Position numbers and translations under genes: made by a program
Notes under the pieces: generated by a model
What the model was told of the DNA's origin: nothing
The model's database searches: none
The model's input: only the letters and a program-made list of their open reading frames with translations
Assembly (NCBI RefSeq): GCF_005298175.1
Contig: NZ_SZYH01000001.1
Location: 1,860,001-1,924,000 of the forward strand
Length of the DNA: 64,000 nucleotides
Reading direction: 5' to 3'
Source of the DNA: Marinobacter panjinensis
GTDB lineage: Bacteria; Pseudomonadota; Gammaproteobacteria; Pseudomonadales; Oleiphilaceae
Shown: positions 1-64,000 of the stretch, one piece after another
How the letters are laid out: every line of letters starts with the position of its first letter
Numbering within the stretch: position 1 is the stretch's first letter

Positions 1-421
1 GTTGGCGCCCTGCTTCTTCCTGGCGGATGCGTTCCTGGACGTCGTCCGGGGCCGCGGCGAGGAGTATGTGGCTGACGGCCATCAGGGTCGGGCTGCAGAA
101 GCGGCCGGGGTTGGCAGCGTAGAAGCGTTCGCAGTCCTGCTCGCTGGGGTCGGGGACGTTGAGTTCCTGTTCCAGTACGCGGGCGATGCGGTCTTCTTCG
201 TCGGCGATGTCGTCCAGGTTCAGGCGGCTTGCCTGTTGCAGGAGGAGTTCACGAATAACGAGGCTTTTGGCGGCTTCGTGCCAGGCTTCGGCGACTTCTT
301 CGGCCGGGTGGTGTTGCATTTCCCGGGCGATGTCGTCTTCGCCGATGAGGGTGTCACCCACGTAGACCGGCGGGAACTGGTTTCTGGGTTTTTCGGCTTC
401 GCCGACGGGGATGAGTTGCAT
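1..421 (-). CDS. NifM/PpiC-like peptidyl-prolyl cis-trans isomerase, C-terminal end beyond the window
   Basis: The leftward frame opens at ATG 421-419 behind AAAGGT and runs off the left edge, so only about 140 N-terminal residues are visible. The part seen is helical and acidic, like the SurA/NifM-type region that precedes a parvulin domain; the catalytic rotamase domain itself is outside the window. Parvulin-type isomerases help fold secreted or cofactor-rich proteins. The main support is position: in Pseudomonas aeruginosa the gene after narI is also a PpiC-type isomerase, thought to assist nitrate reductase maturation. It is separated from narI by 150 bases holding a repeat pair, so read-through from the nar operon is possible but not shown. 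Confidence 0.7.
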   Translation of the reverse strand, partial: MQLIPVGEAEKPRNQFPPVYVGDTLIGEDDIAREMQHHPAEEVAEAWHEAAKSLVIRELLLQQASRLNLDDIADEEDRIARVLEQELNVPDPSEQDCERFYAANPGRFCSPTLMAVSHILLAAAPDDVQERIRQEEAGRQ

Positions 422-445
422 GATGGTTACCTTTTGATCTGGGTT

Positions 446-546
446 TGTCGGATTACGACTTCGTCTAATCCGACCTACGCTCAACGTTCGGGGGCGGGCG
501 GGGGTAGGTCGGATTAGCGTGGCCCCGCCACGCGTAATCCGACACA
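446..546. repeat. Pair of inverted REP-like repeats (head to head)
   Basis: Two related elements lie in opposite orientation between narI and the isomerase gene. Copy one is 446-480 and begins TGTCGGATTACG. Copy two is 504-546 and begins GTAGGTCGGATTAGCG, ending CGTAATCCGACACA. Each is itself an imperfect palindrome, and the two arms TGTCGGATTA and TAATCCGACA recur in both. This is the usual look of REP/BIME elements of gammaproteobacteria, which are mobilised by RAYT transposases and often sit downstream of genes. No transposase is visible nearby. It may also stabilise or end the narI transcript. Confidence 0.75.
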
Positions 547-571
547 TTTACCGTCACCCCAATTCACACCA

Positions 572-1252
572 TCAAGCCCGCTTGCGAACCACCTGGTACT
601 TCCGCCCGAAATACTCCACCGGCACGCTGAGCATGTGCACCAGCCGGGTGAACGGGAACAGCACGAAGATGGTCAGGCCCAGGAAGATGTGGGTCTTGTA
701 GATCCAGTGCACGTCGGCGATGTAGCCGGCCACCCCGCCCTGAAGGGTAACGATACCCTGTGCCCAGGCGGAGAACTTGAGCATGGTGGCGCCGTCCAGG
801 TGCCCCAGGGTGGGCAGGATGGTGAGCATGCCGAGTGCCAGCTGGACCACCAGTATGATGATGATCATATTGTCCGCGAAGGTACTGTTGGCTTTTACGC
901 GGGGGTCGGTCAGCCGGCGCCAGGCCAGCATTCCACCACCGACGATGGCCATCGCACCGGCAATACCACCCACCACGATCGCCATGACCTGTTTTGTTCC
1001 CGGTGTCATGAACGGCTCGTAGAGCGCGTGGGGCGTCAGCAGTCCTACCAGGTGGCCGAAGAAGATCACCAGCACACCCACATGGAAAAGCACGCTGGCC
1101 ATGACCATGTTTTTCTTGCGCAGCATCTGGCTGGAATGGGCTTTCCAGGTGAACTGGCCGTGGTCATAACGTGCCCAGGTACCAATCACCAGGATAGCGA
1201 TAGCAATGTAGGGGTAGACCCCGAAGAACAGTGTATTGAGATAGGACATCAT
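572..1252 (-). CDS. narI: Respiratory nitrate reductase gamma subunit NarI
   Basis: NarI is the diheme cytochrome b that takes electrons from quinol at the membrane and passes them to NarH and NarG. The 226-residue product has the family length and five hydrophobic segments. Candidate heme-ligand histidines are H57, H67, H188 and H206, each one residue beyond the E. coli ligands (56, 66, 187, 205), so both b hemes should be present. The gene is last of narGHJI and follows narJ after about 20 bases. No oddities were seen. Confidence 0.97.
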   Translation of the reverse strand: MMSYLNTLFFGVYPYIAIAILVIGTWARYDHGQFTWKAHSSQMLRKKNMVMASVLFHVGVLVIFFGHLVGLLTPHALYEPFMTPGTKQVMAIVVGGIAGAMAIVGGGMLAWRRLTDPRVKANSTFADNMIIIILVVQLALGMLTILPTLGHLDGATMLKFSAWAQGIVTLQGGVAGYIADVHWIYKTHIFLGLTIFVLFPFTRLVHMLSVPVEYFGRKYQVVRKRA

Positions 1253-1272
1253 TTCAGTTTCCTCCCGCGCCC

Positions 1273-2013
1273 TCAGGCGCCTCCTGCCTGACGGGGCGTT
1301 GCATCCGTCATCAGCTGATCGCTCAGGTGAATGGTCTGGGTCTGTTCCAGTTCGCGGCGGCGCTGGCCTACAACGCCTCCGGTACTGCAGGAGCTTCCCT
1401 GATCGTCCACAAACTTGACCATTTCCTCTTCCCAGACCTTGTCCAGCGCTTCCGGTGTGTCGTCACGCTCTTCGGAGGCGACAATCTGCGCCAGCTCCTG
1501 ACGATTCGCCTCGCGCCCGGACAGCACCAGCAGCGAATCCATCAACACGTGGTACAGGCTCTCGCGCTGGTACAGCCTTTCGCCCAGAAGCCCCAGAATA
1601 TGATGGATGTCTTCCAGCCAGTTCCGGATCTCTTCCCATGGCCGGGTGGAGAGATACTCCAGGAACAGCGGCAGGTAGTCCGGCAGTTCCTTGGCATCGA
1701 TTTCCAGGCCGTTGGCGCGGTACTGCTCCATCAGGTCCACCATGGCCTGGCCACGGTCACGTGATTCGCCGTGAACGTGCTCGAACAGCAGCAGGGACGT
1801 CGCCCTGCCCTTGTCGAAGGTGCCCACGTAGTTTTCCTGCATATCCAGCAGATCACCGTCGCACACCAGGTCGATGCACCTCAGCAGCTGCTCCTTGTTC
1901 TGCCGCGGCAGCCGGTTGTCTTCCAGAACGGCGGCTATCAGGGCGTCTTTGGAGGCCTGGAGTTCATCGGTGGGGTACTCGAGCACCCGCGCTATTACTT
2001 TTAAAAGTTGCAT
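1273..2013 (-). CDS. narJ: Nitrate reductase molybdenum cofactor assembly chaperone NarJ
   Basis: NarJ is a cytoplasmic TorD-family chaperone that binds NarG and holds it until molybdenum cofactor and Fe-S insertion is complete; it is not part of the mature enzyme. The start chosen is ATG 2013 behind AAGGAGACC, giving 246 residues, the usual length. A longer reading upstream would overlap the end of narH and is not needed. The body is all-helical and acidic, with the conserved pattern near the N terminus (KVIARVLEYP). It lies 10 bases after narH and before narI. Confidence 0.95.
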   Translation of the reverse strand: MQLLKVIARVLEYPTDELQASKDALIAAVLEDNRLPRQNKEQLLRCIDLVCDGDLLDMQENYVGTFDKGRATSLLLFEHVHGESRDRGQAMVDLMEQYRANGLEIDAKELPDYLPLFLEYLSTRPWEEIRNWLEDIHHILGLLGERLYQRESLYHVLMDSLLVLSGREANRQELAQIVASEERDDTPEALDKVWEEEMVKFVDDQGSSCSTGGVVGQRRRELEQTQTIHLSDQLMTDATPRQAGGA

Positions 2014-2023
2014 CCTGGTCTCC

Positions 2024-3592
2024 TTATTCCTGCAGCTGTTTCGGGTCAACCTGCTTCACGGTGGACAGCTTCTGCACCATGCTGGTGGTCTGTTTGCGGC
2101 CACCAAACATGTTGAACTCGCTGTCGCCGTTGCAGCCGTCGCCGAAGCTGAACCCGCAACCACCACGCTCGCCGTGAGCATCGGGGAAGGCTTCCTTCGC
2201 CAGCTCGCGATGACTGGTGGGAATCACGAAGCGGTCCTCGTAGTTGGCAATGGCCAGGTAACGGTACATTTCATCGGCCTGGGCCTTGGTCAGCCCGGCT
2301 TCCTGAAGAGCCCGCAGGTCTTCCTTGCCTTCCACAGTTTCCGCGCGCTTGTACAGACGCATGGCCATGATCCGCTTGAGGGCACGGACAATCGGCTTCT
2401 CGTCGCCAGCCGTCAGCAGGTTGGCCAGGTACTTGACCGGAATCCGCAGGCTTTCGATCTTCGGCAGTATGCCGTCAAACTCAACCTTGCCGGCTTCCGC
2501 CGCAGACTGGATCGGGCTCAGTGGCGGCACGTACCAGACCATGGGCAGGGTGCGGTATTCCGGGTGCAGTGGCAGAGCGAGTTTCCAGTCCACTGCCATC
2601 TTGTAGACCGGGCTTTGCTGGGCGGCTTCGATGACGTTCATCGGGATGCCATCCTTTTTCGCCTGCTCGATCACCTTCGGATCGTTCGGATCCAGGAAGA
2701 TTTCCAGCTGCTTCTCGTACAGCTCATGCTCGCCCGGGGTGCTGGCCACTTCTTCAATGCGGTCAGCATCGTAAAGCAGCACGCCCAGATAGCGGATGCG
2801 GCCGACGCAGGTCTCGGAGCACACGGTAGGCAGGCCGGCTTCAATCCGCGGGTAGCAGAAGATGCATTTTTCGGACTTGCCGGTTTTCCAGTTGAAGTAG
2901 ATTTTCTTGTACGGGCAGCCGGACACACACATCCGCCAGCCACGGCACTTGTCCTGGTCGATCAGTACGATGCCGTCTTCCTCACGCTTGTAGATAGCGC
3001 CGCTGGGGCAGCTGGCCACACAGGTGGGGTTGAGGCAGTGCTCGCACAGGCGCGGCAGGTACATCATGAATGTATTTTCGAACTGGCCATAGATGTCCGC
3101 CTGTACCTGGTCGAAGTTCTTGTCCTTGCGACGCTTGGCAAACTCGGTACCCAGGATTTCTTCCCAGTTCGGGCCCCATTCGATTTTCTGCATGCGCTGG
3201 CCGGAGATCAGCGACCGTGGCCGTGCTACCGGTTGATGCTTACTGTCACCGGCGGTATGCAGGTGCTGGTAATCGAAATCGAACGGCTCGTAGTAGTCAT
3301 CGATCTGCGGCAGATCCGGGTTGGCGAAAATGTTCGCCAGAATCCGGAAGCGGCCACCGATCTTCGGGCGGATCTTGCCGGAGCTGTCGCGCATCCAGCC
3401 GCCTTTCCACTTGTCCTGGTTTTCCCATTCTTTGGGATAGCCGATACCGGGCTTGGTTTCGACGTTGTTAAACCAGGCGTACTCCATGCCTTCACGGCTG
3501 GTCCATACGTTTTTGCAGGTCACCGAACAGGTGTGGCATCCGATGCACTTGTCCAGGTTCAGTACCATGCCGACTTGGGAACGGATTTTCAT
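2024..3592 (-). CDS. narH: Respiratory nitrate reductase beta subunit NarH
   Basis: NarH carries the Fe-S relay between NarI hemes and the NarG active site, on the cytoplasmic face. The 522-residue product has four cysteine clusters: CIGCHTCSVTC near the N terminus, CEHCLNPTCVASC near residue 184, CRGWRMCVSGC near 217, and a spaced set from CIFC to CSETC near 244-263. In the third cluster Trp replaces one Cys (C-R-G-W), the known sign of a [3Fe-4S] centre. The start ATG 3592 overlaps the narG stop by four bases (ATGA), so the two are likely translationally coupled. Confidence 0.98.
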   Translation of the reverse strand: MKIRSQVGMVLNLDKCIGCHTCSVTCKNVWTSREGMEYAWFNNVETKPGIGYPKEWENQDKWKGGWMRDSSGKIRPKIGGRFRILANIFANPDLPQIDDYYEPFDFDYQHLHTAGDSKHQPVARPRSLISGQRMQKIEWGPNWEEILGTEFAKRRKDKNFDQVQADIYGQFENTFMMYLPRLCEHCLNPTCVASCPSGAIYKREEDGIVLIDQDKCRGWRMCVSGCPYKKIYFNWKTGKSEKCIFCYPRIEAGLPTVCSETCVGRIRYLGVLLYDADRIEEVASTPGEHELYEKQLEIFLDPNDPKVIEQAKKDGIPMNVIEAAQQSPVYKMAVDWKLALPLHPEYRTLPMVWYVPPLSPIQSAAEAGKVEFDGILPKIESLRIPVKYLANLLTAGDEKPIVRALKRIMAMRLYKRAETVEGKEDLRALQEAGLTKAQADEMYRYLAIANYEDRFVIPTSHRELAKEAFPDAHGERGGCGFSFGDGCNGDSEFNMFGGRKQTTSMVQKLSTVKQVDPKQLQE

Positions 3593-6500
3593 TTTACAGC
3601 CTCCTGAACAGTGTCATTACCTTCGCCATCGAGCCAATCGATGTTGTGCATCTTGCGCACTACCACGAACTCGTCGCGGTTGGAGCCTACGGTGCCGTAG
3701 TAGTTGAAGCCGTAGGAATACTGCGCGTAACCGCCGATCATGTGGGTCGGTTTCGGGCACACCCGGGTGACCGAGTTGTGGATACCGCCGCGGGTGCCGG
3801 TGATCTCGGAACCGGGAATATTCACTATCCGCTCCTGGGCGTGATACATCATCACCATGCCTGGCATGACCCGCTGACTGACTACCGCCCGGGCCGCGAT
3901 GGCACCGTTGGCGTTGAACAGCTCGATCCAGTCGTTATCTTCAATTGCCAGCTCTTTGGCGTCGTCCTCACTCAGCCACACGATCGGCCCACCGCGGGAC
4001 AGGGTCAGCATCAGCAGGTTGTCACTGTAGGTACTGTGGATACCCCACTTCTGGTGCGGCGTGATCCAGTTCAGCGCTTTCTCGGCGTTGCCGTTGCTGC
4101 GCTGGTTCAGCATGCTGCTGACCGTCTTGGTGTTGATGGGCGGACGGTAGACCAGCAGGCTCTCGCCGAAAGCGCGCATCCACTCATGATCCTGGTAGAA
4201 CTGCTGGCGACCGGTCAGGGTGCGCCAGGGAATCAGCTCGTGGACGTTGGTGTAGCCGGCGTTGTAGGACACGTGCTCGTCTTCCAGACCAGACCAGGTC
4301 GGGCTGGAGATGATCTTGCGCGGCTGCGCCACGATATCCCGGAAGCGTATTTTTTCCTCTTCCTTGTTCTTCGCCAGATGGCTGTGGTCCAGGCCAGTGA
4401 ACTCGGACAGTGCTGCCCAGGCCTTCACCGCTACCTGGCCGTTGGTTTCCGGCGCCAGGGTCAGGATCACTTCTGCCGCGTCAATGGCGCTTTCGATCTT
4501 CGGACGGCCGGCGTTGGCCCCGTCTATATGCTTGTAGTTCAGGTCGCCGAGGAACTTCACTTCCTTCTCGGTGTTCCAGTTGATGCCCTTGCCACCGTTG
4601 CCCAGCTTGTCCAGCAGCGGCCCGAGTGAGGTAAAGCGTGCATAGGTGTTCGGGTAGTCACGCTCAACGGTGATGAAGTTGGGCGCAGTCTTGCCCGGAA
4701 TCAGTTCGCACTCACCACGCTTCCAGTCCTTCACGTCGAAGGGCTGGCCCAGCTCGGCCGGTGCGTCGTGCAGCAGCGGCAGGGTAACCACGTCTTTCTC
4801 GACACCCAGGTGACCTTCGGTTGCTTTGGAGAACGCCTTGGCAATGCCCTTGTAGATTTCCCAGTCACTACGCGCTTCCCAGGCCGGATCAGTGGCGGCA
4901 GTCAGCGGGTGAATGAACGGGTGCATGTCCGAGGTATTCAGGTCGTTTTTCTCATACCAGGTGGCGGTCGGCAGAACGACGTCGGAATACAGGCATGTGG
5001 TGGACATGCGGAAGTCCAGGGTCACCAGCAGGTCAAGCTTGCCTTCCGGCGCTTCGTCATGCCATTTCACTTCCGTCGGCTTGGCGCCGCCTTCGTGGCC
5101 AAGATCCTTGCCTTGCAGGCCACTCTTGGTACCCAGCAGGTACTTGAGCATGTACTCATGGCCCTTGCCGGAGGAGCCCAGCAGGTTGGAACGCCACACA
5201 AACAGGTTGCGCGGACAGTTCTGCGGCGCTTCCGGGTCTTCACTGGCGAAGGCCAGGGAGCCGTCCTTCATGGACTGGGCCACATAATCGGCCACTTCCA
5301 TGCCGGCTTTCTCGGCTTCGGCTGCGATACCCAGCGGGTTGCGGTTCAGTTGTGGCGCAGACGGCAGCCAGCCCATGCGCTCGGCGCGGACGTTGTAGTC
5401 AATCAGGCTGCCACTGAATTTGGACTTGTCCGCCAGCGGCGACAGGATTTCGTCCACACCCAGTTTCTCGTAGCGCCACTGGCCGGAGTGGGCATAGAAG
5501 AAGGAGGTTGAGTTCATATGGCGCGGCGGGCGCTGCCAGTCAAGACCAAACGCCAGCGGCTGCCAGCCGGTCTGCGGTCGCAGTTTTTCCTGGCCCACGT
5601 AGTGGGCCCAGCCACCACCGCTCTGGCCGATACAGCCACACATGATCAGCATGTTGATCAGGCCACGGTAGTTCATGTCCATGTGGTACCAGTGGTTCAT
5701 ACCGGCACCAACGATAACCATGGAACGGCCCTTGGTCTTGTCCGCGTTGTCGGCGAACTCGCGGGCAATGCGGATTACTTTGTGAGCGGGAACACCGGTG
5801 ATCTTTTCCTGCCAGGCCGGGGTGTAAGGCTTCACTTCGTCATAGGAAGTGGCACCGTCATCGTCGCCCAGACCGCGACTGATACCATAGTTGGCCACCA
5901 TCAGGTCGAATACGGTGACCACACGGCCTTCGCTGCCGTCAGCCAGCTGCACTTTGCGACTGCCCAGCTTGTGAGTCAGGGTGTCGGAGATCTCTACGCT
6001 CTTGAAATGGTCATGCTCGATTCCGCCAAAGTACGGGAACGCCACATCCACCACATCATCGTGTTTCTCCACCATGGAGAGCTGCAGCTCCACATCGGCG
6101 CTGTCAGCGGTCTGCTTCAGGTTCCACTTGCCTTTCTGCCCCCAGCGGTAACCGATAGAGCCGTTAGGCGCGGTTAGCTGATTGGTTTTCTCGTCGATGG
6201 CGATGGTTTTCCACTCGGGGTTATTCTCTTCCCCAAGGCCATCCACCAGGTCACTGGCACGCAGGAAGCGGCCGGGCACGTAACGGCCATCCTCGCGCTT
6301 ATCCAGCATGACCAGGTAGGGCATGTCGGTATAGCGGCGAACGTAGTCGGTAAAATACTCGCTGGGCTTGTCGACGTGGAATTCCTTCAGAATCACGTGG
6401 CCCATGGCCATGCCCAGGGCCGCATCGGTGCCCTGCTTCGGGTTCATCCACTCGTCAGACAACTTGGAGACTTCGGCGTAGTCCGGAGTAATGGCGACCG

Positions 6501-7332
6501 TCTTGGTGCCCTTGTAACGCACTTCGGTGAAGAAGTGGGCGTCCGGGGTACGGGTCTGGGGTACGTTGGAGCCCCAGGCGATGATGTAGCCGGAGTTGTA
6601 CCAGTCGGCGGACTCCGGCACGTCGGTCTGCTCACCCCAGGTTTGCGGTGAAGCCGGCGGCAGGTCGCAGTACCAGTCGTAGAAACTCATGCACACGCCA
6701 CCGATCATGGACAGGTAACGGCTGCCGGCCGCGTAGGACACCATGGACATGGCCGGGATCGGCGAAAAGCCGATGATACGGTCAGGGCCGTATTTTTTGG
6801 CGGTGTACACGTTGGAGGAGGCAATCAGCTCGTTGACTTCGTCCCAGCTGGAGCGCACGAAACCACCCATCCCGCGGCGGGGCTTGTACTCGGCGGTTTT
6901 CTTCGGGTCTTCCACGATGGAGGCCCAGGCATCCACAGGATCCTTGTGTTGCGTTTTTGCTTCACGCCACAGCCTCATCAGGTGCTTGCGCATCAGCGGG
7001 TATTTCAGGCGGTTGGCGCTGTACATGTACCAGGAGTAACTGGCGCCGCGGGGGCAGCCGCGGGGCTCGTGGTTGGGCAGGTCCGGACGGGTACGGGGAT
7101 AATCGGTCTGCTGGGTTTCCCAGGTGACCAGGCCGTTCTTGACGTAGATTTTCCAGCTGCAGGAACCGGTGCAGTTTACACCGTGGGTGGAGCGCACGAT
7201 CTTGTCATGCTGCCAGCGCTGGCGGTAGCTGTCTTCCCACTCGCGGCTGACATCGTGGGTTTCGCCGTGGCCGTTGGCGAACGGCTCGCGCTTTTTCCTG
7301 AAGTAATTCAGTTTGTCGATCAAATGACTCAT
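3589..7332 (-). CDS. narG: Respiratory nitrate reductase alpha subunit NarG
   Basis: NarG is the catalytic Mo-bisMGD subunit that reduces nitrate to nitrite in the cytoplasm. Start ATG 7332 (reading MSHLIDKL) gives 1247 residues, the family length. The FS0 cluster ligands H50, C54, C58 and C93 fall at exactly the E. coli positions, and the segment around residues 215-245 that bears the Asp ligand to molybdenum is intact. An upstream frame extension to 7461 was rejected because it lacks homology and would run into the intergenic palindrome. It lies 141 bases after narK and heads narGHJI. Confidence 0.98.
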   Translation of the reverse strand: MSHLIDKLNYFRKKREPFANGHGETHDVSREWEDSYRQRWQHDKIVRSTHGVNCTGSCSWKIYVKNGLVTWETQQTDYPRTRPDLPNHEPRGCPRGASYSWYMYSANRLKYPLMRKHLMRLWREAKTQHKDPVDAWASIVEDPKKTAEYKPRRGMGGFVRSSWDEVNELIASSNVYTAKKYGPDRIIGFSPIPAMSMVSYAAGSRYLSMIGGVCMSFYDWYCDLPPASPQTWGEQTDVPESADWYNSGYIIAWGSNVPQTRTPDAHFFTEVRYKGTKTVAITPDYAEVSKLSDEWMNPKQGTDAALGMAMGHVILKEFHVDKPSEYFTDYVRRYTDMPYLVMLDKREDGRYVPGRFLRASDLVDGLGEENNPEWKTIAIDEKTNQLTAPNGSIGYRWGQKGKWNLKQTADSADVELQLSMVEKHDDVVDVAFPYFGGIEHDHFKSVEISDTLTHKLGSRKVQLADGSEGRVVTVFDLMVANYGISRGLGDDDGATSYDEVKPYTPAWQEKITGVPAHKVIRIAREFADNADKTKGRSMVIVGAGMNHWYHMDMNYRGLINMLIMCGCIGQSGGGWAHYVGQEKLRPQTGWQPLAFGLDWQRPPRHMNSTSFFYAHSGQWRYEKLGVDEILSPLADKSKFSGSLIDYNVRAERMGWLPSAPQLNRNPLGIAAEAEKAGMEVADYVAQSMKDGSLAFASEDPEAPQNCPRNLFVWRSNLLGSSGKGHEYMLKYLLGTKSGLQGKDLGHEGGAKPTEVKWHDEAPEGKLDLLVTLDFRMSTTCLYSDVVLPTATWYEKNDLNTSDMHPFIHPLTAATDPAWEARSDWEIYKGIAKAFSKATEGHLGVEKDVVTLPLLHDAPAELGQPFDVKDWKRGECELIPGKTAPNFITVERDYPNTYARFTSLGPLLDKLGNGGKGINWNTEKEVKFLGDLNYKHIDGANAGRPKIESAIDAAEVILTLAPETNGQVAVKAWAALSEFTGLDHSHLAKNKEEEKIRFRDIVAQPRKIISSPTWSGLEDEHVSYNAGYTNVHELIPWRTLTGRQQFYQDHEWMRAFGESLLVYRPPINTKTVSSMLNQRSNGNAEKALNWITPHQKWGIHSTYSDNLLMLTLSRGGPIVWLSEDDAKELAIEDNDWIELFNANGAIAARAVVSQRVMPGMVMMYHAQERIVNIPGSEITGTRGGIHNSVTRVCPKPTHMIGGYAQYSYGFNYYGTVGSNRDEFVVVRKMHNIDWLDGEGNDTVQEAVK

Positions 7333-7448
7333 GGTCTCTCTCTCCATCTGCCCGTCTGCCGGATCGCTGTTCTGATGCAGCTCCGATTTGAGACCATTGT
7401 GAGTGAGAAAAACCCTGAAATCTGCGTGGTTACTACCACATAACCCAC

Positions 7449-7470
7449 CTCTACCACCCAAGTGGTAGAG
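7449..7470. promoter_or_regulatory. Perfect palindrome between narK and narG: possible NarL 7-2-7 site or mRNA stem-loop
   Basis: CTCTACCAC (7449-7457) and GTGGTAGAG (7462-7470) form a perfect 9-bp stem with a CCAA loop. Inside it, TACCACC and AGTGGTA are two TAC-type heptamers in inverted order separated by two bases, the 7-2-7 layout bound by phosphorylated NarL (heptamer consensus TACYYMT; TACCACT fits at six of seven positions). It lies 117 bases upstream of the narG start and just after the narK stop. It could instead be an RNA hairpin that separates narK from narGHJI levels. No T-run follows it on either strand. Confidence 0.5.
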
Positions 7471-7473
7471 GCC

Positions 7474-8751
7474 CTATACACCCTTGTGTAACAACACCCG
7501 GCGCTCCTCGCGACGGTAGTCCCGGGCGAACATGAACAGACTGCCGGTCAGCAGTACGAAAAGGATCATGAACATGGCCGTACCCACGCCGACCCAGTGA
7601 ATCATGGCGCCGAAAAGCACCGGCAGCAGAAACGCAACCAGGCAGGCACTGAACAGCAACATTCCGGCGGCGAAGGCCGCTGCCTCACGGTTTTCCTCAA
7701 CGACCATGCGCTGGAGACCACCCATGGCGGAGCCCAGCGCGATGCCCAGCAGGACTATGAAGAAAGCTTCGAGAAAGAGTGGCAGGGAGAGCTCCAGTGA
7801 AATCACTGAATCAATGCCATGAACCGACAGCGTCATCGGAGGATAGGACAGCACGAACAGGGCTGCCAGACAGGCCACCAGTGAACGCACTACCACTCTG
7901 CCCGCCCCGTAGCGATCTGACAGTCCCCCTCCCAGAATCTGCGCCAGGGCGCCGGGTATCACAAACCACAACGCCAGCCGGGCACCCGACTCCATGGTCA
8001 GCAGGAAACGGGAGGCCATGAAATCCGGCAGCCATAACGCCAGGGAAAAAAAGCTCCCGGCTACCACTCCAAAATACAGATACAGTCGCCACACCCGCAG
8101 GTTTTCAAGGCGACGCAACAGTTGCCTGGCACTGGTTTCAACATTAGGGTCGCCACGGGAATCCGAATCGTCCGTCAGCAACACCAGCAGGGTGGTCACC
8201 AACAAAAGAACAACCAGATAGGCAAGTGGCACGCCTTTCCAGGAGAATGCCTGCACAATCAGCGGAACCAGATAATAATTGAAGCCGGCGCCCGTCACTC
8301 CGGCACCGAATACGCCCAGTACCAGCCCCATATGTCGGGAGGAGGCATGACTGGTCACGAACTGAAGGCCAGCGCTGTAAAATCCGCCGGCAAGGCCCAG
8401 ACCAGCCGCAACCAGCAGGTACCCGGCCCAGGTTTCCACCACCAGCAGCAATGCCATAGACACGGAAAGGCCGAGCAGGCAGGCAATCATGACCCGCCTT
8501 GCACCCAGCTTCTGGGCGGCAATGCCCGCCGGCACCGCCAACAAGGCACCAGCAGCCATGGGCGTTGCCAATAACAGGCCAAACTCCAGGCTGCCCAACC
8601 CCAGAGCATTCCGAAGATGCGCGCCGGCCACGGCAAAAATGGTCCAGCAACCGGCTGCAATAACAAAGCCAACGACCGCCAGCGGAAGAACCACTGCCAG
8701 CGATGTCAGTTTATCGTTATCGTCATCGTCACCAATGGAGAAAGGCTGCAT
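7474..8751 (-). CDS. narK: NarK-family nitrate/nitrite transporter (MFS)
   Basis: This major-facilitator protein would import nitrate for NarG and/or export nitrite. Start ATG 8751 (reading MQPFSIG) gives 425 residues with about 12 membrane segments; the conserved glycine-rich stretch around GLGLAGGFYSAG is present. An earlier TTG at 8808 is in frame but has no better ribosome site. A run of acidic residues (GDDDDNDK) precedes the first membrane segment. It is a single narK rather than the narK1-narK2 pair of P. aeruginosa, and lies directly upstream of narG on the same strand. Transport direction cannot be told from sequence. Confidence 0.93.
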   Translation of the reverse strand: MQPFSIGDDDDNDKLTSLAVVLPLAVVGFVIAAGCWTIFAVAGAHLRNALGLGSLEFGLLLATPMAAGALLAVPAGIAAQKLGARRVMIACLLGLSVSMALLLVVETWAGYLLVAAGLGLAGGFYSAGLQFVTSHASSRHMGLVLGVFGAGVTGAGFNYYLVPLIVQAFSWKGVPLAYLVVLLLVTTLLVLLTDDSDSRGDPNVETSARQLLRRLENLRVWRLYLYFGVVAGSFFSLALWLPDFMASRFLLTMESGARLALWFVIPGALAQILGGGLSDRYGAGRVVVRSLVACLAALFVLSYPPMTLSVHGIDSVISLELSLPLFLEAFFIVLLGIALGSAMGGLQRMVVEENREAAAFAAGMLLFSACLVAFLLPVLFGAMIHWVGVGTAMFMILFVLLTGSLFMFARDYRREERRVLLHKGV

Positions 8752-8910
8752 GACACTATCCACCCGAAGCCAACTTGCAGTTTCATGTTTTGCCCTGCAC
8801 AGGGTCAAAGACTATGATGGGGGATCGACTATTGGGGTAATCACGGGTGCCTGACTATCCTCAAGGAGGTACACTCCCTCCATATTTGCTGTACCCAACG
8901 AAGAGACCAG
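8752..8910. promoter_or_regulatory. Divergent narK-narX control region
   Basis: This 159-base gap separates narKGHJI from narXL. Several NarL-like heptamers are present: TACCCCA on the minus strand at 8833-8839, TACCTCC on the minus strand at 8865-8871, and TACCCAA at 8892-8898. CTGAC-TATC-CTCAA at 8851-8864 is a weak FNR/ANR-type box (7 of 10). In pseudomonads the equivalent region is controlled by ANR, NarL and IHF. The heptamer motif is short, so single matches mean little. No convincing -10 was found at the expected distance from the weak box. Confidence 0.4.
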
Positions 8911-10770
8911 ATGACACGCAATAGCCCCCTTGTAAAACGCATCGCCATTGTCGTTGGCGCCGTCGTACTGACTGCCATTGTCAGCATGGCCACTACTCTC
9001 GGGGTATCACGCAGCATCGAGGGCAATGCGACGGCCATTAATATTGCCGGTTCACTGCGTATGGGCGCTTATGAATTGCTTGCCCGCTCTGCAGCCGACC
9101 CGACAGAACACCACGCCACGACATTTATGGCCGGGCTGGATGCTTACCAGCAACGTATGGCACACCCCGGATTCACCCAGGCAATCCCCAGTGGCAAAGA
9201 TCATCCGCTGGCGAAACAGCACCAGATTATGGAATCCCTCTGGCACGGTGAACTTAGCCCGGCTCTGGTAGCCAATGCCCCGAACAGCACTCGGGTGACG
9301 GAAGACCTGATAACAGTGACAGAGCGCTATGTGGCTGAGGTAGATAAACTGGTCAGCATGCTTGAGCACCGGACCGAGGCCCGCGTCGATCTGTTGCACC
9401 TGATCCAGATCATCAGCCTGGTGCTCTCGATACTGATTATTTTTGGACTTTACCTCGATATCAAAAAACGGGTACTTCGCCCGCTGCGCAAACTGATGGA
9501 CATTGCGGTCGCGGTGGGTGAGCAGGATTTCTCGCACAAGGCCAACCTGAAAGGCTCGGATGAGCTGTCCCAGCTAGGTATTGCCTTTGACCAGATGACC
9601 AGTGAACTGGCCCTGAGCTACAACGAACTGAAAGAAGACGCCATGGCAAAAACCCGGGAACTGGAGAAGAGCCACGCGGCCCTGGAATTGCTCCATTCGT
9701 CCAGTCGCTCCCTGTTTGCCAATCACGACCTCTGCAACGGCGCCATCCCCATGCTTCAGGATCTGGAGCAGTTGCTTGGCATCGGCCCCATCCGTCTTTA
9801 CCTGCACGACAAGAACTCCAGCGAGCCGGTCGAAGCCATTACCACTTCTACCAAGGATCGGCCGTTCTACTGTAAGGATCACCACTGCAATGCCTGCCTG
9901 GTAACTCCGGAAGTGTTTGATGAGCTGCCAAATGAGGGCAACGACGGCCGAAGACTGCTGTTGCCGATTCGCACACCGGGACAGCTTCTGGGTACCCTGG
10001 AAGTCTGGTACCCAGCCAGCAAGGGGCTTTCCCAGACCGCCCGCCGCCTGCTGGAAACCCTGAGTGACCAGTTGGCTACGGCCATCTTCCTGGAACGCCA
10101 GATTACCGAGGAGCAACAGCTCACCCTGGCAGAGGAACGCACTGTGATTGCCCGGGAACTCCATGATTCCCTGGCCCAGTCGCTGTCCTATCTGAAGATG
10201 CAGGTAGCACGGCTCCGTCGTCTCGATATCAAGGGAGAGCATGAAAAGGTCCACAATGACATTCTGGAAGAGCTGAGTACCGGCCTGAACAGCGCTTACC
10301 GTCAACTACGGGAGCTGCTGACCACCTTCCGGCTGAAACTGGATACCCCCGACCTGGCCACAGCCTTGAGGCAAACCGCGGAGGAGTTCTCTGAACGCCT
10401 GGGCAGTGAGGTGAAACTGGACTACCGTCTGCCACCGCAAACGCTGTCTCCCAACGAAGAAATTCATACCCTGCAGATTGTCCGCGAAGGGTTGGCCAAT
10501 GCCGTCAAGCACTCTGAAGCATCGGAAATTCTGGTGCAGGTGCTGTTTGAATCTCCCAGGGTAAGCGTCAGAATACTTGATAATGGTAAAGGTCTGCCGA
10601 ATGGTGACCAGCCGTCACAGCACTATGGGCTGATTATCATGCAGGACCGGGCCCGCACCCTGGGCGGAAAAGTCAACGTCCTTAACCGTGACACCGGCGG
10701 TGTCGAAGTGGCGCTGAGCTTTGTGCCCAAGAGCCGGCACCTGATTACATCCGAAGCCGCTGGCGGCTGA
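8911..10770 (+). CDS. narX: Nitrate/nitrite sensor histidine kinase NarX
   Basis: NarX senses periplasmic nitrate and phosphorylates NarL. The 619-residue product has a first membrane helix (about 9-30), a periplasmic four-helix domain whose P-box includes NIAGSLRM (44-51), a second membrane helix (about 163-183), HAMP (184-240), a GAF-like central region with a cysteine group at 321-329 (CKDHHCNAC), a HisKA_3 domain with phospho-acceptor H418 (ARELHDS), and a C-terminal ATPase. R50 in the P-box corresponds to the nitrate-contacting Arg of E. coli NarX. narL follows after 35 bases. Confidence 0.96.
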
Positions 10771-10805
10771 GCGTTGCAACACTACTTCAAATAATGAGAG
10801 GAACC

Positions 10806-11465
10806 ATGTCTGACTCACCAGCAAGCATTCTGTTGATTGATGATCACCCTTTGCTTCGTCAGGGCATAAAACAACTGATCGAGATGGAAGACGACATGCA
10901 GGTGGTTGGCGAGGCCAGCAACGCCGCCGACGGTATTCGCCTGGCGCAGGAGCTTGAACCCGACCTGGTGCTGATGGACCTCAACATGCCGGAAATGAAT
11001 GGTATTGAGGCACTGAAAAAACTGCGCGAAGGTAGCATCAGCTCCCGCATCGTGATGTTTACGGTGTCTGACCATGAGGACGACGTGGTGGCGGCCCTGA
11101 GAGCCGGCGCTGATGGTTATCTGCTGAAGGATATGGAGCCGGAGGACATGATCCGACAGCTGCACGACGCCGCCGTGGGCAAGATGGTCATCAGCGACCG
11201 CCTGACCGCCCTGCTGGCGCAGGCACTGAGATCCCAGAAGCCTCAGCAGGCCTCACGCCCGGACTTTGACAGCCTGACCCCGCGGGAAAAGGATATCCTT
11301 CGCCTCATTGCCGAAGGCCTGTCCAACAAGATGATCGGCCGCAAGCTGGACATCAGCGATGGCACTGTCAAAGTGCACGTCAAGCACCTGCTGAAGAAAC
11401 TGAACCTGCGCTCCCGCGTGGAAGTGGCGGTATGGGCAGTAGAGGAAGGCCTGCACAAGGGCTGA
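10806..11465 (+). CDS. narL: Nitrate response regulator NarL
   Basis: NarL is the DNA-binding partner of NarX. The 219 residues comprise a receiver domain with acidic pair D12-D13, phospho-acceptor D58 (LMDLN) and a LuxR-type helix-turn-helix from about 155 ([15 protein letters not shown]). ATG 10806 was chosen over ATG 10794 because AGAGGAACC lies right in front of it and [10 protein letters not shown] matches the usual receiver start. Likely targets are the narK-narX gap and the palindrome upstream of narG. Confidence 0.96.
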
Positions 11466-11475
11466 GTTATATCAA
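11462..11475 (+). promoter_or_regulatory. FNR/ANR-type box in front of ubiT
   Basis: CTGAG-TTAT-ATCAA matches TTGAT-N4-ATCAA at 8 of 10 positions. Its centre is 11468.5. A TATTCT element at 11498-11503 would put transcription start near 11510, making the box centre about -41.5, the class II activator position. It overlaps the last codons of narL and is 59 bases upstream of the ubiT ATG. Oxygen control of ubiT would suit its role. Confidence 0.6.
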
Positions 11476-11533
11476 ATCACTGCACTATGGTTTCCGATAT
11501 TCTGGGCGGGTTTCTGACCGTCCGGAGTACACC

Positions 11534-12091
11534 ATGGCATTTTCCCTACCCCCCATTGCATCGCTGAACGGCCCTCTTCTCGACCAATCCCTGGCGGTTC
11601 TCAGGGAGTATTTGCCCTCGCCTTTCCCGGTGCTGGGCGCCATAGACCGCCACATACCGCTTCCGTTCAAGCAGCTTGCCGCTGAGGCGCCGCTTAACCA
11701 GCTGTTTGCCACTGCCATTGCTGATGGTGAGTTCGACGATTTTGAAGGGCGCCGCATCAGGCTGGAAGCAACGGGCGGGCAACCAGGCATTACCATCGGT
11801 TTCTGGGCCGGGCGCCTGCGTATTCTTGATGGCCCGGGGGAGGCCACTATCCGGGGGTCCCTGGCCGCCTTCAAGACGCTGGCAGAGCGACGGCAAGACC
11901 CCGACCAACTCTTCTTTCAACGCCGGCTGGTTATCGAAGGGGACACAGAACTCGGACTGGGGCTGAAAAATCTGCTTGATAGTCTGGAGTGGGATCTTAC
12001 GATCCGTCGACTTCTCCAGTGGCGTTCCCCTTTTTCCAGCGCGGGTGCACCTGGAGACTCAGCCAATAACCTGAACCATCGACTCACCTGA
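11534..12091 (+). CDS. ubiT: Anaerobic ubiquinone biosynthesis accessory factor UbiT (SCP2 domain)
   Basis: UbiT is a lipid-binding SCP2-domain protein needed, with UbiU and UbiV, to make ubiquinone without O2; it probably presents the polyprenyl intermediate. Start ATG 11534 behind CGGAG gives 185 residues with the SCP2 fold over about 50-150 ([13 protein letters not shown], then a Trp-bearing strand FWAGRLRI). UbiU and UbiV are encoded at 25-27 kb, so the set is split in two. The 3' end overlaps selD, read from the other strand, by 33 bases. Confidence 0.88.
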
Positions 12092-13096
12092 ACCACGCTC
12101 ATGCAACCGCCCGAACGGATGGAGCGCCAGCCCGAGTTCCCTGGCCTTCTCCTCAAAACTGGCCCGGCCCTGTTCGGCGACACAGACCAGCAGCCCTCCA
12201 CTGGTCTGTGGATCGCAAAGCAGCGTCTTGTCCTGATCCGTCAGGCCCTCGAAGGCGTCGCCCAACGATGCGGCATTCCGGTGGGTACCACCCGGAATAC
12301 AGTCCGAATCAATGTAGCAAGCCAGGTTCGATAGCTGCGGCACTGAACTCCGGTTAATAGTGGCACCAACACCGCTCCCACGGCAGATCTCCATCAAGTG
12401 GCCAGCGAGACCAAAGCCGGTAACATCGGTCATGGCATGTACGCCGTCCAGTGAAGCGAAGACTTCACCCACTTTGTTGAGGGTGCACATGGTTTCAACG
12501 GCAACAGCCAGGTCGGCCTCGCTGATCCGTTGCTTCTTCAGTGCGCTGGTCAGAATTCCCACGCCAATCGGCTTGGTCAGGTACAGCAGGTCGCCGGGCC
12601 GGGCGGTATCGTTACGCACGATTCGATTCACCGGCACCTGTCCGGTAACGGCTAACCCGAAGATCGGTTCCGGTGAATCAATGCTGTGCCCCCCTGCCAA
12701 CGCTATTCCGGCATCGGTGCATACTGCCCGCCCACCCTCGATTACCCGGGAAGCGATCTCCGGCGCCAGCTGGTTTACCGGCCAGCCCAGTATGGCGATT
12801 GCCATCAACGGTTTCCCGCCCATGGCATAGACGTCACTGATTGCATTTGCAGCCGCGATCCGGCCGAAGTCATAGGCATCGTCCACCACAGGCATAAAAA
12901 AATCTGTAGTGCTGATGATGCCCAGACCATTGCCAACATCCATGACGGCAGCATCATCCCGGCTGGCATTGCCGACCAGGAGTCGCGGATCGTGAAAATC
13001 AGGGGTTGTGGTGTGAAGAATGCGCTCCAGAACATCCGGCGCAATTTTACAGCCGCAGCCGGCTCCGTGACTGAACTCGGTAAGGCGAGTTGCCAA
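12059..13096 (-). CDS. selD: Selenide, water dikinase SelD
   Basis: SelD makes selenophosphate from selenide and ATP for selenocysteine or 2-selenouridine tRNA. From the start used, TTG 13096 behind AGAGGA, it has 345 residues beginning [17 protein letters not shown]. The catalytic Cys14 and Lys17 match Cys17 and Lys20 of E. coli; the residue is Cys, not selenocysteine. Later motifs such as [10 protein letters not shown] and CDPQTSGGL are intact. A longer frame to TTG 13177 would overlap the next gene and lacks homology. No selA, selB or mnmH is visible, so the downstream use of selenophosphate is unknown here. Confidence 0.93.
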
Positions 13097-13124
13097 AATA
13101 CAGTCCTCTATTGATTGCGTTCTA

Positions 13125-15128
13125 TTAAGGCAGTGTCGAGTCCAATGCCCATTGGGGGAAAGGCTTCCAGCGGGCAAGCCAGTCAGCCAATTTGTCCGGG
13201 GCTATCGGTGGCGATATCCCATAGCCCTGGGCGAACTCACATCCCAGACTCAGCAGCACTTCCCCCTGCTCTATGGTTTCCACGCCCTCGGCAATCAGTT
13301 CCCTGCCAAAAACCCTGGACAAGCCGATGATCCCCCTCAGGATTGAGAGGTTCTCCTCGGTATCACCCGCACCACTTACAAATTCGCGATCTATCTTGAG
13401 AGTGTCCACGGGCAACTGCTTCAGATAGGACAGCGACGAATACCCGGTACCAAAATCATCCAGTGAAAAAGTGACACCAAGCCGCTTGCAATCAACAATG
13501 ATACTCACCGCTCGCTCAAGCTCACCCAATGTTGCCGTTTCCAGTATTTCAAGGTCAAGGCGCCCGGGATCCTGTTCAGGAAACCGGGCCAGTATGCCCT
13601 TTAGCTGCTCGGCGAATCCAGGCTCCAGCAACTGAATTGCGGCAATATTTACACTGATATCAAGATGAATTCCCTGGCTGTCCCAGGCCTTCATTTGCGT
13701 CAGCGCTTCAAGCAATACCCACTCGCCCAACTCGATCATCAAGGGGTGGTAGTCAATCGCTGGCAGGAAGGCAGCGGGGGAAAGTAAACCATTATCCGGA
13801 TGCTCCCACCGGATCAGAGCCTCAACCCCGTTTACCTCACCGCTCCTGAGATTGACCTTTGGCTGGTAAAAAAGTCTGAACTGCCCGTTTTCAAGACCTT
13901 TCCTGATATCTGACAGCAGCAACTGCCGGGACCTGTTTGCTTTCTTTTCTTCCACATCCAGGAACAGCCAGCTGCCTTTGAGTTCGTGCTTGGCCCGAAA
14001 AAGCGTATTGTCAGCTTGCCGTAAGAGTGTGTCTGCATCTTCAGCCATATCCCCCATATCCTTATCGGGAAACAACACGATACCCGCTGAAAACGATATG
14101 TGCGCCGACTCGCCACCAAGATCGAAAGGCAGCCGGCCAGTCAGCTGCAGGGCATGAAGCCTGGACTCCACCTGGCTGGCATCCGGGAGAAGAAGCACAA
14201 ACTCATCTCCGCCAATCCGCGCGAGAGCCGCATCGTAAGGCAGTGCATCAAGCCACCGCCGAGCGAGTAATCCCAGCATGCGATCAGCGGCCTCTTCCCC
14301 AAATCGGCTATTAATCTCGTGGAAGTTGTCCAGGTCTATTGAAACCAGTGCCGCCGAGTCTTCTTCCAGATCGGCACGATCAAGCAATTCGCGAATAAAA
14401 CGGGTAATGCCATTACGGTTCCATAGCCCTGTGAGAGCGTCTGAATAGGCAAGAAATTCCACCTGCTTCTGATGATCACTTGCTTGAGCCTCCAGAGCCT
14501 GTTGCAACCGCTCGTTCTGCAGGCAACGCAGTTCGTCCTCAGCTTTTTGCCTGGCCATCTTTTCACGCATCAACTGAATTGTGCTATCAGACAGTTTGCC
14601 GTAGATCTCCAGCAAAGCGTTTACAAGCACTGAGACGGAACCACTCAGTTCCGAATCCACATATTCTCGCGCCTCCTTCGGAGGCTTGCCTGCTTCCAGC
14701 GCTTCCACAGTCAGTGCCATGCGCCGGTCTGATTCCAATATATGAAAGGCGAGCCAATGAGTCAGATAATCGAACAGTTCAGCCAAAACATCATCCTGTG
14801 GCGCTTTGCTTTGGCGAAGGGTCTGGATTCGCGCAAAAAACATCTGGTGAGACTTGTGGTGATTTCTTGATATCTCCGACTCTCCAAAGCTCTTCTTCCA
14901 GATACCTTCCTCATACTCAAAATGATAGGAGGCGTAGGCCAGAAGCTCTTCAAGCAGATGGGAGCCATCCTCCTGCGAACTACTGGAAGCAAAGTGCCAC
15001 GCCAGCCGGTTGAGGATATTCACCAGCACTCGATGCTGATCATCAATATCTTTCAGTCCGGTTTCGAAGTTACAGTTCCAGGGGAAAATCTCAAAAGCAT
15101 CAGATTCGTTCGCCCGATTTATTGTCAC
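13125..15128 (-). CDS. Bacteriohemerythrin-GGDEF-EAL protein (c-di-GMP turnover)
   Basis: The protein joins an N-terminal hemerythrin domain (about 15-140 from the start used), a coiled linker (about 160-225), a GGDEF domain and an EAL domain. Hemerythrin residues include an early H in DDQHRVL, HFEYEE, HHKSH and a final [11 protein letters not shown], enough for a di-iron O2 site. The cyclase motif is an intact IGGDEF. The phosphodiesterase part keeps EAL, the Asn of ISVNIA, the Asp pair of [10 protein letters not shown], the Lys of LKID and the Glu of AEGVET, so both activities are possible. GTG 15128 behind GGAG was chosen; GTG 15185 is an alternative adding 19 residues. O2 or NO sensing is inferred. 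Confidence 0.88.
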
Positions 15129-15208
15129 AGTTCTCGGACTCCAATGTGAAAAGACAACTATTAGCAGTGTAGCCCAAGTTTCCACATGAGATCCGTCAAT
15201 TTACCGGC

Positions 15209-16051
15209 TCAGATCAGCCCCAGCTCCAGCCGTGCCTCCTCTTCCAGATTGTCGTAGCTCCAGGGAGGATCAAACACGATATCCACCTGGGCATCTTCAA
15301 CGTGGGGAACCTGTAGCAGCTTGCCTTTCACATCGCCGGCAATGATGTCACCCATTCCGCAACCCGGTGACGTCAGTGTCATTTCAACACGTACAGAATG
15401 GCTGTCCTGATCAATATCCAGTTTATAGATAAGCCCGAGAGCGACCACGTTCACCGGAATTTCCGGGTCGTAGACCAGACGCATCGAATCCCAACATTGT
15501 TGCTGACTGATCTGCCCATCCTCCGGCGGTTCGAACATGATGGCGTCTGAATGGAAGCCCAGTTGTCGCGTGACCTCCGGAGAAAGACGGTACAGGTTGC
15601 CCTCGTAGTTAACCGTGAAGCTTCCACCGAGTGCCTGCGTTATCGAGACGGATGCCCCCTCCGGAAGGGTTACAGCGTTTCCGTATGGCACCCGCAAGGC
15701 TTCACAGTTTTGCGACAACACGAAGGTTTTGGGTGGTTTTGCCGGCTGTTTCGCATTCGGTGCCTTGATGGTCAGGCACTGGAGTTTCCCCTCCCCCTGA
15801 ACACCAATCTGCATATCCTGCAGGTAAGGGACACTCACCTCATCGAAATACAGCACCAGTTCATCAAACTCTTTACGGACATCCCCCGGCGACTCCTCGC
15901 CCGGCGGACAGAAGGCCAGGCATGTTTCGGCATGCTGGGTGCCGGCCTTGTCCACATACACACGCGCCGCCATCCCGGGCACTTCCTGCTTCGCAAGCAA
16001 AGTGACCAGATAGTCACGGGCTTCCGGTTTCACTTCAGCATTGATGTTCAC
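15209..16051 (-). CDS. Fusion of NfuA N-terminal (degenerate A-type) domain with SufT (DUF59) domain
   Basis: Residues 10-102 match the first domain of NfuA, including ETCLAFCPP (C44, C48), a YFDE motif and the closing LTIKAPNAK. Instead of the Nfu CXXC domain, residues 108-280 read as a full SufT: a beta-rich start with VTLPEGASVSITQALGGSFT and a MIP18/DUF59 part with DPEIPVNVVALGLIY and conserved C231 in TSPGCGMG. Both families act in Fe-S cluster maturation or delivery, so this may be a targeting-domain/SufT carrier. Start is GTG 16051, behind AAGGTGAG in the end of a 44-codon gene; the two form an operon. Neither half looks decayed. A separate NfuA may exist elsewhere. Confidence 0.85.
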   Translation of the reverse strand: MNINAEVKPEARDYLVTLLAKQEVPGMAARVYVDKAGTQHAETCLAFCPPGEESPGDVRKEFDELVLYFDEVSVPYLQDMQIGVQGEGKLQCLTIKAPNAKQPAKPPKTFVLSQNCEALRVPYGNAVTLPEGASVSITQALGGSFTVNYEGNLYRLSPEVTRQLGFHSDAIMFEPPEDGQISQQQCWDSMRLVYDPEIPVNVVALGLIYKLDIDQDSHSVRVEMTLTSPGCGMGDIIAGDVKGKLLQVPHVEDAQVDIVFDPPWSYDNLEEEARLELGLI

Positions 16052-16054
16052 GAT

Positions 16055-16189
16055 CTACTCACCTTTTCTGCGTTTTTCACGTTCCCGTTTAACCTGGTTC
16101 GATTTGCATTCATTACTTACGAGATCCAGCCACCTCAGGTGCTGATCCCAGATCGGGTCTTTCGATTTTTTCGGTTTGTCGCTAGTCAT
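16055..16189 (-). CDS. Small charged protein of 44 residues, unknown function
   Basis: Start ATG 16189 follows GAGAGGTAACG. The product is highly charged: a Lys-rich N terminus (TSDKPKKSKDP), two Trp in the middle, one Cys and a Lys/Arg-rich tail (KREREKRRKGE). It has no membrane segment or signal peptide. It ends three bases before the NfuA-SufT start, whose ribosome site lies inside it, so the two are probably co-translated. It was not recognised as a known family. An acidic or nucleic-acid partner is possible from its charge, but that is a guess. Confidence 0.7.
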   Translation of the reverse strand: MTSDKPKKSKDPIWDQHLRWLDLVSNECKSNQVKREREKRRKGE

Positions 16190-16210
16190 CGTTACCTCTC
16201 CGTGCACTGA

Positions 16211-16229
16211 GACAATGAGAATAATTCTT
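16211..16229. promoter_or_regulatory. Fur-like box
   Basis: GACAATGAGAATAATTCTT matches the 19-bp Fur consensus (GATAATGATAATCATTATC) at 14 positions. It lies 22-40 bases upstream of the 44-codon gene that leads the NfuA-SufT operon and just before the -35 of the divergent RIC-like gene. Iron control of Fe-S assembly genes is common. Binding is not shown. Confidence 0.55.
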
Positions 16230-16256
16230 GACACCAATTAAGATGTATTATATATA
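16228..16256 (+). promoter_or_regulatory. Sigma-70 promoter of the RIC-like gene
   Basis: TTGACA (16228-16233), a 17-base spacer and TATATA (16251-16256) give a near-consensus promoter 30 bases before the ATG at 16286. The -10 lies within the NsrR-like palindrome, so a bound repressor would block it. Confidence 0.75.
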
Positions 16257-16262
16257 TATCTT
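16240..16262. promoter_or_regulatory. NsrR-like operator
   Basis: This 23-bp near-palindrome has left half AAGATGTATT (16240-16249) and right half TATATATCTT (16253-16262) with a 3-base centre. The left arm matches the NsrR half-site AAGATGYATTT at 10 of 11; the right arm is weaker. NsrR is a NO-sensing Fe-S repressor that in many gammaproteobacteria controls RIC/YtfE and hmp. Its position over the -10 of a RIC-like gene makes the call more likely. No nsrR gene is in the window. Confidence 0.65.
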
Positions 16263-16285
16263 ATCGCAAGATAGGAGAATCAGCA

Positions 16286-16765
16286 ATGAACAATCAACAA
16301 ACACCGATTGAGGAGCTGGATACCGACGTGCTGCTGGAGCTCATATTGCAGGGCTACGATGTCGGTCATCTCCAGCAGCTACCCAAGCTTCACCGGCTTG
16401 CCCGCAAGATCGAGGCAGTGCACAGGGCGAACCCCGATGTTCCAAAAGGCATTACATTGGCTGTCAAAAAGCTGGAGCACACCCTCACCGATCACATCGA
16501 GAAAGAAAACACCTATGTTCTGAAACGAATGGAGCATGACCAGCCGCCCAGCCCAGACACACCAATCGCTCAAATGAACGAGGAGCATTCACTCATCAAG
16601 CGGCAACTGAAAAAGCTTCGCCTGATGACCCGGAACTACCAGGCTCCGGATTCTGCCTGCCGATCCTGGCAGCGCTTCTACCGCGAGCTCAAAGCTCTGG
16701 ATTTCAGCGTGTCTGAGCAAATCTACCTGGAACGGGATGTGCTATTCCCGAGATTTCAGTTTTGA
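16286..16765 (+). CDS. RIC/YtfE-like hemerythrin-fold protein without the N-terminal ScdA domain
   Basis: The 159-residue product aligns with the C-terminal di-iron domain of YtfE (repair of iron centres), which repairs Fe-S clusters after NO or oxidative damage. The usual DUF542 domain in front is absent. Of the six YtfE ligands, four are kept (the His/Glu of DHIEKE, the His of NEEH and the Glu of YLERD). The first His is Asp (GYD, where YtfE has RYH) and the fourth is Gln (EQIYLE, where YtfE has DHISLE). The di-iron site may therefore be altered or lost. It has its own promoter and an NsrR-like operator, and diverges from the NfuA-SufT operon. Confidence 0.75.
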   Translation: MNNQQTPIEELDTDVLLELILQGYDVGHLQQLPKLHRLARKIEAVHRANPDVPKGITLAVKKLEHTLTDHIEKENTYVLKRMEHDQPPSPDTPIAQMNEEHSLIKRQLKKLRLMTRNYQAPDSACRSWQRFYRELKALDFSVSEQIYLERDVLFPRFQF

Positions 16766-16845
16766 AGGCTGGTAACTCCTGGAGTGTGGCATAGAATCCT
16801 GATTCCGTATTTTCGGTTTGATTGCCTGAATCACCTGCTAACCTT

Positions 16846-17191
16846 CATATTGAATTATTCCGGCGTTCCTGCCGTGAAGGCGTCTGTGGCTCCGACGGGC
16901 TCAGCATCAACGGCCGCAATGGCCTGGGCTGTTTTACCAACGTTGCGGATGCGCTGGCTGATCAACGATACGCCGGACCCTGCCATTGAAAGGCTGCAAA
17001 GCCCGGAGGATCGCGCAAAGCTGGACGGGTTATACGAGTGCATTCTCTGCGCCTGCTGCACCTCCGCCTGCCCATCCTGGTGGTGGAATCCTGAGAAGTA
17101 CATTGGACCATCGGGACTGTTGCAGGCCTACGGGTTTCGGTCAGACTCCCGGGATACCGACACCCGCGAACGCCTGGAGGAACAGGTCTGA
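16846..17191 (+). pseudogene. sdhB: Fragment of succinate dehydrogenase iron-sulfur subunit (sdhB remnant)
   Basis: Two frames together give parts of SdhB. From 16846 one frame reads [20 protein letters not shown], the [2Fe-2S] loop, as far as about 16950. A second frame reads [20 protein letters not shown] and then the first half of the second cysteine region ([11 protein letters not shown]), stopping at 17191. About 35-40 codons are missing between them, along with the N-terminal 50 or so residues and everything after the last seen motif (RLEEQV). No sdhA, C or D is near. This is a decayed partial copy, probably from an old duplication or rearrangement; the working sdh operon must be elsewhere. 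Confidence 0.88.
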
Positions 17192-17309
17192 TTAACGATA
17201 ACAGCTCATTGATTCCGATTTTCTGGCCAGGCACCAATTGACTTATCTTCAAGAAGACAACCCGGCGCTCTGTTAATCTGAAGAAACATATTTTTTTCGA
17301 GGATTAGCA

Positions 17310-18473
17310 ATGGCAGACGATCCCTGCAAATCTGACTGGAACCCCCGCGCTGAAGAGGTTCTGGGTGACCAGATACGGGCCTACGATACCATGCGCGCTC
17401 AGTGCCCCGTTGCCTGGAGCGACTACCAGCACTGGACGTTGTTCAGGCATGGCGATGTAATGCGAGTTCTGGAAGACCACCAGACATTCAGCAGTGCGGC
17501 ATCCAGCCATCTTTCGGTCCCCAATGGTATGGACCCACCTGAACACACCCCCTATCGACAGGTAATCGAGCCCTATTTCTCTCAACAGGCAATGAGCGAA
17601 TTCGAGCCAACCTGTCGGAGCATTGCCCGCAACCTTGTCAGTAGCCTGCACGACGGTCAGCCCTTCGATGTGGTCGAAAGGTTCAGCAGAGCCTTTGCCC
17701 TGCAGATACAGTGCGCGTTTATGGGGTGGCCCGACTCCCTCCACGAACCATTGAGAGAATGGGTACTGAAAAACCACCAGGCCACCCTCGCCAGTGACCG
17801 GCAGGCCATGGCTGAAGTTGCCCATGAGTTCGACGGCTATATTCGCGATCTGTTGGAAACCCGGCGCCAGGCCGGAGCCAACGCCCCGAGAGACGTCACC
17901 ACCTCGCTGATGGAAGAGACCGTCAATGGCCGCACCATGACCGATGAAGAGCTCACAAGCCTTCTGCGGAACTGGACGGTCGGTGAACTGGGCACCATCA
18001 GCTCCAGCGTATCCATTCTCCTGAGTTACCTGGCTAAACACCCAGACCTCAAACAGAGCCTTGCCAACGACACCGTTGCCCTGCCAGATGCTATTGATGA
18101 AATACTGCGTATGGACGCGCCGCTGATGTCTAACCGACGGGTTACAACCCGGGATGTGGACATTGGCGGAAGACGTATTCCCACAGGCGAGAAAATCACC
18201 ATTCTGTGGGCATCCGCCAACCGGGACGAGAAAGTCTTCGGCGACCCCGATGCGTTTTGCCCACAGAAGAACCGTGACCACAATCTGCTCTACGGCGCAG
18301 GCGTTCACGTTTGCCCCGGGGCGCCTCTGGCCAGGATGGAGCTCAGGGTCCTGATGGAAGAACTTCTTTCCGCTGTCGACACACTGGAACCAGCGCCCGG
18401 GGATCAGCCTGAACGGGCGGTTTTCCCGACTGGAGGCTTCAGTTACCTGCCGATGGTCATTGCAAAACGATAA
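17310..18473 (+). CDS. Cytochrome P450
   Basis: This is a soluble bacterial P450 of 387 residues, a heme-thiolate monooxygenase. The Cys ligand is C335 in LYGAGVHVCPG. The K-helix ExxR is E264-R267 (EILR). The I-helix region at 222-233 reads GELGTISSS, with Thr where the O2-activating Thr is expected but without the usual acid-alcohol pair. Start ATG 17310 follows CGAGGA. No ferredoxin or ferredoxin reductase partner is adjacent, so its electron donor and substrate are unknown. It stands alone between a pseudogene and a small membrane protein. A role in hydrocarbon or fatty-acid hydroxylation would suit a marine degrader but is not shown. Confidence 0.92.
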   Translation: MADDPCKSDWNPRAEEVLGDQIRAYDTMRAQCPVAWSDYQHWTLFRHGDVMRVLEDHQTFSSAASSHLSVPNGMDPPEHTPYRQVIEPYFSQQAMSEFEPTCRSIARNLVSSLHDGQPFDVVERFSRAFALQIQCAFMGWPDSLHEPLREWVLKNHQATLASDRQAMAEVAHEFDGYIRDLLETRRQAGANAPRDVTTSLMEETVNGRTMTDEELTSLLRNWTVGELGTISSSVSILLSYLAKHPDLKQSLANDTVALPDAIDEILRMDAPLMSNRRVTTRDVDIGGRRIPTGEKITILWASANRDEKVFGDPDAFCPQKNRDHNLLYGAGVHVCPGAPLARMELRVLMEELLSAVDTLEPAPGDQPERAVFPTGGFSYLPMVIAKR

Positions 18474-18506
18474 GGAGCCGACGTCATCGTGGATGCATGA
18501 CAAGTA

Positions 18507-18710
18507 CTAACCGACCGGCTTTTCTTCCTTGAGACCCAGTTTCTTGAGAATTACCATTGCCGGGCACCACCTGGTGAAAGCCGACTGGATCAGATTAAGG
18601 GCAATGAAGCCGGTGAAGAAAAGCCAATATGGGCTTACGTAGTGGGCGAGCAGAATGGAAGCCAGGGTGAACACGCCTGCCATTAGCCGGAGACCTTCAT
18701 TAATTGTCAT
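18507..18710 (-). CDS. Small inner-membrane protein, DUF2892 (YgaP-like membrane part)
   Basis: The product has 67 residues and starts at ATG 18710 behind AAGGAG. It has two hydrophobic segments with a short turn (LMAGVFTLASILLAHYV and YWLFFTGFIALNLIQSAF), then FTRWCPAMVILKKLGL, the pattern of DUF2892, which forms the membrane anchor of YgaP-type sulfurtransferases. No rhodanese domain is present here. The conserved Cys-Pro is kept. Its role is unknown. Confidence 0.8.
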   Translation of the reverse strand: MTINEGLRLMAGVFTLASILLAHYVSPYWLFFTGFIALNLIQSAFTRWCPAMVILKKLGLKEEKPVG

Positions 18711-18884
18711 AGCGCATCTCCTTGAGGGAATAAGGATATACCATTTACCCATTACCCTTTTTTGGCAATGACACAAATCATTTTCCAGGAAGATCAACCG
18801 TAACATTGGCCAAGCTGGCATCCGGTTTCCGATGGCAGGGTGTCAGCGGTGCACTCTGGCAATCAACAGTGTTAACGGACAGGT

Positions 18885-19247
18885 TCAAAGCTGGTCGTTC
18901 AGAACAAAATTCCGAAGTGCCACGGCATTGTTGTGCTCTGTATCCTTGGCGGCAAACACCAGCGTTATGCGCTTGTGTTCATCGAGCAGTTTCCGGAGTG
19001 TGCTCAGATCCTCCGCAACATCGTCGGACTGAAGCTCTTTCAGGTAGTGCTCGCAAAACTCCGACCATTTGGCCGGATCGTGGCCGAACCACTTGCGCAA
19101 TTCCGTAGACGGTGCAAGCCCTTTCAGCCAGTTGGCAATGCCCGCATCTTCCTTGGCCACACCCCGGGGCCAGATTCTGTCCACCAGAATGCGTGGGCCA
19201 TCGGAGCGAGCCGGTCGGTCGTAGGCTCGTTTCAGACGGATATCCAT
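18885..19247 (-). CDS. DUF488 family protein
   Basis: The product has 120 residues from ATG 19247. Family features are RAYDRP near residue 8, the motif ILVDRIWPRGVAKED, then WLKGLAPSTELRKWFGHDP and a closing TLVFAAKDTEHNNA. These are typical of the YeaO-like branch of DUF488, cytoplasmic proteins of unknown biochemical role. An upstream reading to 19376 is unsupported. Between it and the tetR gene lies a GC-rich imperfect hairpin at 19270-19297 with no T-run, of unclear purpose. Confidence 0.88.
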   Translation of the reverse strand: MDIRLKRAYDRPARSDGPRILVDRIWPRGVAKEDAGIANWLKGLAPSTELRKWFGHDPAKWSEFCEHYLKELQSDDVAEDLSTLRKLLDEHKRITLVFAAKDTEHNNAVALRNFVLNDQL

Positions 19248-19384
19248 AGACGATTGCTCCTGCTGATCTGCCTGCCGGGGAGCGAACTCCCGCAGGCTTT
19301 CCGAGATAGATCCATCATCAGTGTATGCAGTGCTCAGACCCCATACAAATGCCAACGCCGGGCCCACCCTGCACAAAACCAGCC

Positions 19385-19431
19385 TTGCAAAAACCAGCAG
19401 CTCCTTTCAGAATAAAGTAATTAATCACTTT
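19385..19431 (+). promoter_or_regulatory. Promoter and palindromic operator of the tetR-MFP-RND operon
   Basis: TTGCAA (19385-19390), 17 bases, and CAGAAT (19408-19413) form a plausible promoter. Immediately after it lies AAAGTAATTAATCACTTT (19414-19431), a palindrome with eight of nine base pairs matching, at the likely transcription start and 16 bases before the tetR ATG. This is the typical place for autorepression by the TetR protein. The motif was read by eye. Confidence 0.6.
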
Positions 19432-19447
19432 CTTCTTTGAGGAACCG

Positions 19448-20080
19448 ATGGCAACCACTCCAGACTCTACAAAACGGGCCTACCAACGCACCGAACAACG
19501 CCAGTCCGCGACCATCGAGGCAGTGGTGCATCTGTGCGGCGAGCAAGATCCCTCCACCCTGACAACTAACCGCATTGCTCAAAAGGTGGGGGTGTCCCAG
19601 GGAGCCCTGTTCAAGCATTTTCCCAACAAGAGCAGCCTGTGGGAGTCAGTAGCTGGCTGGGTGGCCGGTCAATTGACAACACGGGTGTTCAGTGTTGCCG
19701 ACCAGCACGAAGAGGCGGACAAGGCCCTGGAAGCCATGTTTCTGGCGCATATCGGCTTTATTGCCCGCCATCCGGGTATTCCGAGGCTGATGCTCGGTGA
19801 GCTCCAGAAACCGGGCAACCAACCCGCCAAGCGTATCATCCGCCAGACGCTGGCTTTCTACCGCCAGAAAATCGTTGCTCTGCTGCACCTCGGTATCGAA
19901 CAAAAATGCATCAGCCCGACCATCGACACAGAAGCCGCTGCGGTGCTCTACATCGGCGCCATTCAGGGCCTGGTGGTGCAGGCCATGGTGGGTGGCGACA
20001 TTATGTCTATCGAAGAGTCGGCGCCCCGAATTTTCAAGCTGTACAGTGCCAGCATCCGGGCGAGTGATGACGGAGAGTAA
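19448..20080 (+). CDS. TetR-family transcriptional regulator
   Basis: The 210-residue product has an N-terminal TetR helix-turn-helix (about 17-63; NRIAQKVGVSQGALFKHFPNK) and a helical ligand domain with HIGFIARHPGIPRLMLGEL, common in regulators of efflux genes. Start ATG 19448 follows GAGGAA. The membrane fusion gene starts two bases after its stop, so it heads a three-gene efflux operon. Likely an autorepressor that also controls the pump; its ligand is unknown. Confidence 0.92.
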   Translation: MATTPDSTKRAYQRTEQRQSATIEAVVHLCGEQDPSTLTTNRIAQKVGVSQGALFKHFPNKSSLWESVAGWVAGQLTTRVFSVADQHEEADKALEAMFLAHIGFIARHPGIPRLMLGELQKPGNQPAKRIIRQTLAFYRQKIVALLHLGIEQKCISPTIDTEAAAVLYIGAIQGLVVQAMVGGDIMSIEESAPRIFKLYSASIRASDDGE

Positions 20081-20082
20081 CG

Positions 20083-21456
20083 ATGACCCGAAAGAATAAA
20101 ATCATCCTGGCCCTGACACTGATCGCCGGCATTGCCTTCGTGGTGATAATGGTGAAACTGAAGCAGCCACCAGAGCGGTCGACTGAACAGGTAACATCAA
20201 CACCGGCAAGAATCCTTGAAGTCACGCCCCTGACCGTCCGCACCGAAGCGCGTGGTTATGGCCAGGTGTTACCTGCCCGGAGCTGGAAGGCTGTGGCCAG
20301 CGTGGGAGGTCGTATCACCTGGAAGCATCCGGATCTGGAAAGCGGCAACCTGCTTCCCGAAGGTACCCGCCTGCTGCAGATAGACCCGACCCGTTACAAA
20401 CTGGCCGAGGCCTCGGCCAAAGCCGATATCGCCGGCCTTGAGGCGGAACTGCGGCAACTGGATCAGGAGCAGCGAAACACACGGGAGCTGCTGGAACTGG
20501 AAAACCGCCGGCTGGCCCTCGCCCAGCGGGAACTGGAACGGGCAAAAACCCTGGTGGATCGTGGAGCCCTGTCAGAAACCCGGCTGGATGAGCAACAGCG
20601 GGCTACCCTGCAGCAACAACAGGCGGTGCAGTCCCTGCAAAACCAGCTCAACCTGATCCCCCTACGCAAGGACACCCTGAATGCCCGCCTGGCCCGGAGT
20701 GAGTCAACCCTCGCCGGTGCCCGGGAAGACCTTGAAGATACTCGCTTTGAGGCCCCCTGGGATATGCGGGTTCACCAATCCGACATCGAAACCGGCCGCC
20801 AGGTGAACCCCGGTCAGACCCTGTTTGTGGCAGACGATATCACCGCAGCAGAGGCCACCGTGCAACTGGAGATAGCCGAGCTTCGCAATGTGCTGTTCCA
20901 GCTGCCGGGCGTTCCTGAGCTGCCAGATAACAACCGGGCTGCGCCGGGCTTTACCGACTTCCACCAGCAATTGCCCCTGGAGTCACTGACGGTATCGGTA
21001 CAGCCTACCGGTGCACCCGACAGTCACTGGCCCGGTATGCTGACCCGCGTTACCGGCAGCCTTGACCCGGCCACCCGCACCGTTCAGGCGGTGATTACGG
21101 TCGAAGAGCCATACCGCGATGCCAATCCCCCGGCACGGCCACCGCTGGTACGAAACATGTTTGTCCAGGCGACGATCACTGTTCCGACGCCCGAGCCGGT
21201 ACTGGTGGTGCCAGCCAGCGCCATTCATCAGGGCGTGGTGTATCTGGCCGATGGCGATGACCGCCTGCAGCGCCAGCCTGTCTCGCTCGCCTGGCAACAG
21301 GGCGAGCTTGCAGTGGTCAACGACGGGCTGAAACCTGGAGACAGGCTGATTCTGGACGACTTGATTCCCGCCATTGAAGGCACGCGACTGAGCCCGCGGC
21401 CAGATGAGCAGACCCGTCAGTGGCTGGAGGAAAGGGCCGCAGGAGACCAGCCATGA
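20083..21456 (+). CDS. RND efflux membrane fusion protein (HlyD/MFP family)
   Basis: This is the periplasmic adaptor linking an RND pump to an outer-membrane channel. The 457 residues have an N-terminal membrane anchor (about 7-24, no lipobox Cys), a lipoyl-like beta region, a coiled-coil hairpin at about 105-205 rich in Glu, Arg and Leu, and beta-barrel parts to the end. The long N-terminal tail with KQPPERST is charged. The stop overlaps the RND start by four bases (ATGA). No TolC-like gene follows, so the pump must use a shared outer channel. Confidence 0.93.
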   Translation: MTRKNKIILALTLIAGIAFVVIMVKLKQPPERSTEQVTSTPARILEVTPLTVRTEARGYGQVLPARSWKAVASVGGRITWKHPDLESGNLLPEGTRLLQIDPTRYKLAEASAKADIAGLEAELRQLDQEQRNTRELLELENRRLALAQRELERAKTLVDRGALSETRLDEQQRATLQQQQAVQSLQNQLNLIPLRKDTLNARLARSESTLAGAREDLEDTRFEAPWDMRVHQSDIETGRQVNPGQTLFVADDITAAEATVQLEIAELRNVLFQLPGVPELPDNNRAAPGFTDFHQQLPLESLTVSVQPTGAPDSHWPGMLTRVTGSLDPATRTVQAVITVEEPYRDANPPARPPLVRNMFVQATITVPTPEPVLVVPASAIHQGVVYLADGDDRLQRQPVSLAWQQGELAVVNDGLKPGDRLILDDLIPAIEGTRLSPRPDEQTRQWLEERAAGDQP

Positions 21457-24400
21457 TCCGCTGGTTTGCCGGCCATCCTACTGCGGGCAACCTGCTGCTG
21501 ATTCTGATTCTGGCCATGGGTCTGTTTGCAGCGCCCAACCTGACCCGGGAAACCTTTCCCGACTACCTGCCACCGGAAGTCAGCATCACCATGGAATACC
21601 GGGGTGCCACCGCAGCGGATGTGGAGGAAGCCATCTGCCAGCGCCTGGGCGAAGCATTGCAGCGTGTGGACTACATGGAGGAAATCTCCTGCACCGCGAG
21701 GGACAATCAGGCCCAGACCGTTGCCAGCATGGCGCCCCAGGGCGATATGGGTCGCTTTCTGGATGATATCCGCACCGAAATCGAAGCCCTGACCGATCTG
21801 CCCGAGGAAGCCGAAGACCCGATTATCCGTGAGCTGTACCGGACCAGTCTGGTGGCCGCCATCGCGGTTTACGGACCCATGAGTTTTTCCCACCTGGAGG
21901 CTTACACCAACCAGCTGGAAGACCGCCTTTTCGCCATGGATGGCGTGGCCGATGTCATTCCCGTTGGCCTGTCCCAGCGCCAATGGCACATCGAAGTCTC
22001 CCGGGACCTGCTGCGCCAGTATGGCCTGGGCGTGTCCGACATCGCCCGTGCCGTCAACAGCCAGAACCTGGACATGCCGCTGGGCAACATTGAAACCGAC
22101 CGCCAGGACATCCAATTGCGGTTTGTGGATGAACGCCGCTCACTGCATGCCCTGGCCGAGATACCCATTATCGGCGGCGAAGCCGGTGCCGTGATCACCC
22201 TGGGCGATCTCGCCACCATTACCGAAGCCCATGAACGGGAAGAGGAACGGGTGGAATTCAACGGCCAGCGGGCCATTGTTCTGGAGATCCACAAGAACCG
22301 ACACGACGATGCCCTGCGGGTAATGGATTCGCTACAGGCTTTTGTTAATGAGGAAAAGGCCCGCCGTGGCGGCACCGTGGAACTGGAGATTACCCAGGAC
22401 ATGACGTCCATCGTCAAGGACCGCTTGCAAATGCTGGTGGGCAACGGCATCACCGGCTTGCTGCTGGTGGGCCTGGTGATGGCCCTGTTCTTCCGCCCCC
22501 GCCTCGCCTTCTGGGCCCTGTTCGGCCTGCCCTCCGCCTTTGCCGGCGCGTTTGTGATGATGGCCCTCACCGGGTTATCCCTGAACATGATCACCCTGGT
22601 GGCTCTGCTCATGGCCATCGGTATTGTCATGGACGACTCCGTGGTGATCACCGACAACATCGCCCAGAGCGCAACCCGGGGCTTCAGTCCGCTGGAAGCG
22701 GCCGTCCAGGGCACACAACAAATCCTGCCCGGGGTGCTGTCATCGTTCCTCACCACCGTCTCCGTGTTCATCCCACTGGCGTTTCTGGCCGGAGAATTGG
22801 GGGCGGTACTGGAGGTCTTGCCGGTGGTGCTTATTGCCGCCCTGGCCGCCTCGCTGATTGAAGCTTTCTGGATACTGCCCCACCACCTCAAAAGCGGCCT
22901 GGGCAAGAAACACGAGAAACCGCCTTCCCGCTTCCGCACCGCTTTCGACAACGGCTTTGAAAAAGCCCGGGAGAAAGTGGGACAGCTGGCCGACAACGCC
23001 ATTCGCTTCCGTTACGGCGTATTGGCAGCCATGCTTATTATTCTTCTTGGTTCGGTGGGACTGATGGCCGGCGGCCATATCCGCATGGAAGCCATGCCGG
23101 AAATTGACGGTGACGTGCTGGAAGCCCGGGTACTGATGCCCCAGGGCACGCCCCTTCACCAGACGCAAGCCATTACCAACCGAATCACCGCGGCCATGCT
23201 CAGGCTCAGTGAGGAATACTCTCCGGAACAGCCCGATCAGCAGGCTCTGGTGCGGAATATCCAGACTCGCTTCAACCAGCACGCCGGTGCTGGTGAGCAA
23301 GGCACACATGTGGCGACCGTGATGAGCGATTTACTGACCGCAGAGGTCCGTACCGTCGATATTGCCACCCTGACCGACCGCTGGCACCAGGAAATCGGCG
23401 AGATTCCGGGGCTGATTGCTCTGAATATCCAGGAACCCGGTTTCGGTCCGGCGGGCATTCCCATCGAAATCCGCCTGCAGGGCACTGATCTGGACGAACT
23501 TAAAGCCGCGGCCCGTTTTCTGGGGGAGGACATCGCCAGCTATAACGGCACGTTCAACGTGCTGGATGATCTCCGCCCCGGCAAGCCCCAACGGATTCTG
23601 ACGCTGAAAGACAGCGCCCTGTCCCTTGGCCTGAATGCCGCCGAAGTCGCCAGCCAGATCCGCACCGGCCTGCTGGGAGATATCGTGGATACGGTACAGA
23701 TCGGTGACCAGCACATTGAAATCCTGGTGCGCCAGACCGGCGCCGAACGCAACACCCGTCAGTTCCTGGAAGATACCGTAATCACCACGGGAAAGGGCCA
23801 GATGGTGCCGTTGCAGGAAGTGGCCACCATCACCGAGGAACGGCAATGGTCACAGGTCACCCGTATTGACGGACTGCGCACCGTCACCGTCTCGGCTGAT
23901 GTGAACGGCCGAAAAACCAACGCCGATGCCATTGTTACCGATCTGCAGGAGCGGACATTCCCGGAACTTCGTGATCGATGGCCGGGAATCAGCCTGCAGG
24001 TGGAAGGCCAGACCGCCCGCTCCCGGGAAACCGGCCAGTCCATCGCCCGGGGGCTGTTGATCGGGCTGCTGGGGATCTTCCTGATCCTGTCGTTCCAGTT
24101 CCGCAGTTACCTGGAGCCGATCATTGTCATGCTGGCAATCCCGGTGTCCTTTATGGGAGCCGTGTGGGGCCACCTGCTGATGGGCTATAACCTGTCCATG
24201 CCCTCACTGATCGGCGCAGCTTCTCTGGCGGGTATTGTGGTCAACAACGCCATTCTGCTGGTGCAGTTCATCAAGAGCTACCGGCAACAGGGCATGAGTG
24301 CCGGGGAAGCCGCCGGCGCTGCCAGCCGGGCCCGCTTCCGGGCCATCCTGATTACCACCAGCACCACCGTGGCCGGCCTGTTGCCCCTGCTGGCTGAAAC

Positions 24401-24554
24401 CAGCACCCAGGCCATGGCTGTTATTCCGCTGGTAATTTCAGTGGTCTTCGGACTACTGGTGTCCACCGTTGTGATACTGGTGGCGTTGCCGGCACTCTAC
24501 GCGATTCTTGAAGACCTTGGCTGGGCGAGAGTGCCAACCCCTGACAGGCAGTAA
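21453..24554 (+). CDS. RND-family efflux transporter permease (AcrB-type)
   Basis: The inner-membrane pump has 1033 residues from ATG 21453, the AcrB-family length, with 12 predicted membrane segments in two halves and two large periplasmic loops. The proton-relay acidic pair in the fourth helix is intact (GIVMDDSVVITDN), and the matching late motif GAASLAGIVVNNAILLVQF is present. It works with the preceding adaptor to expel drugs, metals or lipids; family features favour a multidrug type over a metal (CusA) type because the CusA methionines were not seen. Expression is probably controlled by the adjacent TetR. Confidence 0.93.
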   Translation: MIRWFAGHPTAGNLLLILILAMGLFAAPNLTRETFPDYLPPEVSITMEYRGATAADVEEAICQRLGEALQRVDYMEEISCTARDNQAQTVASMAPQGDMGRFLDDIRTEIEALTDLPEEAEDPIIRELYRTSLVAAIAVYGPMSFSHLEAYTNQLEDRLFAMDGVADVIPVGLSQRQWHIEVSRDLLRQYGLGVSDIARAVNSQNLDMPLGNIETDRQDIQLRFVDERRSLHALAEIPIIGGEAGAVITLGDLATITEAHEREEERVEFNGQRAIVLEIHKNRHDDALRVMDSLQAFVNEEKARRGGTVELEITQDMTSIVKDRLQMLVGNGITGLLLVGLVMALFFRPRLAFWALFGLPSAFAGAFVMMALTGLSLNMITLVALLMAIGIVMDDSVVITDNIAQSATRGFSPLEAAVQGTQQILPGVLSSFLTTVSVFIPLAFLAGELGAVLEVLPVVLIAALAASLIEAFWILPHHLKSGLGKKHEKPPSRFRTAFDNGFEKAREKVGQLADNAIRFRYGVLAAMLIILLGSVGLMAGGHIRMEAMPEIDGDVLEARVLMPQGTPLHQTQAITNRITAAMLRLSEEYSPEQPDQQALVRNIQTRFNQHAGAGEQGTHVATVMSDLLTAEVRTVDIATLTDRWHQEIGEIPGLIALNIQEPGFGPAGIPIEIRLQGTDLDELKAAARFLGEDIASYNGTFNVLDDLRPGKPQRILTLKDSALSLGLNAAEVASQIRTGLLGDIVDTVQIGDQHIEILVRQTGAERNTRQFLEDTVITTGKGQMVPLQEVATITEERQWSQVTRIDGLRTVTVSADVNGRKTNADAIVTDLQERTFPELRDRWPGISLQVEGQTARSRETGQSIARGLLIGLLGIFLILSFQFRSYLEPIIVMLAIPVSFMGAVWGHLLMGYNLSMPSLIGAASLAGIVVNNAILLVQFIKSYRQQGMSAGEAAGAASRARFRAILITTSTTVAGLLPLLAETSTQAMAVIPLVISVVFGLLVSTVVILVALPALYAILEDLGWARVPTPDRQ

Positions 24555-24604
24555 CATCACTGCTATGTTGTTTTTTAAACCTGCAAATAAAAGGAATCAT
24601 TCAA

Positions 24605-25075
24605 ATGACAGCTAGAACCGGAAAATTCTTGGCAACCGTACTGTTGGGCCTGGCAGTTTCAACCAGTTCAGTGGCGGCGGAACCTGTCACCCCGAAACTC
24701 ACTGACAAACTGAGCCAGCTGCTTCAGAAGGAGATGAGAGCGGTGCAGGGAGGCATGGCCTCTATTCATTCCGCCATGGTCATGGGGCAACATGAGAGTG
24801 TTGCTGAAAATGCCCAACAGATTCATGACAGCTTCATCCTGCAACAGGAACTGACCGAACAGGATCGCAAAGACCTGATGTCGGCTGTCCCGAAGGGCTT
24901 CATCAAACTGGACAAGGAGTTTCACAAACTCGCGGCATCACTGGCCGAAGCCGGCAGAGACAAGGACACGAAAAAACAGCAAAAGCTGTTCAACAAAATG
25001 ACAGGCAACTGCATTCAATGCCACGGCAAGTACGTATCTGACCGTTTCCCTGGCGTTAAATCCTCAGGGGACTGA
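24605..25075 (+). CDS. Periplasmic cytochrome c', class II type
   Basis: The 156-residue product has a signal peptide ending near residue 25 (VSTSSVAA, then EPVT), a Lys/Glu-rich helical body and one C-terminal heme motif CIQCH at about 137-141, the layout of the four-helix cytochrome c'/c556 family. Members bind NO or carry electrons; a NO role would fit the nearby denitrification-like genes but is inference. Its 3' end overlaps ubiV, read from the other strand, by 12 bases. The upstream RND gene ends 50 bases away. Confidence 0.82.
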   Translation: MTARTGKFLATVLLGLAVSTSSVAAEPVTPKLTDKLSQLLQKEMRAVQGGMASIHSAMVMGQHESVAENAQQIHDSFILQQELTEQDRKDLMSAVPKGFIKLDKEFHKLAASLAEAGRDKDTKKQQKLFNKMTGNCIQCHGKYVSDRFPGVKSSGD

Positions 25076-25972
25076 TTGGCCCTGGCCGACCAGTTCCATT
25101 CCCGGCTTGCCGTACCAGTATCCGTTGCAGGGTGGCGCCTCCACCAGCTGCAGCGGATCGGTCGCCGGTGCCTCACCACGACGCACCTGATCGAACCGCT
25201 TGACCACCTCATCCATACCGAGATGTTCCGGGCTCAGGCGCACGGAAGACACCCCCATGCGTTCCATATCCGGCAGCTCCCGCATCAGGTCATAGCGCGA
25301 GCCAGACAGAGTGGAAATACCGTTCAAACGGAACAATTCCTGGCTTTCACGGGAGCGCAGTTCCATACCGTCCGGATGCTCCAGGCAACGGAATTCACAG
25401 TTGTCTTTCGGCAGGTTGTAATGCCGGGCCGTGAAACAACGGGAGGACCAGGCCAATGGCAGGAAGCCCCAGGCAAACACTTCTGCAGGCAAGTCCAGGC
25501 CCTCTGCTCTCAGGCCCTTGATGAGTTCCTCCAGAGATACCTTGCCCAGCTCCACTGGCAGGTTCCAACCCTTCAGCCCCTGCCTTGCCAACACTTTCAA
25601 TGAGGCAACATTGTAGAGGTTCATGGAAGGGCCGGTAATAAACGGTATGTTATGGCGCGCCGCGACCTGAACGGCGCTCTGGTCGTTGGCTTCCACCATG
25701 AATTCATTCTGGTCGCAGATCCGGCGCAGGCGTCTCAGATCCGCCTCGGATTCAATCAGGGTCTGGGTAGATAGCACCACCTCCTTACCGCAGGCTTTCA
25801 GGTCACGGGCCATATCGAACCAGTCATCCGGCTTCAGTTCCCGCCGACGTGAGCACACGGCTTCGCCCAGATAGATAGTATCTACCGGCCACTCGGCGGC
25901 CTTGCCATAGAAATCAAAAACACTCTGCTTGGACCAGAACCACAGAATCGGGCCCAGGGATAACTTCATCAT
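25064..25972 (-). CDS. ubiV: Anaerobic ubiquinone biosynthesis protein UbiV (U32 family)
   Basis: UbiV forms a complex with UbiU and is needed for O2-independent hydroxylation steps of ubiquinone synthesis. The 302-residue product keeps all four Fe-S ligands: C40, C179, C192 and C196, near E. coli positions 39, 180, 193 and 197. These occur as EAVCSRRR and SRCF followed by the NCEFRC segment. It lies 12 bases after ubiU in the same orientation and probably shares the FNR-type promoter upstream of ubiU. ATG 25972 is followed by a second ATG. Confidence 0.95.
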   Translation of the reverse strand: MMKLSLGPILWFWSKQSVFDFYGKAAEWPVDTIYLGEAVCSRRRELKPDDWFDMARDLKACGKEVVLSTQTLIESEADLRRLRRICDQNEFMVEANDQSAVQVAARHNIPFITGPSMNLYNVASLKVLARQGLKGWNLPVELGKVSLEELIKGLRAEGLDLPAEVFAWGFLPLAWSSRCFTARHYNLPKDNCEFRCLEHPDGMELRSRESQELFRLNGISTLSGSRYDLMRELPDMERMGVSSVRLSPEHLGMDEVVKRFDQVRRGEAPATDPLQLVEAPPCNGYWYGKPGMELVGQGQSVP

Positions 25973-25984
25973 AATCGGAAGAAC

Positions 25985-26980
25985 CTATTTCCACTTGCGA
26001 TGGTAGGCGCCCAGGGTGGTCAACCCACCCTCGGACAAGCCCGAAAGGGTGTTTCGCCAGGCCGGGTCAACTTTATAGTCGTCCGGCCGGGCTTCCATGT
26101 TATCCAGGGCATGGCGCCAGGTGCGGGCTACATCGGCAATGTAAGCTGGACTGCGTTGACGGCCTTCAATTTTCACCGCGCTGATACCCAGTTCCTTCAG
26201 TTTCGGCAACATATCCAGAGTGCTCAGGCTGACCGGCTCTTCGATGGCGTGATAAACACTGCCTTCAACCTCGAATCGGCCTTTGCACAAGGTCGGATAA
26301 CCAGCCGACTCACCGGGACCATAGCGGTCAATCAGGACGTCGTTCAGGCGCGACTCCAGCCCCTGCGGAGTCTCCTGCCAGCGCACAGCCTTGGCCGGCG
26401 AGCAGGCACCACGGGTATTGGGGGATTCGTCCGTCAGGTAAGAAGAAAGATAACAGCGGCCTTCTGCCATGATGCACAGACTGCCAAAGGCGAAGACTTC
26501 CAGCTCAACCGGGCTGTGTTTTGCAACACCGCGGACCTGGTCCAGGGAAAGCACACGGGGTAACACGGCCCGGCGGATATCAAAGTTGTCCTTGTAGAAC
26601 GACAGGGCTTCATAACTGGTGGCGGAGCCCTGAACAGACAGGTGCCGGGGGATATGCGGGTATTTATTGGCGGCGTAATCCAGCAGGCCCATATCGGCCA
26701 GGATGATGGCATCCACACCCAGCCCCGCCGCACGATCCACTGCTCCTTTCCACTGCTCCCAGCCATCCGGTTGCGGGTAGGTGTTAATGGCACAGAATAC
26801 GCGACAGCCTTTGGAGTGGGCATATTCAATGCCTTCGCCAGCGCGCTTGTCATTGAAGTTCAGCCCCGCAAACTGGCGGGCATTGGTGCTGTCACGGAAA
26901 CCGAAGTAGACCGCATCAGCGCCATTGTCCACCGCCGTTTTCAAAGCTGGTAAACTGCCGGCCGGGCATACGAGTTCCAT
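25985..26980 (-). CDS. ubiU: Anaerobic ubiquinone biosynthesis protein UbiU (U32 family)
   Basis: UbiU partners UbiV in O2-independent ubiquinone synthesis, probably using prephenate as the oxygen source. The 331-residue product has the four [4Fe-4S] cysteines C169, C176, C193 and C232 at the same numbers as E. coli UbiU, with the U32 signature EVFAFGSLCIMAEGRCYLSS around the first two. It starts at ATG 26980 and precedes ubiV. The upstream gap carries an FNR-type box with a well-placed -10. Identification is strong. Confidence 0.96.
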   Translation of the reverse strand: MELVCPAGSLPALKTAVDNGADAVYFGFRDSTNARQFAGLNFNDKRAGEGIEYAHSKGCRVFCAINTYPQPDGWEQWKGAVDRAAGLGVDAIILADMGLLDYAANKYPHIPRHLSVQGSATSYEALSFYKDNFDIRRAVLPRVLSLDQVRGVAKHSPVELEVFAFGSLCIMAEGRCYLSSYLTDESPNTRGACSPAKAVRWQETPQGLESRLNDVLIDRYGPGESAGYPTLCKGRFEVEGSVYHAIEEPVSLSTLDMLPKLKELGISAVKIEGRQRSPAYIADVARTWRHALDNMEARPDDYKVDPAWRNTLSGLSEGGLTTLGAYHRKWK

Positions 26981-27008
26981 AACATTCTCCGCTGAACAGG
27001 TAGGGGCA

Positions 27009-27014
27009 ATGTTA
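27009..27014 (-). promoter_or_regulatory. -10 element of the ubiUV promoter
   Basis: On the minus strand these six bases read TAACAT (4 of 6 to TATAAT). Transcription would begin near 27002, which places the FNR-type box at 27037-27050 at about -41.5 and leaves about 22 bases to the ubiU ATG. Confidence 0.55.
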
Positions 27015-27036
27015 TCGGCGATCCGTATTGTGTGCC

Positions 27037-27050
27037 TTGATGATTATCAG
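27037..27050 (-). promoter_or_regulatory. FNR/ANR-type box in front of ubiUV
   Basis: TTGAT-GATT-ATCAG matches TTGAT-N4-ATCAA at 9 of 10 positions. It lies in the 82-base gap between ubiU and hemN, 57-70 bases from the ubiU start, with a suitable -10 at the class II distance. Anaerobic induction of ubiU and ubiV is known in E. coli. Confidence 0.75.
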
Positions 27051-27062
27051 TGGGTTAGACGT

Positions 27063-28484
27063 TCAGATAATCCTGGAAAACCGCTTGCTGGCCCCTTCCT
27101 TCCGATACAGATCAAAGATCTGACAGATCGCCCTGATCAGTAACCGTCCGGCGGGCTGAACCTGGAGTACGTTGCCGTCATCCGCGATCAGTTCATCCTT
27201 GATCATGGACTTCAGGCGGCTCAGTTCATCGGTGAAATAACGGTCCAGGTCTTCCTGCCATACTTCCGTGAACATTTGGCGGTCCAGCCGGAACTGACAG
27301 ATCAACTGGCCGATTACCCAGCGGCGGATGCGGTCATCCCGTGTCAGGTTCACGCCTTTGGTAATGGCGAGCTGGCCGGAATCAATCGCCGCTTCCCAGG
27401 CCGGCAGGTCATGGTTATTCTGGAAATAGGCATCGTCGGTCTGGCCGATGGCGGATACGCCCAGGGACACCAGGTCGCACTCAGAGTGGGTGGTGTAACC
27501 CTGGAAATTCCGGTGCAACCTGCCCTCCCTCTGCGCGACGGCCAGACTGTCATCCGGTTTGGCGAAATGGTCCATGCCGATGTATTCGTAACCCGCGTCC
27601 AGCAACCGGTTGATGGTGTTGTGCAGGATGGTCAGCTTCTGCTGCGGTGTGGGCAGGGTATCTGCCAGAATCCGGGTTTGCGGGTAGAAGCGATCCGGCA
27701 GGTGGGCGTAGCTGAACACGGAGAGCCGGTCCGGTGACATCTCGATCACTGCTTCCAGGGTTTCGGCAAAGCTCTCGGGGGTCTGGTGTGGCAGACCGTA
27801 GATCAGGTCCAGGTTGATGGAGCGGAAGCCGAGTCGGCGGGCTTCGTTCAGCACAGCCTCGGTCATTTCCCGGGGCTGGATGCGGTTAACGGCTTTCTGC
27901 ACTTTCGGATTCACATCCTGGACACCCAGGCTGATGCGGTTGAAGCCCAGGTCCCAGAGCGTTGGCAGGGTATCCTGGTCCACTTCCCGCGGGTCGATTT
28001 CCACGCTGTAATCCCGGTCGTCACCGGTTTGCAGGTTGAACAGTTCGCCGTACCCCGCCATCAGATGTTCCATCACATCCTTTGGCAGGAAGGTCGGCGT
28101 GCCACCCCCCCAGTGCAGTTGCGTCACCGGCCGGTCGGCCCCGAATAGGCGGGACTGGATAGCGGCCTCCTTCAGCACTCGCTCCACATAGGGCATGGCC
28201 TTGTCGCGCTTCTTGGTGATCACCTTGTTGCAGGCGCAGTAGTAGCAGAGGTGCGCGCAGAATGGCAGGTGGGTGTAGAGCGACAACGGCCGGTCGCTGG
28301 CCTTGCTGCGAGCGGCTGCCCTTACCATATCTTCCACCGGGTAGTTCTGGTTGAACTCCACTGCCGTTGGATAGGACGTGTAGCGCGGGCCGCTGAGGTC
28401 GTAGCGGCGGATCAGCGCTTCGTCCCAGATGAATTCCGGGAGAGTGGATTCAGTGGTTTTCAGGACGGGGGTCGAAGTCATCAT
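27063..28484 (-). CDS. hemN: Oxygen-independent coproporphyrinogen III dehydrogenase HemN
   Basis: HemN is a radical-SAM enzyme that makes protoporphyrinogen IX without O2, needed for heme during nitrate respiration. The 473-residue product from ATG 28484 has the cluster motif CAHLCYYCAC (three Cys in CX3CXXC plus a fourth), the SAM-binding HWGGGTPTFL and a typical HemN C-terminal domain. A second ATG follows directly at 28481. An FNR-type box lies 74-87 bases upstream. Next on the same strand come ubiU and ubiV. Confidence 0.96.
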   Translation of the reverse strand: MMTSTPVLKTTESTLPEFIWDEALIRRYDLSGPRYTSYPTAVEFNQNYPVEDMVRAAARSKASDRPLSLYTHLPFCAHLCYYCACNKVITKKRDKAMPYVERVLKEAAIQSRLFGADRPVTQLHWGGGTPTFLPKDVMEHLMAGYGELFNLQTGDDRDYSVEIDPREVDQDTLPTLWDLGFNRISLGVQDVNPKVQKAVNRIQPREMTEAVLNEARRLGFRSINLDLIYGLPHQTPESFAETLEAVIEMSPDRLSVFSYAHLPDRFYPQTRILADTLPTPQQKLTILHNTINRLLDAGYEYIGMDHFAKPDDSLAVAQREGRLHRNFQGYTTHSECDLVSLGVSAIGQTDDAYFQNNHDLPAWEAAIDSGQLAITKGVNLTRDDRIRRWVIGQLICQFRLDRQMFTEVWQEDLDRYFTDELSRLKSMIKDELIADDGNVLQVQPAGRLLIRAICQIFDLYRKEGASKRFSRII

Positions 28485-28529
28485 AAGAGCTCTGGGGTCG
28501 AATTTGGGGGTCATCCGGAAGATGTCGTC

Positions 28530-28535
28530 ATTCTA
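28530..28535 (-). promoter_or_regulatory. -10 element of hemN
   Basis: On the minus strand it reads TAGAAT (5 of 6 to TATAAT). With transcription starting near 28523, the centre of the box at 28558-28571 is at about -41.5, as expected for class II FNR activation. Confidence 0.6.
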
Positions 28536-28557
28536 GGACACTCCGGTGCTACGCATT

Positions 28558-28571
28558 TTGATGCGAGTCAG
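28558..28571 (-). promoter_or_regulatory. FNR/ANR-type box in front of hemN
   Basis: TTGAT-GCGA-GTCAG matches TTGAT-N4-ATCAA at 8 of 10 positions. It sits in the divergent gap between hemN and the photolyase gene. hemN is a known ANR/FNR target in pseudomonads, which supports the call. Confidence 0.65.
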
Positions 28572-28704
28572 CTGACCGATGAATTCAGTTTACCAGTCCG
28601 CGCTATGAACCACCCTTGGGCTCTTGGCGTATTCTTGCTACCCCTTATGGGGGGTATTTGGTGTTCGGCGCCCGCCAACCCAACAACGGAGCATACCTTC
28701 TGCC

Positions 28705-30237
28705 ATGGCAAACCTGATTTTAATTCTTGGCGACCAACTGACGACCGCTATTAGCGCACTGGAAGAAGGTGACCAAAAGCAGGACAGGATCGTGATGGCA
28801 GAAGTCCATGACGAAGCCAGTTACACCAATCATCACAAGAAGAAAATCGTGCTGCTGTTCAGCGCCATGCGCCATTTCGCACAGCGGTTAGAAGCCGACG
28901 GCTGGCAGGTTCACTATCAGGCGTACCACCCGGATAACGAGGCGAAAAGTCTGGAGGCAGTCATCGCCGGCCAGCTCAAAGAGACCGGCGCAGACAGAGT
29001 GGTCACCACGGAATGCGGCGAGTGGCGGCTGCATGAACAGATCGGTCAGTGGCATGAACGGCTCGGAGTTCCTGTGGAGATCCGCCCGGATGCTCGCTTT
29101 ATTGCCAGCAAGCAGGAATTTGCGGACTGGGCGGAGGGTCGAAAACAGCTGCGAATGGAGTTCTTTTACCGGGAAATGCGGCGAAAAACCGGTTTGTTGA
29201 TGACTTCCGATGGCAAGCCCGAGGGTGGGCAGTGGAATTTTGATGCCGATAACCGGCGCAAATGGACCGGCAAGCCGGCGGCCCCTGCTCCATTTCGCGT
29301 GGAACCCGATAAGGAGACGAGCGAGGTGATCGATCTGGTGGACGAGCATTTCGCCGGTCATTTTGGCACTACGGAGGACTTCCATTTTGCCGTGACGCCG
29401 GAGGACGCAGAACAGGCGCTGGATTACTTCATCGATTTCGCTCTGCCCTGTTTTGGCGATTTTCAGGATGCCATGTCTGATGACGAGGACTGGCTGTTCC
29501 ACTCGATTCTGTCGCCCTACATCAACTGCGGCCTGCTGGACCCATTGGTTGTCTGCGAGGCCGCAGCGCAGGCCTGGCATGCCGGGCGCGCACCGATCAA
29601 TGCGGTGGAGGGGTTTATCCGGCAGATTCTGGGCTGGCGGGAGTTTGTGCGGGGGATCTACTGGATGAACATGCCGGAGTATGCCGGGGAGAACCGGCTT
29701 GGCAATACCCGCGCCCTGCCCTGGTTCTACTGGACCGGCGAAACGAAGATGCGCTGCATGCACAAGGCCATTGATGCCACCCGCCGCAACGCCTACGCCC
29801 ATCACATTCAACGGCTGATGGTCACCGGCAATTTTGCGCTGCTGGCGGGTGTAAAACCGGAGGAGATCTGTGACTGGTACCTGGCGGTGTACGCCGATGC
29901 CTATGACTGGGTCGAGTTGCCCAACGTGCTCGGCATGGTGATGCACGCCGACGGCGGCTACCTGGGCTCGAAACCTTACGCAGCCAGCGGCAAGTACATC
30001 CAGCGGATGTCGGACCATTGCAGCAACTGCCACTACAAGGTGAACAAATCCACGGAAGAGGATGCCTGTCCGTTCAATGCCCTGTACTGGCATTTCATCG
30101 ATCGGCACCGGGAGGATTTCGCCAACAACCCGCGCATGGGGATGATGTACCGCAACTGGGACAAGCAGAAGCCGGAGAGACGGCAGGCGCTGCTCCAGCG
30201 GGCCGATGACTTGCTGGCACGGCTGGAGCAGCTCTGA
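28705..30237 (+). CDS. Photolyase of the FeS-BCP (prokaryotic 6-4 type) family
   Basis: This flavoprotein likely repairs UV (6-4) photoproducts in DNA. The 510-residue product from ATG 28705 (reading MANLILILGDQL) has the family [4Fe-4S] cysteines C351, C439, C442 and C455, one beyond those of Agrobacterium PhrB (350, 438, 441, 454), and the FAD-domain segments INAVEGFIRQILGWREFVRG and WVELPNVLGMVMHADGG. An upstream in-frame region was rejected as it has no homology. It diverges from hemN. A second photolyase-like gene at 41.8 kb is only a fragment, so this one may be the main repair enzyme here. Confidence 0.93.
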   Translation: MANLILILGDQLTTAISALEEGDQKQDRIVMAEVHDEASYTNHHKKKIVLLFSAMRHFAQRLEADGWQVHYQAYHPDNEAKSLEAVIAGQLKETGADRVVTTECGEWRLHEQIGQWHERLGVPVEIRPDARFIASKQEFADWAEGRKQLRMEFFYREMRRKTGLLMTSDGKPEGGQWNFDADNRRKWTGKPAAPAPFRVEPDKETSEVIDLVDEHFAGHFGTTEDFHFAVTPEDAEQALDYFIDFALPCFGDFQDAMSDDEDWLFHSILSPYINCGLLDPLVVCEAAAQAWHAGRAPINAVEGFIRQILGWREFVRGIYWMNMPEYAGENRLGNTRALPWFYWTGETKMRCMHKAIDATRRNAYAHHIQRLMVTGNFALLAGVKPEEICDWYLAVYADAYDWVELPNVLGMVMHADGGYLGSKPYAASGKYIQRMSDHCSNCHYKVNKSTEEDACPFNALYWHFIDRHREDFANNPRMGMMYRNWDKQKPERRQALLQRADDLLARLEQL

Positions 30238-30238
30238 G

Positions 30239-30253
30239 CGAAGACTCTCTTCG
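30239..30253. terminator. Weak bidirectional hairpin between photolyase and ABC ATPase genes
   Basis: CGAAGA and TCTTCG form a perfect 6-bp stem with a CTC loop between two convergent genes only 21 bases apart. There is no T-run, so rho-independent stopping is uncertain. Confidence 0.3.
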
Positions 30254-30258
30254 ACCCG

Positions 30259-31377
30259 TTATTGCGGGCGGATGCGTTTCTCGCTCTCGGGGTCGAAGAA
30301 CACGACTTTTCTCATATCGAACATCAGTTCGGCCTCTTCGCCCCAGTTGACCGGGTGTTCTGCATCCAGCCGGCACTGCACATCAATACCGTTGAGGCGG
30401 ATGATCGCGAGCACGTCTGGCCCGGTCGGTTCGGTGACTTCCACCGTGAACCGCCCCTCTGCCACCATCCGGCTATCCCTTTTCTGTTCGTCAGGCTGGC
30501 TTATGTGTTCCGGGCGGATGCCAAGTACCACCCGTTTGCCGGCCCAGCTTTCCAGATACTCCGGCGCCGGCAAAGCCAGTGTGCGGCCGTCGCTTCCTTC
30601 AACCGTCACTGACAGGCCCACCTCCAATTTATCAACGGTTACACCAATAAAGCTCATCGAGGGCGACCCCATGAAGCTGGCGACGAACAGATTCTCCGGG
30701 GTGTCGTAGACTTCCTTTGGCGTTCCCAGTTGCTGCAGCTCGCCGTCTTTGAGCACCGCAATCCTGTCCGCCAGGGTCATGGCCTCGATCTGGTCGTGGG
30801 TGACGTACACGATGGTGGTTTTCAGGCGCTGATGCAGCTTCTTGATCTCGGTACGCATTTCCACCCGCAGCTTGGCGTCCAGGTTGGAAAGCGGCTCGTC
30901 GAACAGGTAGATCTTGGGCCTGCGGGCCAAAGCCCGCCCCATGGCCACACGCTGTTGCTGCCCGCCCGAAAGCCGCGAGGGCTTCTTGTCCAGCAACGGG
31001 GATATCTGCAGCAGGTCGGCAACCCGCTCCACTTCCTGACGGATTTCCTCTTTCGGCATGCCGCGAATCTTGAGGCCAAATGCGATGTTCTCGCGCACCG
31101 ACATGGTGGGATAGAGCGCGTAGGACTGGAACACCATGGCGATGTCACGGTCCTTCGGCTCCATGCCCGAGATGTCTTTGCCATCCACCACAATCGACCC
31201 GCCGGTGATGGTTTCCAGGCCGGCGATGCTGTTCATCAGCGTGGATTTGCCGCAGCCTGATGGTCCGACCAGGGTCAGGAACTCACCGGATGCGATGTCT
31301 ATGTTGATGCCCTTGAGGGTCTCGTCCAGGGCGCCTGCGTAAGTCTTGCGGATGTCCCGCAGTTCAAGTTGTGCCAT
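30259..31377 (-). CDS. Sugar ABC transporter ATPase (MalK/UgpC/GtsD type)
   Basis: This is the nucleotide-binding subunit of the sugar importer. The 372 residues include Walker A GPSGCGKST (38-46), signature LSGGQQQR, Walker B YLFDEP, the His switch VTHDQ, and a C-terminal TOBE-type regulatory domain of the MalK group. It is last in the operon, after two permeases, with a 7-base gap to the upstream gene. The set resembles the Pseudomonas gts/glt glucose-mannose system. The exact sugar is unknown. Confidence 0.93.
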   Translation of the reverse strand: MAQLELRDIRKTYAGALDETLKGINIDIASGEFLTLVGPSGCGKSTLMNSIAGLETITGGSIVVDGKDISGMEPKDRDIAMVFQSYALYPTMSVRENIAFGLKIRGMPKEEIRQEVERVADLLQISPLLDKKPSRLSGGQQQRVAMGRALARRPKIYLFDEPLSNLDAKLRVEMRTEIKKLHQRLKTTIVYVTHDQIEAMTLADRIAVLKDGELQQLGTPKEVYDTPENLFVASFMGSPSMSFIGVTVDKLEVGLSVTVEGSDGRTLALPAPEYLESWAGKRVVLGIRPEHISQPDEQKRDSRMVAEGRFTVEVTEPTGPDVLAIIRLNGIDVQCRLDAEHPVNWGEEAELMFDMRKVVFFDPESEKRIRPQ

Positions 31378-31384
31378 TGTTGTT

Positions 31385-32254
31385 CTACCCTTTAACCGAG
31401 CCGGCCGTCAGGCCGCGTATGAAGTACTTGCCTGCCACGATGTACACCACCAGTGTTGGCAGCGCGGCGATCATGGCGGCGGCCATATCCACGTTGTATT
31501 CCTTCACCCCGGTACTGGTGTTCACCAGATTGTTCAGGGCCACCGTTATGGGCTGGCTGTCGCCACTGGCGAAGACCACCCCGAACAGGAAGTCGTTCCA
31601 GATCTGGGTGAACTGCCAGATCAGCGACACCATGAAAATCGGCGTGGACAGGGGCAGCAGGATGCGGAAGAAGATGGTGAAGAAACCGGCCCCGTCCAGC
31701 CGCGCGGCCTTGATCAGGGCATCGGGAATGGCCACGTAGTAGTTACGGAAAAACAGTGTGGTAAATGCCACTCCGTAGATCACGTGGACCAGCACCAGCC
31801 CGGTTGTCGTGTTCGCCAGCCCAAGTTTGCCGAGGGTGGCCGCCATGGGCAGCAGCACCACCTGGAACGGCACAAAGCAGCCAAACAGCAGCATGCCGAA
31901 CATCAGGTCAGAGCCCTTGAACTTCCACTTGGACAGCACGTAACCGTTAAAGGCACCCAGCAGTGTGGAAATCAGCACCGCAGGCACGGTCATCTTGAAC
32001 GAATTCCAGAAGTAGCCTTTGACCCCGTCGCATTGCACACCGGTACAGGCCTCGGACCAGGCCTTGGTCCAGCCCATAACGGTCCAGTCGGTGGGCAGTG
32101 CCAGCAGGTTGCCGGTACGGATATCCATAGGCGTCTTGAAGCTGGTAATCAGCATGATGATCAGCGGAATCAGGTACACCAGACACGCCAGCAGCAGCAC
32201 TCCGTATATGGCAATACGACTGGGACGAAAGCCGGTACGAACCACATCAGTCAT
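31385..32254 (-). CDS. Sugar ABC transporter permease (MalG/GtsC type)
   Basis: This is the second inner-membrane subunit, 289 residues with six hydrophobic segments and the ATPase-contact EAA-like loop (AARLDGAGFFTIFFRILLPL). Its start overlaps the end of the preceding permease gene by eight bases, so the pair is coupled. It works with the ATPase that follows and the binding protein upstream. Confidence 0.92.
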   Translation of the reverse strand: MTDVVRTGFRPSRIAIYGVLLLACLVYLIPLIIMLITSFKTPMDIRTGNLLALPTDWTVMGWTKAWSEACTGVQCDGVKGYFWNSFKMTVPAVLISTLLGAFNGYVLSKWKFKGSDLMFGMLLFGCFVPFQVVLLPMAATLGKLGLANTTTGLVLVHVIYGVAFTTLFFRNYYVAIPDALIKAARLDGAGFFTIFFRILLPLSTPIFMVSLIWQFTQIWNDFLFGVVFASGDSQPITVALNNLVNTSTGVKEYNVDMAAAMIAALPTLVVYIVAGKYFIRGLTAGSVKG

Positions 32255-33173
32255 GGCGCTTCTCCCTCAGTTCGGAATACAGGTACGGCACCAGCAGCGC
32301 AAGAATGGCACCCAACATCAGCATGGCGCTGGCAGAGCCCAGGCCCATCTGGCCGCGGGTAAAGGTGTGGGCGTACATGAACACTGCAGGCAGGTCGGTG
32401 GAATAGCCCGGCCCACCAGAAGTCATGGCCATCACCAGGTCAAAACTCTTGATGGCGATGTGGGCCAGCACCATCACGGAGCTGAAAAACACCGGCCGCA
32501 GGGAGGGCAGGATGATCTTCCAGTAGATCACCGGCAGGCTGGCGCCATCCACTCTTGCAGCGCGAATAATGGATGGATCAACGCCCCGCAGGCCGGCCAG
32601 AAACAAAGCCATGACAAAGCCCGAAGCCTGCCATACGGCGGCCATCACGATGGTGTAGATCGCAAAATCGGAATTTACCAGCCAGTCAAAACTGAACGAG
32701 GTCCAGCCCCAGTCGTGCATCAGCTTTTCCAGCCCCAGGCTCGGATTCAGAATCCATCGCCAGACCGTACCCGTTACAATCATGGACAGCGCCATGGGGT
32801 AGAGATAGATCGTCCGGATGGCGCCTTCCTGACGGATGCGCTGGTCAAGGAAAATAGCCAGTACGACACCGATCAACAGACAAATGCCGATGAAAAGCCC
32901 GCCGAAAATCGCGAGATTCCAGGATGCGACCAGCCAGCGCTCGCTCTCCATCAGCTTGGCGTACTGATCAAGGCCGACGAAACCATAACTGGGCAGAAAG
33001 CTGGAATTGGTAAACGACAACACGCCGGTCCATAGCATGTAGCCATAGATACCAATACCAACCAGTATGAAGGTTGGCGCCACCACCAGCTTGGGCAGCC
33101 AGCGCTGCAGGCCATCCATCAGGCCAGACGATGCCCTGGCCACCCCGGCAGGGCGACGTTGAGTGTGTTCCAT
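32247..33173 (-). CDS. Sugar ABC transporter permease (MalF/GtsB type)
   Basis: This is the first inner-membrane subunit, 308 residues with about six membrane segments and an EAA-like loop (AARVDGASLPVIYWKIILPS). A GC-rich hairpin separates it from the binding protein gene. It pairs with the overlapping MalG-type subunit. Confidence 0.92.
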   Translation of the reverse strand: MEHTQRRPAGVARASSGLMDGLQRWLPKLVVAPTFILVGIGIYGYMLWTGVLSFTNSSFLPSYGFVGLDQYAKLMESERWLVASWNLAIFGGLFIGICLLIGVVLAIFLDQRIRQEGAIRTIYLYPMALSMIVTGTVWRWILNPSLGLEKLMHDWGWTSFSFDWLVNSDFAIYTIVMAAVWQASGFVMALFLAGLRGVDPSIIRAARVDGASLPVIYWKIILPSLRPVFFSSVMVLAHIAIKSFDLVMAMTSGGPGYSTDLPAVFMYAHTFTRGQMGLGSASAMLMLGAILALLVPYLYSELREKRHD

Positions 33174-33198
33174 GAGGAATCCCCTGAAATAACCCGAA

Positions 33199-33217
33199 GG
33201 CCGCCCACCGGGCGGCC
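33199..33217 (-). promoter_or_regulatory. GC-rich hairpin between binding-protein and permease genes
   Basis: GGCCGCCC and GGGCGGCC form a perfect 8-bp GC stem with an ACC loop in the 54-base gap. No T-run follows. Such intergenic hairpins in ABC operons often protect the upstream message from decay or cause partial stopping, so that the binding protein is made in excess of the permease. Confidence 0.6.
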
Positions 33218-33227
33218 TGGTGCGGCA

Positions 33228-34487
33228 TTACATGGCGGACTGGATGGCGGCTGCCAACTGGTCCGTGGTTTTTGCCGGGTCCGGGTTGTTGGAGTTGACG
33301 AAGTTGGTGACCACGTCGAAGATCTGGCCCTGGATGTAGCTTGTGGTCGCCAGGCCATGGGAGAAGCTCGGTACCAGGCCACCGTCGTCGGCACTGGACT
33401 TGAACGTCTCCATTGACGCCTGGGCACAGGTGTCAAACGCGCCCATATCCATATCGGTACGAACCGGTATGGAACCCTTGTTCTGGTTGAACAGGGTCTG
33501 GAATTCAGGTTCCAGGATGGTACGGGCCAGATCCTTCTGAGCTTTGATGTCCTCTTCTTCTGACAGCCTGAACATGGCGAAGGAATCGACGTTAAAGGTG
33601 AACTGGCCTTCTGTGCCCGGTGCCGGCGCGCACAGGTAGTCTTCACCTGGCGTCAGTTCCGCTGCAGTGAACTCACCCTTGGCCCAGTCGCCCATGATCT
33701 GCATGGCCGCCTCACCGCGAATCACCATGCCAGTGGCCGTGTTCCAGTCCCGGCCGGCGGCATCGTCATCCACGTAACTCATCACCCTGGCGAACTGGGA
33801 GAACACCTCTTCCATCTTTTCGCTGTTGATCACATCCATGTCGTGGTCCACGAACGCCTTGCGGTAATCGTCAGGCCCCAGTTCCGCCAGTGCCACCGCA
33901 TCAAACACGGTCGCGTCCTGCCAAGGCTGGCCACCGTGCGCCAGGGGAATGTAGCCCTCGGCTTTGAGCTTGTCCGCCACTTCGAAGAACTCATCCAGTG
34001 TGGTGGGAACTTCAACGCCGACATCTTCCATGACCTTCGGGTTCACCCACAGCCAGTTCACCCGGTGAACGTTCACAGGCACGGCAACGTACTTGCCTTC
34101 ATACTTCATGACATCGGAAATCATTGGCGGAATAAGCTGATCCCAGTTTTCAGATTCGGCCACACTGTCCAGACTCGTCAGAAAACCGAGTTCCGCCCAT
34201 TCCCGGATATCGAGGCCCTTGATCTGGGCCGCCGCAGGTGGATTACCGGATACGGCGCGGGTTTTCAGCACGGTCATAGCCGCTTCACCACCGCCGCCGG
34301 CGACCGCAAAGTCCTTCCAGGTGTGCCCCTGTTCTTCCATCATTTCCTTAAGTGCAGCGGCTGCCCGTGCTTCCCCGCCGGCTGTCCACCAGTGCAGCAC
34401 TTCCACTTCACCGGCGTGAACGGCCGCTGTTGGCATCAGGGCGGCAGACACCGCCAGGGCTGTCAGATTTCGCTTGAACGTATTCAT
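33228..34487 (-). CDS. Periplasmic sugar-binding protein of ABC importer (GtsA type)
   Basis: The binding protein has 419 residues from ATG 34487 behind AAGGAG. A signal peptide ends near residue 25 (AAVHAG), followed by EVLHWWTAGGEARA, the typical start of glucose/mannose-type binding proteins. The long upstream frame extension has no signal or homology. It delivers sugar to the MalFG-type permeases and follows the porin gene after 40 bases. It may bind glucose, mannose or an oligosaccharide; the maltoporin-like partner leaves this open. Confidence 0.93.
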   Translation of the reverse strand: MNTFKRNLTALAVSAALMPTAAVHAGEVEVLHWWTAGGEARAAAALKEMMEEQGHTWKDFAVAGGGGEAAMTVLKTRAVSGNPPAAAQIKGLDIREWAELGFLTSLDSVAESENWDQLIPPMISDVMKYEGKYVAVPVNVHRVNWLWVNPKVMEDVGVEVPTTLDEFFEVADKLKAEGYIPLAHGGQPWQDATVFDAVALAELGPDDYRKAFVDHDMDVINSEKMEEVFSQFARVMSYVDDDAAGRDWNTATGMVIRGEAAMQIMGDWAKGEFTAAELTPGEDYLCAPAPGTEGQFTFNVDSFAMFRLSEEEDIKAQKDLARTILEPEFQTLFNQNKGSIPVRTDMDMGAFDTCAQASMETFKSSADDGGLVPSFSHGLATTSYIQGQIFDVVTNFVNSNNPDPAKTTDQLAAAIQSAM

Positions 34488-34527
34488 ATAGACTCCTTGT
34501 TTTTGTAGTGGAGACGCTTGTGCGTTA

Positions 34528-36009
<1,482 letters not shown>

Positions 36010-36053
36010 CTATGGCAATACCCGAAAGGGGAACGTATCAAACTGAAAGACCG

Positions 36054-36073
36054 ATGTAACATGGTTGTTACAT
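36054..36073. promoter_or_regulatory. Palindrome upstream of the porin-ABC operon, possible response-regulator site
   Basis: ATGTAACA (36054-36061), TGGT, TGTTACAT (36066-36073) form a perfect 8-bp inverted repeat. It lies 84-103 bases upstream of the porin ATG and seven bases after the sensor-kinase stop. It could be an operator for the adjacent OmpR-type regulator or a weak terminator; the lack of a T-run favours an operator. Confidence 0.5.
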
Positions 36074-36080
36074 TGAAATC

Positions 36081-37550
36081 TCAGTGTCGTGGAAGCGTGA
36101 GAATCACGTCCAGGCCACCGCCCGACCAATTGGCAATTTCAAGGTCGCCACCATGGCTCTGGGCAATGTTTCGGGCAATCCCGAGCCCCAGGCCATGGCC
36201 CTTCCGGTGTTCCTGACCCAGCCGATAATAGGGCTCGAAAATCCGATCCAGCTCTGCCTCGGGAATACCCGGCCCATGATCGCGAACATGAATAACCAGC
36301 TGTTTGGGAGAGTCTTCCACGCAGATGGTTGCCGACTCCCCGTACTTGACCGCATTATCCATCAGATTGCCCAGGCAGCGCTTCAGCGCCAGGGGCTTGC
36401 CGCGATACGGGGCACAGGTTCCCTCCACGACAATGCGAGGGCTGTCGCCGGTGTAGGCTTCCGCCATTCGACGCAACATGCCGTCAATATCAACGAGTTC
36501 GACATTCTCATGAATGTCCGTGTCCTTCATGCTCTGGAGGGCACCTTTTACCAGCAACTCCAGCTCCTGAAGATCGCTTTCTAGCCGTTCGCGAATGGTG
36601 TCATCCTCAATCAGATCGGCACGGAGGCGCAGCCTCGTGATCGGGGTTTTAAGGTCGTGGGAAATTGCCCGGAACAGCTGGTCACGGTCGCTGATGTAGC
36701 TCTGCAGACGCCGGTGCATGGTGTTGAAACCCCGGGTAACGGCGACAATTTCAGCACTGCCCTGTTCCCGCAATGGCGGCTGACATTCATCCAGTGGCAG
36801 GTCGCGCGCGGCCCTGGCCAGTTTATGCAACGGCCGGGTCTGGCGACGAACCAGCCATGCCAGCACCGGGAAGAGCACGCCGATCATCACCAGGATAAAC
36901 ACGATCTGCTGGCCGGGGATGCTTTCGTCATCCAGTGACACATAGGGCGCCGGTAACAATGAAGCCAGATACAGCCACTCCCCCGTGGCCACTTCCACCT
37001 GGGTGACCAGCACGGGGGGTTTGATGGGCTCGAGGGTCAGTGCGTGATGAGCCCAGGACTTGGGCAATGCATCCAGTGGCAACTGGGTATTGAGGATTCG
37101 CAGGTCATCAGGGTGAACAAACTCAACGTACAGGTTGGTGGATTTCCCCAGCCTGCTCCTGAGCACCGCCTCGACTTCCTCTGTGACCAGCCGCTTGCGT
37201 TCACTGTCTGGCAGTGCACGCATATTGATGCGCTTGTCATTCAGGGAGACGAAGAATCGGGACCCACCCATATCCCTCAGCTGGTCCAGCACAATATGGC
37301 GGTATTGCAGCGGCAGAGATTTGAAGAACTGAGTGGTTGCCGCCGCTGAAGAGGCAAGATTGCGGGTGGTATTGACCAGCCCCTCCACCTGCTGGGCACG
37401 GAAGGTGCCCACCCAGATCACACTTGAAACCACCTGGGCAACACCCATTGCCAGCAGTGTCAGCAGCAGGATGCGACCAAGGAGCGACGACGGCACCAGG
37501 CGCCACACCTTGCGACCGGTGTCGACTGCCCCGGTATCATTCCGCGGCAT
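36081..37550 (-). CDS. Sensor histidine kinase of sugar-uptake two-component system
   Basis: The 489-residue EnvZ-like membrane kinase has a first helix (about 22-46), a periplasmic domain to about 215, a second helix (about 217-236), HAMP, a dimerisation domain with phospho-His in FRAISHDLKTPITRLRLRAD, and an ATPase domain with NLMDNAVKYG, DHGPGIP and GHGLGLGIA. It overlaps the response-regulator gene by 14 bases. By analogy with GtrS-GltR of P. aeruginosa, which controls glucose uptake next to the same kind of operon, it probably senses a sugar or sugar acid. Confidence 0.9.
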   Translation of the reverse strand: MPRNDTGAVDTGRKVWRLVPSSLLGRILLLTLLAMGVAQVVSSVIWVGTFRAQQVEGLVNTTRNLASSAAATTQFFKSLPLQYRHIVLDQLRDMGGSRFFVSLNDKRINMRALPDSERKRLVTEEVEAVLRSRLGKSTNLYVEFVHPDDLRILNTQLPLDALPKSWAHHALTLEPIKPPVLVTQVEVATGEWLYLASLLPAPYVSLDDESIPGQQIVFILVMIGVLFPVLAWLVRRQTRPLHKLARAARDLPLDECQPPLREQGSAEIVAVTRGFNTMHRRLQSYISDRDQLFRAISHDLKTPITRLRLRADLIEDDTIRERLESDLQELELLVKGALQSMKDTDIHENVELVDIDGMLRRMAEAYTGDSPRIVVEGTCAPYRGKPLALKRCLGNLMDNAVKYGESATICVEDSPKQLVIHVRDHGPGIPEAELDRIFEPYYRLGQEHRKGHGLGLGIARNIAQSHGGDLEIANWSGGGLDVILTLPRH

Positions 37551-38253
37551 GAGTCACCGTTGCCGCCAGCAGGTACCCTGCCCCGCGCACCGTCTTGATC
37601 AGCCTGGGGTTACGCCCCTGATCCCCAAGGCGCTGGCGCAGGCGGCTGACCGCAACATCCACAACACGGTCAAGCGGCATGGATTCCCGGCCTCGGGTAA
37701 CACCCGAGATGGTGTCACGGTCCAGCACTTCATTGGGGTGAGCGAGAAAAAGCTGCAACAGGGCAAAGTCGGCACCCGAAATCGGGCTGGCTTTTCCCTG
37801 GTCGGAGATGAGCTCGTGGGCCAGCGTGTCCAGGCGCCAACGATCAAAGCAAACAAACCTGGGGTTGTCTGCCCGGGTGAAGCTTGAGCGCCGCAACAAC
37901 GCCTTGACCCTGGCCTGCAGTTCACGGGCACTGAACGGTTTGGCCAGATAATCGTCGGCACCGATTTCCAGACCCACCACCCGGTCCGTTTCATCGGAGC
38001 TCGCCGTCAGCATGATAATGGGCACCTGGGAATGCTCGCGAATTTCCCGGCAAAGCGTAAAGCCATCGTCGCCGGGCATCATGATGTCGAGCACGATCAG
38101 GTCCACTTTTGCCTGGGTGAGTTGTTGGCGCATGGCATCACCCTCGGCGGCTGTCGTCACGTCGTAACCAACGCGGGACAGGTGTTCCTGCAATAGCTCA
38201 CGTATCGCCAGGTCGTCGTCCACAACAAGAATCGATGCTTTTACATCAGACAT
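37537..38253 (-). CDS. OmpR-family response regulator (GltR-like)
   Basis: The 238-residue product has a receiver domain with the DDD acidic start, phospho-Asp in LIVLDIMMPGDDGF, the Lys of LAKPF, and a C-terminal winged helix with the RGRES and GAGYLL motifs of OmpR/PhoB proteins. It starts at ATG 38253, overlaps the kinase, and diverges from the SBP-Cache gene across a 121-base gap. Likely target: the porin-ABC operon. Confidence 0.92.
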   Translation of the reverse strand: MSDVKASILVVDDDLAIRELLQEHLSRVGYDVTTAAEGDAMRQQLTQAKVDLIVLDIMMPGDDGFTLCREIREHSQVPIIMLTASSDETDRVVGLEIGADDYLAKPFSARELQARVKALLRRSSFTRADNPRFVCFDRWRLDTLAHELISDQGKASPISGADFALLQLFLAHPNEVLDRDTISGVTRGRESMPLDRVVDVAVSRLRQRLGDQGRNPRLIKTVRGAGYLLAATVTHAAE

Positions 38254-38374
38254 TTAAAAACCTTTATTGTTGTTCGCACCTGCAAGCATATGTCTAAAAG
38301 TTGTGAGGCAAAAGCCCCGAGTGAGTGCTAGGCTGAGCTCAATATTGTTAACAAAAATGGATGAAAGGTTCACC

Positions 38375-39622
38375 ATGGATCTACGGCCTGTGGTACTGGG
38401 TGTCATCGGCACAGTTGCCCTGTCTGTCGCTCACGCCCGGCCCCCTGTACTCAACGTCTATACATTTGCATCATCGCCTTACCAGATTCCGGCACTGGCA
38501 GGCCCTGGCAACGCAAAGGTGGTGGGCGAGACGGTAGATACAGTCACCTGTGCAGCGAGCCAGGCCGGTTGGTCGACCCGCATTCGGATCACGCCGCAAA
38601 ATCGGGCCGTACACTCGTTGCGACGAAACCTGATCGATGGCTACTTTGCCATAGATCCCTCCACAGAACTTGATACCACCGCGAAAAGAACCAATCCGGT
38701 CACGCTTGAGAAATGGTATTTTTTCACCACTGAGCCGGTTGTGGTGCCAGAATCTGCCCGTATCGGGGTAGTCGACGGCAGTAATGAGAAAGACTGGCTT
38801 GAAGACAACGGCTTTGACGTTTTCATGAGCGTTTCCATGCCGAGCCAGTTGGTCGCCCTGCTGAAACGCGGCCGAATCGACGCCGCCCTGATGGACAGGC
38901 GGGCCATGATTGAGCTGCAAGCTCCAGACAGATCAGGCGCTGGCGAACTGAATGCCTACTTTCTCCGTTACGCACCCTTGTATATGTATCTCAGTGAAAA
39001 CTTCACCGCCAACAATCCTGATTTCCTGCCCACTTTCAATAAGTTCCTGCCCGCCTGCATGGAAGGCCAGATTACACTCTCTGCCGATGAAGAAGCACGC
39101 ATCAAGCACCTTGCAGAGCAACTATTCAGCGAAATTGACAGCATGCTCAACCTGCAACAGGCCATTGACGCCGGGCCCCGAATGGAAAACCTGACCGATG
39201 TGCTGACCTTCGACACCATGTGGCAAGCACTCGCCCCCGGGCAAGCCTCCGAACTTGCCAAAGCGATACTTGAGCTGCCCGGATCACGAGCTCTTTTTGC
39301 CTGGAAGCTGACTCATAGCGACATGGTCACAGAGGCTCTGCTGACCAACGACCTGGGCACACTGGTCGCCATGAGCGCGCTTAGTTCTGATTACTGGCAG
39401 GGCGACGAACCCAAGTTCACCCGGGTCATTGAAAATATCAAGGCAGGCTCAACCGGTCTGGACGCCATGGCCATATCGGACATCCGGTACGACGCCTCCA
39501 CCTCCCGTTTTCAGGTAACGGTCAGCGCGCCTGTGGGGCCGGTTTCAGAGGGTATGCCCAAGGGTATGCTCGCGCTGGGGCTGGATATTGAAAGGGCACT
39601 CGGGAACCGTGATATGGACTGA
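38375..39622 (+). CDS. Orphan periplasmic protein: solute-binding (PBP2) domain plus Cache-like domain
   Basis: The 415-residue product from ATG 38375 has a signal peptide ending in AHA (near residue 20). Residues 25-240 look like a family-3 solute-binding protein with paired lobes (IDGYFAIDPSTE, KWYFFTTEPVVV, IDAALMDRRAMI). The last 150 residues look like a Cache/PDC sensor domain, with SALSSDYWQGDEPKFTRVI and a closing VTVSAPVG followed by MLALGLD. No membrane kinase or chemoreceptor is fused to it. It sits divergently beside the sugar two-component system, so it may present a ligand to that kinase. The function is not known. ATG 38357 is another possible start. Confidence 0.65.
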   Translation: MDLRPVVLGVIGTVALSVAHARPPVLNVYTFASSPYQIPALAGPGNAKVVGETVDTVTCAASQAGWSTRIRITPQNRAVHSLRRNLIDGYFAIDPSTELDTTAKRTNPVTLEKWYFFTTEPVVVPESARIGVVDGSNEKDWLEDNGFDVFMSVSMPSQLVALLKRGRIDAALMDRRAMIELQAPDRSGAGELNAYFLRYAPLYMYLSENFTANNPDFLPTFNKFLPACMEGQITLSADEEARIKHLAEQLFSEIDSMLNLQQAIDAGPRMENLTDVLTFDTMWQALAPGQASELAKAILELPGSRALFAWKLTHSDMVTEALLTNDLGTLVAMSALSSDYWQGDEPKFTRVIENIKAGSTGLDAMAISDIRYDASTSRFQVTVSAPVGPVSEGMPKGMLALGLDIERALGNRDMD

Positions 39623-39625
39623 CCC

Positions 39626-41314
39626 TCATGGGGGCCCGATCTCACAGGCCAGAACCAGCGCCCAGAACTCTGAAAAGTCGTTAACCACCACATCCGGTTT
39701 ATCCGGGTGTTTGTGGGTGCCCGGAAAAATCCGGTTCAACCAGGGCAGATCCCATTGCGCGCCGTTAAAGAACACTGCGGTCATGCCGGCACGCTTGGCA
39801 GCAATCACATCGGTAGTGCTGTCGCCGACGTACCACACGCTCGGGTCCGGCGGGTAGTCCAGCTTTTGCACCGCGAGATAGAGCTGGTCCGGGTGAGGCT
39901 TTCGCAATGGCGTGTCGTCGCCGCACACATCCACATCGAACAGGTGTGTCCAGCCGGTATCGTCCACCGCAGCCAGTTCGTGTTCGAAAAACTCCCGGTC
40001 GCGATTGGTGATCACTCCCACCTGAATGCCAATACGCCGCAACCCCTCAAGCACGGCCCGCACTTTGGGCTCAAAGGCTTTCACCGTACCGTAGTGTTCC
40101 CGGTAATGACGGTTGAACACCTTATGGGCAATCTGTTTCGCGTCCTGGTCTTCACCGAACAGCACTTCAAAAATATCCGTCCGTGAGATCTTGCGGTCCG
40201 CCCGCACCTTGGGGTGCAGTTTCGCAAACTCTCGAACATAGGCCACCAGGCGGGCATCCTCGGGAGTTTTACTGTCTTCCGGTGCCAGCATCCGGTCTGT
40301 CAGCCCCAGTTCCTCAAATTCGGGAAACATGTCATCCACCGCGTGGTACATGGCGTCCAGGGTATCCACCAGAGTCGCATGCCAGTCAAACAACACCACC
40401 GATGGCCGAATCAGACTGACAACCGCAGGATGCCAGTCCGGCTCAATACGAGGCTGGGGAGGTTCCGGGCGCGGGTAAGGTCTTGGGCGAACTTCGGCAG
40501 GGGGTGCCCTAAAAGCATTCGGCTCCTGGCGTTCAAGCAGTGCCAGCAGGTTGATCAGATCCTCAAAGCTGTCGAGAATCGCCGAAGGCGCATCCCGGTG
40601 ACTGAACCAACTGTCAATCCGCCCGGACTCCCAGCAGGCGCCGTTATAGAAAACTCCCGAAACTCCCGCCCGGTTGGCGGTGAGCATGTCCACATAACTG
40701 TCGCCCACATACCAGGCCCGCTGGTCCACCGGCAGACCCAGCTTCTCCAGGGCGCGGGTGATGACTTCGGGATCGGGTTTGTACTCGGTCACGTCATCGG
40801 CGCAGACCGTGACATCAAAAAGGTTCTGCCAGCGCCCTTCGTCGACCATTTTCAGCTCTTTATCCAGAAACTCCCGGTTGCGGTTAGTCGACACCGCGAG
40901 CCGGAGTCCCATCTCTTTCAGAGCCGTAAGGTATTCGTAAGCGCCCTGCTGGAACGGCTTTACCTTTCCGAAATATTTTCGGTAGCAGTGATTGTAGGCC
41001 TCGTGGGCTATCAACCTGGCCTCTTTGTCGTCACCAAAGATGGCATTGAAAATATCGGTACGGGATACCCGCCGCTCCGCCAGAATCCGCGGATGCAAGC
41101 GACGGAATATCCGGATGTAACGCACCAGGCGAGCGTCATCGGCGGTGCGGCATTTGTCTTCAGGTAACAACCTGTCCACCAGGCCCAGATCCTCCAGCTG
41201 CGGAAGCATCTCTTCCATGGCACTGAACATGGCGTCGTGGGTATCCACCAACGTGCCGTGCCAGTCGAACATCAGCACTGATGGTGCAGGCAATCCATCG
41301 CTGAATCTCGTCAC
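39626..41314 (-). CDS. Tandem HAD-superfamily protein with two hydrolase domains
   Basis: The 562-residue product holds two similar HAD domains (about 10-260 and 300-555) joined by a Pro/Arg-rich linker (RPRPYPRPEPPQP). Both carry motif I as FDW-H-[GA]-TLVDT, the nucleophile Asp followed by His in place of the usual second Asp (DxD). Motif II (STNRNR, ITNRDR), motif III Lys and motif IV (GDSYVD, GDSTTD) are kept in both. A D-W-A-G-T motif occurs in phosphonatase, so altered activity is possible. Start is GTG 41314, behind GGGGAT, two bases after a 48-codon gene. The substrate is unknown. Confidence 0.85.
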   Translation of the reverse strand: MTRFSDGLPAPSVLMFDWHGTLVDTHDAMFSAMEEMLPQLEDLGLVDRLLPEDKCRTADDARLVRYIRIFRRLHPRILAERRVSRTDIFNAIFGDDKEARLIAHEAYNHCYRKYFGKVKPFQQGAYEYLTALKEMGLRLAVSTNRNREFLDKELKMVDEGRWQNLFDVTVCADDVTEYKPDPEVITRALEKLGLPVDQRAWYVGDSYVDMLTANRAGVSGVFYNGACWESGRIDSWFSHRDAPSAILDSFEDLINLLALLERQEPNAFRAPPAEVRPRPYPRPEPPQPRIEPDWHPAVVSLIRPSVVLFDWHATLVDTLDAMYHAVDDMFPEFEELGLTDRMLAPEDSKTPEDARLVAYVREFAKLHPKVRADRKISRTDIFEVLFGEDQDAKQIAHKVFNRHYREHYGTVKAFEPKVRAVLEGLRRIGIQVGVITNRDREFFEHELAAVDDTGWTHLFDVDVCGDDTPLRKPHPDQLYLAVQKLDYPPDPSVWYVGDSTTDVIAAKRAGMTAVFFNGAQWDLPWLNRIFPGTHKHPDKPDVVVNDFSEFWALVLACEIGPP

Positions 41315-41316
41315 AG

Positions 41317-41463
41317 TTAATATCCCCGCAGTTTCTTGGTGGTCTCAACATGGATCACCAATGAGGAACCACAACGAAAGGCAGCATTACCGGTGCCGGG
41401 CAAGACAACCAGGCCCGGCAGCAAGACAAGCCACAACAATCTGATCGATAACAGCAGGCGCAT
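41317..41463 (-). CDS. Small secreted protein of 48 residues, possibly truncated DUF2845
   Basis: ATG 41463 follows GGGAGAAACGTC. The first 27 residues are a signal peptide (MRLLLSIRLLWLVLLPGLVV, then LPGTGNAA), followed by FRCGSSLV, the start of DUF2845 proteins, and then it ends at TAA 41319-41317, far short of the family length. It may be a remnant left by a deletion, or a short protein coupled to the tandem HAD gene that begins two bases later. It was read directly from the sequence. Confidence 0.55.
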   Translation of the reverse strand: MRLLLSIRLLWLVLLPGLVVLPGTGNAAFRCGSSLVIHVETTKKLRGY

Positions 41464-41630
41464 GACGTTTCTCCCGGTTGTGCACTACTGATTTCCCCCA
41501 TACTAGAACGAAAAAATCCGATAGGCACCGGTAAATCGTAAAGATCACGTAAACGCCAGCGCTCAGGTCCGCCGACAGAGTTTCAGCGTACTTATTGCCC
41601 GACATGTCCTGCCAGTTATGGGTTTTTACC

Positions 41631-41774
41631 ATGCACAATAAACCAGACCTTCCCGAAAAAAACTGCCCCGTCTGTGAGCGCCCCTTCTCCTGGCGCAAGA
41701 AGTGGGCCCGGGACTGGGACAACGTTCGCTACTGCAGTGAGCGCTGCCGTCGCAGCCGGAGGCAGGCACCATGA
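41631..41774 (+). CDS. DUF2256 small zinc-ribbon-like protein
   Basis: The 47-residue product from ATG 41631 reads [19 protein letters not shown] and closes with YCSERC. The two Cys pairs make a likely zinc knuckle; this is the DUF2256 family, often encoded next to cryptochrome/photolyase genes, as here. Its stop overlaps the photolyase ATG by four bases. Function unknown. Confidence 0.85.
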
Positions 41775-42190
41775 CAACGGTGGTCTGGTTCAAGCGCGAT
41801 CTCCGGACACGGGATCATGAGCCACTGGCGGCAGCGGCACGGCTCGGTGAACCGGTGATTCCTCTTTACATCGTCGAGGACGATTACTGGCAACTTCCCG
41901 ATACCAGCGAGCGCCAGTGGGCTTTTATACAGGAGTCCCTCGCAGACCTCGCCCGGCAGTTGATCAAGTCCGGAAACCGACTCGTTATCAGAAAAGGCAA
42001 AGTCACCGACGCGCTCCGGCAACTGAAAGCCAGCCACAATATCCGAAGACTGTTCTGCCACCAGGAAACCGGGGTGCCAGAACTACCTCCAGTGACCAGT
42101 TATCGCTGTTTGACCAGCCAGCTTGCCAGCACCGTCAACAGGGCCAGACCAGAGGCAATCAGCATCGGCCATAACAGGGCCCATAGCTGA
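41771..42190 (+). pseudogene. N-terminal fragment of a cryptochrome/photolyase
   Basis: The first 100 or so codons read as the alpha/beta antenna domain of a deoxyribodipyrimidine photolyase or cryptochrome ([20 protein letters not shown], later RLVIRKG and a matching HQETG). From about 42075 the likeness stops, and the frame runs on antisense to the 3' end of the antiporter gene, stopping at 42190. The FAD-binding domain (about 350 residues) is gone. A deletion or recombination that joined the antiporter operon to this gene is the likely cause. The protein cannot be a working photolyase. Confidence 0.85.
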
Positions 42191-43593
42191 TACGGCGCTG
42201 GCAACCAGACCGGTGACTCGACCAGGCCGCCGACGTCCCAGGGCATCCACCAGAAGGCAACGAGACTCACGCCAATCGCTGTCAGCCATCCGGCCACCAG
42301 CATTGGCGGGTTGTCGCCAATCTCGAGTTTACCTGCCAGTATCCACAAATATCTTAAAACCAGTAACAGCGTAGCTACCACCCCGGCCGCCATCAGCGGA
42401 GACAGGTAACTTGCCAGAGCAAGCTCCAGCCGGTTTTCCAACAGACCTTCTTTCATGGCCAGTTTCGCAAGCGCGCCGCTGGTGAACGGCAGCCCGGCCA
42501 GGGACAGACCGGGCAATGCAATCAATATCCAGGCACCCGCACGGGGAATCGCGCCTGCCGGCAGCGACATCCCTGCAGACAGGAACAGGCTACCCTTGGC
42601 CAGACCATGATGAAGGGCGTACAAGGCAATCACGGGAAATAGCACCGGTGCCCGCCCGGAGTCAGCCAACGCGACGCCCACCATCAGCACCATCAGCCCC
42701 ATCTGGCTGATACTGGAATAGGCCAGTACCGCCTTGGGCCGCTGTTGGCAGACGCCCACCACTGCGGCACCGATTGCCCCCACTGCCCCCGCTACTATCA
42801 TCAGAGCGCCCCACCCTGGCAAGGCAGCTTCACCAAATGGCAGTGTAACCAGCCACCCAAGCAACCCGGCCTTGATCATGGCTCCGCTAAGCACCGCGCT
42901 GGCAGGTGTTGGAGCCACAGGATGGGCCAATGGCAGCCAGAAATGCAGCAGAGGCAAACCGGCTTTAACCCCGAAACCCGCTATCAACAGCGCCATGATC
43001 AGATCCCTGCGGGGCGAAGCGGCGATGCCTTCTGGCAGATCCGCAAGCATCTGGCTGCCGGCGGCAGCAGATGCCAGCAGCAACCCCATCAGAATGGCCA
43101 TTTCCCCCAGCACCGCCATCACCAGGTAGACGCGCCCGGCGCGAATGGCCTCGTTTGTTCCCTCATGCACCACCAGGCCATAGCCGGCAAAGGTCATTAA
43201 CGCGAAGAAGCTGTAGAAGCTGCCAATATCCACGGCCACCGTCAGGCCCAGATTACCCGCCAGGGTCAGCCCCCAGAACACACAGAATCGCCTCAGATGG
43301 TGGGACGTCAGGTAGCCCACTGCATAGATACCCGCGACCAGCCATAGAACCGCGGTCAGCAACAGGAACAGCCTGCGCAGCTCATCCATTGCCCACAGTC
43401 CGCCGTTGAGCAACCATGGCATTTCCAGTTGCCAGCCAGGCTCACTGCCAAGTGCCAACAACAGTGCCGGCAGTGGCAGCACGGGCAAGACGTACCGCAT
43501 CGCCCGCACCCATCCCGCATGCAGAGCCATCGCCGGATACAGCAACGGCAAACATACCGCGACAAGCACCAGAACCGACCCAGGAAGCATCAT
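42100..43593 (-). CDS. Third NuoL/M/N-like antiporter subunit of the Mrp-type operon
   Basis: This membrane protein of 497 residues has about 14 hydrophobic segments and the proton-pump fold of MrpA/MrpD and NuoL/M/N. The Lys of the central helix is present in FGVKAGLPLLHFWLP, with the following PASAVLSGAMIKAG segment. At the fifth-helix position where its two sister proteins have a key Glu (YEMLTLS and GLELISLS), it has Ala (FFALMTFAGY). It may therefore be structural or use another carboxylate. It is last in the operon and its start overlaps the preceding gene by four bases. Confidence 0.85.
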   Translation of the reverse strand: MMLPGSVLVLVAVCLPLLYPAMALHAGWVRAMRYVLPVLPLPALLLALGSEPGWQLEMPWLLNGGLWAMDELRRLFLLLTAVLWLVAGIYAVGYLTSHHLRRFCVFWGLTLAGNLGLTVAVDIGSFYSFFALMTFAGYGLVVHEGTNEAIRAGRVYLVMAVLGEMAILMGLLLASAAAGSQMLADLPEGIAASPRRDLIMALLIAGFGVKAGLPLLHFWLPLAHPVAPTPASAVLSGAMIKAGLLGWLVTLPFGEAALPGWGALMIVAGAVGAIGAAVVGVCQQRPKAVLAYSSISQMGLMVLMVGVALADSGRAPVLFPVIALYALHHGLAKGSLFLSAGMSLPAGAIPRAGAWILIALPGLSLAGLPFTSGALAKLAMKEGLLENRLELALASYLSPLMAAGVVATLLLVLRYLWILAGKLEIGDNPPMLVAGWLTAIGVSLVAFWWMPWDVGGLVESPVWLPAPYQLWALLWPMLIASGLALLTVLASWLVKQR

Positions 43594-45086
43594 GGTGCGT
43601 ACTCCCGCAGCATAATCAGTTCAGCCCAGGACAGCGGGCTGAAAGGCAGCGATGCCAGCACACCCACCATTACGGTCATTGCGGCTGTCAGTAGCGGCGG
43701 CCAGTACAACCAGGCGCTGGTTTCCAGGCGTCCCCAATGTCGTTCGTGGGGCCAGGTGACTCCTGCCTCACGGAACCACAACCGGTACAGAACAGGCAGG
43801 AAGTAAGCGGCATTGAGCAGGCTACTGAATACCAGCACCACAACCACCCAGTCCATATTCACCGCCAGCGACCCGCTGCCCATGGTCCATTTGGTAATAA
43901 AGCCGGCCAATGGTGGCGCGCCGATCATGCCAAAGGCACCGATAGTAAAGGCCACCGAAGTGCCGGGCATCCGCCGCCCGGCACCGTCCATTTCATCGAT
44001 GCGATGAATGCCCAGTGTTTCGGCGTAGTTGCCGGCACAGAAAAACAGCGTGATTTTCATGATGCCCTGATGCAGCAGATGAACCAGGCCGCCGACAGCA
44101 GCAACCGGCCCGAAAATCGAGACCCCAAGAATGATGTAGGACACCTGGCTCACGGTAGAAAATGCCAGGCGCCGTTTCAGATCAACCTGCCTCAGCGCCC
44201 GGACTGACGCATAAAGGATGGTGAATGCCGCCAGCCAGGACAGAGGTTCCAGTAGGCCCAACGCGGACGACGCCTCAACGCCATAGATGTCGTAAACCAC
44301 CCGCACAATACCAAAAGCACCGGCCTTGACCACCGCCACGGCGTGCAGAAGCGCACTGACCGGGGCCGGCGCCACCATCGCCTGGGGCAGCCAGCCATGG
44401 AGGGGGAAAATCGCCGCTTTTACCCCCAGCCCGGCTACAAGCAACATGAAAATCAGGATCAGGGAACGGTGAATGTCAGGATCGGCATCGATGAAATGGC
44501 CACCTTCACGGAACGGCAGATCACCGGCAACGCCATGGAGCCAGGCAATCGCCAGCAGCAACACTGCGCCCCCGGTGAGCGTGTAGATCAGATAGGTCCG
44601 CCCCGCTTTCAGCGCCGTTTCGGTGCCCCGGTGCACCACCAGCGGATAGGTGGACAGCGTCAGCATTTCGTAGAACAGGAAGAAGGTGAACAGGTTGCCT
44701 GCCAGGGCAATGCCCATGGTGCTGGCTACGCACAGACTGAAAAAACCAAAAAACCGGCTGCGGTTGGGTGAATCTTCAAGATAGCCGACGGCGTAGATGG
44801 TGGTCAGCAACCATAGCACCGCCGATAGCCCTGCAAACATCATCGAGAAGGCATCAGCTTTCAGTACGAAAGTCACACCTGGCACCATGGTGAAGCTCAC
44901 CCCATAGTCAACTCCAAGGAAAACACCCCGGACCATCACAACCACCAGCCCGAGTTTCAGCAGAGCGGCCACCAGGTTCACCGCTGTCCGCAAACGGTAC
45001 CCTTTTTCAGGTAAGGCAAAGATTACCAGCGAAGCAATCAGCGAGGTCATCAGGGCGAACACCGGTATCCAGGCGTTCAACGTCAT
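43590..45086 (-). CDS. Second NuoL/M/N-like antiporter subunit (MrpD/MrpA type)
   Basis: The 498-residue protein from ATG 45086 has about 14 membrane segments, the key Glu in FFLFYEMLTLSTYPLVVH and the key Lys in VKAAIFPLHGWLP, plus HAVAVVKAGAFGIVRV. It can be expected to move H+ or Na+. A long N-terminal frame extension to 45353 is not supported. Starts and stops on both sides overlap by four bases, so it is tightly coupled to its neighbours. Confidence 0.9.
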   Translation of the reverse strand: MTLNAWIPVFALMTSLIASLVIFALPEKGYRLRTAVNLVAALLKLGLVVVMVRGVFLGVDYGVSFTMVPGVTFVLKADAFSMMFAGLSAVLWLLTTIYAVGYLEDSPNRSRFFGFFSLCVASTMGIALAGNLFTFFLFYEMLTLSTYPLVVHRGTETALKAGRTYLIYTLTGGAVLLLAIAWLHGVAGDLPFREGGHFIDADPDIHRSLILIFMLLVAGLGVKAAIFPLHGWLPQAMVAPAPVSALLHAVAVVKAGAFGIVRVVYDIYGVEASSALGLLEPLSWLAAFTILYASVRALRQVDLKRRLAFSTVSQVSYIILGVSIFGPVAAVGGLVHLLHQGIMKITLFFCAGNYAETLGIHRIDEMDGAGRRMPGTSVAFTIGAFGMIGAPPLAGFITKWTMGSGSLAVNMDWVVVVLVFSSLLNAAYFLPVLYRLWFREAGVTWPHERHWGRLETSAWLYWPPLLTAAMTVMVGVLASLPFSPLSWAELIMLREYAP

Positions 45087-46552
45087 GGCGAGCCCTCCTC
45101 TTCGAACGGTAACGCCATCACTGACAGCACCTCCGCCGACACCAGCCCGAGCCCGAGAGAAAGCAACGCCAGGATCATCGGGATTATCTCCAGGCTCCTG
45201 TGTGGGTGGTAGAACTGGTTCGTCTCCGGGCTTTCCAGAAAAGAAGCGCGGCAAATCCGGAACACATAGACCGCAGAAAGCAGACCGCCGACCAGTAACA
45301 CCAGCACCCACCACCACTGGCCACTGCCAAGGCTGGCCTGTAATAGCAACCATTTGGCTGCAAATCCGCCGCTCGGTGGCAGGCTCATCAAGGACACCCC
45401 GGCCAGAGCAAAGGAGAACAGGGAAAACGGCAGGAAGCGGCTCACACCAGTCAGGGCATCCACGCGTCTACTGCCCGTGGAAAGGACCAGGTTGCCGGCA
45501 GCCAGGAACATCGCGGCCTTGGCCAGGGCATGGCTGATGACCTGCAGAGTGATGCCTTGCTGGGCCTGCAGCGATACCGATTCAGACACCGAATAGGTCA
45601 GCGGGAACAAGAGAAACAGGTAACCGATCTGGGCCACGGAGGAATAGGCCACCACCTGCTTCAGTTCCATCTGCCGACATGCTAGCCAGCTGCCCCACAC
45701 AACGGCCGCGCTACCCAGCAGACCGACCAGCTGTGCCGCTGCCAGATTACCGAGCGGCTCGCCAAGTTCCAGCCACAATCTGGCCGCGATGTAAAAGGAG
45801 GCCTTCACCACCAGCGCAGACAGCAACGCACTGACCGGAGATTTGGCAATGCCATGAGCCGGGGGCAGCCAGCGGTGCAGAGGGAACAGAGCCGTTTTCA
45901 GAGCGAGGCCGGCGACCATCAGCGCAAGCGCCAGACTGGAACCTGCCGGCACAGGATGTTCCTCCAGCCAGAACACAATGCCCGCAATGGACAAAGTGCC
46001 GAACTGCCCGTAGATCAATGCGACGCCAAGCAGATAGGCCAGCGATCCCAGCAATGCCGCCAACAAATATCTGAGTGACGCCCGCAACGCCCCGGCTTTG
46101 CCACCCAGGGCTACCAGGCCAACGGCCGAGAGACTGATCAGCTCCAGCCCGACATAGAGGTTGAACAGATCGCCGCCCAGCCAGACCGCGTTCAGCCCGG
46201 ACCAGAGAAACCAGAACAGGGGCCAGAAATACCGGTGCCAGGGCTTGTCCGGATCGATATAGACTCCGGCATGAAAACCGCAGGCACTGGCCACCACAGC
46301 GGTCAGCAACACGAAAGTGACTGCGAGCCCGTCAACACGAAGCTCGATGCCCAGCGGCGCCTGCCAGCCACCCAGGGCGTAATAGAATCCACCGTCCCGG
46401 GAGACCACCAGCCAAAGGCCCAGCGACACCAGTACCTGGACCAGAATACCGCCCCAGGTAACCAGCCTCCCCCGGGTAAAGTCCGTCAGCAGCGTCAGCA
46501 CCGCCCAGGCCAGCGGAGTGAACAGCAAACCGGCCATCAGCCACAATGTCAT
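45083..46552 (-). CDS. mnhD: Na+/H+ antiporter subunit MnhD/MrpD
   Basis: The 489-residue NuoN/M-like subunit has a key Glu in NLYVGLELISLSAVG and a key Lys in LKTALFPLHRWLPPAH with a matching VKASFYIAARL. It is the usual MrpD partner of MrpC, which lies just upstream with a four-base overlap. Two further subunits of the same fold follow it, where a standard Mrp operon has only MrpA and MrpD. Confidence 0.88.
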   Translation of the reverse strand: MTLWLMAGLLFTPLAWAVLTLLTDFTRGRLVTWGGILVQVLVSLGLWLVVSRDGGFYYALGGWQAPLGIELRVDGLAVTFVLLTAVVASACGFHAGVYIDPDKPWHRYFWPLFWFLWSGLNAVWLGGDLFNLYVGLELISLSAVGLVALGGKAGALRASLRYLLAALLGSLAYLLGVALIYGQFGTLSIAGIVFWLEEHPVPAGSSLALALMVAGLALKTALFPLHRWLPPAHGIAKSPVSALLSALVVKASFYIAARLWLELGEPLGNLAAAQLVGLLGSAAVVWGSWLACRQMELKQVVAYSSVAQIGYLFLLFPLTYSVSESVSLQAQQGITLQVISHALAKAAMFLAAGNLVLSTGSRRVDALTGVSRFLPFSLFSFALAGVSLMSLPPSGGFAAKWLLLQASLGSGQWWWVLVLLVGGLLSAVYVFRICRASFLESPETNQFYHPHRSLEIIPMILALLSLGLGLVSAEVLSVMALPFEEEGSP

Positions 46553-46869
46553 TCCGCACCGCCCTCCCGGGAGGCAGGGTCACCCTCAAGGCTCGTCATG
46601 CCGGAAAGATGGTAATAACGCCGTATCAACACGACCGCCAGTGCAGTGGCGGCGATGGCTACCACAATGCCAGTCAGCACCAGGGCCTGGGGCACCGGAT
46701 CCGGCCCGCCCTGGTGCTGGGGCAGGCCCACCATCACCAGAAACACACCGGATCCCATGATATTGAAAGCCAGTAGCTTGCGAAGCAGGTGCGACAACCA
46801 CAACAGGCCGAACAGGCCGATGCCGCACAGCATGGCTCCCGCCAGCGCATACAACAGCGGCGCCGTCAT
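46549..46869 (-). CDS. mnhC: Na+/H+ antiporter subunit MnhC/MrpC
   Basis: The 106-residue NuoK-like protein has three membrane segments, with FNIMGSGVFLVMVG and PVPQALVLTGIVVAIAATAL, the usual MrpC pattern. It overlaps its neighbours on both sides by four bases. Confidence 0.92.
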   Translation of the reverse strand: MTAPLLYALAGAMLCGIGLFGLLWLSHLLRKLLAFNIMGSGVFLVMVGLPQHQGGPDPVPQALVLTGIVVAIAATALAVVLIRRYYHLSGMTSLEGDPASREGGAE

Positions 46870-47567
46870 GATGACGAACCCTCCTCGGGGTCCTCAGCGT
46901 CATTGACTGGAGCGGACACAAACAACGCCAGCAGCACCATGGCAATGGACAGGGTCAGAACCGATTCGATAACCACAATCAGGATTTTCGTCATGCCCGG
47001 CGGATAGGCCAGGAAGGCATCACCTCCGATGGCACTTGCCACCGCCACCAGCAGAAACACCGTAAAGCCCAGCGCAAGGCCTATTCGTAACAGCAGCCCG
47101 GGGCGGAGAAACTCCATGGGAACGCCACCCAGGCGCATCAGTACACCCGTGGCAGCCAGCACAGCGCCGGCCTGAAATGCGCCGCCGGGCCGGTCAGAGC
47201 CGGCCCACAGCAGGTAGCCCGCCAGCACCAGCATCAACGGCACGAACCAGCGCTGCAGGGCATAAAGCAGTGAGTCCGAGGTGCGCACCTCCGGGTCCTC
47301 AAGCGATGCGGTTTTCGCCATGGATATACCGGCGATGCCGGCAATAACCAGAACACCGATCTCAAGCAGGGTATCGTAACTGCGGAAATTCAGTAGCACT
47401 GCGGTGACCGGATGCTCCACTCCGCTGCGCTCCAGGTTTTCAGACAACAGTTGCGGCAGATTCACCGGGGTGGAGTTGCCAGCGATCGTCCAGATGCTGG
47501 CTCCCAGAAGACCTGTGAATGCAAGGCATGCCACAGCAACAGCAAGGGCCCGAACCGTGCGAATCAT
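46866..47567 (-). CDS. mnhB: Na+/H+ antiporter MnhB with an MbhE-like N-terminal part
   Basis: The 233 residues from ATG 47567 join an N-terminal region like the MbhE tail of MrpA (one helix, then GVEHPVTAVLLNFRSYDTLLE) to a MrpB domain (YLLWAGSDRPGGAFQAGAVL). In a standard operon these are the last part of MrpA and a separate MrpB; here they are one protein. It is about 70-90 residues longer than a usual MrpB. Confidence 0.85.
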   Translation of the reverse strand: MIRTVRALAVAVACLAFTGLLGASIWTIAGNSTPVNLPQLLSENLERSGVEHPVTAVLLNFRSYDTLLEIGVLVIAGIAGISMAKTASLEDPEVRTSDSLLYALQRWFVPLMLVLAGYLLWAGSDRPGGAFQAGAVLAATGVLMRLGGVPMEFLRPGLLLRIGLALGFTVFLLVAVASAIGGDAFLAYPPGMTKILIVVIESVLTLSIAMVLLALFVSAPVNDAEDPEEGSSS

Positions 47568-47839
47568 CGGCTGCCGCCTTCTTGCTTCTGCACTCGGGGC
47601 CGCTTGCTGGCAAGGTGGCTGACAGCATCCAGCAGGAGCACACCGGTAAGCCCGGCGCCAATAGCCGCTTCCGCCAGGGCAATATCGGGTGCCTGCAAAC
47701 GGACCCACGCCACCGCCATCAGCACGCCGAAAGCGATGAAAACCACCACTGCCCGAAACAGGTTCCTGGACCAGAGGGCCGCCACGGCGGTCACCACCAG
47801 CGCCAGTACCAGCAACCCATCCAGTAACCACTCAATCAT
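47564..47839 (-). CDS. DUF4040/MbhD-type antiporter subunit
   Basis: The 91-residue membrane protein has three helices and the MbhD motif VWVRLQAPDIALAEAAIGAG in near form. In standard Mrp operons this is a domain of MrpA; here it is a separate gene, so MrpA is split. It overlaps mnhB by four bases and mnhG by eight. Confidence 0.88.
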   Translation of the reverse strand: MIEWLLDGLLVLALVVTAVAALWSRNLFRAVVVFIAFGVLMAVAWVRLQAPDIALAEAAIGAGLTGVLLLDAVSHLASKRPRVQKQEGGSR

Positions 47840-48152
47840 TACGGCTGTCCTTCTCGATACCGGCTTTCTCTCCAGACCTGACGGCCCGGGCAACCAGGTG
47901 CGCCGAGGTGGCACTGGCTGCCAGTGCCACAATCCAGATCAACACCACCTTGAACCCTGCTGCCGTCGATGGCGCCAGGGGCAACAGCGCCAGGGCAATA
48001 AACCCGAGCCCCAGGTTGTCAACCTTGGTGAGGGCATGGATTCGGCACAGGGTATCCGAAAAACGAAACAGCCCGAGGGTGCCAACGCCAAAGAACAGGC
48101 ATCCTGCCACCATGAGCAAAACCTGGGTCGCCAGAATGACCGATTCAATCAT
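47832..48152 (-). CDS. mnhG: Na+/H+ antiporter subunit MnhG/MrpG
   Basis: The 106-residue protein has three hydrophobic segments and the MrpG motif GLFRFSDTLCRIHALTKVDN. It overlaps mnhF by eight bases. Confidence 0.92.
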   Translation of the reverse strand: MIESVILATQVLLMVAGCLFFGVGTLGLFRFSDTLCRIHALTKVDNLGLGFIALALLPLAPSTAAGFKVVLIWIVALAASATSAHLVARAVRSGEKAGIEKDSRND

Positions 48153-48450
48153 GGGCGCTCTCTTTACGGCCTGGCGGAGTTTCCTCTGTGGCCTTGTCGA
48201 TCCCTACAACCCGGGTGACAAAGGCGACAACCGCAAGCACCGACAACAACGCCAGAATGAGGGCCACATCCCTCAGCGACGCCATGGCCTGGGCTTCTGC
48301 CAAAACTAGCAACAGGGCCACGCCCGTGGTTCCAAACAGCTGGGAGGCCAGCATGCGGTCGGCGGGGTGCGGCCCGCGCCAGATACGCACAAGCGCCACA
48401 AGCAGATTCCCCAGCAGGAATACCGCAACGATATTCAGCATCAGGGTCAT
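48145..48450 (-). CDS. mnhF: Na+/H+ antiporter subunit MnhF/MrpF
   Basis: The 101-residue protein has three hydrophobic segments and the MrpF motif RIWRGPHPADRMLASQLFG. It overlaps mnhE by four bases. Confidence 0.92.
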   Translation of the reverse strand: MTLMLNIVAVFLLGNLLVALVRIWRGPHPADRMLASQLFGTTGVALLLVLAEAQAMASLRDVALILALLSVLAVVAFVTRVVGIDKATEETPPGRKESAHD

Positions 48451-48947
48451 GAAGCGCCCTCCTCAGCCTTCGCTTCTTTCAAACCGAAGACGCCTGCAAC
48501 CTTACGCTCAGTGGAGCGAACGTCTTCGTCAATGGGGAGGTCCAGGTCGAGGCAGTGAAGTTCCAGTCCTGCACCCCGTAACCGCACACTGAGAGTGCCG
48601 GGCATCAGTGACAGGGTGTTCGCCAACAGCCAGCGGGGGCCACCTGCGGGCAGACTGGTCCTGACCGTGAGGTAGCCAGGATTGACCGGTAGCGATGGAG
48701 AAAGCAGGCGACGCGCAACATCCGCGCCCGCCACCACTGACCGGAAGATGAAGAAACCGGCAAATGCCAGAGCCCCGACGGGGTGAAGCGTGTGGCGGGA
48801 GGGTGGGTAGAGCCTGCAGGAGAGTATGCTCACCAGCACAACGATGGCTGCGCCGGGACCCAGGCCCGACGAGTCCCCTTCGGTCATCACCCACCACACA
48901 AGGTAGAAGGTTCCTGCACGCAGGCAAAAGGCTCGGAAAAAGTGCAT
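48447..48947 (-). CDS. mnhE: Na+/H+ antiporter subunit MnhE/MrpE
   Basis: The 166-residue protein has two or three N-terminal hydrophobic segments and a soluble C-terminal part with the MrpE pattern LLANTLSLMPGTLSVRL and a late HCLDLD. It is the first gene of the leftward antiporter operon, 84 bases after the YihY-type gene. The operon order is E, F, G, MbhD, B, C, D, then two more D-like subunits. Confidence 0.9.
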   Translation of the reverse strand: MHFFRAFCLRAGTFYLVWWVMTEGDSSGLGPGAAIVVLVSILSCRLYPPSRHTLHPVGALAFAGFFIFRSVVAGADVARRLLSPSLPVNPGYLTVRTSLPAGGPRWLLANTLSLMPGTLSVRLRGAGLELHCLDLDLPIDEDVRSTERKVAGVFGLKEAKAEEGAS

Positions 48948-49031
48948 AAACCACTCCCTGTTCGGTCTGCAGCAAGACTAGCACAGCCCCCTGAATCAGG
49001 CCCTCAACCTGGCGATAACCCGTGCCCCTGC

Positions 49032-49892
49032 CTACTCAAAGTCCAGGCTGATATACCATGGCAAACCAGCCCGCTCACTGAGCTCCAGCTCTGCAATTAC
49101 CTGGGCTCCCAGCAACAGGATGATGGATCCCACCTCGAGGCTGATCAGCAGGACAATAATGGTTGCCAATGACCCGTACACCACGTTGACGAACGAGATA
49201 TTAAGAAAGTAATACATCATGACCAGCCGTGTCGCCTCCCACAGGATGGCAGCCACAAGCCCTCCGATCACTGCCCTGCGTGGCGATATACGGACAATGG
49301 GCAGGACCTTGTAGATGGCACTGAACATGAGAAAGACACTGACAAAGCTGAGCAGGTAAAGGAGAAGGCCCGGCTCCTCGTAGAGCGTGTTGACGAAGGC
49401 AAACACCAGAGTCAGTGTAAACAGACCAGCGCCCAACACCAGCATGAACGCAAAGGGAAGCACGGCGGAAAGCCAGAAGCTGCGCCGGGGGTTTTCCGGG
49501 CGGTGGAAGATAATGCCAATCGAGTCTTCCAGCATCCGGAAAGCAAATGAACTGAAGAAAAGCAGGACCGGAATACCCGCAATTCCGATAATGTCCCGCG
49601 AATCCATGAAAGCACGCACCGCCTCCAGCCACACGTCCGCGTGGGCGGGCGCAAAGTGCTGCGCCTGGATCGCCATGACTTCCAGCAGTTGCTCCTGTTC
49701 CACCACGCGGGTCAGCAGAACCCCCAGCAAGGCCAGCAGGGGCACCGCTGACAGAAGCACGTTGTAGCCCACGCCTCCTGCCAGCAGAACTCCCCGGTTG
49801 CGCAAAAAATTACGCAACACCCTGCGTGAGAACAGCCAGAGCCGCTGCATGAATACAGCCGGAGAACTGTCACTCTCCGTGTTGTCAGTCAT
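49032..49892 (-). CDS. YihY/UPF0761-family inner-membrane protein
   Basis: The 286-residue product from ATG 49892 has about six hydrophobic segments and the YihY hallmarks: GVGYNVLLSAVPLLALLGV near residue 40, the central FMLEDS region, and GSLATIIVLLISLEVGSIILLLGAQ near the end. These proteins were once called ribonuclease BN in error; their role is unclear. It follows fadJ after 28 bases and may be co-transcribed. The upstream frame extension to 50024 has no support. Confidence 0.9.
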   Translation of the reverse strand: MTDNTESDSSPAVFMQRLWLFSRRVLRNFLRNRGVLLAGGVGYNVLLSAVPLLALLGVLLTRVVEQEQLLEVMAIQAQHFAPAHADVWLEAVRAFMDSRDIIGIAGIPVLLFFSSFAFRMLEDSIGIIFHRPENPRRSFWLSAVLPFAFMLVLGAGLFTLTLVFAFVNTLYEEPGLLLYLLSFVSVFLMFSAIYKVLPIVRISPRRAVIGGLVAAILWEATRLVMMYYFLNISFVNVVYGSLATIIVLLISLEVGSIILLLGAQVIAELELSERAGLPWYISLDFE

Positions 49893-49920
49893 GGGCCCCA
49901 CCCTGGTATGAATTTGCACA

Positions 49921-52038
49921 TTACCCGGGTGACCCCTTATCCAACCAACCTGCATCCGGTTTGAACCGGTCCCCATGACTATTTGCCAGGGATTCCAGTG
50001 ATTCCCGGATATCGTCAAAGCCACGGTTATGGGCGTAGTTCATGGGGCCGCCACGGAAGGGGGCGAAGCCGGTACCGAAGATCATTGCGCCATCTGCCAG
50101 GGCCTCATCCTCGATCACGCCCTCGCGCAGGCAGGCCATGCAGGCATTCAGCATGGGTAACAGCAACCGGTCAAGGGTGCCGTCCGGAGCTGCATCGGTA
50201 TTGCCCTGCTTGTCGGCTTTGCCTTTTTTCCACTGGTACAGGCCTTCTCCCGATTTCTTGCCCAGCTTGCCGTCCTCAACCTTCTGCCTGAGCCAGTCCG
50301 GTGCCGGCGGCATATCGGTATCCAGCCGCTCACGCAGCATGTCAGCCACACTCAGGCAAATATCCAGGCCTACCTGGTCGGCCAGCTCTATCGGCCCCAT
50401 GGGCATACCGAACTCTTCCGCCACCCGGTCGATGCTCTCGGCGGGAACGCCTTCATCCAGCATGACCATGGCTTCCACCAGGTAAGGCGTCAGCGCCCGG
50501 TTTACCAGGAAGCCAGGCGCGGTTTCAACCGGGGCCGGCAACCGGTCAATCTGACCAACAAAGGCCAGGGCCCGATCCAGCACTTTCTTATCAGCCTGGT
50601 CGTGGTTGACCACTTCAACCAATGGCATCAGGGCAACCGGATTAAAGAAGTGCAGACCAACCAGGCGTTTCGGGTCCTTGAGTTTCTCACCCAGCGTTTC
50701 CAGAGGAATACTGGAGGTATTGGTGGCCAGAATGGCGCCCTGCTTCAGCCTGGGCTCCACGTCTTCGTAGACCTTCTGTTTGATATCCGCCTTCTCGGGC
50801 ACAGCCTCAATCACCAGATCCGCATATTCAACACCACGGTTGGCAAAATCCGGCGTGAGGCGGTCGAGGATATCCCGGCGCTGGGATTCCGAACGGTGCT
50901 TCGTTTCACACAGCTCAGACAGCTTTCCCACCGCGGCTGCCAACTTCTCCGGCTCCATATCAAAGAGGGTGACACTCAACCCCTGAAAGGCACACCAACC
51001 CGCAATGTCAGCCCCCATCGCACCGGCACCGACCACGTGCACATGCTTGACGGGTTCGGCCCCGGTCCGGGTCAGGCCTTTCATCTTTTCGCGCAGGAAA
51101 AACACCTTGACCAGGTTGCGTGAGGTGTCAGTCATCATCAGTCTGGCAAACGAGGCGATTTCCTCCTTGCGCATGGATGGGCCGGAATCCCCACCGAACT
51201 GTTCCCATAACTCAATCAGTGCTTCGGGGGCAGGATAATGCTGAGGAGGCGCCTTTTTGGCCGCTTGTGAGCGCATCTGGCGGGTTTGCAGTTGCCTCGC
51301 CGGCTTGGTGGAGAGCACCTTGCCACGCATGCCACTGCTGCTCTGTTCAATCTCGCCGGCAATCGCCGCCTCGACTGCTGCCCCAACGTGACGCTCCTCC
51401 ACTATCTGATCAACGAGCCCCAACTTCTTTGCCTTGAAATCCGGGGCCGTCTTGCCAGTCAGCATCATGGTCATGGCCTCAATGGGGTCCACCAGCTGGG
51501 TGAAGCGGGCGGTCCCGCCCAGGCCAGGATGCAGCCCCAGTTGCACTTCAGGGAAGCCCAGCTTGGCGCCCGGAATGGCAAACCGGTAATCACACGCCAG
51601 GGCCAGTTCCAGGCCGCCACCCAGGCAAGAGCCATGGATAACCGCAATGGTGGGAAATGACAGCGCCTCAAGCCGGTCAACCACCTCATGGGCTTCGGTA
51701 AGCTTGTCCACTACCTCCGCCTCCGACTCGAGTTTGGAAAATTCGGAGATATCCGCCCCGAGACAAAAGCCTGTGGGCTTGGTAGAGCGTAACACCAAAC
51801 CCTTTGGCGGCTTGCTCTCAAGCTCCTCCACAATCCTGCCGAGTTCTTCAAGAACCCCCGCAGAGAGTACGTTGGCTGCGGCGTCCTTTTTGTCAAAAAT
51901 CAGCCAGGCGACGTCTTTATCATCCCGAGCAAGGTGCCAGTGCTGCCACTTGCCCGCCTGTGTTCCAGTATCAGCGTTCTCAAACGGTCCCCGGGCCATC
52001 TCACGGGCACTCAGGGCTTTCAGAATATGACCTGTCAT
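49921..52038 (-). CDS. fadJ: FadJ-type multifunctional enoyl-CoA hydratase/3-hydroxyacyl-CoA dehydrogenase
   Basis: This is the alpha subunit of a beta-oxidation complex. Of 705 residues, 30-230 form a crotonase domain (GFCLGADISEF, with active-site Glu in GGGLELALACDYR and GFPEVQLGL), about 330-510 an NAD-binding domain (VVGAGAMGADIAGW, and HFFNPV with the catalytic His), then two 3HCDH C-terminal domains. Start ATG 52038 follows AGGAGGCAAC. It is 63 bases after the thiolase gene, the fadI-fadJ order. Confidence 0.93.
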   Translation of the reverse strand: MTGHILKALSAREMARGPFENADTGTQAGKWQHWHLARDDKDVAWLIFDKKDAAANVLSAGVLEELGRIVEELESKPPKGLVLRSTKPTGFCLGADISEFSKLESEAEVVDKLTEAHEVVDRLEALSFPTIAVIHGSCLGGGLELALACDYRFAIPGAKLGFPEVQLGLHPGLGGTARFTQLVDPIEAMTMMLTGKTAPDFKAKKLGLVDQIVEERHVGAAVEAAIAGEIEQSSSGMRGKVLSTKPARQLQTRQMRSQAAKKAPPQHYPAPEALIELWEQFGGDSGPSMRKEEIASFARLMMTDTSRNLVKVFFLREKMKGLTRTGAEPVKHVHVVGAGAMGADIAGWCAFQGLSVTLFDMEPEKLAAAVGKLSELCETKHRSESQRRDILDRLTPDFANRGVEYADLVIEAVPEKADIKQKVYEDVEPRLKQGAILATNTSSIPLETLGEKLKDPKRLVGLHFFNPVALMPLVEVVNHDQADKKVLDRALAFVGQIDRLPAPVETAPGFLVNRALTPYLVEAMVMLDEGVPAESIDRVAEEFGMPMGPIELADQVGLDICLSVADMLRERLDTDMPPAPDWLRQKVEDGKLGKKSGEGLYQWKKGKADKQGNTDAAPDGTLDRLLLPMLNACMACLREGVIEDEALADGAMIFGTGFAPFRGGPMNYAHNRGFDDIRESLESLANSHGDRFKPDAGWLDKGSPG

Positions 52039-52101
52039 TGTTGCCTCCTGAATCTTGTGGCTAATGCAAAGATGCTGTGTCGGGCGTTGCCATGGCCGGC
52101 A

Positions 52102-53442
52102 TTAAACGGCCTCAATCAGCATGGCTCCGGACTGACCACCACCAATACATTCGGTGGCAATGCCCCGCTTGAGGCCCTTGCGGTGCAAGGCGTTCATCAG
52201 GTGCAGGACAATACGGTTACCGCTGGTGCCAACCGGGTGGCCCATGGCTACAGCACCGCCATCGATATTCAGGCGCTCGGGATCCAGTTTGCCCATGGGC
52301 TTGTCCAGCCCCAGGGCTACCTTGCAGAACTCCGGGTCATCCCAGGCTCTGGTGCAGGCCAGCACCTGGGCTGCAAACGCTTCGTTGATTTCCCACAGGT
52401 CAATGTCGTTAAGGCCGGCGTTGTGTCGTTTCAGCAGGGCGGTGGAACTGAGCACCGGGCCAAGGCCCATGATCTTGGGGTCGAGGGCAGCCCATTCGCT
52501 GTCGACCAGAACCGCCCTGGGCTTGAGCCCATATTTTTTCACCGCCTCCTCGGATGCCAATATCATCCAGGAGGCTCCGTCAGTGACCTGGGAACTGTTC
52601 CCGGGCGTCACCTGTCCGAACGGCGGCTCGAAGGCCGCCTTGAGCTTGGCAAGGGCTTCGGCGGATGTGTCGGCGCGCACGCCATCATCCTGCCGGAACA
52701 ATTCTCCTTCCGGCGATACGGCTGGCACAACCTCATCATCCAGCCAGCCTTCCTCCTGCGCCCGGGCAAGGCGCTGGTGGCTTGATACGGCATACTCATC
52801 CGCTTCCTGCCGGGTAATATTGAACTGCTGAGCCAAAACCTCTGCTGTCTGGCCCATACTCAAACCGACAATGGGGTCGGTGAGCCCCTTGGCCAGGCTG
52901 ATTTCCGGTTTGAAGTCCTTCGGGCTGAACTGGCCAATCTGGCGGGCATATTCCTGGGGAGACGAGGCCGCATTCAGCCCCGCCAGCCATTCCACGGCCT
53001 CTGTCTGCAGAACCATGGGGGCATGGCTGAGAGCATCGGTGCCGCCCGCCAGAATCAGATCGCTGTCGCCATCACGAATGTATTTGTAGGCGGTATCAAT
53101 GGACTGCATGCCGGAACCGCAATTGATCTGCACCGTAAACGCGGGCATGGCTTCCCCCATGCCCAGGCGCAGGGCAGCAATCCTTGCCGGGTTCATTTCT
53201 GATGGCACCACGTTGACACAGCCAAGAATGACCTGGTCATAGGCGTCCGCCGGTATTGGCTGTCGCAATAATAGAGGGCGCCCACACTGAACGGCGAGAT
53301 CAACTGGCGAGAACGGACCGGGACGCCCCTTGGCCTTGAGGAACGGGGTGCGTGCACCATCGACAAGATAAACCCGGCGCGATGAGGATTGCCCTGGCGG
53401 GGTTGAATTTCCGGTTGCAGTTTTCGAGGTGCTTCGTGTCAT
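52102..53442 (-). CDS. fadI: Acetyl-CoA acyltransferase (thiolase) FadI type
   Basis: The 446-residue thiolase cleaves 3-ketoacyl-CoA to acetyl-CoA and a shorter acyl-CoA. Active residues are Cys in INCGSGMQS, His in GGAVAMGHPVGTSG and Cys in ECIGGGQSG, with NEAFAAQ. Start ATG 53442 follows GGAGGG. The N-terminal 20 residues are low-complexity and polar. Together with fadJ it gives a complete thiolytic complex for fatty-acid degradation. Confidence 0.93.
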   Translation of the reverse strand: MTRSTSKTATGNSTPPGQSSSRRVYLVDGARTPFLKAKGRPGPFSPVDLAVQCGRPLLLRQPIPADAYDQVILGCVNVVPSEMNPARIAALRLGMGEAMPAFTVQINCGSGMQSIDTAYKYIRDGDSDLILAGGTDALSHAPMVLQTEAVEWLAGLNAASSPQEYARQIGQFSPKDFKPEISLAKGLTDPIVGLSMGQTAEVLAQQFNITRQEADEYAVSSHQRLARAQEEGWLDDEVVPAVSPEGELFRQDDGVRADTSAEALAKLKAAFEPPFGQVTPGNSSQVTDGASWMILASEEAVKKYGLKPRAVLVDSEWAALDPKIMGLGPVLSSTALLKRHNAGLNDIDLWEINEAFAAQVLACTRAWDDPEFCKVALGLDKPMGKLDPERLNIDGGAVAMGHPVGTSGNRIVLHLMNALHRKGLKRGIATECIGGGQSGAMLIEAV

Positions 53443-53609
53443 CGGGATCCCTCCGTAAGCTGATTAAATAGTTCGGTAAGCCCAGTGCTTTACTATGACC
53501 GTGGACTCATTCTGCAGTGTTTCAAGGGTGGCCCTCGCCAGGTTCCACAGTTGAAAACCACCATTTCAACCATAACTCTAGTACTTGTTACCTGATAAGG
53601 AGGACATTT

Positions 53610-54515
53610 ATGTCACGTTCACAGGACCTTTTTCCGACTCGCCTTGAGCGAAAGCTGGGCATGTTCGAAAGACTGGACCCGGTGGTACATACGCCAGAAG
53701 AAAGGCTCTCCGACGGCCCGTTATCCAGGGAGCAGGTGCGCGAATTCGATGAGAACGGATTTCTGTTCTTTGATTCCTTCTTTTCCAAGGACGAGATGGA
53801 CGCCTTCATCAAAGAACTGAAGGATTATGAGGAAGATGAGGACCTCAAGCTGTCCGAAGGGACCATTCTTGAACCGGGTAAGGAAGAGATTCGCTCCATC
53901 TTTGGTATTCATGAGATATCGGAGCGCTTCGACCGGCTGACCCGTGACCCGCATCTGCTGGACATCGTTCACCAGCTGCTGGACAGCGAGGTTTACATCC
54001 ATCAGTCACGGATCAATTACAAGCCCGGCTTCAAGGGCAAGGGATTCAACTGGCACTCGGACTTTGAAACCTGGCACAGCGAGGACGGCATGCCACGGAT
54101 GCGCTGCCTGAGCTGCTCCATTGTGATGACCGACAACAACGAGTTCAACGGCCCGCTGATGCTGATTCCGGGTTCCCAGAAGTACTTCATTCCCTGTGTT
54201 GGCCGCACGCCGGAGGACAACTACAAGGAATCGCTCAAATCCCAGAGCCTGGGTGTTCCTGATGCCGCGAGCCTGACCAGGCTGATGGACGAGAACTCAA
54301 TTGAGGCGCCCAAAGGGCCCCCGGGTTCGCTGATCATATTCGAGTGCAACACCCTGCATGGCTCCAACGTGAATATGTCGTGCTGGCCACGAAGCAATCT
54401 GTTCTTCGTCTACAACAGCGTTCACAACACGCTGGAAGAGCCGTATTGCGGCAACAAGCCGCGGCCCGAGTTCCTGGCCAATCGGAAAAACCAGGAACCC
54501 TTAAAGCCAGTATGA
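53610..54515 (+). CDS. ectD: Ectoine hydroxylase EctD
   Basis: EctD is a 2-oxoglutarate-Fe(II) dioxygenase that converts ectoine to 5-hydroxyectoine, a compatible solute. The 301-residue product from ATG 53610 behind AAGGAGG contains the family signature FNWHSDFETWHSEDGMPRMR (147-166), with iron ligands H149 and D151 and the third ligand H250 (NTLHGSN). ectABC is not in the window, so ectoine must be made from genes elsewhere or taken up. The neighbouring BCCT carrier fits uptake. A possible promoter is not clear in the 167-base gap before it. Confidence 0.97.
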   Translation: MSRSQDLFPTRLERKLGMFERLDPVVHTPEERLSDGPLSREQVREFDENGFLFFDSFFSKDEMDAFIKELKDYEEDEDLKLSEGTILEPGKEEIRSIFGIHEISERFDRLTRDPHLLDIVHQLLDSEVYIHQSRINYKPGFKGKGFNWHSDFETWHSEDGMPRMRCLSCSIVMTDNNEFNGPLMLIPGSQKYFIPCVGRTPEDNYKESLKSQSLGVPDAASLTRLMDENSIEAPKGPPGSLIIFECNTLHGSNVNMSCWPRSNLFFVYNSVHNTLEEPYCGNKPRPEFLANRKNQEPLKPV

Positions 54516-54547
54516 CGAGCGCAGGAGGCAAAGCAAGTCACGCAGAA

Positions 54548-54576
54548 CTCTGGTCAGAATAATGCTCTGACCAGAG
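54548..54576. terminator. Bidirectional terminator hairpin between ectD and the UspA gene
   Basis: CTCTGGTCAGA (54548-54558) and TCTGACCAGAG (54566-54576) form a perfect 11-bp stem with a 7-base loop between two convergent genes. No long T-run is present on either side, so it may work as a barrier or mRNA 3' end rather than a classic terminator. Confidence 0.6.
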
Positions 54577-54588
54577 CCTATTGGGCGA

Positions 54589-55056
54589 TCAGTCAATCGC
54601 TTGCTTTTCCCCCGCCTCGGGCCCGGACTTTTCCAGAGACGGCAGCACGAGTACCGGACACGGGGCATTCACCGAAACATACTCCACAGTCGCCCGGCGC
54701 ATCGGCCAGTGTCCGCTGCTGCCACGGGATACCAGCATCAACAGATCTGCACAGAGCTGGCCCGCCAGGCCCACCAGTTTTTGGCCAGCGTTACCTGCCA
54801 CCACGTGCAGGCTTGCGCTGCGGTTCAGGGGCAGATATTTTCGCACAAGAAGGTCCAGCACCTCCCGGACCTCGGCCTCTTTCTTTTCCGGCGCCTCTTC
54901 CGTCACATGCGGGAAAAAACCGCCACCGCCCGGGCTGTAGACACTGGCAAGGTGAAGCTCACCGTCCTCGTCCAAAAGATCCATAGCAGCCGCAAGCGCA
55001 CGTTTGCCCTCACCGTCGTCGTCCGGATCAATGGCGATTAACAGTTTCCGATACAT
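54589..55056 (-). CDS. Universal stress protein (UspA family)
   Basis: The 155-residue product starts KLLIAIDPDDDGEG and ends with VSRGSSGHWPMRRATVEYV and PCPVLVLPS, which matches the ATP-binding GxxG-x9-G(S/T) layout of Usp proteins. Its start lies 29 bases inside the end of the BCCT gene, so the two are coupled. This recalls TeaD of Halomonas, a Usp that controls the TEA ectoine transporter; here it may control the BCCT carrier. Confidence 0.9.
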   Translation of the reverse strand: MYRKLLIAIDPDDDGEGKRALAAAMDLLDEDGELHLASVYSPGGGGFFPHVTEEAPEKKEAEVREVLDLLVRKYLPLNRSASLHVVAGNAGQKLVGLAGQLCADLLMLVSRGSSGHWPMRRATVEYVSVNAPCPVLVLPSLEKSGPEAGEKQAID

Positions 55057-56647
55057 ATTCGTGCTCCTGTTTCGTTTCGGAAGTGGCCACTACTTCCGGG
55101 AAAGCCCGTCCCTGGACCAGTTCATTGATACTGTATCCCCGGTAATCTGCCCGCAGTGCCCGGAACAGAGCCACCGCCATGAAAATCAGTAAAATACAGA
55201 AGGGCAGGCCCAGGGAGGTGATCACGTTCTGCAGGGCATCGAGCCCACCTGCCAACAGCAGAGTGGCGGCGATGACACCCTGGGCTGCCGCCCAGAAGAT
55301 CCGCTGGCGCACCAGAGACGGCTGATCGTCCCGCCGTGTCAGCATATCGATAACCAGGGAGGCGGAGTCGGATGACGTGGTAAAGAAAATCACAATGATG
55401 ACGACACTCAGGGCCGATGCCGCTTCCGCAAGCGGAAAGGCTTCCAGGAAAGCAAAAATGGCCACTGAGGGGTCCTGCTGCACCTGTTCGGACAGCGCGA
55501 TCTGCCCGTTCATTTCCACCTGAATGGCGGATAACCCGAAGATCCCGAACCACACCAGCGTGAAGGCTGTGGGAGCAAACAGAACACCGGCAACGAACTC
55601 ACGGATGGTCCTCCCCCGCGAAATCCGGGCAATGAAAATCCCGACATAGGGTGCCCAGGAGATGGTCCAGGCCCAGTAGAACAGGGTCCATTGCCGCTGC
55701 CAGTCCGTTTCCTTGAAGGTCTCGGTCCAGAAGGCCAACCAGGGCAAGGCATCAAAATAATCACCCACGCTCTGGACCATTCCCTCGGCAATAAACACGG
55801 TCGGCCCGACGGCGAGCACGAATACGAGCAGAACAATGGCCAGCACAATGTTGAGCTGCGACAACCGGCGCACTCCCTTATCCAGGCCGAGAGCCACCGA
55901 GGTAGCGGCGATACTGGAAATGGTCGCAATCAGAATGACCTGGACCAGGCCAGTAGATGGCACATCAAAAAGATAGTTGAGACCACTGTTCAGTTGCAGC
56001 GTCCCCAGCCCCAGCGACGTTGCCACGCCAAACAGGGTACCGAGTACGGCAATCACATCCACCGCCCAACCCCAGGGCCCGAAGGCCCGCTCGCCGAGAA
56101 TCGGATAGAACAGGCTGCTGATGCGCATGGGCAGGTTGTGCCGGTAGGCAAAGTAGCCGATCGCCAGTCCCGGCATGGCAAAGATGGTCCAGGTATGCAG
56201 GCCGAAGTGATAGAGCGCTACGGTCATGGCATCACTGGCAGCCCTTTCCGAACCCGGCTGCACACCCTCAAAGGGCGGATTGGCGAAATGGGAGACAGGC
56301 TCTGCTACGCCCCAGAACATAAGTATGGTGCCGATGCCGGCGGCAAAGAGCATCGTGAACCAGGTCAGGTTGGAATAGTCGGGGCGGCTATCGTCGGCTC
56401 CCAGGCGGATATTGCCGTAGCGGCTCACAGCCAGTCCAAGCAGGAACACCAGTAACGAAGTAACGGCGAGGATATAGAACCAGCCCAGATTACGGGCCAC
56501 CCAGCCAGTAAGTAGCCCGAAACTGTCGGCTACGAGCTGATCAAACGGGACCGCCAGGGCGACAAACAAAGTAGCCACCCCAGCAGAGGTGAAAAACACC
56601 CCAGGTATAGTCTGGAGCCCAAGCCGGCGCTGCAGCCGTTCCAGCAC
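55028..56647 (-). CDS. BCCT-family choline/betaine/ectoine transporter
   Basis: This secondary carrier of compatible solutes has 539 residues and 12 membrane segments. Family motifs are GTILMFWGVAEPVSHF, GTLFGVATSLGLGTLQL and, late in the protein, WTISWAPYVGIFIARISRGR and FFTTSSDSASLVIDMLT. Start is GTG 56647 behind GGAGGCTGAT. The C-terminal tail is short and acidic. The substrate may be betaine, ectoine or choline. Its overlap with a usp gene and closeness to ectD point to an osmotic-stress module. Confidence 0.93.
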   Translation of the reverse strand: MLERLQRRLGLQTIPGVFFTSAGVATLFVALAVPFDQLVADSFGLLTGWVARNLGWFYILAVTSLLVFLLGLAVSRYGNIRLGADDSRPDYSNLTWFTMLFAAGIGTILMFWGVAEPVSHFANPPFEGVQPGSERAASDAMTVALYHFGLHTWTIFAMPGLAIGYFAYRHNLPMRISSLFYPILGERAFGPWGWAVDVIAVLGTLFGVATSLGLGTLQLNSGLNYLFDVPSTGLVQVILIATISSIAATSVALGLDKGVRRLSQLNIVLAIVLLVFVLAVGPTVFIAEGMVQSVGDYFDALPWLAFWTETFKETDWQRQWTLFYWAWTISWAPYVGIFIARISRGRTIREFVAGVLFAPTAFTLVWFGIFGLSAIQVEMNGQIALSEQVQQDPSVAIFAFLEAFPLAEAASALSVVIIVIFFTTSSDSASLVIDMLTRRDDQPSLVRQRIFWAAAQGVIAATLLLAGGLDALQNVITSLGLPFCILLIFMAVALFRALRADYRGYSINELVQGRAFPEVVATSETKQEHEYVSETVNRH

Positions 56648-56727
56648 ATCAGCCTCCGTTTCTTCAGAAAAGAGTTACGAAAGGCCTTACGCTACCACAT
56701 ACGCGCCAACCGGTTGCGGGACAGAGA

Positions 56728-57321
56728 TCAATTCCGGTTCAGTTGGCGTTGATGCTCCAACATCTGTTCCATCATGAGCTGCATCTGGTTCATGCGATTC
56801 TCCATCATCTTCAGACGCTGCTCGTTATCCATACCGGCACCACCAGCGCGGTTGCCCTGGCCATTGCCAGACTGCTTCTTGCCTTGACCCTGGCCCTGAT
56901 TATTCATCATGCCCTGACCCTGGTTGTTCATCATGCCCTGGCCCTGGTTGTTCATCATGCCCTGGCCCTGGTTATTCATCATGCCCTGGCCCTGGTTATT
57001 CATCATGCCCTGGCCCTGATTATTCATCATGCCCTGGCCCATCATGCCCTGGCCCATCATGCCGCCGCGCATCATGCCCATGTGTTCCTGCATGGCTTCC
57101 ATGTGCTGTTGCATCAGCCGCTGGCGCTCTTGCTGAGAGTCTGCATTAGGCATTTGCTGCATCATGGACTGCATCTGCGACATATTTTCATGCATTTGTT
57201 GCATCTGTTCCTGGTTCATCATGCCCCCATGGGGCATTTGCTGGGAATTTCCCTGGGCAAATACTAGCGCGGGCGCTGCCACGAGTACGGAACACGCGAT
57301 TAATCGACTGAATTTGTTCAT
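56728..57321 (-). CDS. Periplasmic Met-rich repeat protein, possible copper or silver binder
   Basis: The 197-residue precursor from ATG 57321 behind AGGAGG has a signal peptide (SRLIACSVLVAAPALVFAQ). The mature part is rich in Met, Gln, Gly and Asn. The middle holds six copies of an eight-residue unit, GQGMMNNQ, encoded by a 24-base repeat; Met-Met pairs also surround it. Met clusters bind Cu(I) or Ag(I). The CopA-type ATPase at 60-62.6 kb supports a metal role, but other roles such as an outer-envelope structural protein cannot be excluded. Confidence 0.7.
   Translation of the reverse strand: MNKFSRLIACSVLVAAPALVFAQGNSQQMPHGGMMNQEQMQQMHENMSQMQSMMQQMPNADSQQERQRLMQQHMEAMQEHMGMMRGGMMGQGMMGQGMMNNQGQGMMNNQGQGMMNNQGQGMMNNQGQGMMNNQGQGMMNNQGQGQGKKQSGNGQGNRAGGAGMDNEQRLKMMENRMNQMQLMMEQMLEHQRQLNRN
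56889..57035. repeat. Tandem 24-base repeat, about six copies
   Basis: The unit reads CATCATGCCCTGGCCCTGGT plus four more bases, coding for GQGMMNNQ on the minus strand. Copies differ mainly at synonymous third positions (for example GTT/ATT and GGT/GAT changes). Copy number could vary between strains by slippage. The edges given are approximate. Confidence 0.85.
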
Positions 57322-57548
57322 GAGATCCTCCTTAACATCTACATTGAACTGCACCATGTTCAGTAAAGACCATGAAACTGAACTGGAGCTGAAAAATCAC
57401 TTCCCATTGCCTAAACATCAACAGGGATTGACCTGAATCATGAGTCCGGAACCTTTGCCGGTATCAATCAGGATAGGCACCAGGTCACTAATTTTCGGAC
57501 ACCCGGAGGCGGATTTGCACCCATTTTTCAGCTGTAAGTTTAGCCGAT
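57322..57548. promoter_or_regulatory. Gap between the Met-rich and cytochrome b5-FMN genes
   Basis: This 227-base gap holds the Met-rich gene's promoter region. GTTCAGT (57358-57364) and ACTGAAC (57377-57383) are 7-bp inverted arms spaced by 12 bases, which might be an operator. No clear CueR- or MerR-type site was found. Nothing else was recognised. Confidence 0.3.
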
Positions 57549-58406
57549 CTACCAGGCATACACGCCCCGGTTCAGTCCATCCCGAATGGCGCTCAGCACC
57601 TTCGATCCCCGCAAAGTAGCACCGGAATATCCATCAATATCATCTACCACGTTTCCGGGCTGATACAGCTGGAAGATTGCAGTCAACGGCGCTTCCTCCA
57701 GGTGCTCGCTGATTTGCTGATACTGACGCAGGACCGGGTAGAGCTCAGCACCCTCCTCCATCGTCAGATAGTTTTCGTCGCCATAGACCAGATGCCGGTA
57801 AGACATGGCCTTGATATGCCCATTCTCCAGCCGGAATTGCAGGCTGACCTGAATCTGACCACGATCAATAAAGTTGCCCCGGTAGGTGCCATCCAGATAG
57901 GTGCCAGGCGCAAGGGCCAGCATCATCTGCTCCGAACGACTATCAACGGTATCCGCGGGTGCACTGGTGAAAGGCGACTCCGGCTCAACCGAAGCCGACA
58001 CAGATTCACTGCCCTCTATGACACCAATCCGGTAAGACTCGAGGCGCGCAGCGGCACGGGGGCTGTGGGGACGACCATTGCCCTTGTCCTGCCAGGCGGA
58101 GGTCGCTTCCTTGCCACACCAGCGGGTGAAGGTTTCTTCCTCTGTGGGGTGATTGGGCAAATACTCGGTAAGGTCGTACACAACGCCCTCAATGACTTTC
58201 CAGCAACTGCTGGCGCTATTGTGTTCTGCCACCTGGTCAAGGCGATAAACTGTCTCGCCATCACCATTGGTATCACTATCGGCATTAACTCCGTCACCAG
58301 CAGCTTGTGATTCCGTGCTGCTCTGCACCATGTTCACAATCACCAGGGTCAGCACCACACTGACAAAGGCAACAAATCCGGTATACGCAATTCGGTTACT
58401 GTTCAT
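57549..58406 (-). CDS. Membrane-anchored cytochrome b5-like plus FMN-binding protein
   Basis: The 285-residue product has one N-terminal helix (about 8-28), then a b5-like heme domain at 52-125 with first ligand His in PNHPTEEE and a second in RPHSPRA, and an FMN-binding domain at about 160-280 with the flavin-linking motif SGATLRGSKVL (Thr as flavinylation site). The usual HPGG loop is replaced by HPTE. It shares ATGA with the ferric-reductase-like gene upstream, so electrons probably pass from that protein to it, across the membrane. Acceptor unknown. It is an unusual pair of domains in one chain. Confidence 0.8.
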   Translation of the reverse strand: MNSNRIAYTGFVAFVSVVLTLVIVNMVQSSTESQAAGDGVNADSDTNGDGETVYRLDQVAEHNSASSCWKVIEGVVYDLTEYLPNHPTEEETFTRWCGKEATSAWQDKGNGRPHSPRAAARLESYRIGVIEGSESVSASVEPESPFTSAPADTVDSRSEQMMLALAPGTYLDGTYRGNFIDRGQIQVSLQFRLENGHIKAMSYRHLVYGDENYLTMEEGAELYPVLRQYQQISEHLEEAPLTAIFQLYQPGNVVDDIDGYSGATLRGSKVLSAIRDGLNRGVYAW

Positions 58407-59719
58407 AGGAAATCAAAAGCCTCCGTGTGAATGCGATGGGCAGGCACACCCTCGTGCCTGAGCAGGGTTCGCAGGTGGGTAATCATGCCGGGCGGCCCAC
58501 ACAGGTAGACCTCTCGCTCGGCGAAATCAGGGCAGTGTCGTGCCAGGTAATCCCGGGTGATGACACCGTTCTCGTTCATGTAGTGGGCGTGGACTGTAAA
58601 GGTGTCACAGGCTTCGGCGATCCGGACCAGTTCATCCAGGTAGTAAGCCCGCTCGGGCCGGTTGGCCAGGTAGAACAGACAGACGTCGCGACCTGCGGCC
58701 GCACAGGTCATCTTGTCCCTGGCGCCAGACACAAACGGTGTGATGCCTATGCCGCCTGCCAGCCAGAGTTGCTTTCGCTGCGGCTCCGGTGCCCCGGAAC
58801 CCGGCCTTCCCAAACGCGTCGTCTCAAAAAACGTCCCGTAGGGACCCTCAATGCGAACTTCAGCACCAGGCTTTATATGCACCAATGCGCCCGTCGCATC
58901 CCCTACTGCTTTGACGCCAATCCGCAGTTCATCATCCCCCGCGGCAGAGGAAATGGTGTAAGGGTGCTCTTCCCGATACCCGGCCGCCAGCGAGCGGTCC
59001 ATCGGCGTCAGGTACACAAACTGGCCGGCCTGCCAGCGAATCCCTTTGCCTCGGGGGCGCAAACGCAGTTCCACCACATCGCGGGCAAGGCTATCGACCC
59101 CTTCAACCACATAGGGCTTCCTGGCCAGCCAGGGCGATAACACCTTACGCCAGGCAACGGCCGCCAAGGCCAGCGCCGACAACAGCCACCACACCCAGGC
59201 CATGGATGACAGCATCAGGGTATGGACCAACGCCAGAGCCAGCGTTGGCACGGACAGCAGGTGCAACCGCTTCCAGTGCTGATAATGCAGGGGGCCAAAA
59301 AAACCGAGGGTAGGCGCAATAAAAATCAGCATGGTGACAAAGGCTGCCCAGCCGGCCCACACTTCCCAATGGCTGAGGGGCGGGAAAAGGGTCTCTATAC
59401 TACGGCCAATTGAGAAGGATAAGGTGGCGAACGCCAACAACAGCACATGGGCCATCACCAGCATAAAGGCTGAAAACCCCAGCCAGCGGTGTATGGTCCA
59501 GACCCGCACCAGCCCACCGAACCACGGATCCATACCGGGAATACGGGCGGACAACATGCCTGCCACCAGAAACGCGGATAGAGCCAGAACCCCGACCATT
59601 TCCGCAACAGAATACAGCCAGCCCTGACCGCCCCAGGGCAGGCCCGGGGTGGCTACGATGACGGGCAGTAGAAATACACCCAGGAGCAGGCCATCGCCCG
59701 GATACCCTTTGAGCCTCAT
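58403..59719 (-). CDS. Ferric-reductase-like membrane heme protein with FAD/NAD domains
   Basis: The 438-residue product has about six membrane helices (1-200) with His residues in VWTIHRWLGFSAFMLVMAHV and HYQHWKRLHLLSVP for b hemes, then a flavodoxin-reductase part with EHPYTIS (FAD), GPYGTFF, LWLAGGIGITPFVS (NAD) and VYLCGPPGMI. It probably moves electrons from NAD(P)H outward. The next gene, overlapped by four bases, encodes a b5-FMN protein that may be the partner. Confidence 0.9.
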   Translation of the reverse strand: MRLKGYPGDGLLLGVFLLPVIVATPGLPWGGQGWLYSVAEMVGVLALSAFLVAGMLSARIPGMDPWFGGLVRVWTIHRWLGFSAFMLVMAHVLLLAFATLSFSIGRSIETLFPPLSHWEVWAGWAAFVTMLIFIAPTLGFFGPLHYQHWKRLHLLSVPTLALALVHTLMLSSMAWVWWLLSALALAAVAWRKVLSPWLARKPYVVEGVDSLARDVVELRLRPRGKGIRWQAGQFVYLTPMDRSLAAGYREEHPYTISSAAGDDELRIGVKAVGDATGALVHIKPGAEVRIEGPYGTFFETTRLGRPGSGAPEPQRKQLWLAGGIGITPFVSGARDKMTCAAAGRDVCLFYLANRPERAYYLDELVRIAEACDTFTVHAHYMNENGVITRDYLARHCPDFAEREVYLCGPPGMITHLRTLLRHEGVPAHRIHTEAFDFL

Positions 59720-59799
59720 CCTTCCTCCCTGTCAGCAGAGCGGATTCTCTCCCTTTTTGGCTCTGCGCCTGTGGTGCCTCGGCATCTGCCCTGAGTCAA

Positions 59800-60186
59800 T
59801 CAGATCGCCTGGACCACCTCAGAAAGCATATCCCTGACTTTCCCGGCAACCTGCTTGAGCTCGTCATTATCAATGGCGGTCATGGAAACCACGGGGTCTA
59901 TTGCGCTGACCTCTACCCCCTCCGACACCTCTCGAAGAATGACGTTGCAAGGCAGCATGGCGCCCACACGAGGCTCAAGACCAATTGCTTCCCAGGCCAT
60001 CGCAGGGTTACAGGCTCCAAGGATGAGATATGCCGGCATATCCTTTTCCAGTTTTTTCTTCATGGTGGCCTTGACGTCAATCTCCGTCAGCACTCCGAAA
60101 CCGTGATCGGCAAGTGCCTGACGCGCCCTCTTGTCCACGTCCTCAAAATCCACATTCTTGATAATTCGATTGATCGTGTATGACAT
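59800..60186 (-). CDS. DUF302 family protein
   Basis: The 128-residue product from ATG 60186 behind GGAGGTAGCT is a DUF302 protein, with LADHGFGVLTEIDVKATMKK, then ILGACNPAMAWEA and a late LPCNVILRE. The family is often linked to sulfur or metal stress genes; the role is unknown. It follows copA on the same strand after 24 bases and is likely co-transcribed. Confidence 0.9.
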   Translation of the reverse strand: MSYTINRIIKNVDFEDVDKRARQALADHGFGVLTEIDVKATMKKKLEKDMPAYLILGACNPAMAWEAIGLEPRVGAMLPCNVILREVSEGVEVSAIDPVVSMTAIDNDELKQVAGKVRDMLSEVVQAI

Positions 60187-60210
60187 AGCTACCTCCAATG
60201 ATTCAGAAGT

Positions 60211-62571
60211 TTATTGTTTCGGTTCCAGTTTGATCACTCGCAAACGCAGCGCGTTCACTATCACACTGACCGAGGACAGCGACATGGCCGCTGCCGCAAA
60301 GATCGGGGACAGCAGTATGCCGAAAAACGGGTACAGAACACCCGCAGCAATGGGCACACCCGCAGAGTTGTAGATAAAGGCAAAAAACAGGTTCTGGCGG
60401 ATATTGCGCATGGTCCCGAGGGACAACCGACGCGCTTCCACAATCCCCATCAGATCACCTCTCAGCAGGGTAATGCCAGCGCTTTCGATAGCCACATCGG
60501 TACCGGTGCCCATAGCAACACCCACATCGGCGGTCGCCAGGGCGGGCGCATCGTTGACGCCATCGCCAGCCATCACCACAATACGGCCCTCATCCTTCAG
60601 GCGCTGAACGATCTTGCCCTTGTCCTCCGGCAGGACTTCTGCCTCTACTTCGTCAATATGCAGTTTTCGGGCAACCGCCTCAGCCGACGTGCGGTTATCG
60701 CCGGTCAGCATCACTACCCGGATACCCTCTTTCTGCAGGGCTGAAATGGCAGCTTCGGTGGTTTCCTTCACCGGGTCCGCGATGGCCATCAGGCCGGCCA
60801 CTTTGCCGTCGACGGCGGCAAAAATAACGGTGGCCCCATCCTTTCGGAGCTGATCTGCCTCAGATTCAAAGCTCGAAGTATCGACGCCTTCGGCTTCCAT
60901 CAGCAAACGATTACCAATCAGTACCTGCTGCCCCTCAATCTTGCCCGTCACACCTTTGCCGTTCGGAGAATCGAAGCCTTCAGCGTCCGGCAGTTGCAAG
61001 TCCATCGCTTTGGCTTTGTCGAGAATGGCGTGGGCCAACGGGTGTTCACTCCCCTTCTCCAGGCCGCCGGCAAACCGCATCAGCTCCTCCTCACTGAACC
61101 CCTCGGCCGGAACAAGCTTCGTGACCTGGGGCTTGCCTTCGGTCAGTGTGCCGGTTTTGTCCACCACTACCGTATCCACCTTCTCCATCCGCTCCAGAGC
61201 TTCCGCATCGCGGATCAGGACACCGCTTTGGGCGCCCCGACCGACACCAACCATGATGGACATGGGCGTTGCCAGACCCAGGGCACAGGGACAGGCGATG
61301 ATCAGCACGCTCACAGCGGCGATCAGGCCGAATGCCATAGGCGGTGTTGGCCCGAAGAATGACCAGGCAATAAAGGCGATAATGGCAATCACGATCACGG
61401 CCGGCACAAAATAACCCGCCACCTTGTCTGCCAGGCCCTGAATAGGGGCGCGACTTCGCTGGGCACTGGCCACCATCTGCACAATCTGGGACAGCATCGT
61501 ATCCCGGCCAACCTTGTCGGCCCGCATGATAAAGCTGCCCTGTTGGTTAATACTGCCACCGATTACCTGATCGCCAGATTTTTTACTGACCGCCATGGGC
61601 TCACCGGTCACCATGGATTCATCCACATTGGAGTTGCCTTCAAGTACCTCGCCGTCCAGCGGCACCTTATCCCCGGGGCGAACCCGCAGGCGATCGCCAA
61701 CCTTGACCTGGTCCAGCGACACGTCGGACTCGCCGCCCTGCTCGTCCAGCTTCCTGGCCGTGGCGGGAGCCAAATCCAACAGGGCCTTGATGGCGCCCGA
61801 GGTTTTCTCGCGGGCTCGCAATTCCAACACCTGTCCCAATAACACCAGCACCACGATGACTGCTGCGGCCTCGAAATACACCGCCACCGAGCCATCGTCC
61901 TGCCGGAAAGCCGCCGGGAAAACCTGAGGTGCAAGGGTCGCCACCAGGCTATAGATCAACGCCACGCCGGTACCAATGGAAATCAGAGTAAACATGTTCA
62001 GGTTACGACTGACCACGGACTTCCAGCCCCGAACAAAGAACGGCCAGCCACACCAGAGGACAACCGGTGTTGCCAGCACCAATTGAATCCAGTTGGACAT
62101 CTGCGGAGCGACGATGTGATCGAGCCCGGTCAGGTGCCCACCCATTTCGAGCACCAGTACCGGCAAGGTCAGAACCACTCCGATCCAGAATCGGCGGGTC
62201 ATGTCCGTAAGCTCTGCGGAGGGTCCGTCATCCAGGCTCACCTGCTCAGGCTCCAGAGCCATACCGCAGATGGGACAGTCTCCCGGTCCCTGCTGTCGGA
62301 TTTCAGGATGCATGGGGCATGTATACATGGTGCCCGGTGCTACCGGCTCTTGCTGCTTCTGGTCTTCACCCAGGTACTGTTCGGGATTCTCATCGAACCG
62401 GGACTGGCAGCGTGACGAACAGAAGTACCAGGTTTTACCACCATGCTGGCTTCGATATTCCGCAGAGTGCGGATCCACAGACATGCCGCAGACAGGGTCC
62501 TTGACGGTGTGCTCGCCAGATTCATCTGGGTGATGATGATCGTGGTGTTGGGCATGTCGGTGCTCAGCCAT
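60211..62571 (-). CDS. copA: Copper-exporting P1B-type ATPase CopA with YHS and metal-binding N-terminal domains
   Basis: The 786 residues begin with a His-rich tail ([13 protein letters not shown]), then a YHS domain (21-68; DPVCGMSV, with [10 protein letters not shown]) and a heavy-metal-binding domain ([20 protein letters not shown]). The pump core has TGEP, the [12 protein letters not shown] membrane motif (Cys-Pro-Cys), the phosphorylated Asp in [16 protein letters not shown] and [10 protein letters not shown]. Late membrane motifs YN and MSLSS fit P1B-1 Cu(I) or Ag(I) pumps. The start overlaps the small membrane gene upstream by eight bases. Confidence 0.93.
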
Positions 62572-62791
62572 TGTGGTCTCCCGTTTTATCTGCCGGCCAA
62601 TCTGAAAACGCGATGAAATAGAGCAGAATGAGGTTGACGATCGGGATGAGTATCATGATGCCCAGCCAACCCGGGTATCCCGTGCGCTGGCAGATACGCC
62701 AGGCCGGGATGACGACGACAATGGCAATCACCAGCATCCACAGCCAGTGCCCTGCCCACATGGTGTTACCAAACATGTTATCTCCCATCAT
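62564..62791 (-). CDS. Small Met-rich membrane protein of 75 residues
   Basis: ATG 62791 behind GGAGGG was chosen over TTG 62806; ATG 62788 follows directly. The N terminus is Met/Asn/Gly-rich ([12 protein letters not shown]), then two hydrophobic segments ([17 protein letters not shown] and [21 protein letters not shown]) and a charged tail. It ends inside the copA start, so it belongs to the copA operon. DUF-type two-helix proteins of this kind are common in metal operons; function unknown. Confidence 0.8.
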
Positions 62792-62818
62792 GGTGCTGCC
62801 CTCCAAGTCGGATGCTGG

Positions 62819-64000
62819 TTAATGGTGATCATGAGCATGAGATTCGTCATGTCCTGAGGGCCCTGCTTCCTGGAATTTTTTCAGAAAAATCTGCTCTGCG
62901 ACCGCGATAACAATCATCGCTACGGCCGCTACGCCGATGACAAACGGATCGGTGTTCAGCTTGACCCAGACAAAGCCGCCAAGGACGAGTAAATCCAGCA
63001 GAATTGCCATAGCTGGCACCCACGCTTTAGCCCGCACATCTTTGCGCAAGTAGCGGAGCACGCCCCAGTGAATGGCAATGTCCATAATCAGGTAAAACAC
63101 AATGCCCAGCGCCGCGATGCGGGAGAGGTCAAAGAATGCGGTCAGAATCAGCCCCAGAACCACAGTGTAGACCAACGTATGCTTCTGAATGCTGCCAGGC
63201 ATGCCGAAGTGCCGGTGGGGGACCAGTTTCATTTCCGTCAGCATCGCCAGCATGCGCGAAACTGCGAAGATGCTGGCCAGAATGCCTCCGGCAGTCGCCA
63301 TCATGGCAATGACAACAGTGAACCACACGGCGTATTCCCCAAGTGCCGGGCGGGCGGCAGCAGCAAGGGAGTAATCCTGTGTCTCGATAATTTCAGCCAG
63401 GGACAGGTTGCTGGCGACGGCAAAACCAACCAACGTATAGATCACCACGCAGGCCGCGATGGAAATTATGATCGCCCGCCCTACGTTCCGCTTGGGATCT
63501 ATTACTTCGGAGCCGCTGTTGGTAATGGTGGTGAAGCCCTTGAAGGCCAGAATTCCAAGCGCGGTTGCGCCCAGGAAATTGCCCATTGTTCCGGCTTCTC
63601 CAGGGCTCGAGAAGTCAACAGAAAGGCTGTCGGCGATCCAGACCCCCACCACCCCGAAAATCAGTATGCCGCCGATTTTCAGGGTCCCGATAAAGGAGGC
63701 CACACCCTGGATCATCCGGTTGCCCAGCAGATTGATCAGAAAAGCCGCCAGAATCAGCGACACCCCGAGAATGGGCACCATCCGGCCGCTTTCGTCGCCG
63801 CCGAAAAGCTGCATGGTGTAAGAGCCAAAGGTGCGGGCGAGAAAGCTCTGGGCGATTACCATGGAGAAGTACATCAGCAAGGCATTGAATGCCGTTGGCA
63901 GCCGGTTTCCATAGGCCTTGTGCAGGTACATGCCGATGCCACCGGCGGAGGGCCAGGCATTGGAGATCTTGATGTAGGAGTAAGCGCTGAAGCTGACAAT
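62819..64000 (-). CDS. APC-family amino-acid/polyamine permease, N-terminal end beyond the window
   Basis: The 3' part of the gene, about 393 codons, is seen; it runs off the right edge in frame, so the start is not visible. The product has about ten membrane segments in the part seen, with GILAFKGFTTITNSGSEVID, the sixth-helix-type motif of APC carriers, and a His-rich tail (GHDESHAHDHH). It lies 27 bases downstream-side of the small Met-rich gene on the same strand, so it may be the first gene of that operon. The substrate is unknown; the His tail could bind metal. Confidence 0.85.
   Translation of the reverse strand: MVSFSAYSYIKISNAWPSAGGIGMYLHKAYGNRLPTAFNALLMYFSMVIAQSFLARTFGSYTMQLFGGDESGRMVPILGVSLILAAFLINLLGNRMIQGVASFIGTLKIGGILIFGVVGVWIADSLSVDFSSPGEAGTMGNFLGATALGILAFKGFTTITNSGSEVIDPKRNVGRAIIISIAACVVIYTLVGFAVASNLSLAEIIETQDYSLAAAARPALGEYAVWFTVVIAMMATAGGILASIFAVSRMLAMLTEMKLVPHRHFGMPGSIQKHTLVYTVVLGLILTAFFDLSRIAALGIVFYLIMDIAIHWGVLRYLRKDVRAKAWVPAMAILLDLLVLGGFVWVKLNTDPFVIGVAAVAMIVIAVAEQIFLKKFQEAGPSGHDESHAHDHH

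Follow-up and report, generated by a model that had tools for sequence, protein, structure and literature searches.

The window, that is, the whole stretch of 64,000 nucleotides that was analysed, contained a gene on the minus strand (15209 to 16051) that begins with GTG and encodes a protein of 280 aa without an internal stop; on the plus strand, the same interval was interrupted by stops. A sequence-only reading of this DNA had described the product as the targeting domain of NfuA joined, in one open frame, to a complete SufT standing in place of the Nfu domain. When the two halves were searched separately against profiles, as that reading had proposed, each gave its own match in the expected order, and every architectural detail examined proved correct. 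Residues 1 to 103 (15743 to 16051, minus strand) constituted a NfuA-type degenerate A-type domain, of which residues 7 to 103 aligned with positions 3 to 98 of the 190 positions in the NCBIfam model of NfuA (TIGR03341; 83.3 bits, E 1.9e-23), a score far below the cut-off of 269.35 set for the entire protein, which is what half of NfuA should give. This half terminated in APNAK, as in NfuA, and generic A-type models matched it more weakly (TIGR00049, 21.8 bits; ErpA, 16.1 bits; IscA, 13 bits). Residues 111 to 280 (15212 to 15721, minus strand) corresponded to a complete long SufT, composed of the beta domain and DUF59; residues 111 to 279 covered positions 2 to 174 of the 174 positions in the long SufT model (TIGR03406) at 197.7 bits, slightly below the cut-off of 202.6. 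DUF59 (residues 184 to 257) was the sole Pfam match in the fusion, and no Pfam Nfu match was obtained in it at E 1. The N-terminal half is not an ordinary part of SufT proteins: the stand-alone SufT of the same genome (180 aa) matched the SufT model from position 1 with its residues 7 to 179.

Cys231 (codon 15359 to 15361, minus strand), which had been assigned to DUF59 on first inspection, was the one invariant DUF59 cysteine and was conserved in all 30 aligned fusions, none of which contained the CxxC motif that provides the cluster ligands of Nfu. The two cysteines of the N-terminal half of NfuA, both present in 21 of 21 NfuA proteins, were found at residue 44 in 31 and at residue 48 in 32 of 34 fusions. 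Each of the three A-type cluster-ligand cysteines was present in 14 of 14 SufA and in 0 of the same 34 fusions, a count made without the row of the window's fusion, which itself has Cys44 and Cys48 and lacks the three A-type ligands. An AlphaFold2 model based on the 30 aligned fusions had a mean pLDDT of 81 and a pTM of 0.46, which makes the predicted domains credible and their mutual orientation not confident; Foldseek matched this model to DUF59 structures (3cq2, 3lno) and to the A-type carriers SufA (2d2a) and IscA (1r94). A search with the whole chain retrieved other fusions: 87 of 120 homologues (the best 120 of 7465 matches) covered at least 91% of the query, which excludes chance or an assembly error as the origin of the fusion. 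Intact orthologues were 97% and 94% identical to the window's protein, and records named as Marinobacter reached up to 94% with the same layout.

Among the matches listed, a full-length fusion was present in 21 of 124 Marinobacter genomes; a broken copy in genome G082 (L060) was left out of the 21. Outside the genus, fusions were identified in at least seven genomes of two families, in a sample of 390 genomes from the order, and all seven genomes also encoded a stand-alone SufT. Twelve further order-wide matches that spanned both halves with an internal stop (e.g., G162, G169, and G367) were rejected as fusions; three of them were fetched, of which two (L098 and L100) proved to be separate sufA and sufT genes; in the third (L099), a single match ran across both halves and contained a stop. 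None of 243 matching plasmid records covered 80% of the window's fusion.

The genome of the window also carried a full NfuA in addition to the stand-alone SufT of its suf operon, and NfuA above the cut-off was found in every one of the 21 genomes checked for it, including 14 fusion carriers. Two trees were constructed by a quick method, with 35 fusion rows chosen from the protein-search homologues and the fetched loci rather than all fusions. In the tree of 71 N-terminal halves, based on few columns, all 35 fusions formed one clade (SH-aLRT 100), and NfuA and the fusions together parted from SufA and ErpA (SH-aLRT 96). This grouping and the absence of CxxC bear out that SufT occupies the place of the Nfu domain; a derivation of the A-type half from the SufA of suf operons was ruled out by the tree and the cysteines. 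In the tree of 67 SufT halves, which was flagged for long branches that meet, 31 of 32 stand-alone SufT proteins formed one clade (99) with the fusions outside it; the exception (P0092) starts at the SufT half and was nested among the fusions. Both trees, together with the stand-alone NfuA and SufT that the genome has in addition to the fusion, suggest an old, separately inherited paralogue as the most likely history rather than a recent accident.

Within the window, the fusion lay near the narG gene of the nitrate island, encoding the nitrate reductase alpha subunit (3589 to 7461, minus strand; TIGR01580, 2353 bits, above the cut-off), and the genes between the two were named narK, narX, and narL by reading, without a family scan. 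The stop codon of a conserved small ORF of 44 aa (16055 to 16189, minus strand) begins 6 bp before the fusion start. An NsrR-type palindrome, AAGATGTATTATATATATATCTT (16240 to 16262, no strand), was located between the fusion and a divergent gene for a RIC/YtfE-like di-iron Fe-S repair protein of 159 aa (16286 to 16765, plus strand; TIGR03652 58-216, 101.6 bits), followed by fragments of a decayed second SdhB, the Fe-S subunit of succinate dehydrogenase (16855 to 17182, plus strand), which is intact in relatives. A consensus promoter scan of 15100 to 16900 gave one weak site, a number no higher than in shuffled sequences, and no promoter is claimed. The score of the RIC-like protein was below the cut-off of 204.7, as was that of its 223-aa relative in M. 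denitrificans; the window's protein lacked about the first 67 residues of this relative, and similar forms were observed in L041, L045, L046, and L048. The small ORF, with the core WDQHLRWLDLVSNEC, was mostly 44 to 46 aa long and was present in 17 of the 21 loci, in 14 of which its stop codon fell 1 to 9 bp before the fusion start; it had an early stop in one of the 17, Marinobacter sp. ELB17 (L051). Intact second SdhB genes were observed in L005 (4142 to 4855), L041 to L043, L045 to L048, L052, L057, and L059, and the second SdhB proteins of relatives were approximately 70% identical to the main SdhB.

Neighbouring genes were scanned around 20 copies in stretches of up to 20 kb, in a shorter stretch from one further genome (L029), and in the window. 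The 21 full Marinobacter copies were distributed over two contexts, 14 in a nitrate island and six in an accessory suf operon, while one at a contig edge (L058) was counted in the 21 and in neither class. At the 14 nitrate-island loci, nar genes were present in the stretch in 13, a divergent second RIC gene in 10, and a second SdhB gene in 12, including the broken copy of the window. Among the matches listed, fusion genomes more often had narG above the cut-off (20 of 21, against 61 of the 103 other genomes; Fisher p = 9e-4) and more often had a RIC match of any score (16 of 21, against 33 of 103; p = 4e-4); neither test corrects for kinship.

In the six suf-operon copies, the gene order was sufB-sufC-sufD-sufA-fusion. 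A 5' remnant of sufT remained between sufA and the fusion in four of the six and, in part, in L055; in L050 it was not seen. This remnant indicates that the fusion took the place of sufT in those operons, and no other observation argues as strongly that it performs SufT-type work. The accessory Fe-S island in these genomes (L050, L051, which is the same as L006, and L053 to L056) contained sufBCD, sufA, and the fusion, with further genes that read as ErpA-like, Nfu-like, Mrp-like, and YdiU/SelO-like.

The palindrome of the window agreed with 13 of the 14 fixed positions of the NsrR motif gATGyAT-N5-ATrCATc, as given in the available part of PMC1274295. A scan of the 4.42-Mb genome with up to three mismatches detected three sites, compared with one for a reversed-pattern control; the pattern was the published core extended by two outer bases per side taken from the window's site, which favours that site, so that it had one mismatch and a second site two, and on the published core alone both had one. 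A norB-like gene (Pfam NorB) starts 21 bp after the end of the second site and is followed by the first RIC gene, about 30 kb from the fusion. At 0.8 kb from the norB site, an nsrR-like gene was identified, whose best NsrR match of 141.8 bits was below the cut-off of 182. As a single-locus finding, the palindrome is of modest rarity: depending on the locus, between 0 and 18% of 60 random windows contained an equally good match. It recurred upstream of the fusion at 13 of the 14 nitrate-island loci and at L058 and was absent in L044, though these orthologous loci are not independent of one another. Its distance from the fusion start was 47 to 65 bp in L052, L058, and L059, 302 bp in L046, and 206 to 218 bp elsewhere, and it was kept in L042, L047, and L049, where no RIC gene was found beside the fusion.

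Upstream of the six suf-operon copies, the best motif matches had three to five mismatches and corresponded to other stretches, mostly inside the small ORF; the site was counted as absent at all six, though three of them have a match with four or fewer mismatches. Upstream of the seven non-Marinobacter fusions, the best matches had four to six mismatches, with three of the seven passing at four or fewer. None of the matches passing at this threshold in either group was the same palindrome.

Two of the seven loci outside Marinobacter contained a RIC gene together with an Rrf2 gene. Within 10 kb, L091 carried RIC (above the cut-off), NorB, NnrS, and the first part of an Rrf2 gene that runs off the stretch; at L097, RIC (above the cut-off) and an NsrR-like gene (below the NsrR cut-off) were located 1.6 to 2.7 kb from the fusion. 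The fusion of L092 was adjacent to ubiU/ubiV-like genes, and no NO gene was recognised within about 10 kb in L093 to L096.

These distributions bear on what the fusion serves. The sequence-only reading had proposed a carrier for the Fe-S enzymes of nitrate respiration. In such a case, the fusion would load NarG and NarH under anaerobic conditions and have no special role in NO damage, in line with the nar genes in 13 of the 14 nitrate islands and with the narG association. That association takes no account of kinship, and 61 of the 81 genomes with narG above the cut-off have no full fusion among the matches listed; moreover, the conserved control site is of the NsrR type, and no nar operon was recognised beside any of the seven non-Marinobacter fusions. 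We therefore consider a role confined to nitrate enzymes unlikely. The proposed restriction to nitrate-respiration enzymes is too narrow, and NO stress fits better on account of the recurring NsrR-type site, RIC, norB, NnrS, and Rrf2 regulators.

A comparable architecture was found in Alphaproteobacteria. Second copies of Nfu_N (PF08712) were present in four of 299 genomes of the phylum, and two of the four were Nfu_N-DUF59 fusions (L179 and L181); the other two (L178 and L180) read as Nfu paralogues with CxxC and were rejected. In a protein search with the L179 fusion, all of the best 120 of 7191 matches had both domains, and they included records named Bradyrhizobium, Mesorhizobium, and relatives. 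The alphaproteobacterial fusion occurred in at least four of 397 genomes of one order (that of L181 included) and in one of 76 in the order of the L179 genome. It consists of Nfu_N and DUF59 without the SufT beta domain. Comparison by hhalign of the alpha- and gammaproteobacterial N-terminal domains gave a probability of 0.3% (E 0.23), whereas the DUF59 parts gave 99.7% (E 6.7e-27); the N-terminal domains are predicted to adopt the folds of the NFU1 N-terminus (2ltm) and of SufA/IscA, respectively. Unrelated N-terminal domains combined with related DUF59 parts indicate two separate fusion events, in which different Nfu docking modules became linked to SufT-type proteins.

All five alphaproteobacterial loci that were read encode a protein of 450 aa and a DUF2249 protein, followed by the fusion, with TusA as well in L179. 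An Rrf2-like gene was located less than 5 kb from the fusion in four of the five; in L244 the contig begins inside the operon. The Rrf2 proteins of L179 and L245 scored slightly higher against RirA than against NsrR, both below the cut-off, and the five stretches had no match to NorB, NnrS, nirK, or RIC. A kindred operon with a stand-alone DUF59 protein was found in Sinorhizobium meliloti and Ensifer canadensis beside hemN, NnrS, and nirK, and in the latter also beside norD, while Mesorhizobium loti encoded a stand-alone DUF59 protein with Rrf2, DUF2249, pseudoazurin, and NosL. The link of the alphaproteobacterial fusion to NO is drawn from the Rrf2 gene and these kindred rhizobial operons. 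DUF2249 genes are also upregulated under denitrification in a haloarchaeon, according to the available part of PMC11218638. Five rhizobial denitrification islands with the stand-alone DUF59 and DUF2249 operon were observed (L249, L250, L213, L247, and L248), plasmid-borne except for L247, and the 450-aa protein occurred in most of these operons. The 450-aa protein of the fusion loci had once been considered NnrS-like; it gave no Pfam match, and this reading was dropped. In L181, the product of an ORF at 8477 to 8911, next to the fusion and the Rrf2 gene, resembles a truncated haemoglobin on reading, with no Pfam match at 1e-3.

The recurrence of two independent fusion types near Rrf2 genes also argues against regarding the gammaproteobacterial protein as a plain second SufT for general Fe-S assembly that hitch-hikes in a nitrate/NO island. 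The six genomes in which the fusion occupies the sufT position, four of them with the 5' remnant, favour such a second SufT, as does the lack of a recognised NO gene in four of the seven non-Marinobacter loci. Those same six genomes, however, retain an intact stand-alone SufT elsewhere, and the NsrR-type site is kept even at loci with no RIC detected next to the fusion; on balance we regard a plain second SufT as rather unlikely. Alternatively, the docking target of the A-type half may be RIC or a partner carrier of the A-type family, such as ErpA, so that a cluster or iron donor is recruited to SufT. An association of NfuA with ErpA is described in the available part of PMC8593673, and RIC is the divergent neighbour at 10 of the 14 nitrate-island loci. 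Recruitment of this kind appears very improbable, as three loci with the site have no RIC found beside the fusion, and the alphaproteobacterial fusions have an unrelated N-terminal domain and no RIC-like match in their loci.

We propose instead, with a probability of roughly 0.55, that the fusion serves as a delivery factor for Fe-S clusters, induced by NO, with SufT taking the place of the [4Fe-4S]-binding Nfu head. Destruction of the NsrR cluster by NO would lift NsrR repression, and the fusion would be produced. Its NfuA-type domain may keep the client-docking role and find apo- or damaged Fe-S enzymes, and the SufT part would then supply or insert the cluster, completing delivery in place of the Nfu head. 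The exposed cluster of the Nfu head would be open to attack by NO. SufT may substitute for this head because NO would destroy it. The clients would be respiratory Fe-S proteins, perhaps SdhB, which is suggested by the frequent second copy in the same locus; in relatives, this second SdhB may represent a spare client.

Several published observations, taken here from the available parts of the papers, are consistent with this proposal. In NfuA, the A-type domain targets apo-proteins and the Nfu domain binds a [4Fe-4S] cluster (PMC8593673). Mutations in sufT and nfu act synergistically in Staphylococcus aureus, where additional Nfu offsets part of the defect caused by the loss of SufT (PMC4982691). 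Depletion of SufT in Mycobacterium tuberculosis lowered survival under NO approximately 2.5-fold, at 1 mM DETA/NO only (PMC9045647). Against the NO-induced delivery factor stand the six of 21 Marinobacter fusions that lie in the accessory suf operon and have neither the site nor RIC, the four loci without a recognised NO gene and the fifth with ubiU/ubiV-like neighbours, the nsrR-like genes below the NCBIfam NsrR cut-off, and the five alphaproteobacterial loci without a match to NorB, NnrS, nirK, or RIC.

It may fairly be inferred that the job of SufT is client delivery, as had been suggested from the fusion itself, and the independent alphaproteobacterial fusion of an Nfu N-terminal domain with a SufT-type protein strengthens this notion. 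A broader generalisation is offered only tentatively, and we doubt it more than we trust it: bacteria would have swapped the Nfu head for SufT at least twice, via two unrelated Nfu docking domains, obtaining NO-proof delivery under an NO-sensing Rrf2 repressor. SufT would then be an NO-resistant equivalent of the Nfu head, and the switch in Marinobacter would also make a spare apo-SdhB client. SufT found twice where the Nfu head would be expected, each time with another docking domain, would amount to a natural domain-swap experiment, which predicts that SufT and the Nfu head are interchangeable in delivery. A reason for the swap is suggested by the NO context, which would also provide a clear phenotype and hints that cells recovering from NO may require a dedicated delivery step in addition to RIC.

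Taken as a whole, the sequence-only interpretation is partly supported, with its emphasis shifted from nitrate respiration to NO. A fusion of an Nfu N-terminus with SufT was mentioned in one sentence in 2016 for Oligotropha carboxidovorans (OCA5_c02770; PMC4982691), the available part of which gives no NO link for it, so that the general type is not wholly new. Among the papers listed, mostly non-subscription literature judged by titles and abstract openings, none dealt with an A-type SufT fusion or an NO role of such fusions. OCA5_c02770 resembles the window's protein in having an Nfu-family N-terminal domain joined to SufT. The alphaproteobacterial fusions identified here differ from the latter in that their N-terminal domain is Nfu_N (PF08712, NFU1 fold) and not of the A-type and their DUF59 lacks the SufT beta domain; by analogy, we infer that OCA5_c02770 is probably of the same kind.

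NfuA shares with the fusion the degenerate A-type N-terminal domain and its two cysteines, whereas its C-terminal Nfu domain with CxxC is absent from the fusion and SufT is found instead. HCF101/ApbC-type proteins and CIA2 are similar in that DUF59 lies within a larger Fe-S delivery protein; in these, DUF59 is fused with a P-loop ATPase or functions within the CIA targeting complex, and they are not known to have an Nfu-type domain. RIC/YtfE/ScdA proteins have the locus and the NsrR-type site in common with the fusion in Marinobacter, but they are di-iron, hemerythrin-type proteins with no sequence relation to it. The closest counterpart of the C-terminal part is long SufT (TIGR03406), with the same beta domain, DUF59, and conserved cysteine. 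The fusion differs from it in the extra 103-residue NfuA-type domain, in its position outside the clade of suf-operon SufT, and, in the window, in its location outside a suf operon, a placement that the fusion does have in six of the 21 Marinobacter genomes.
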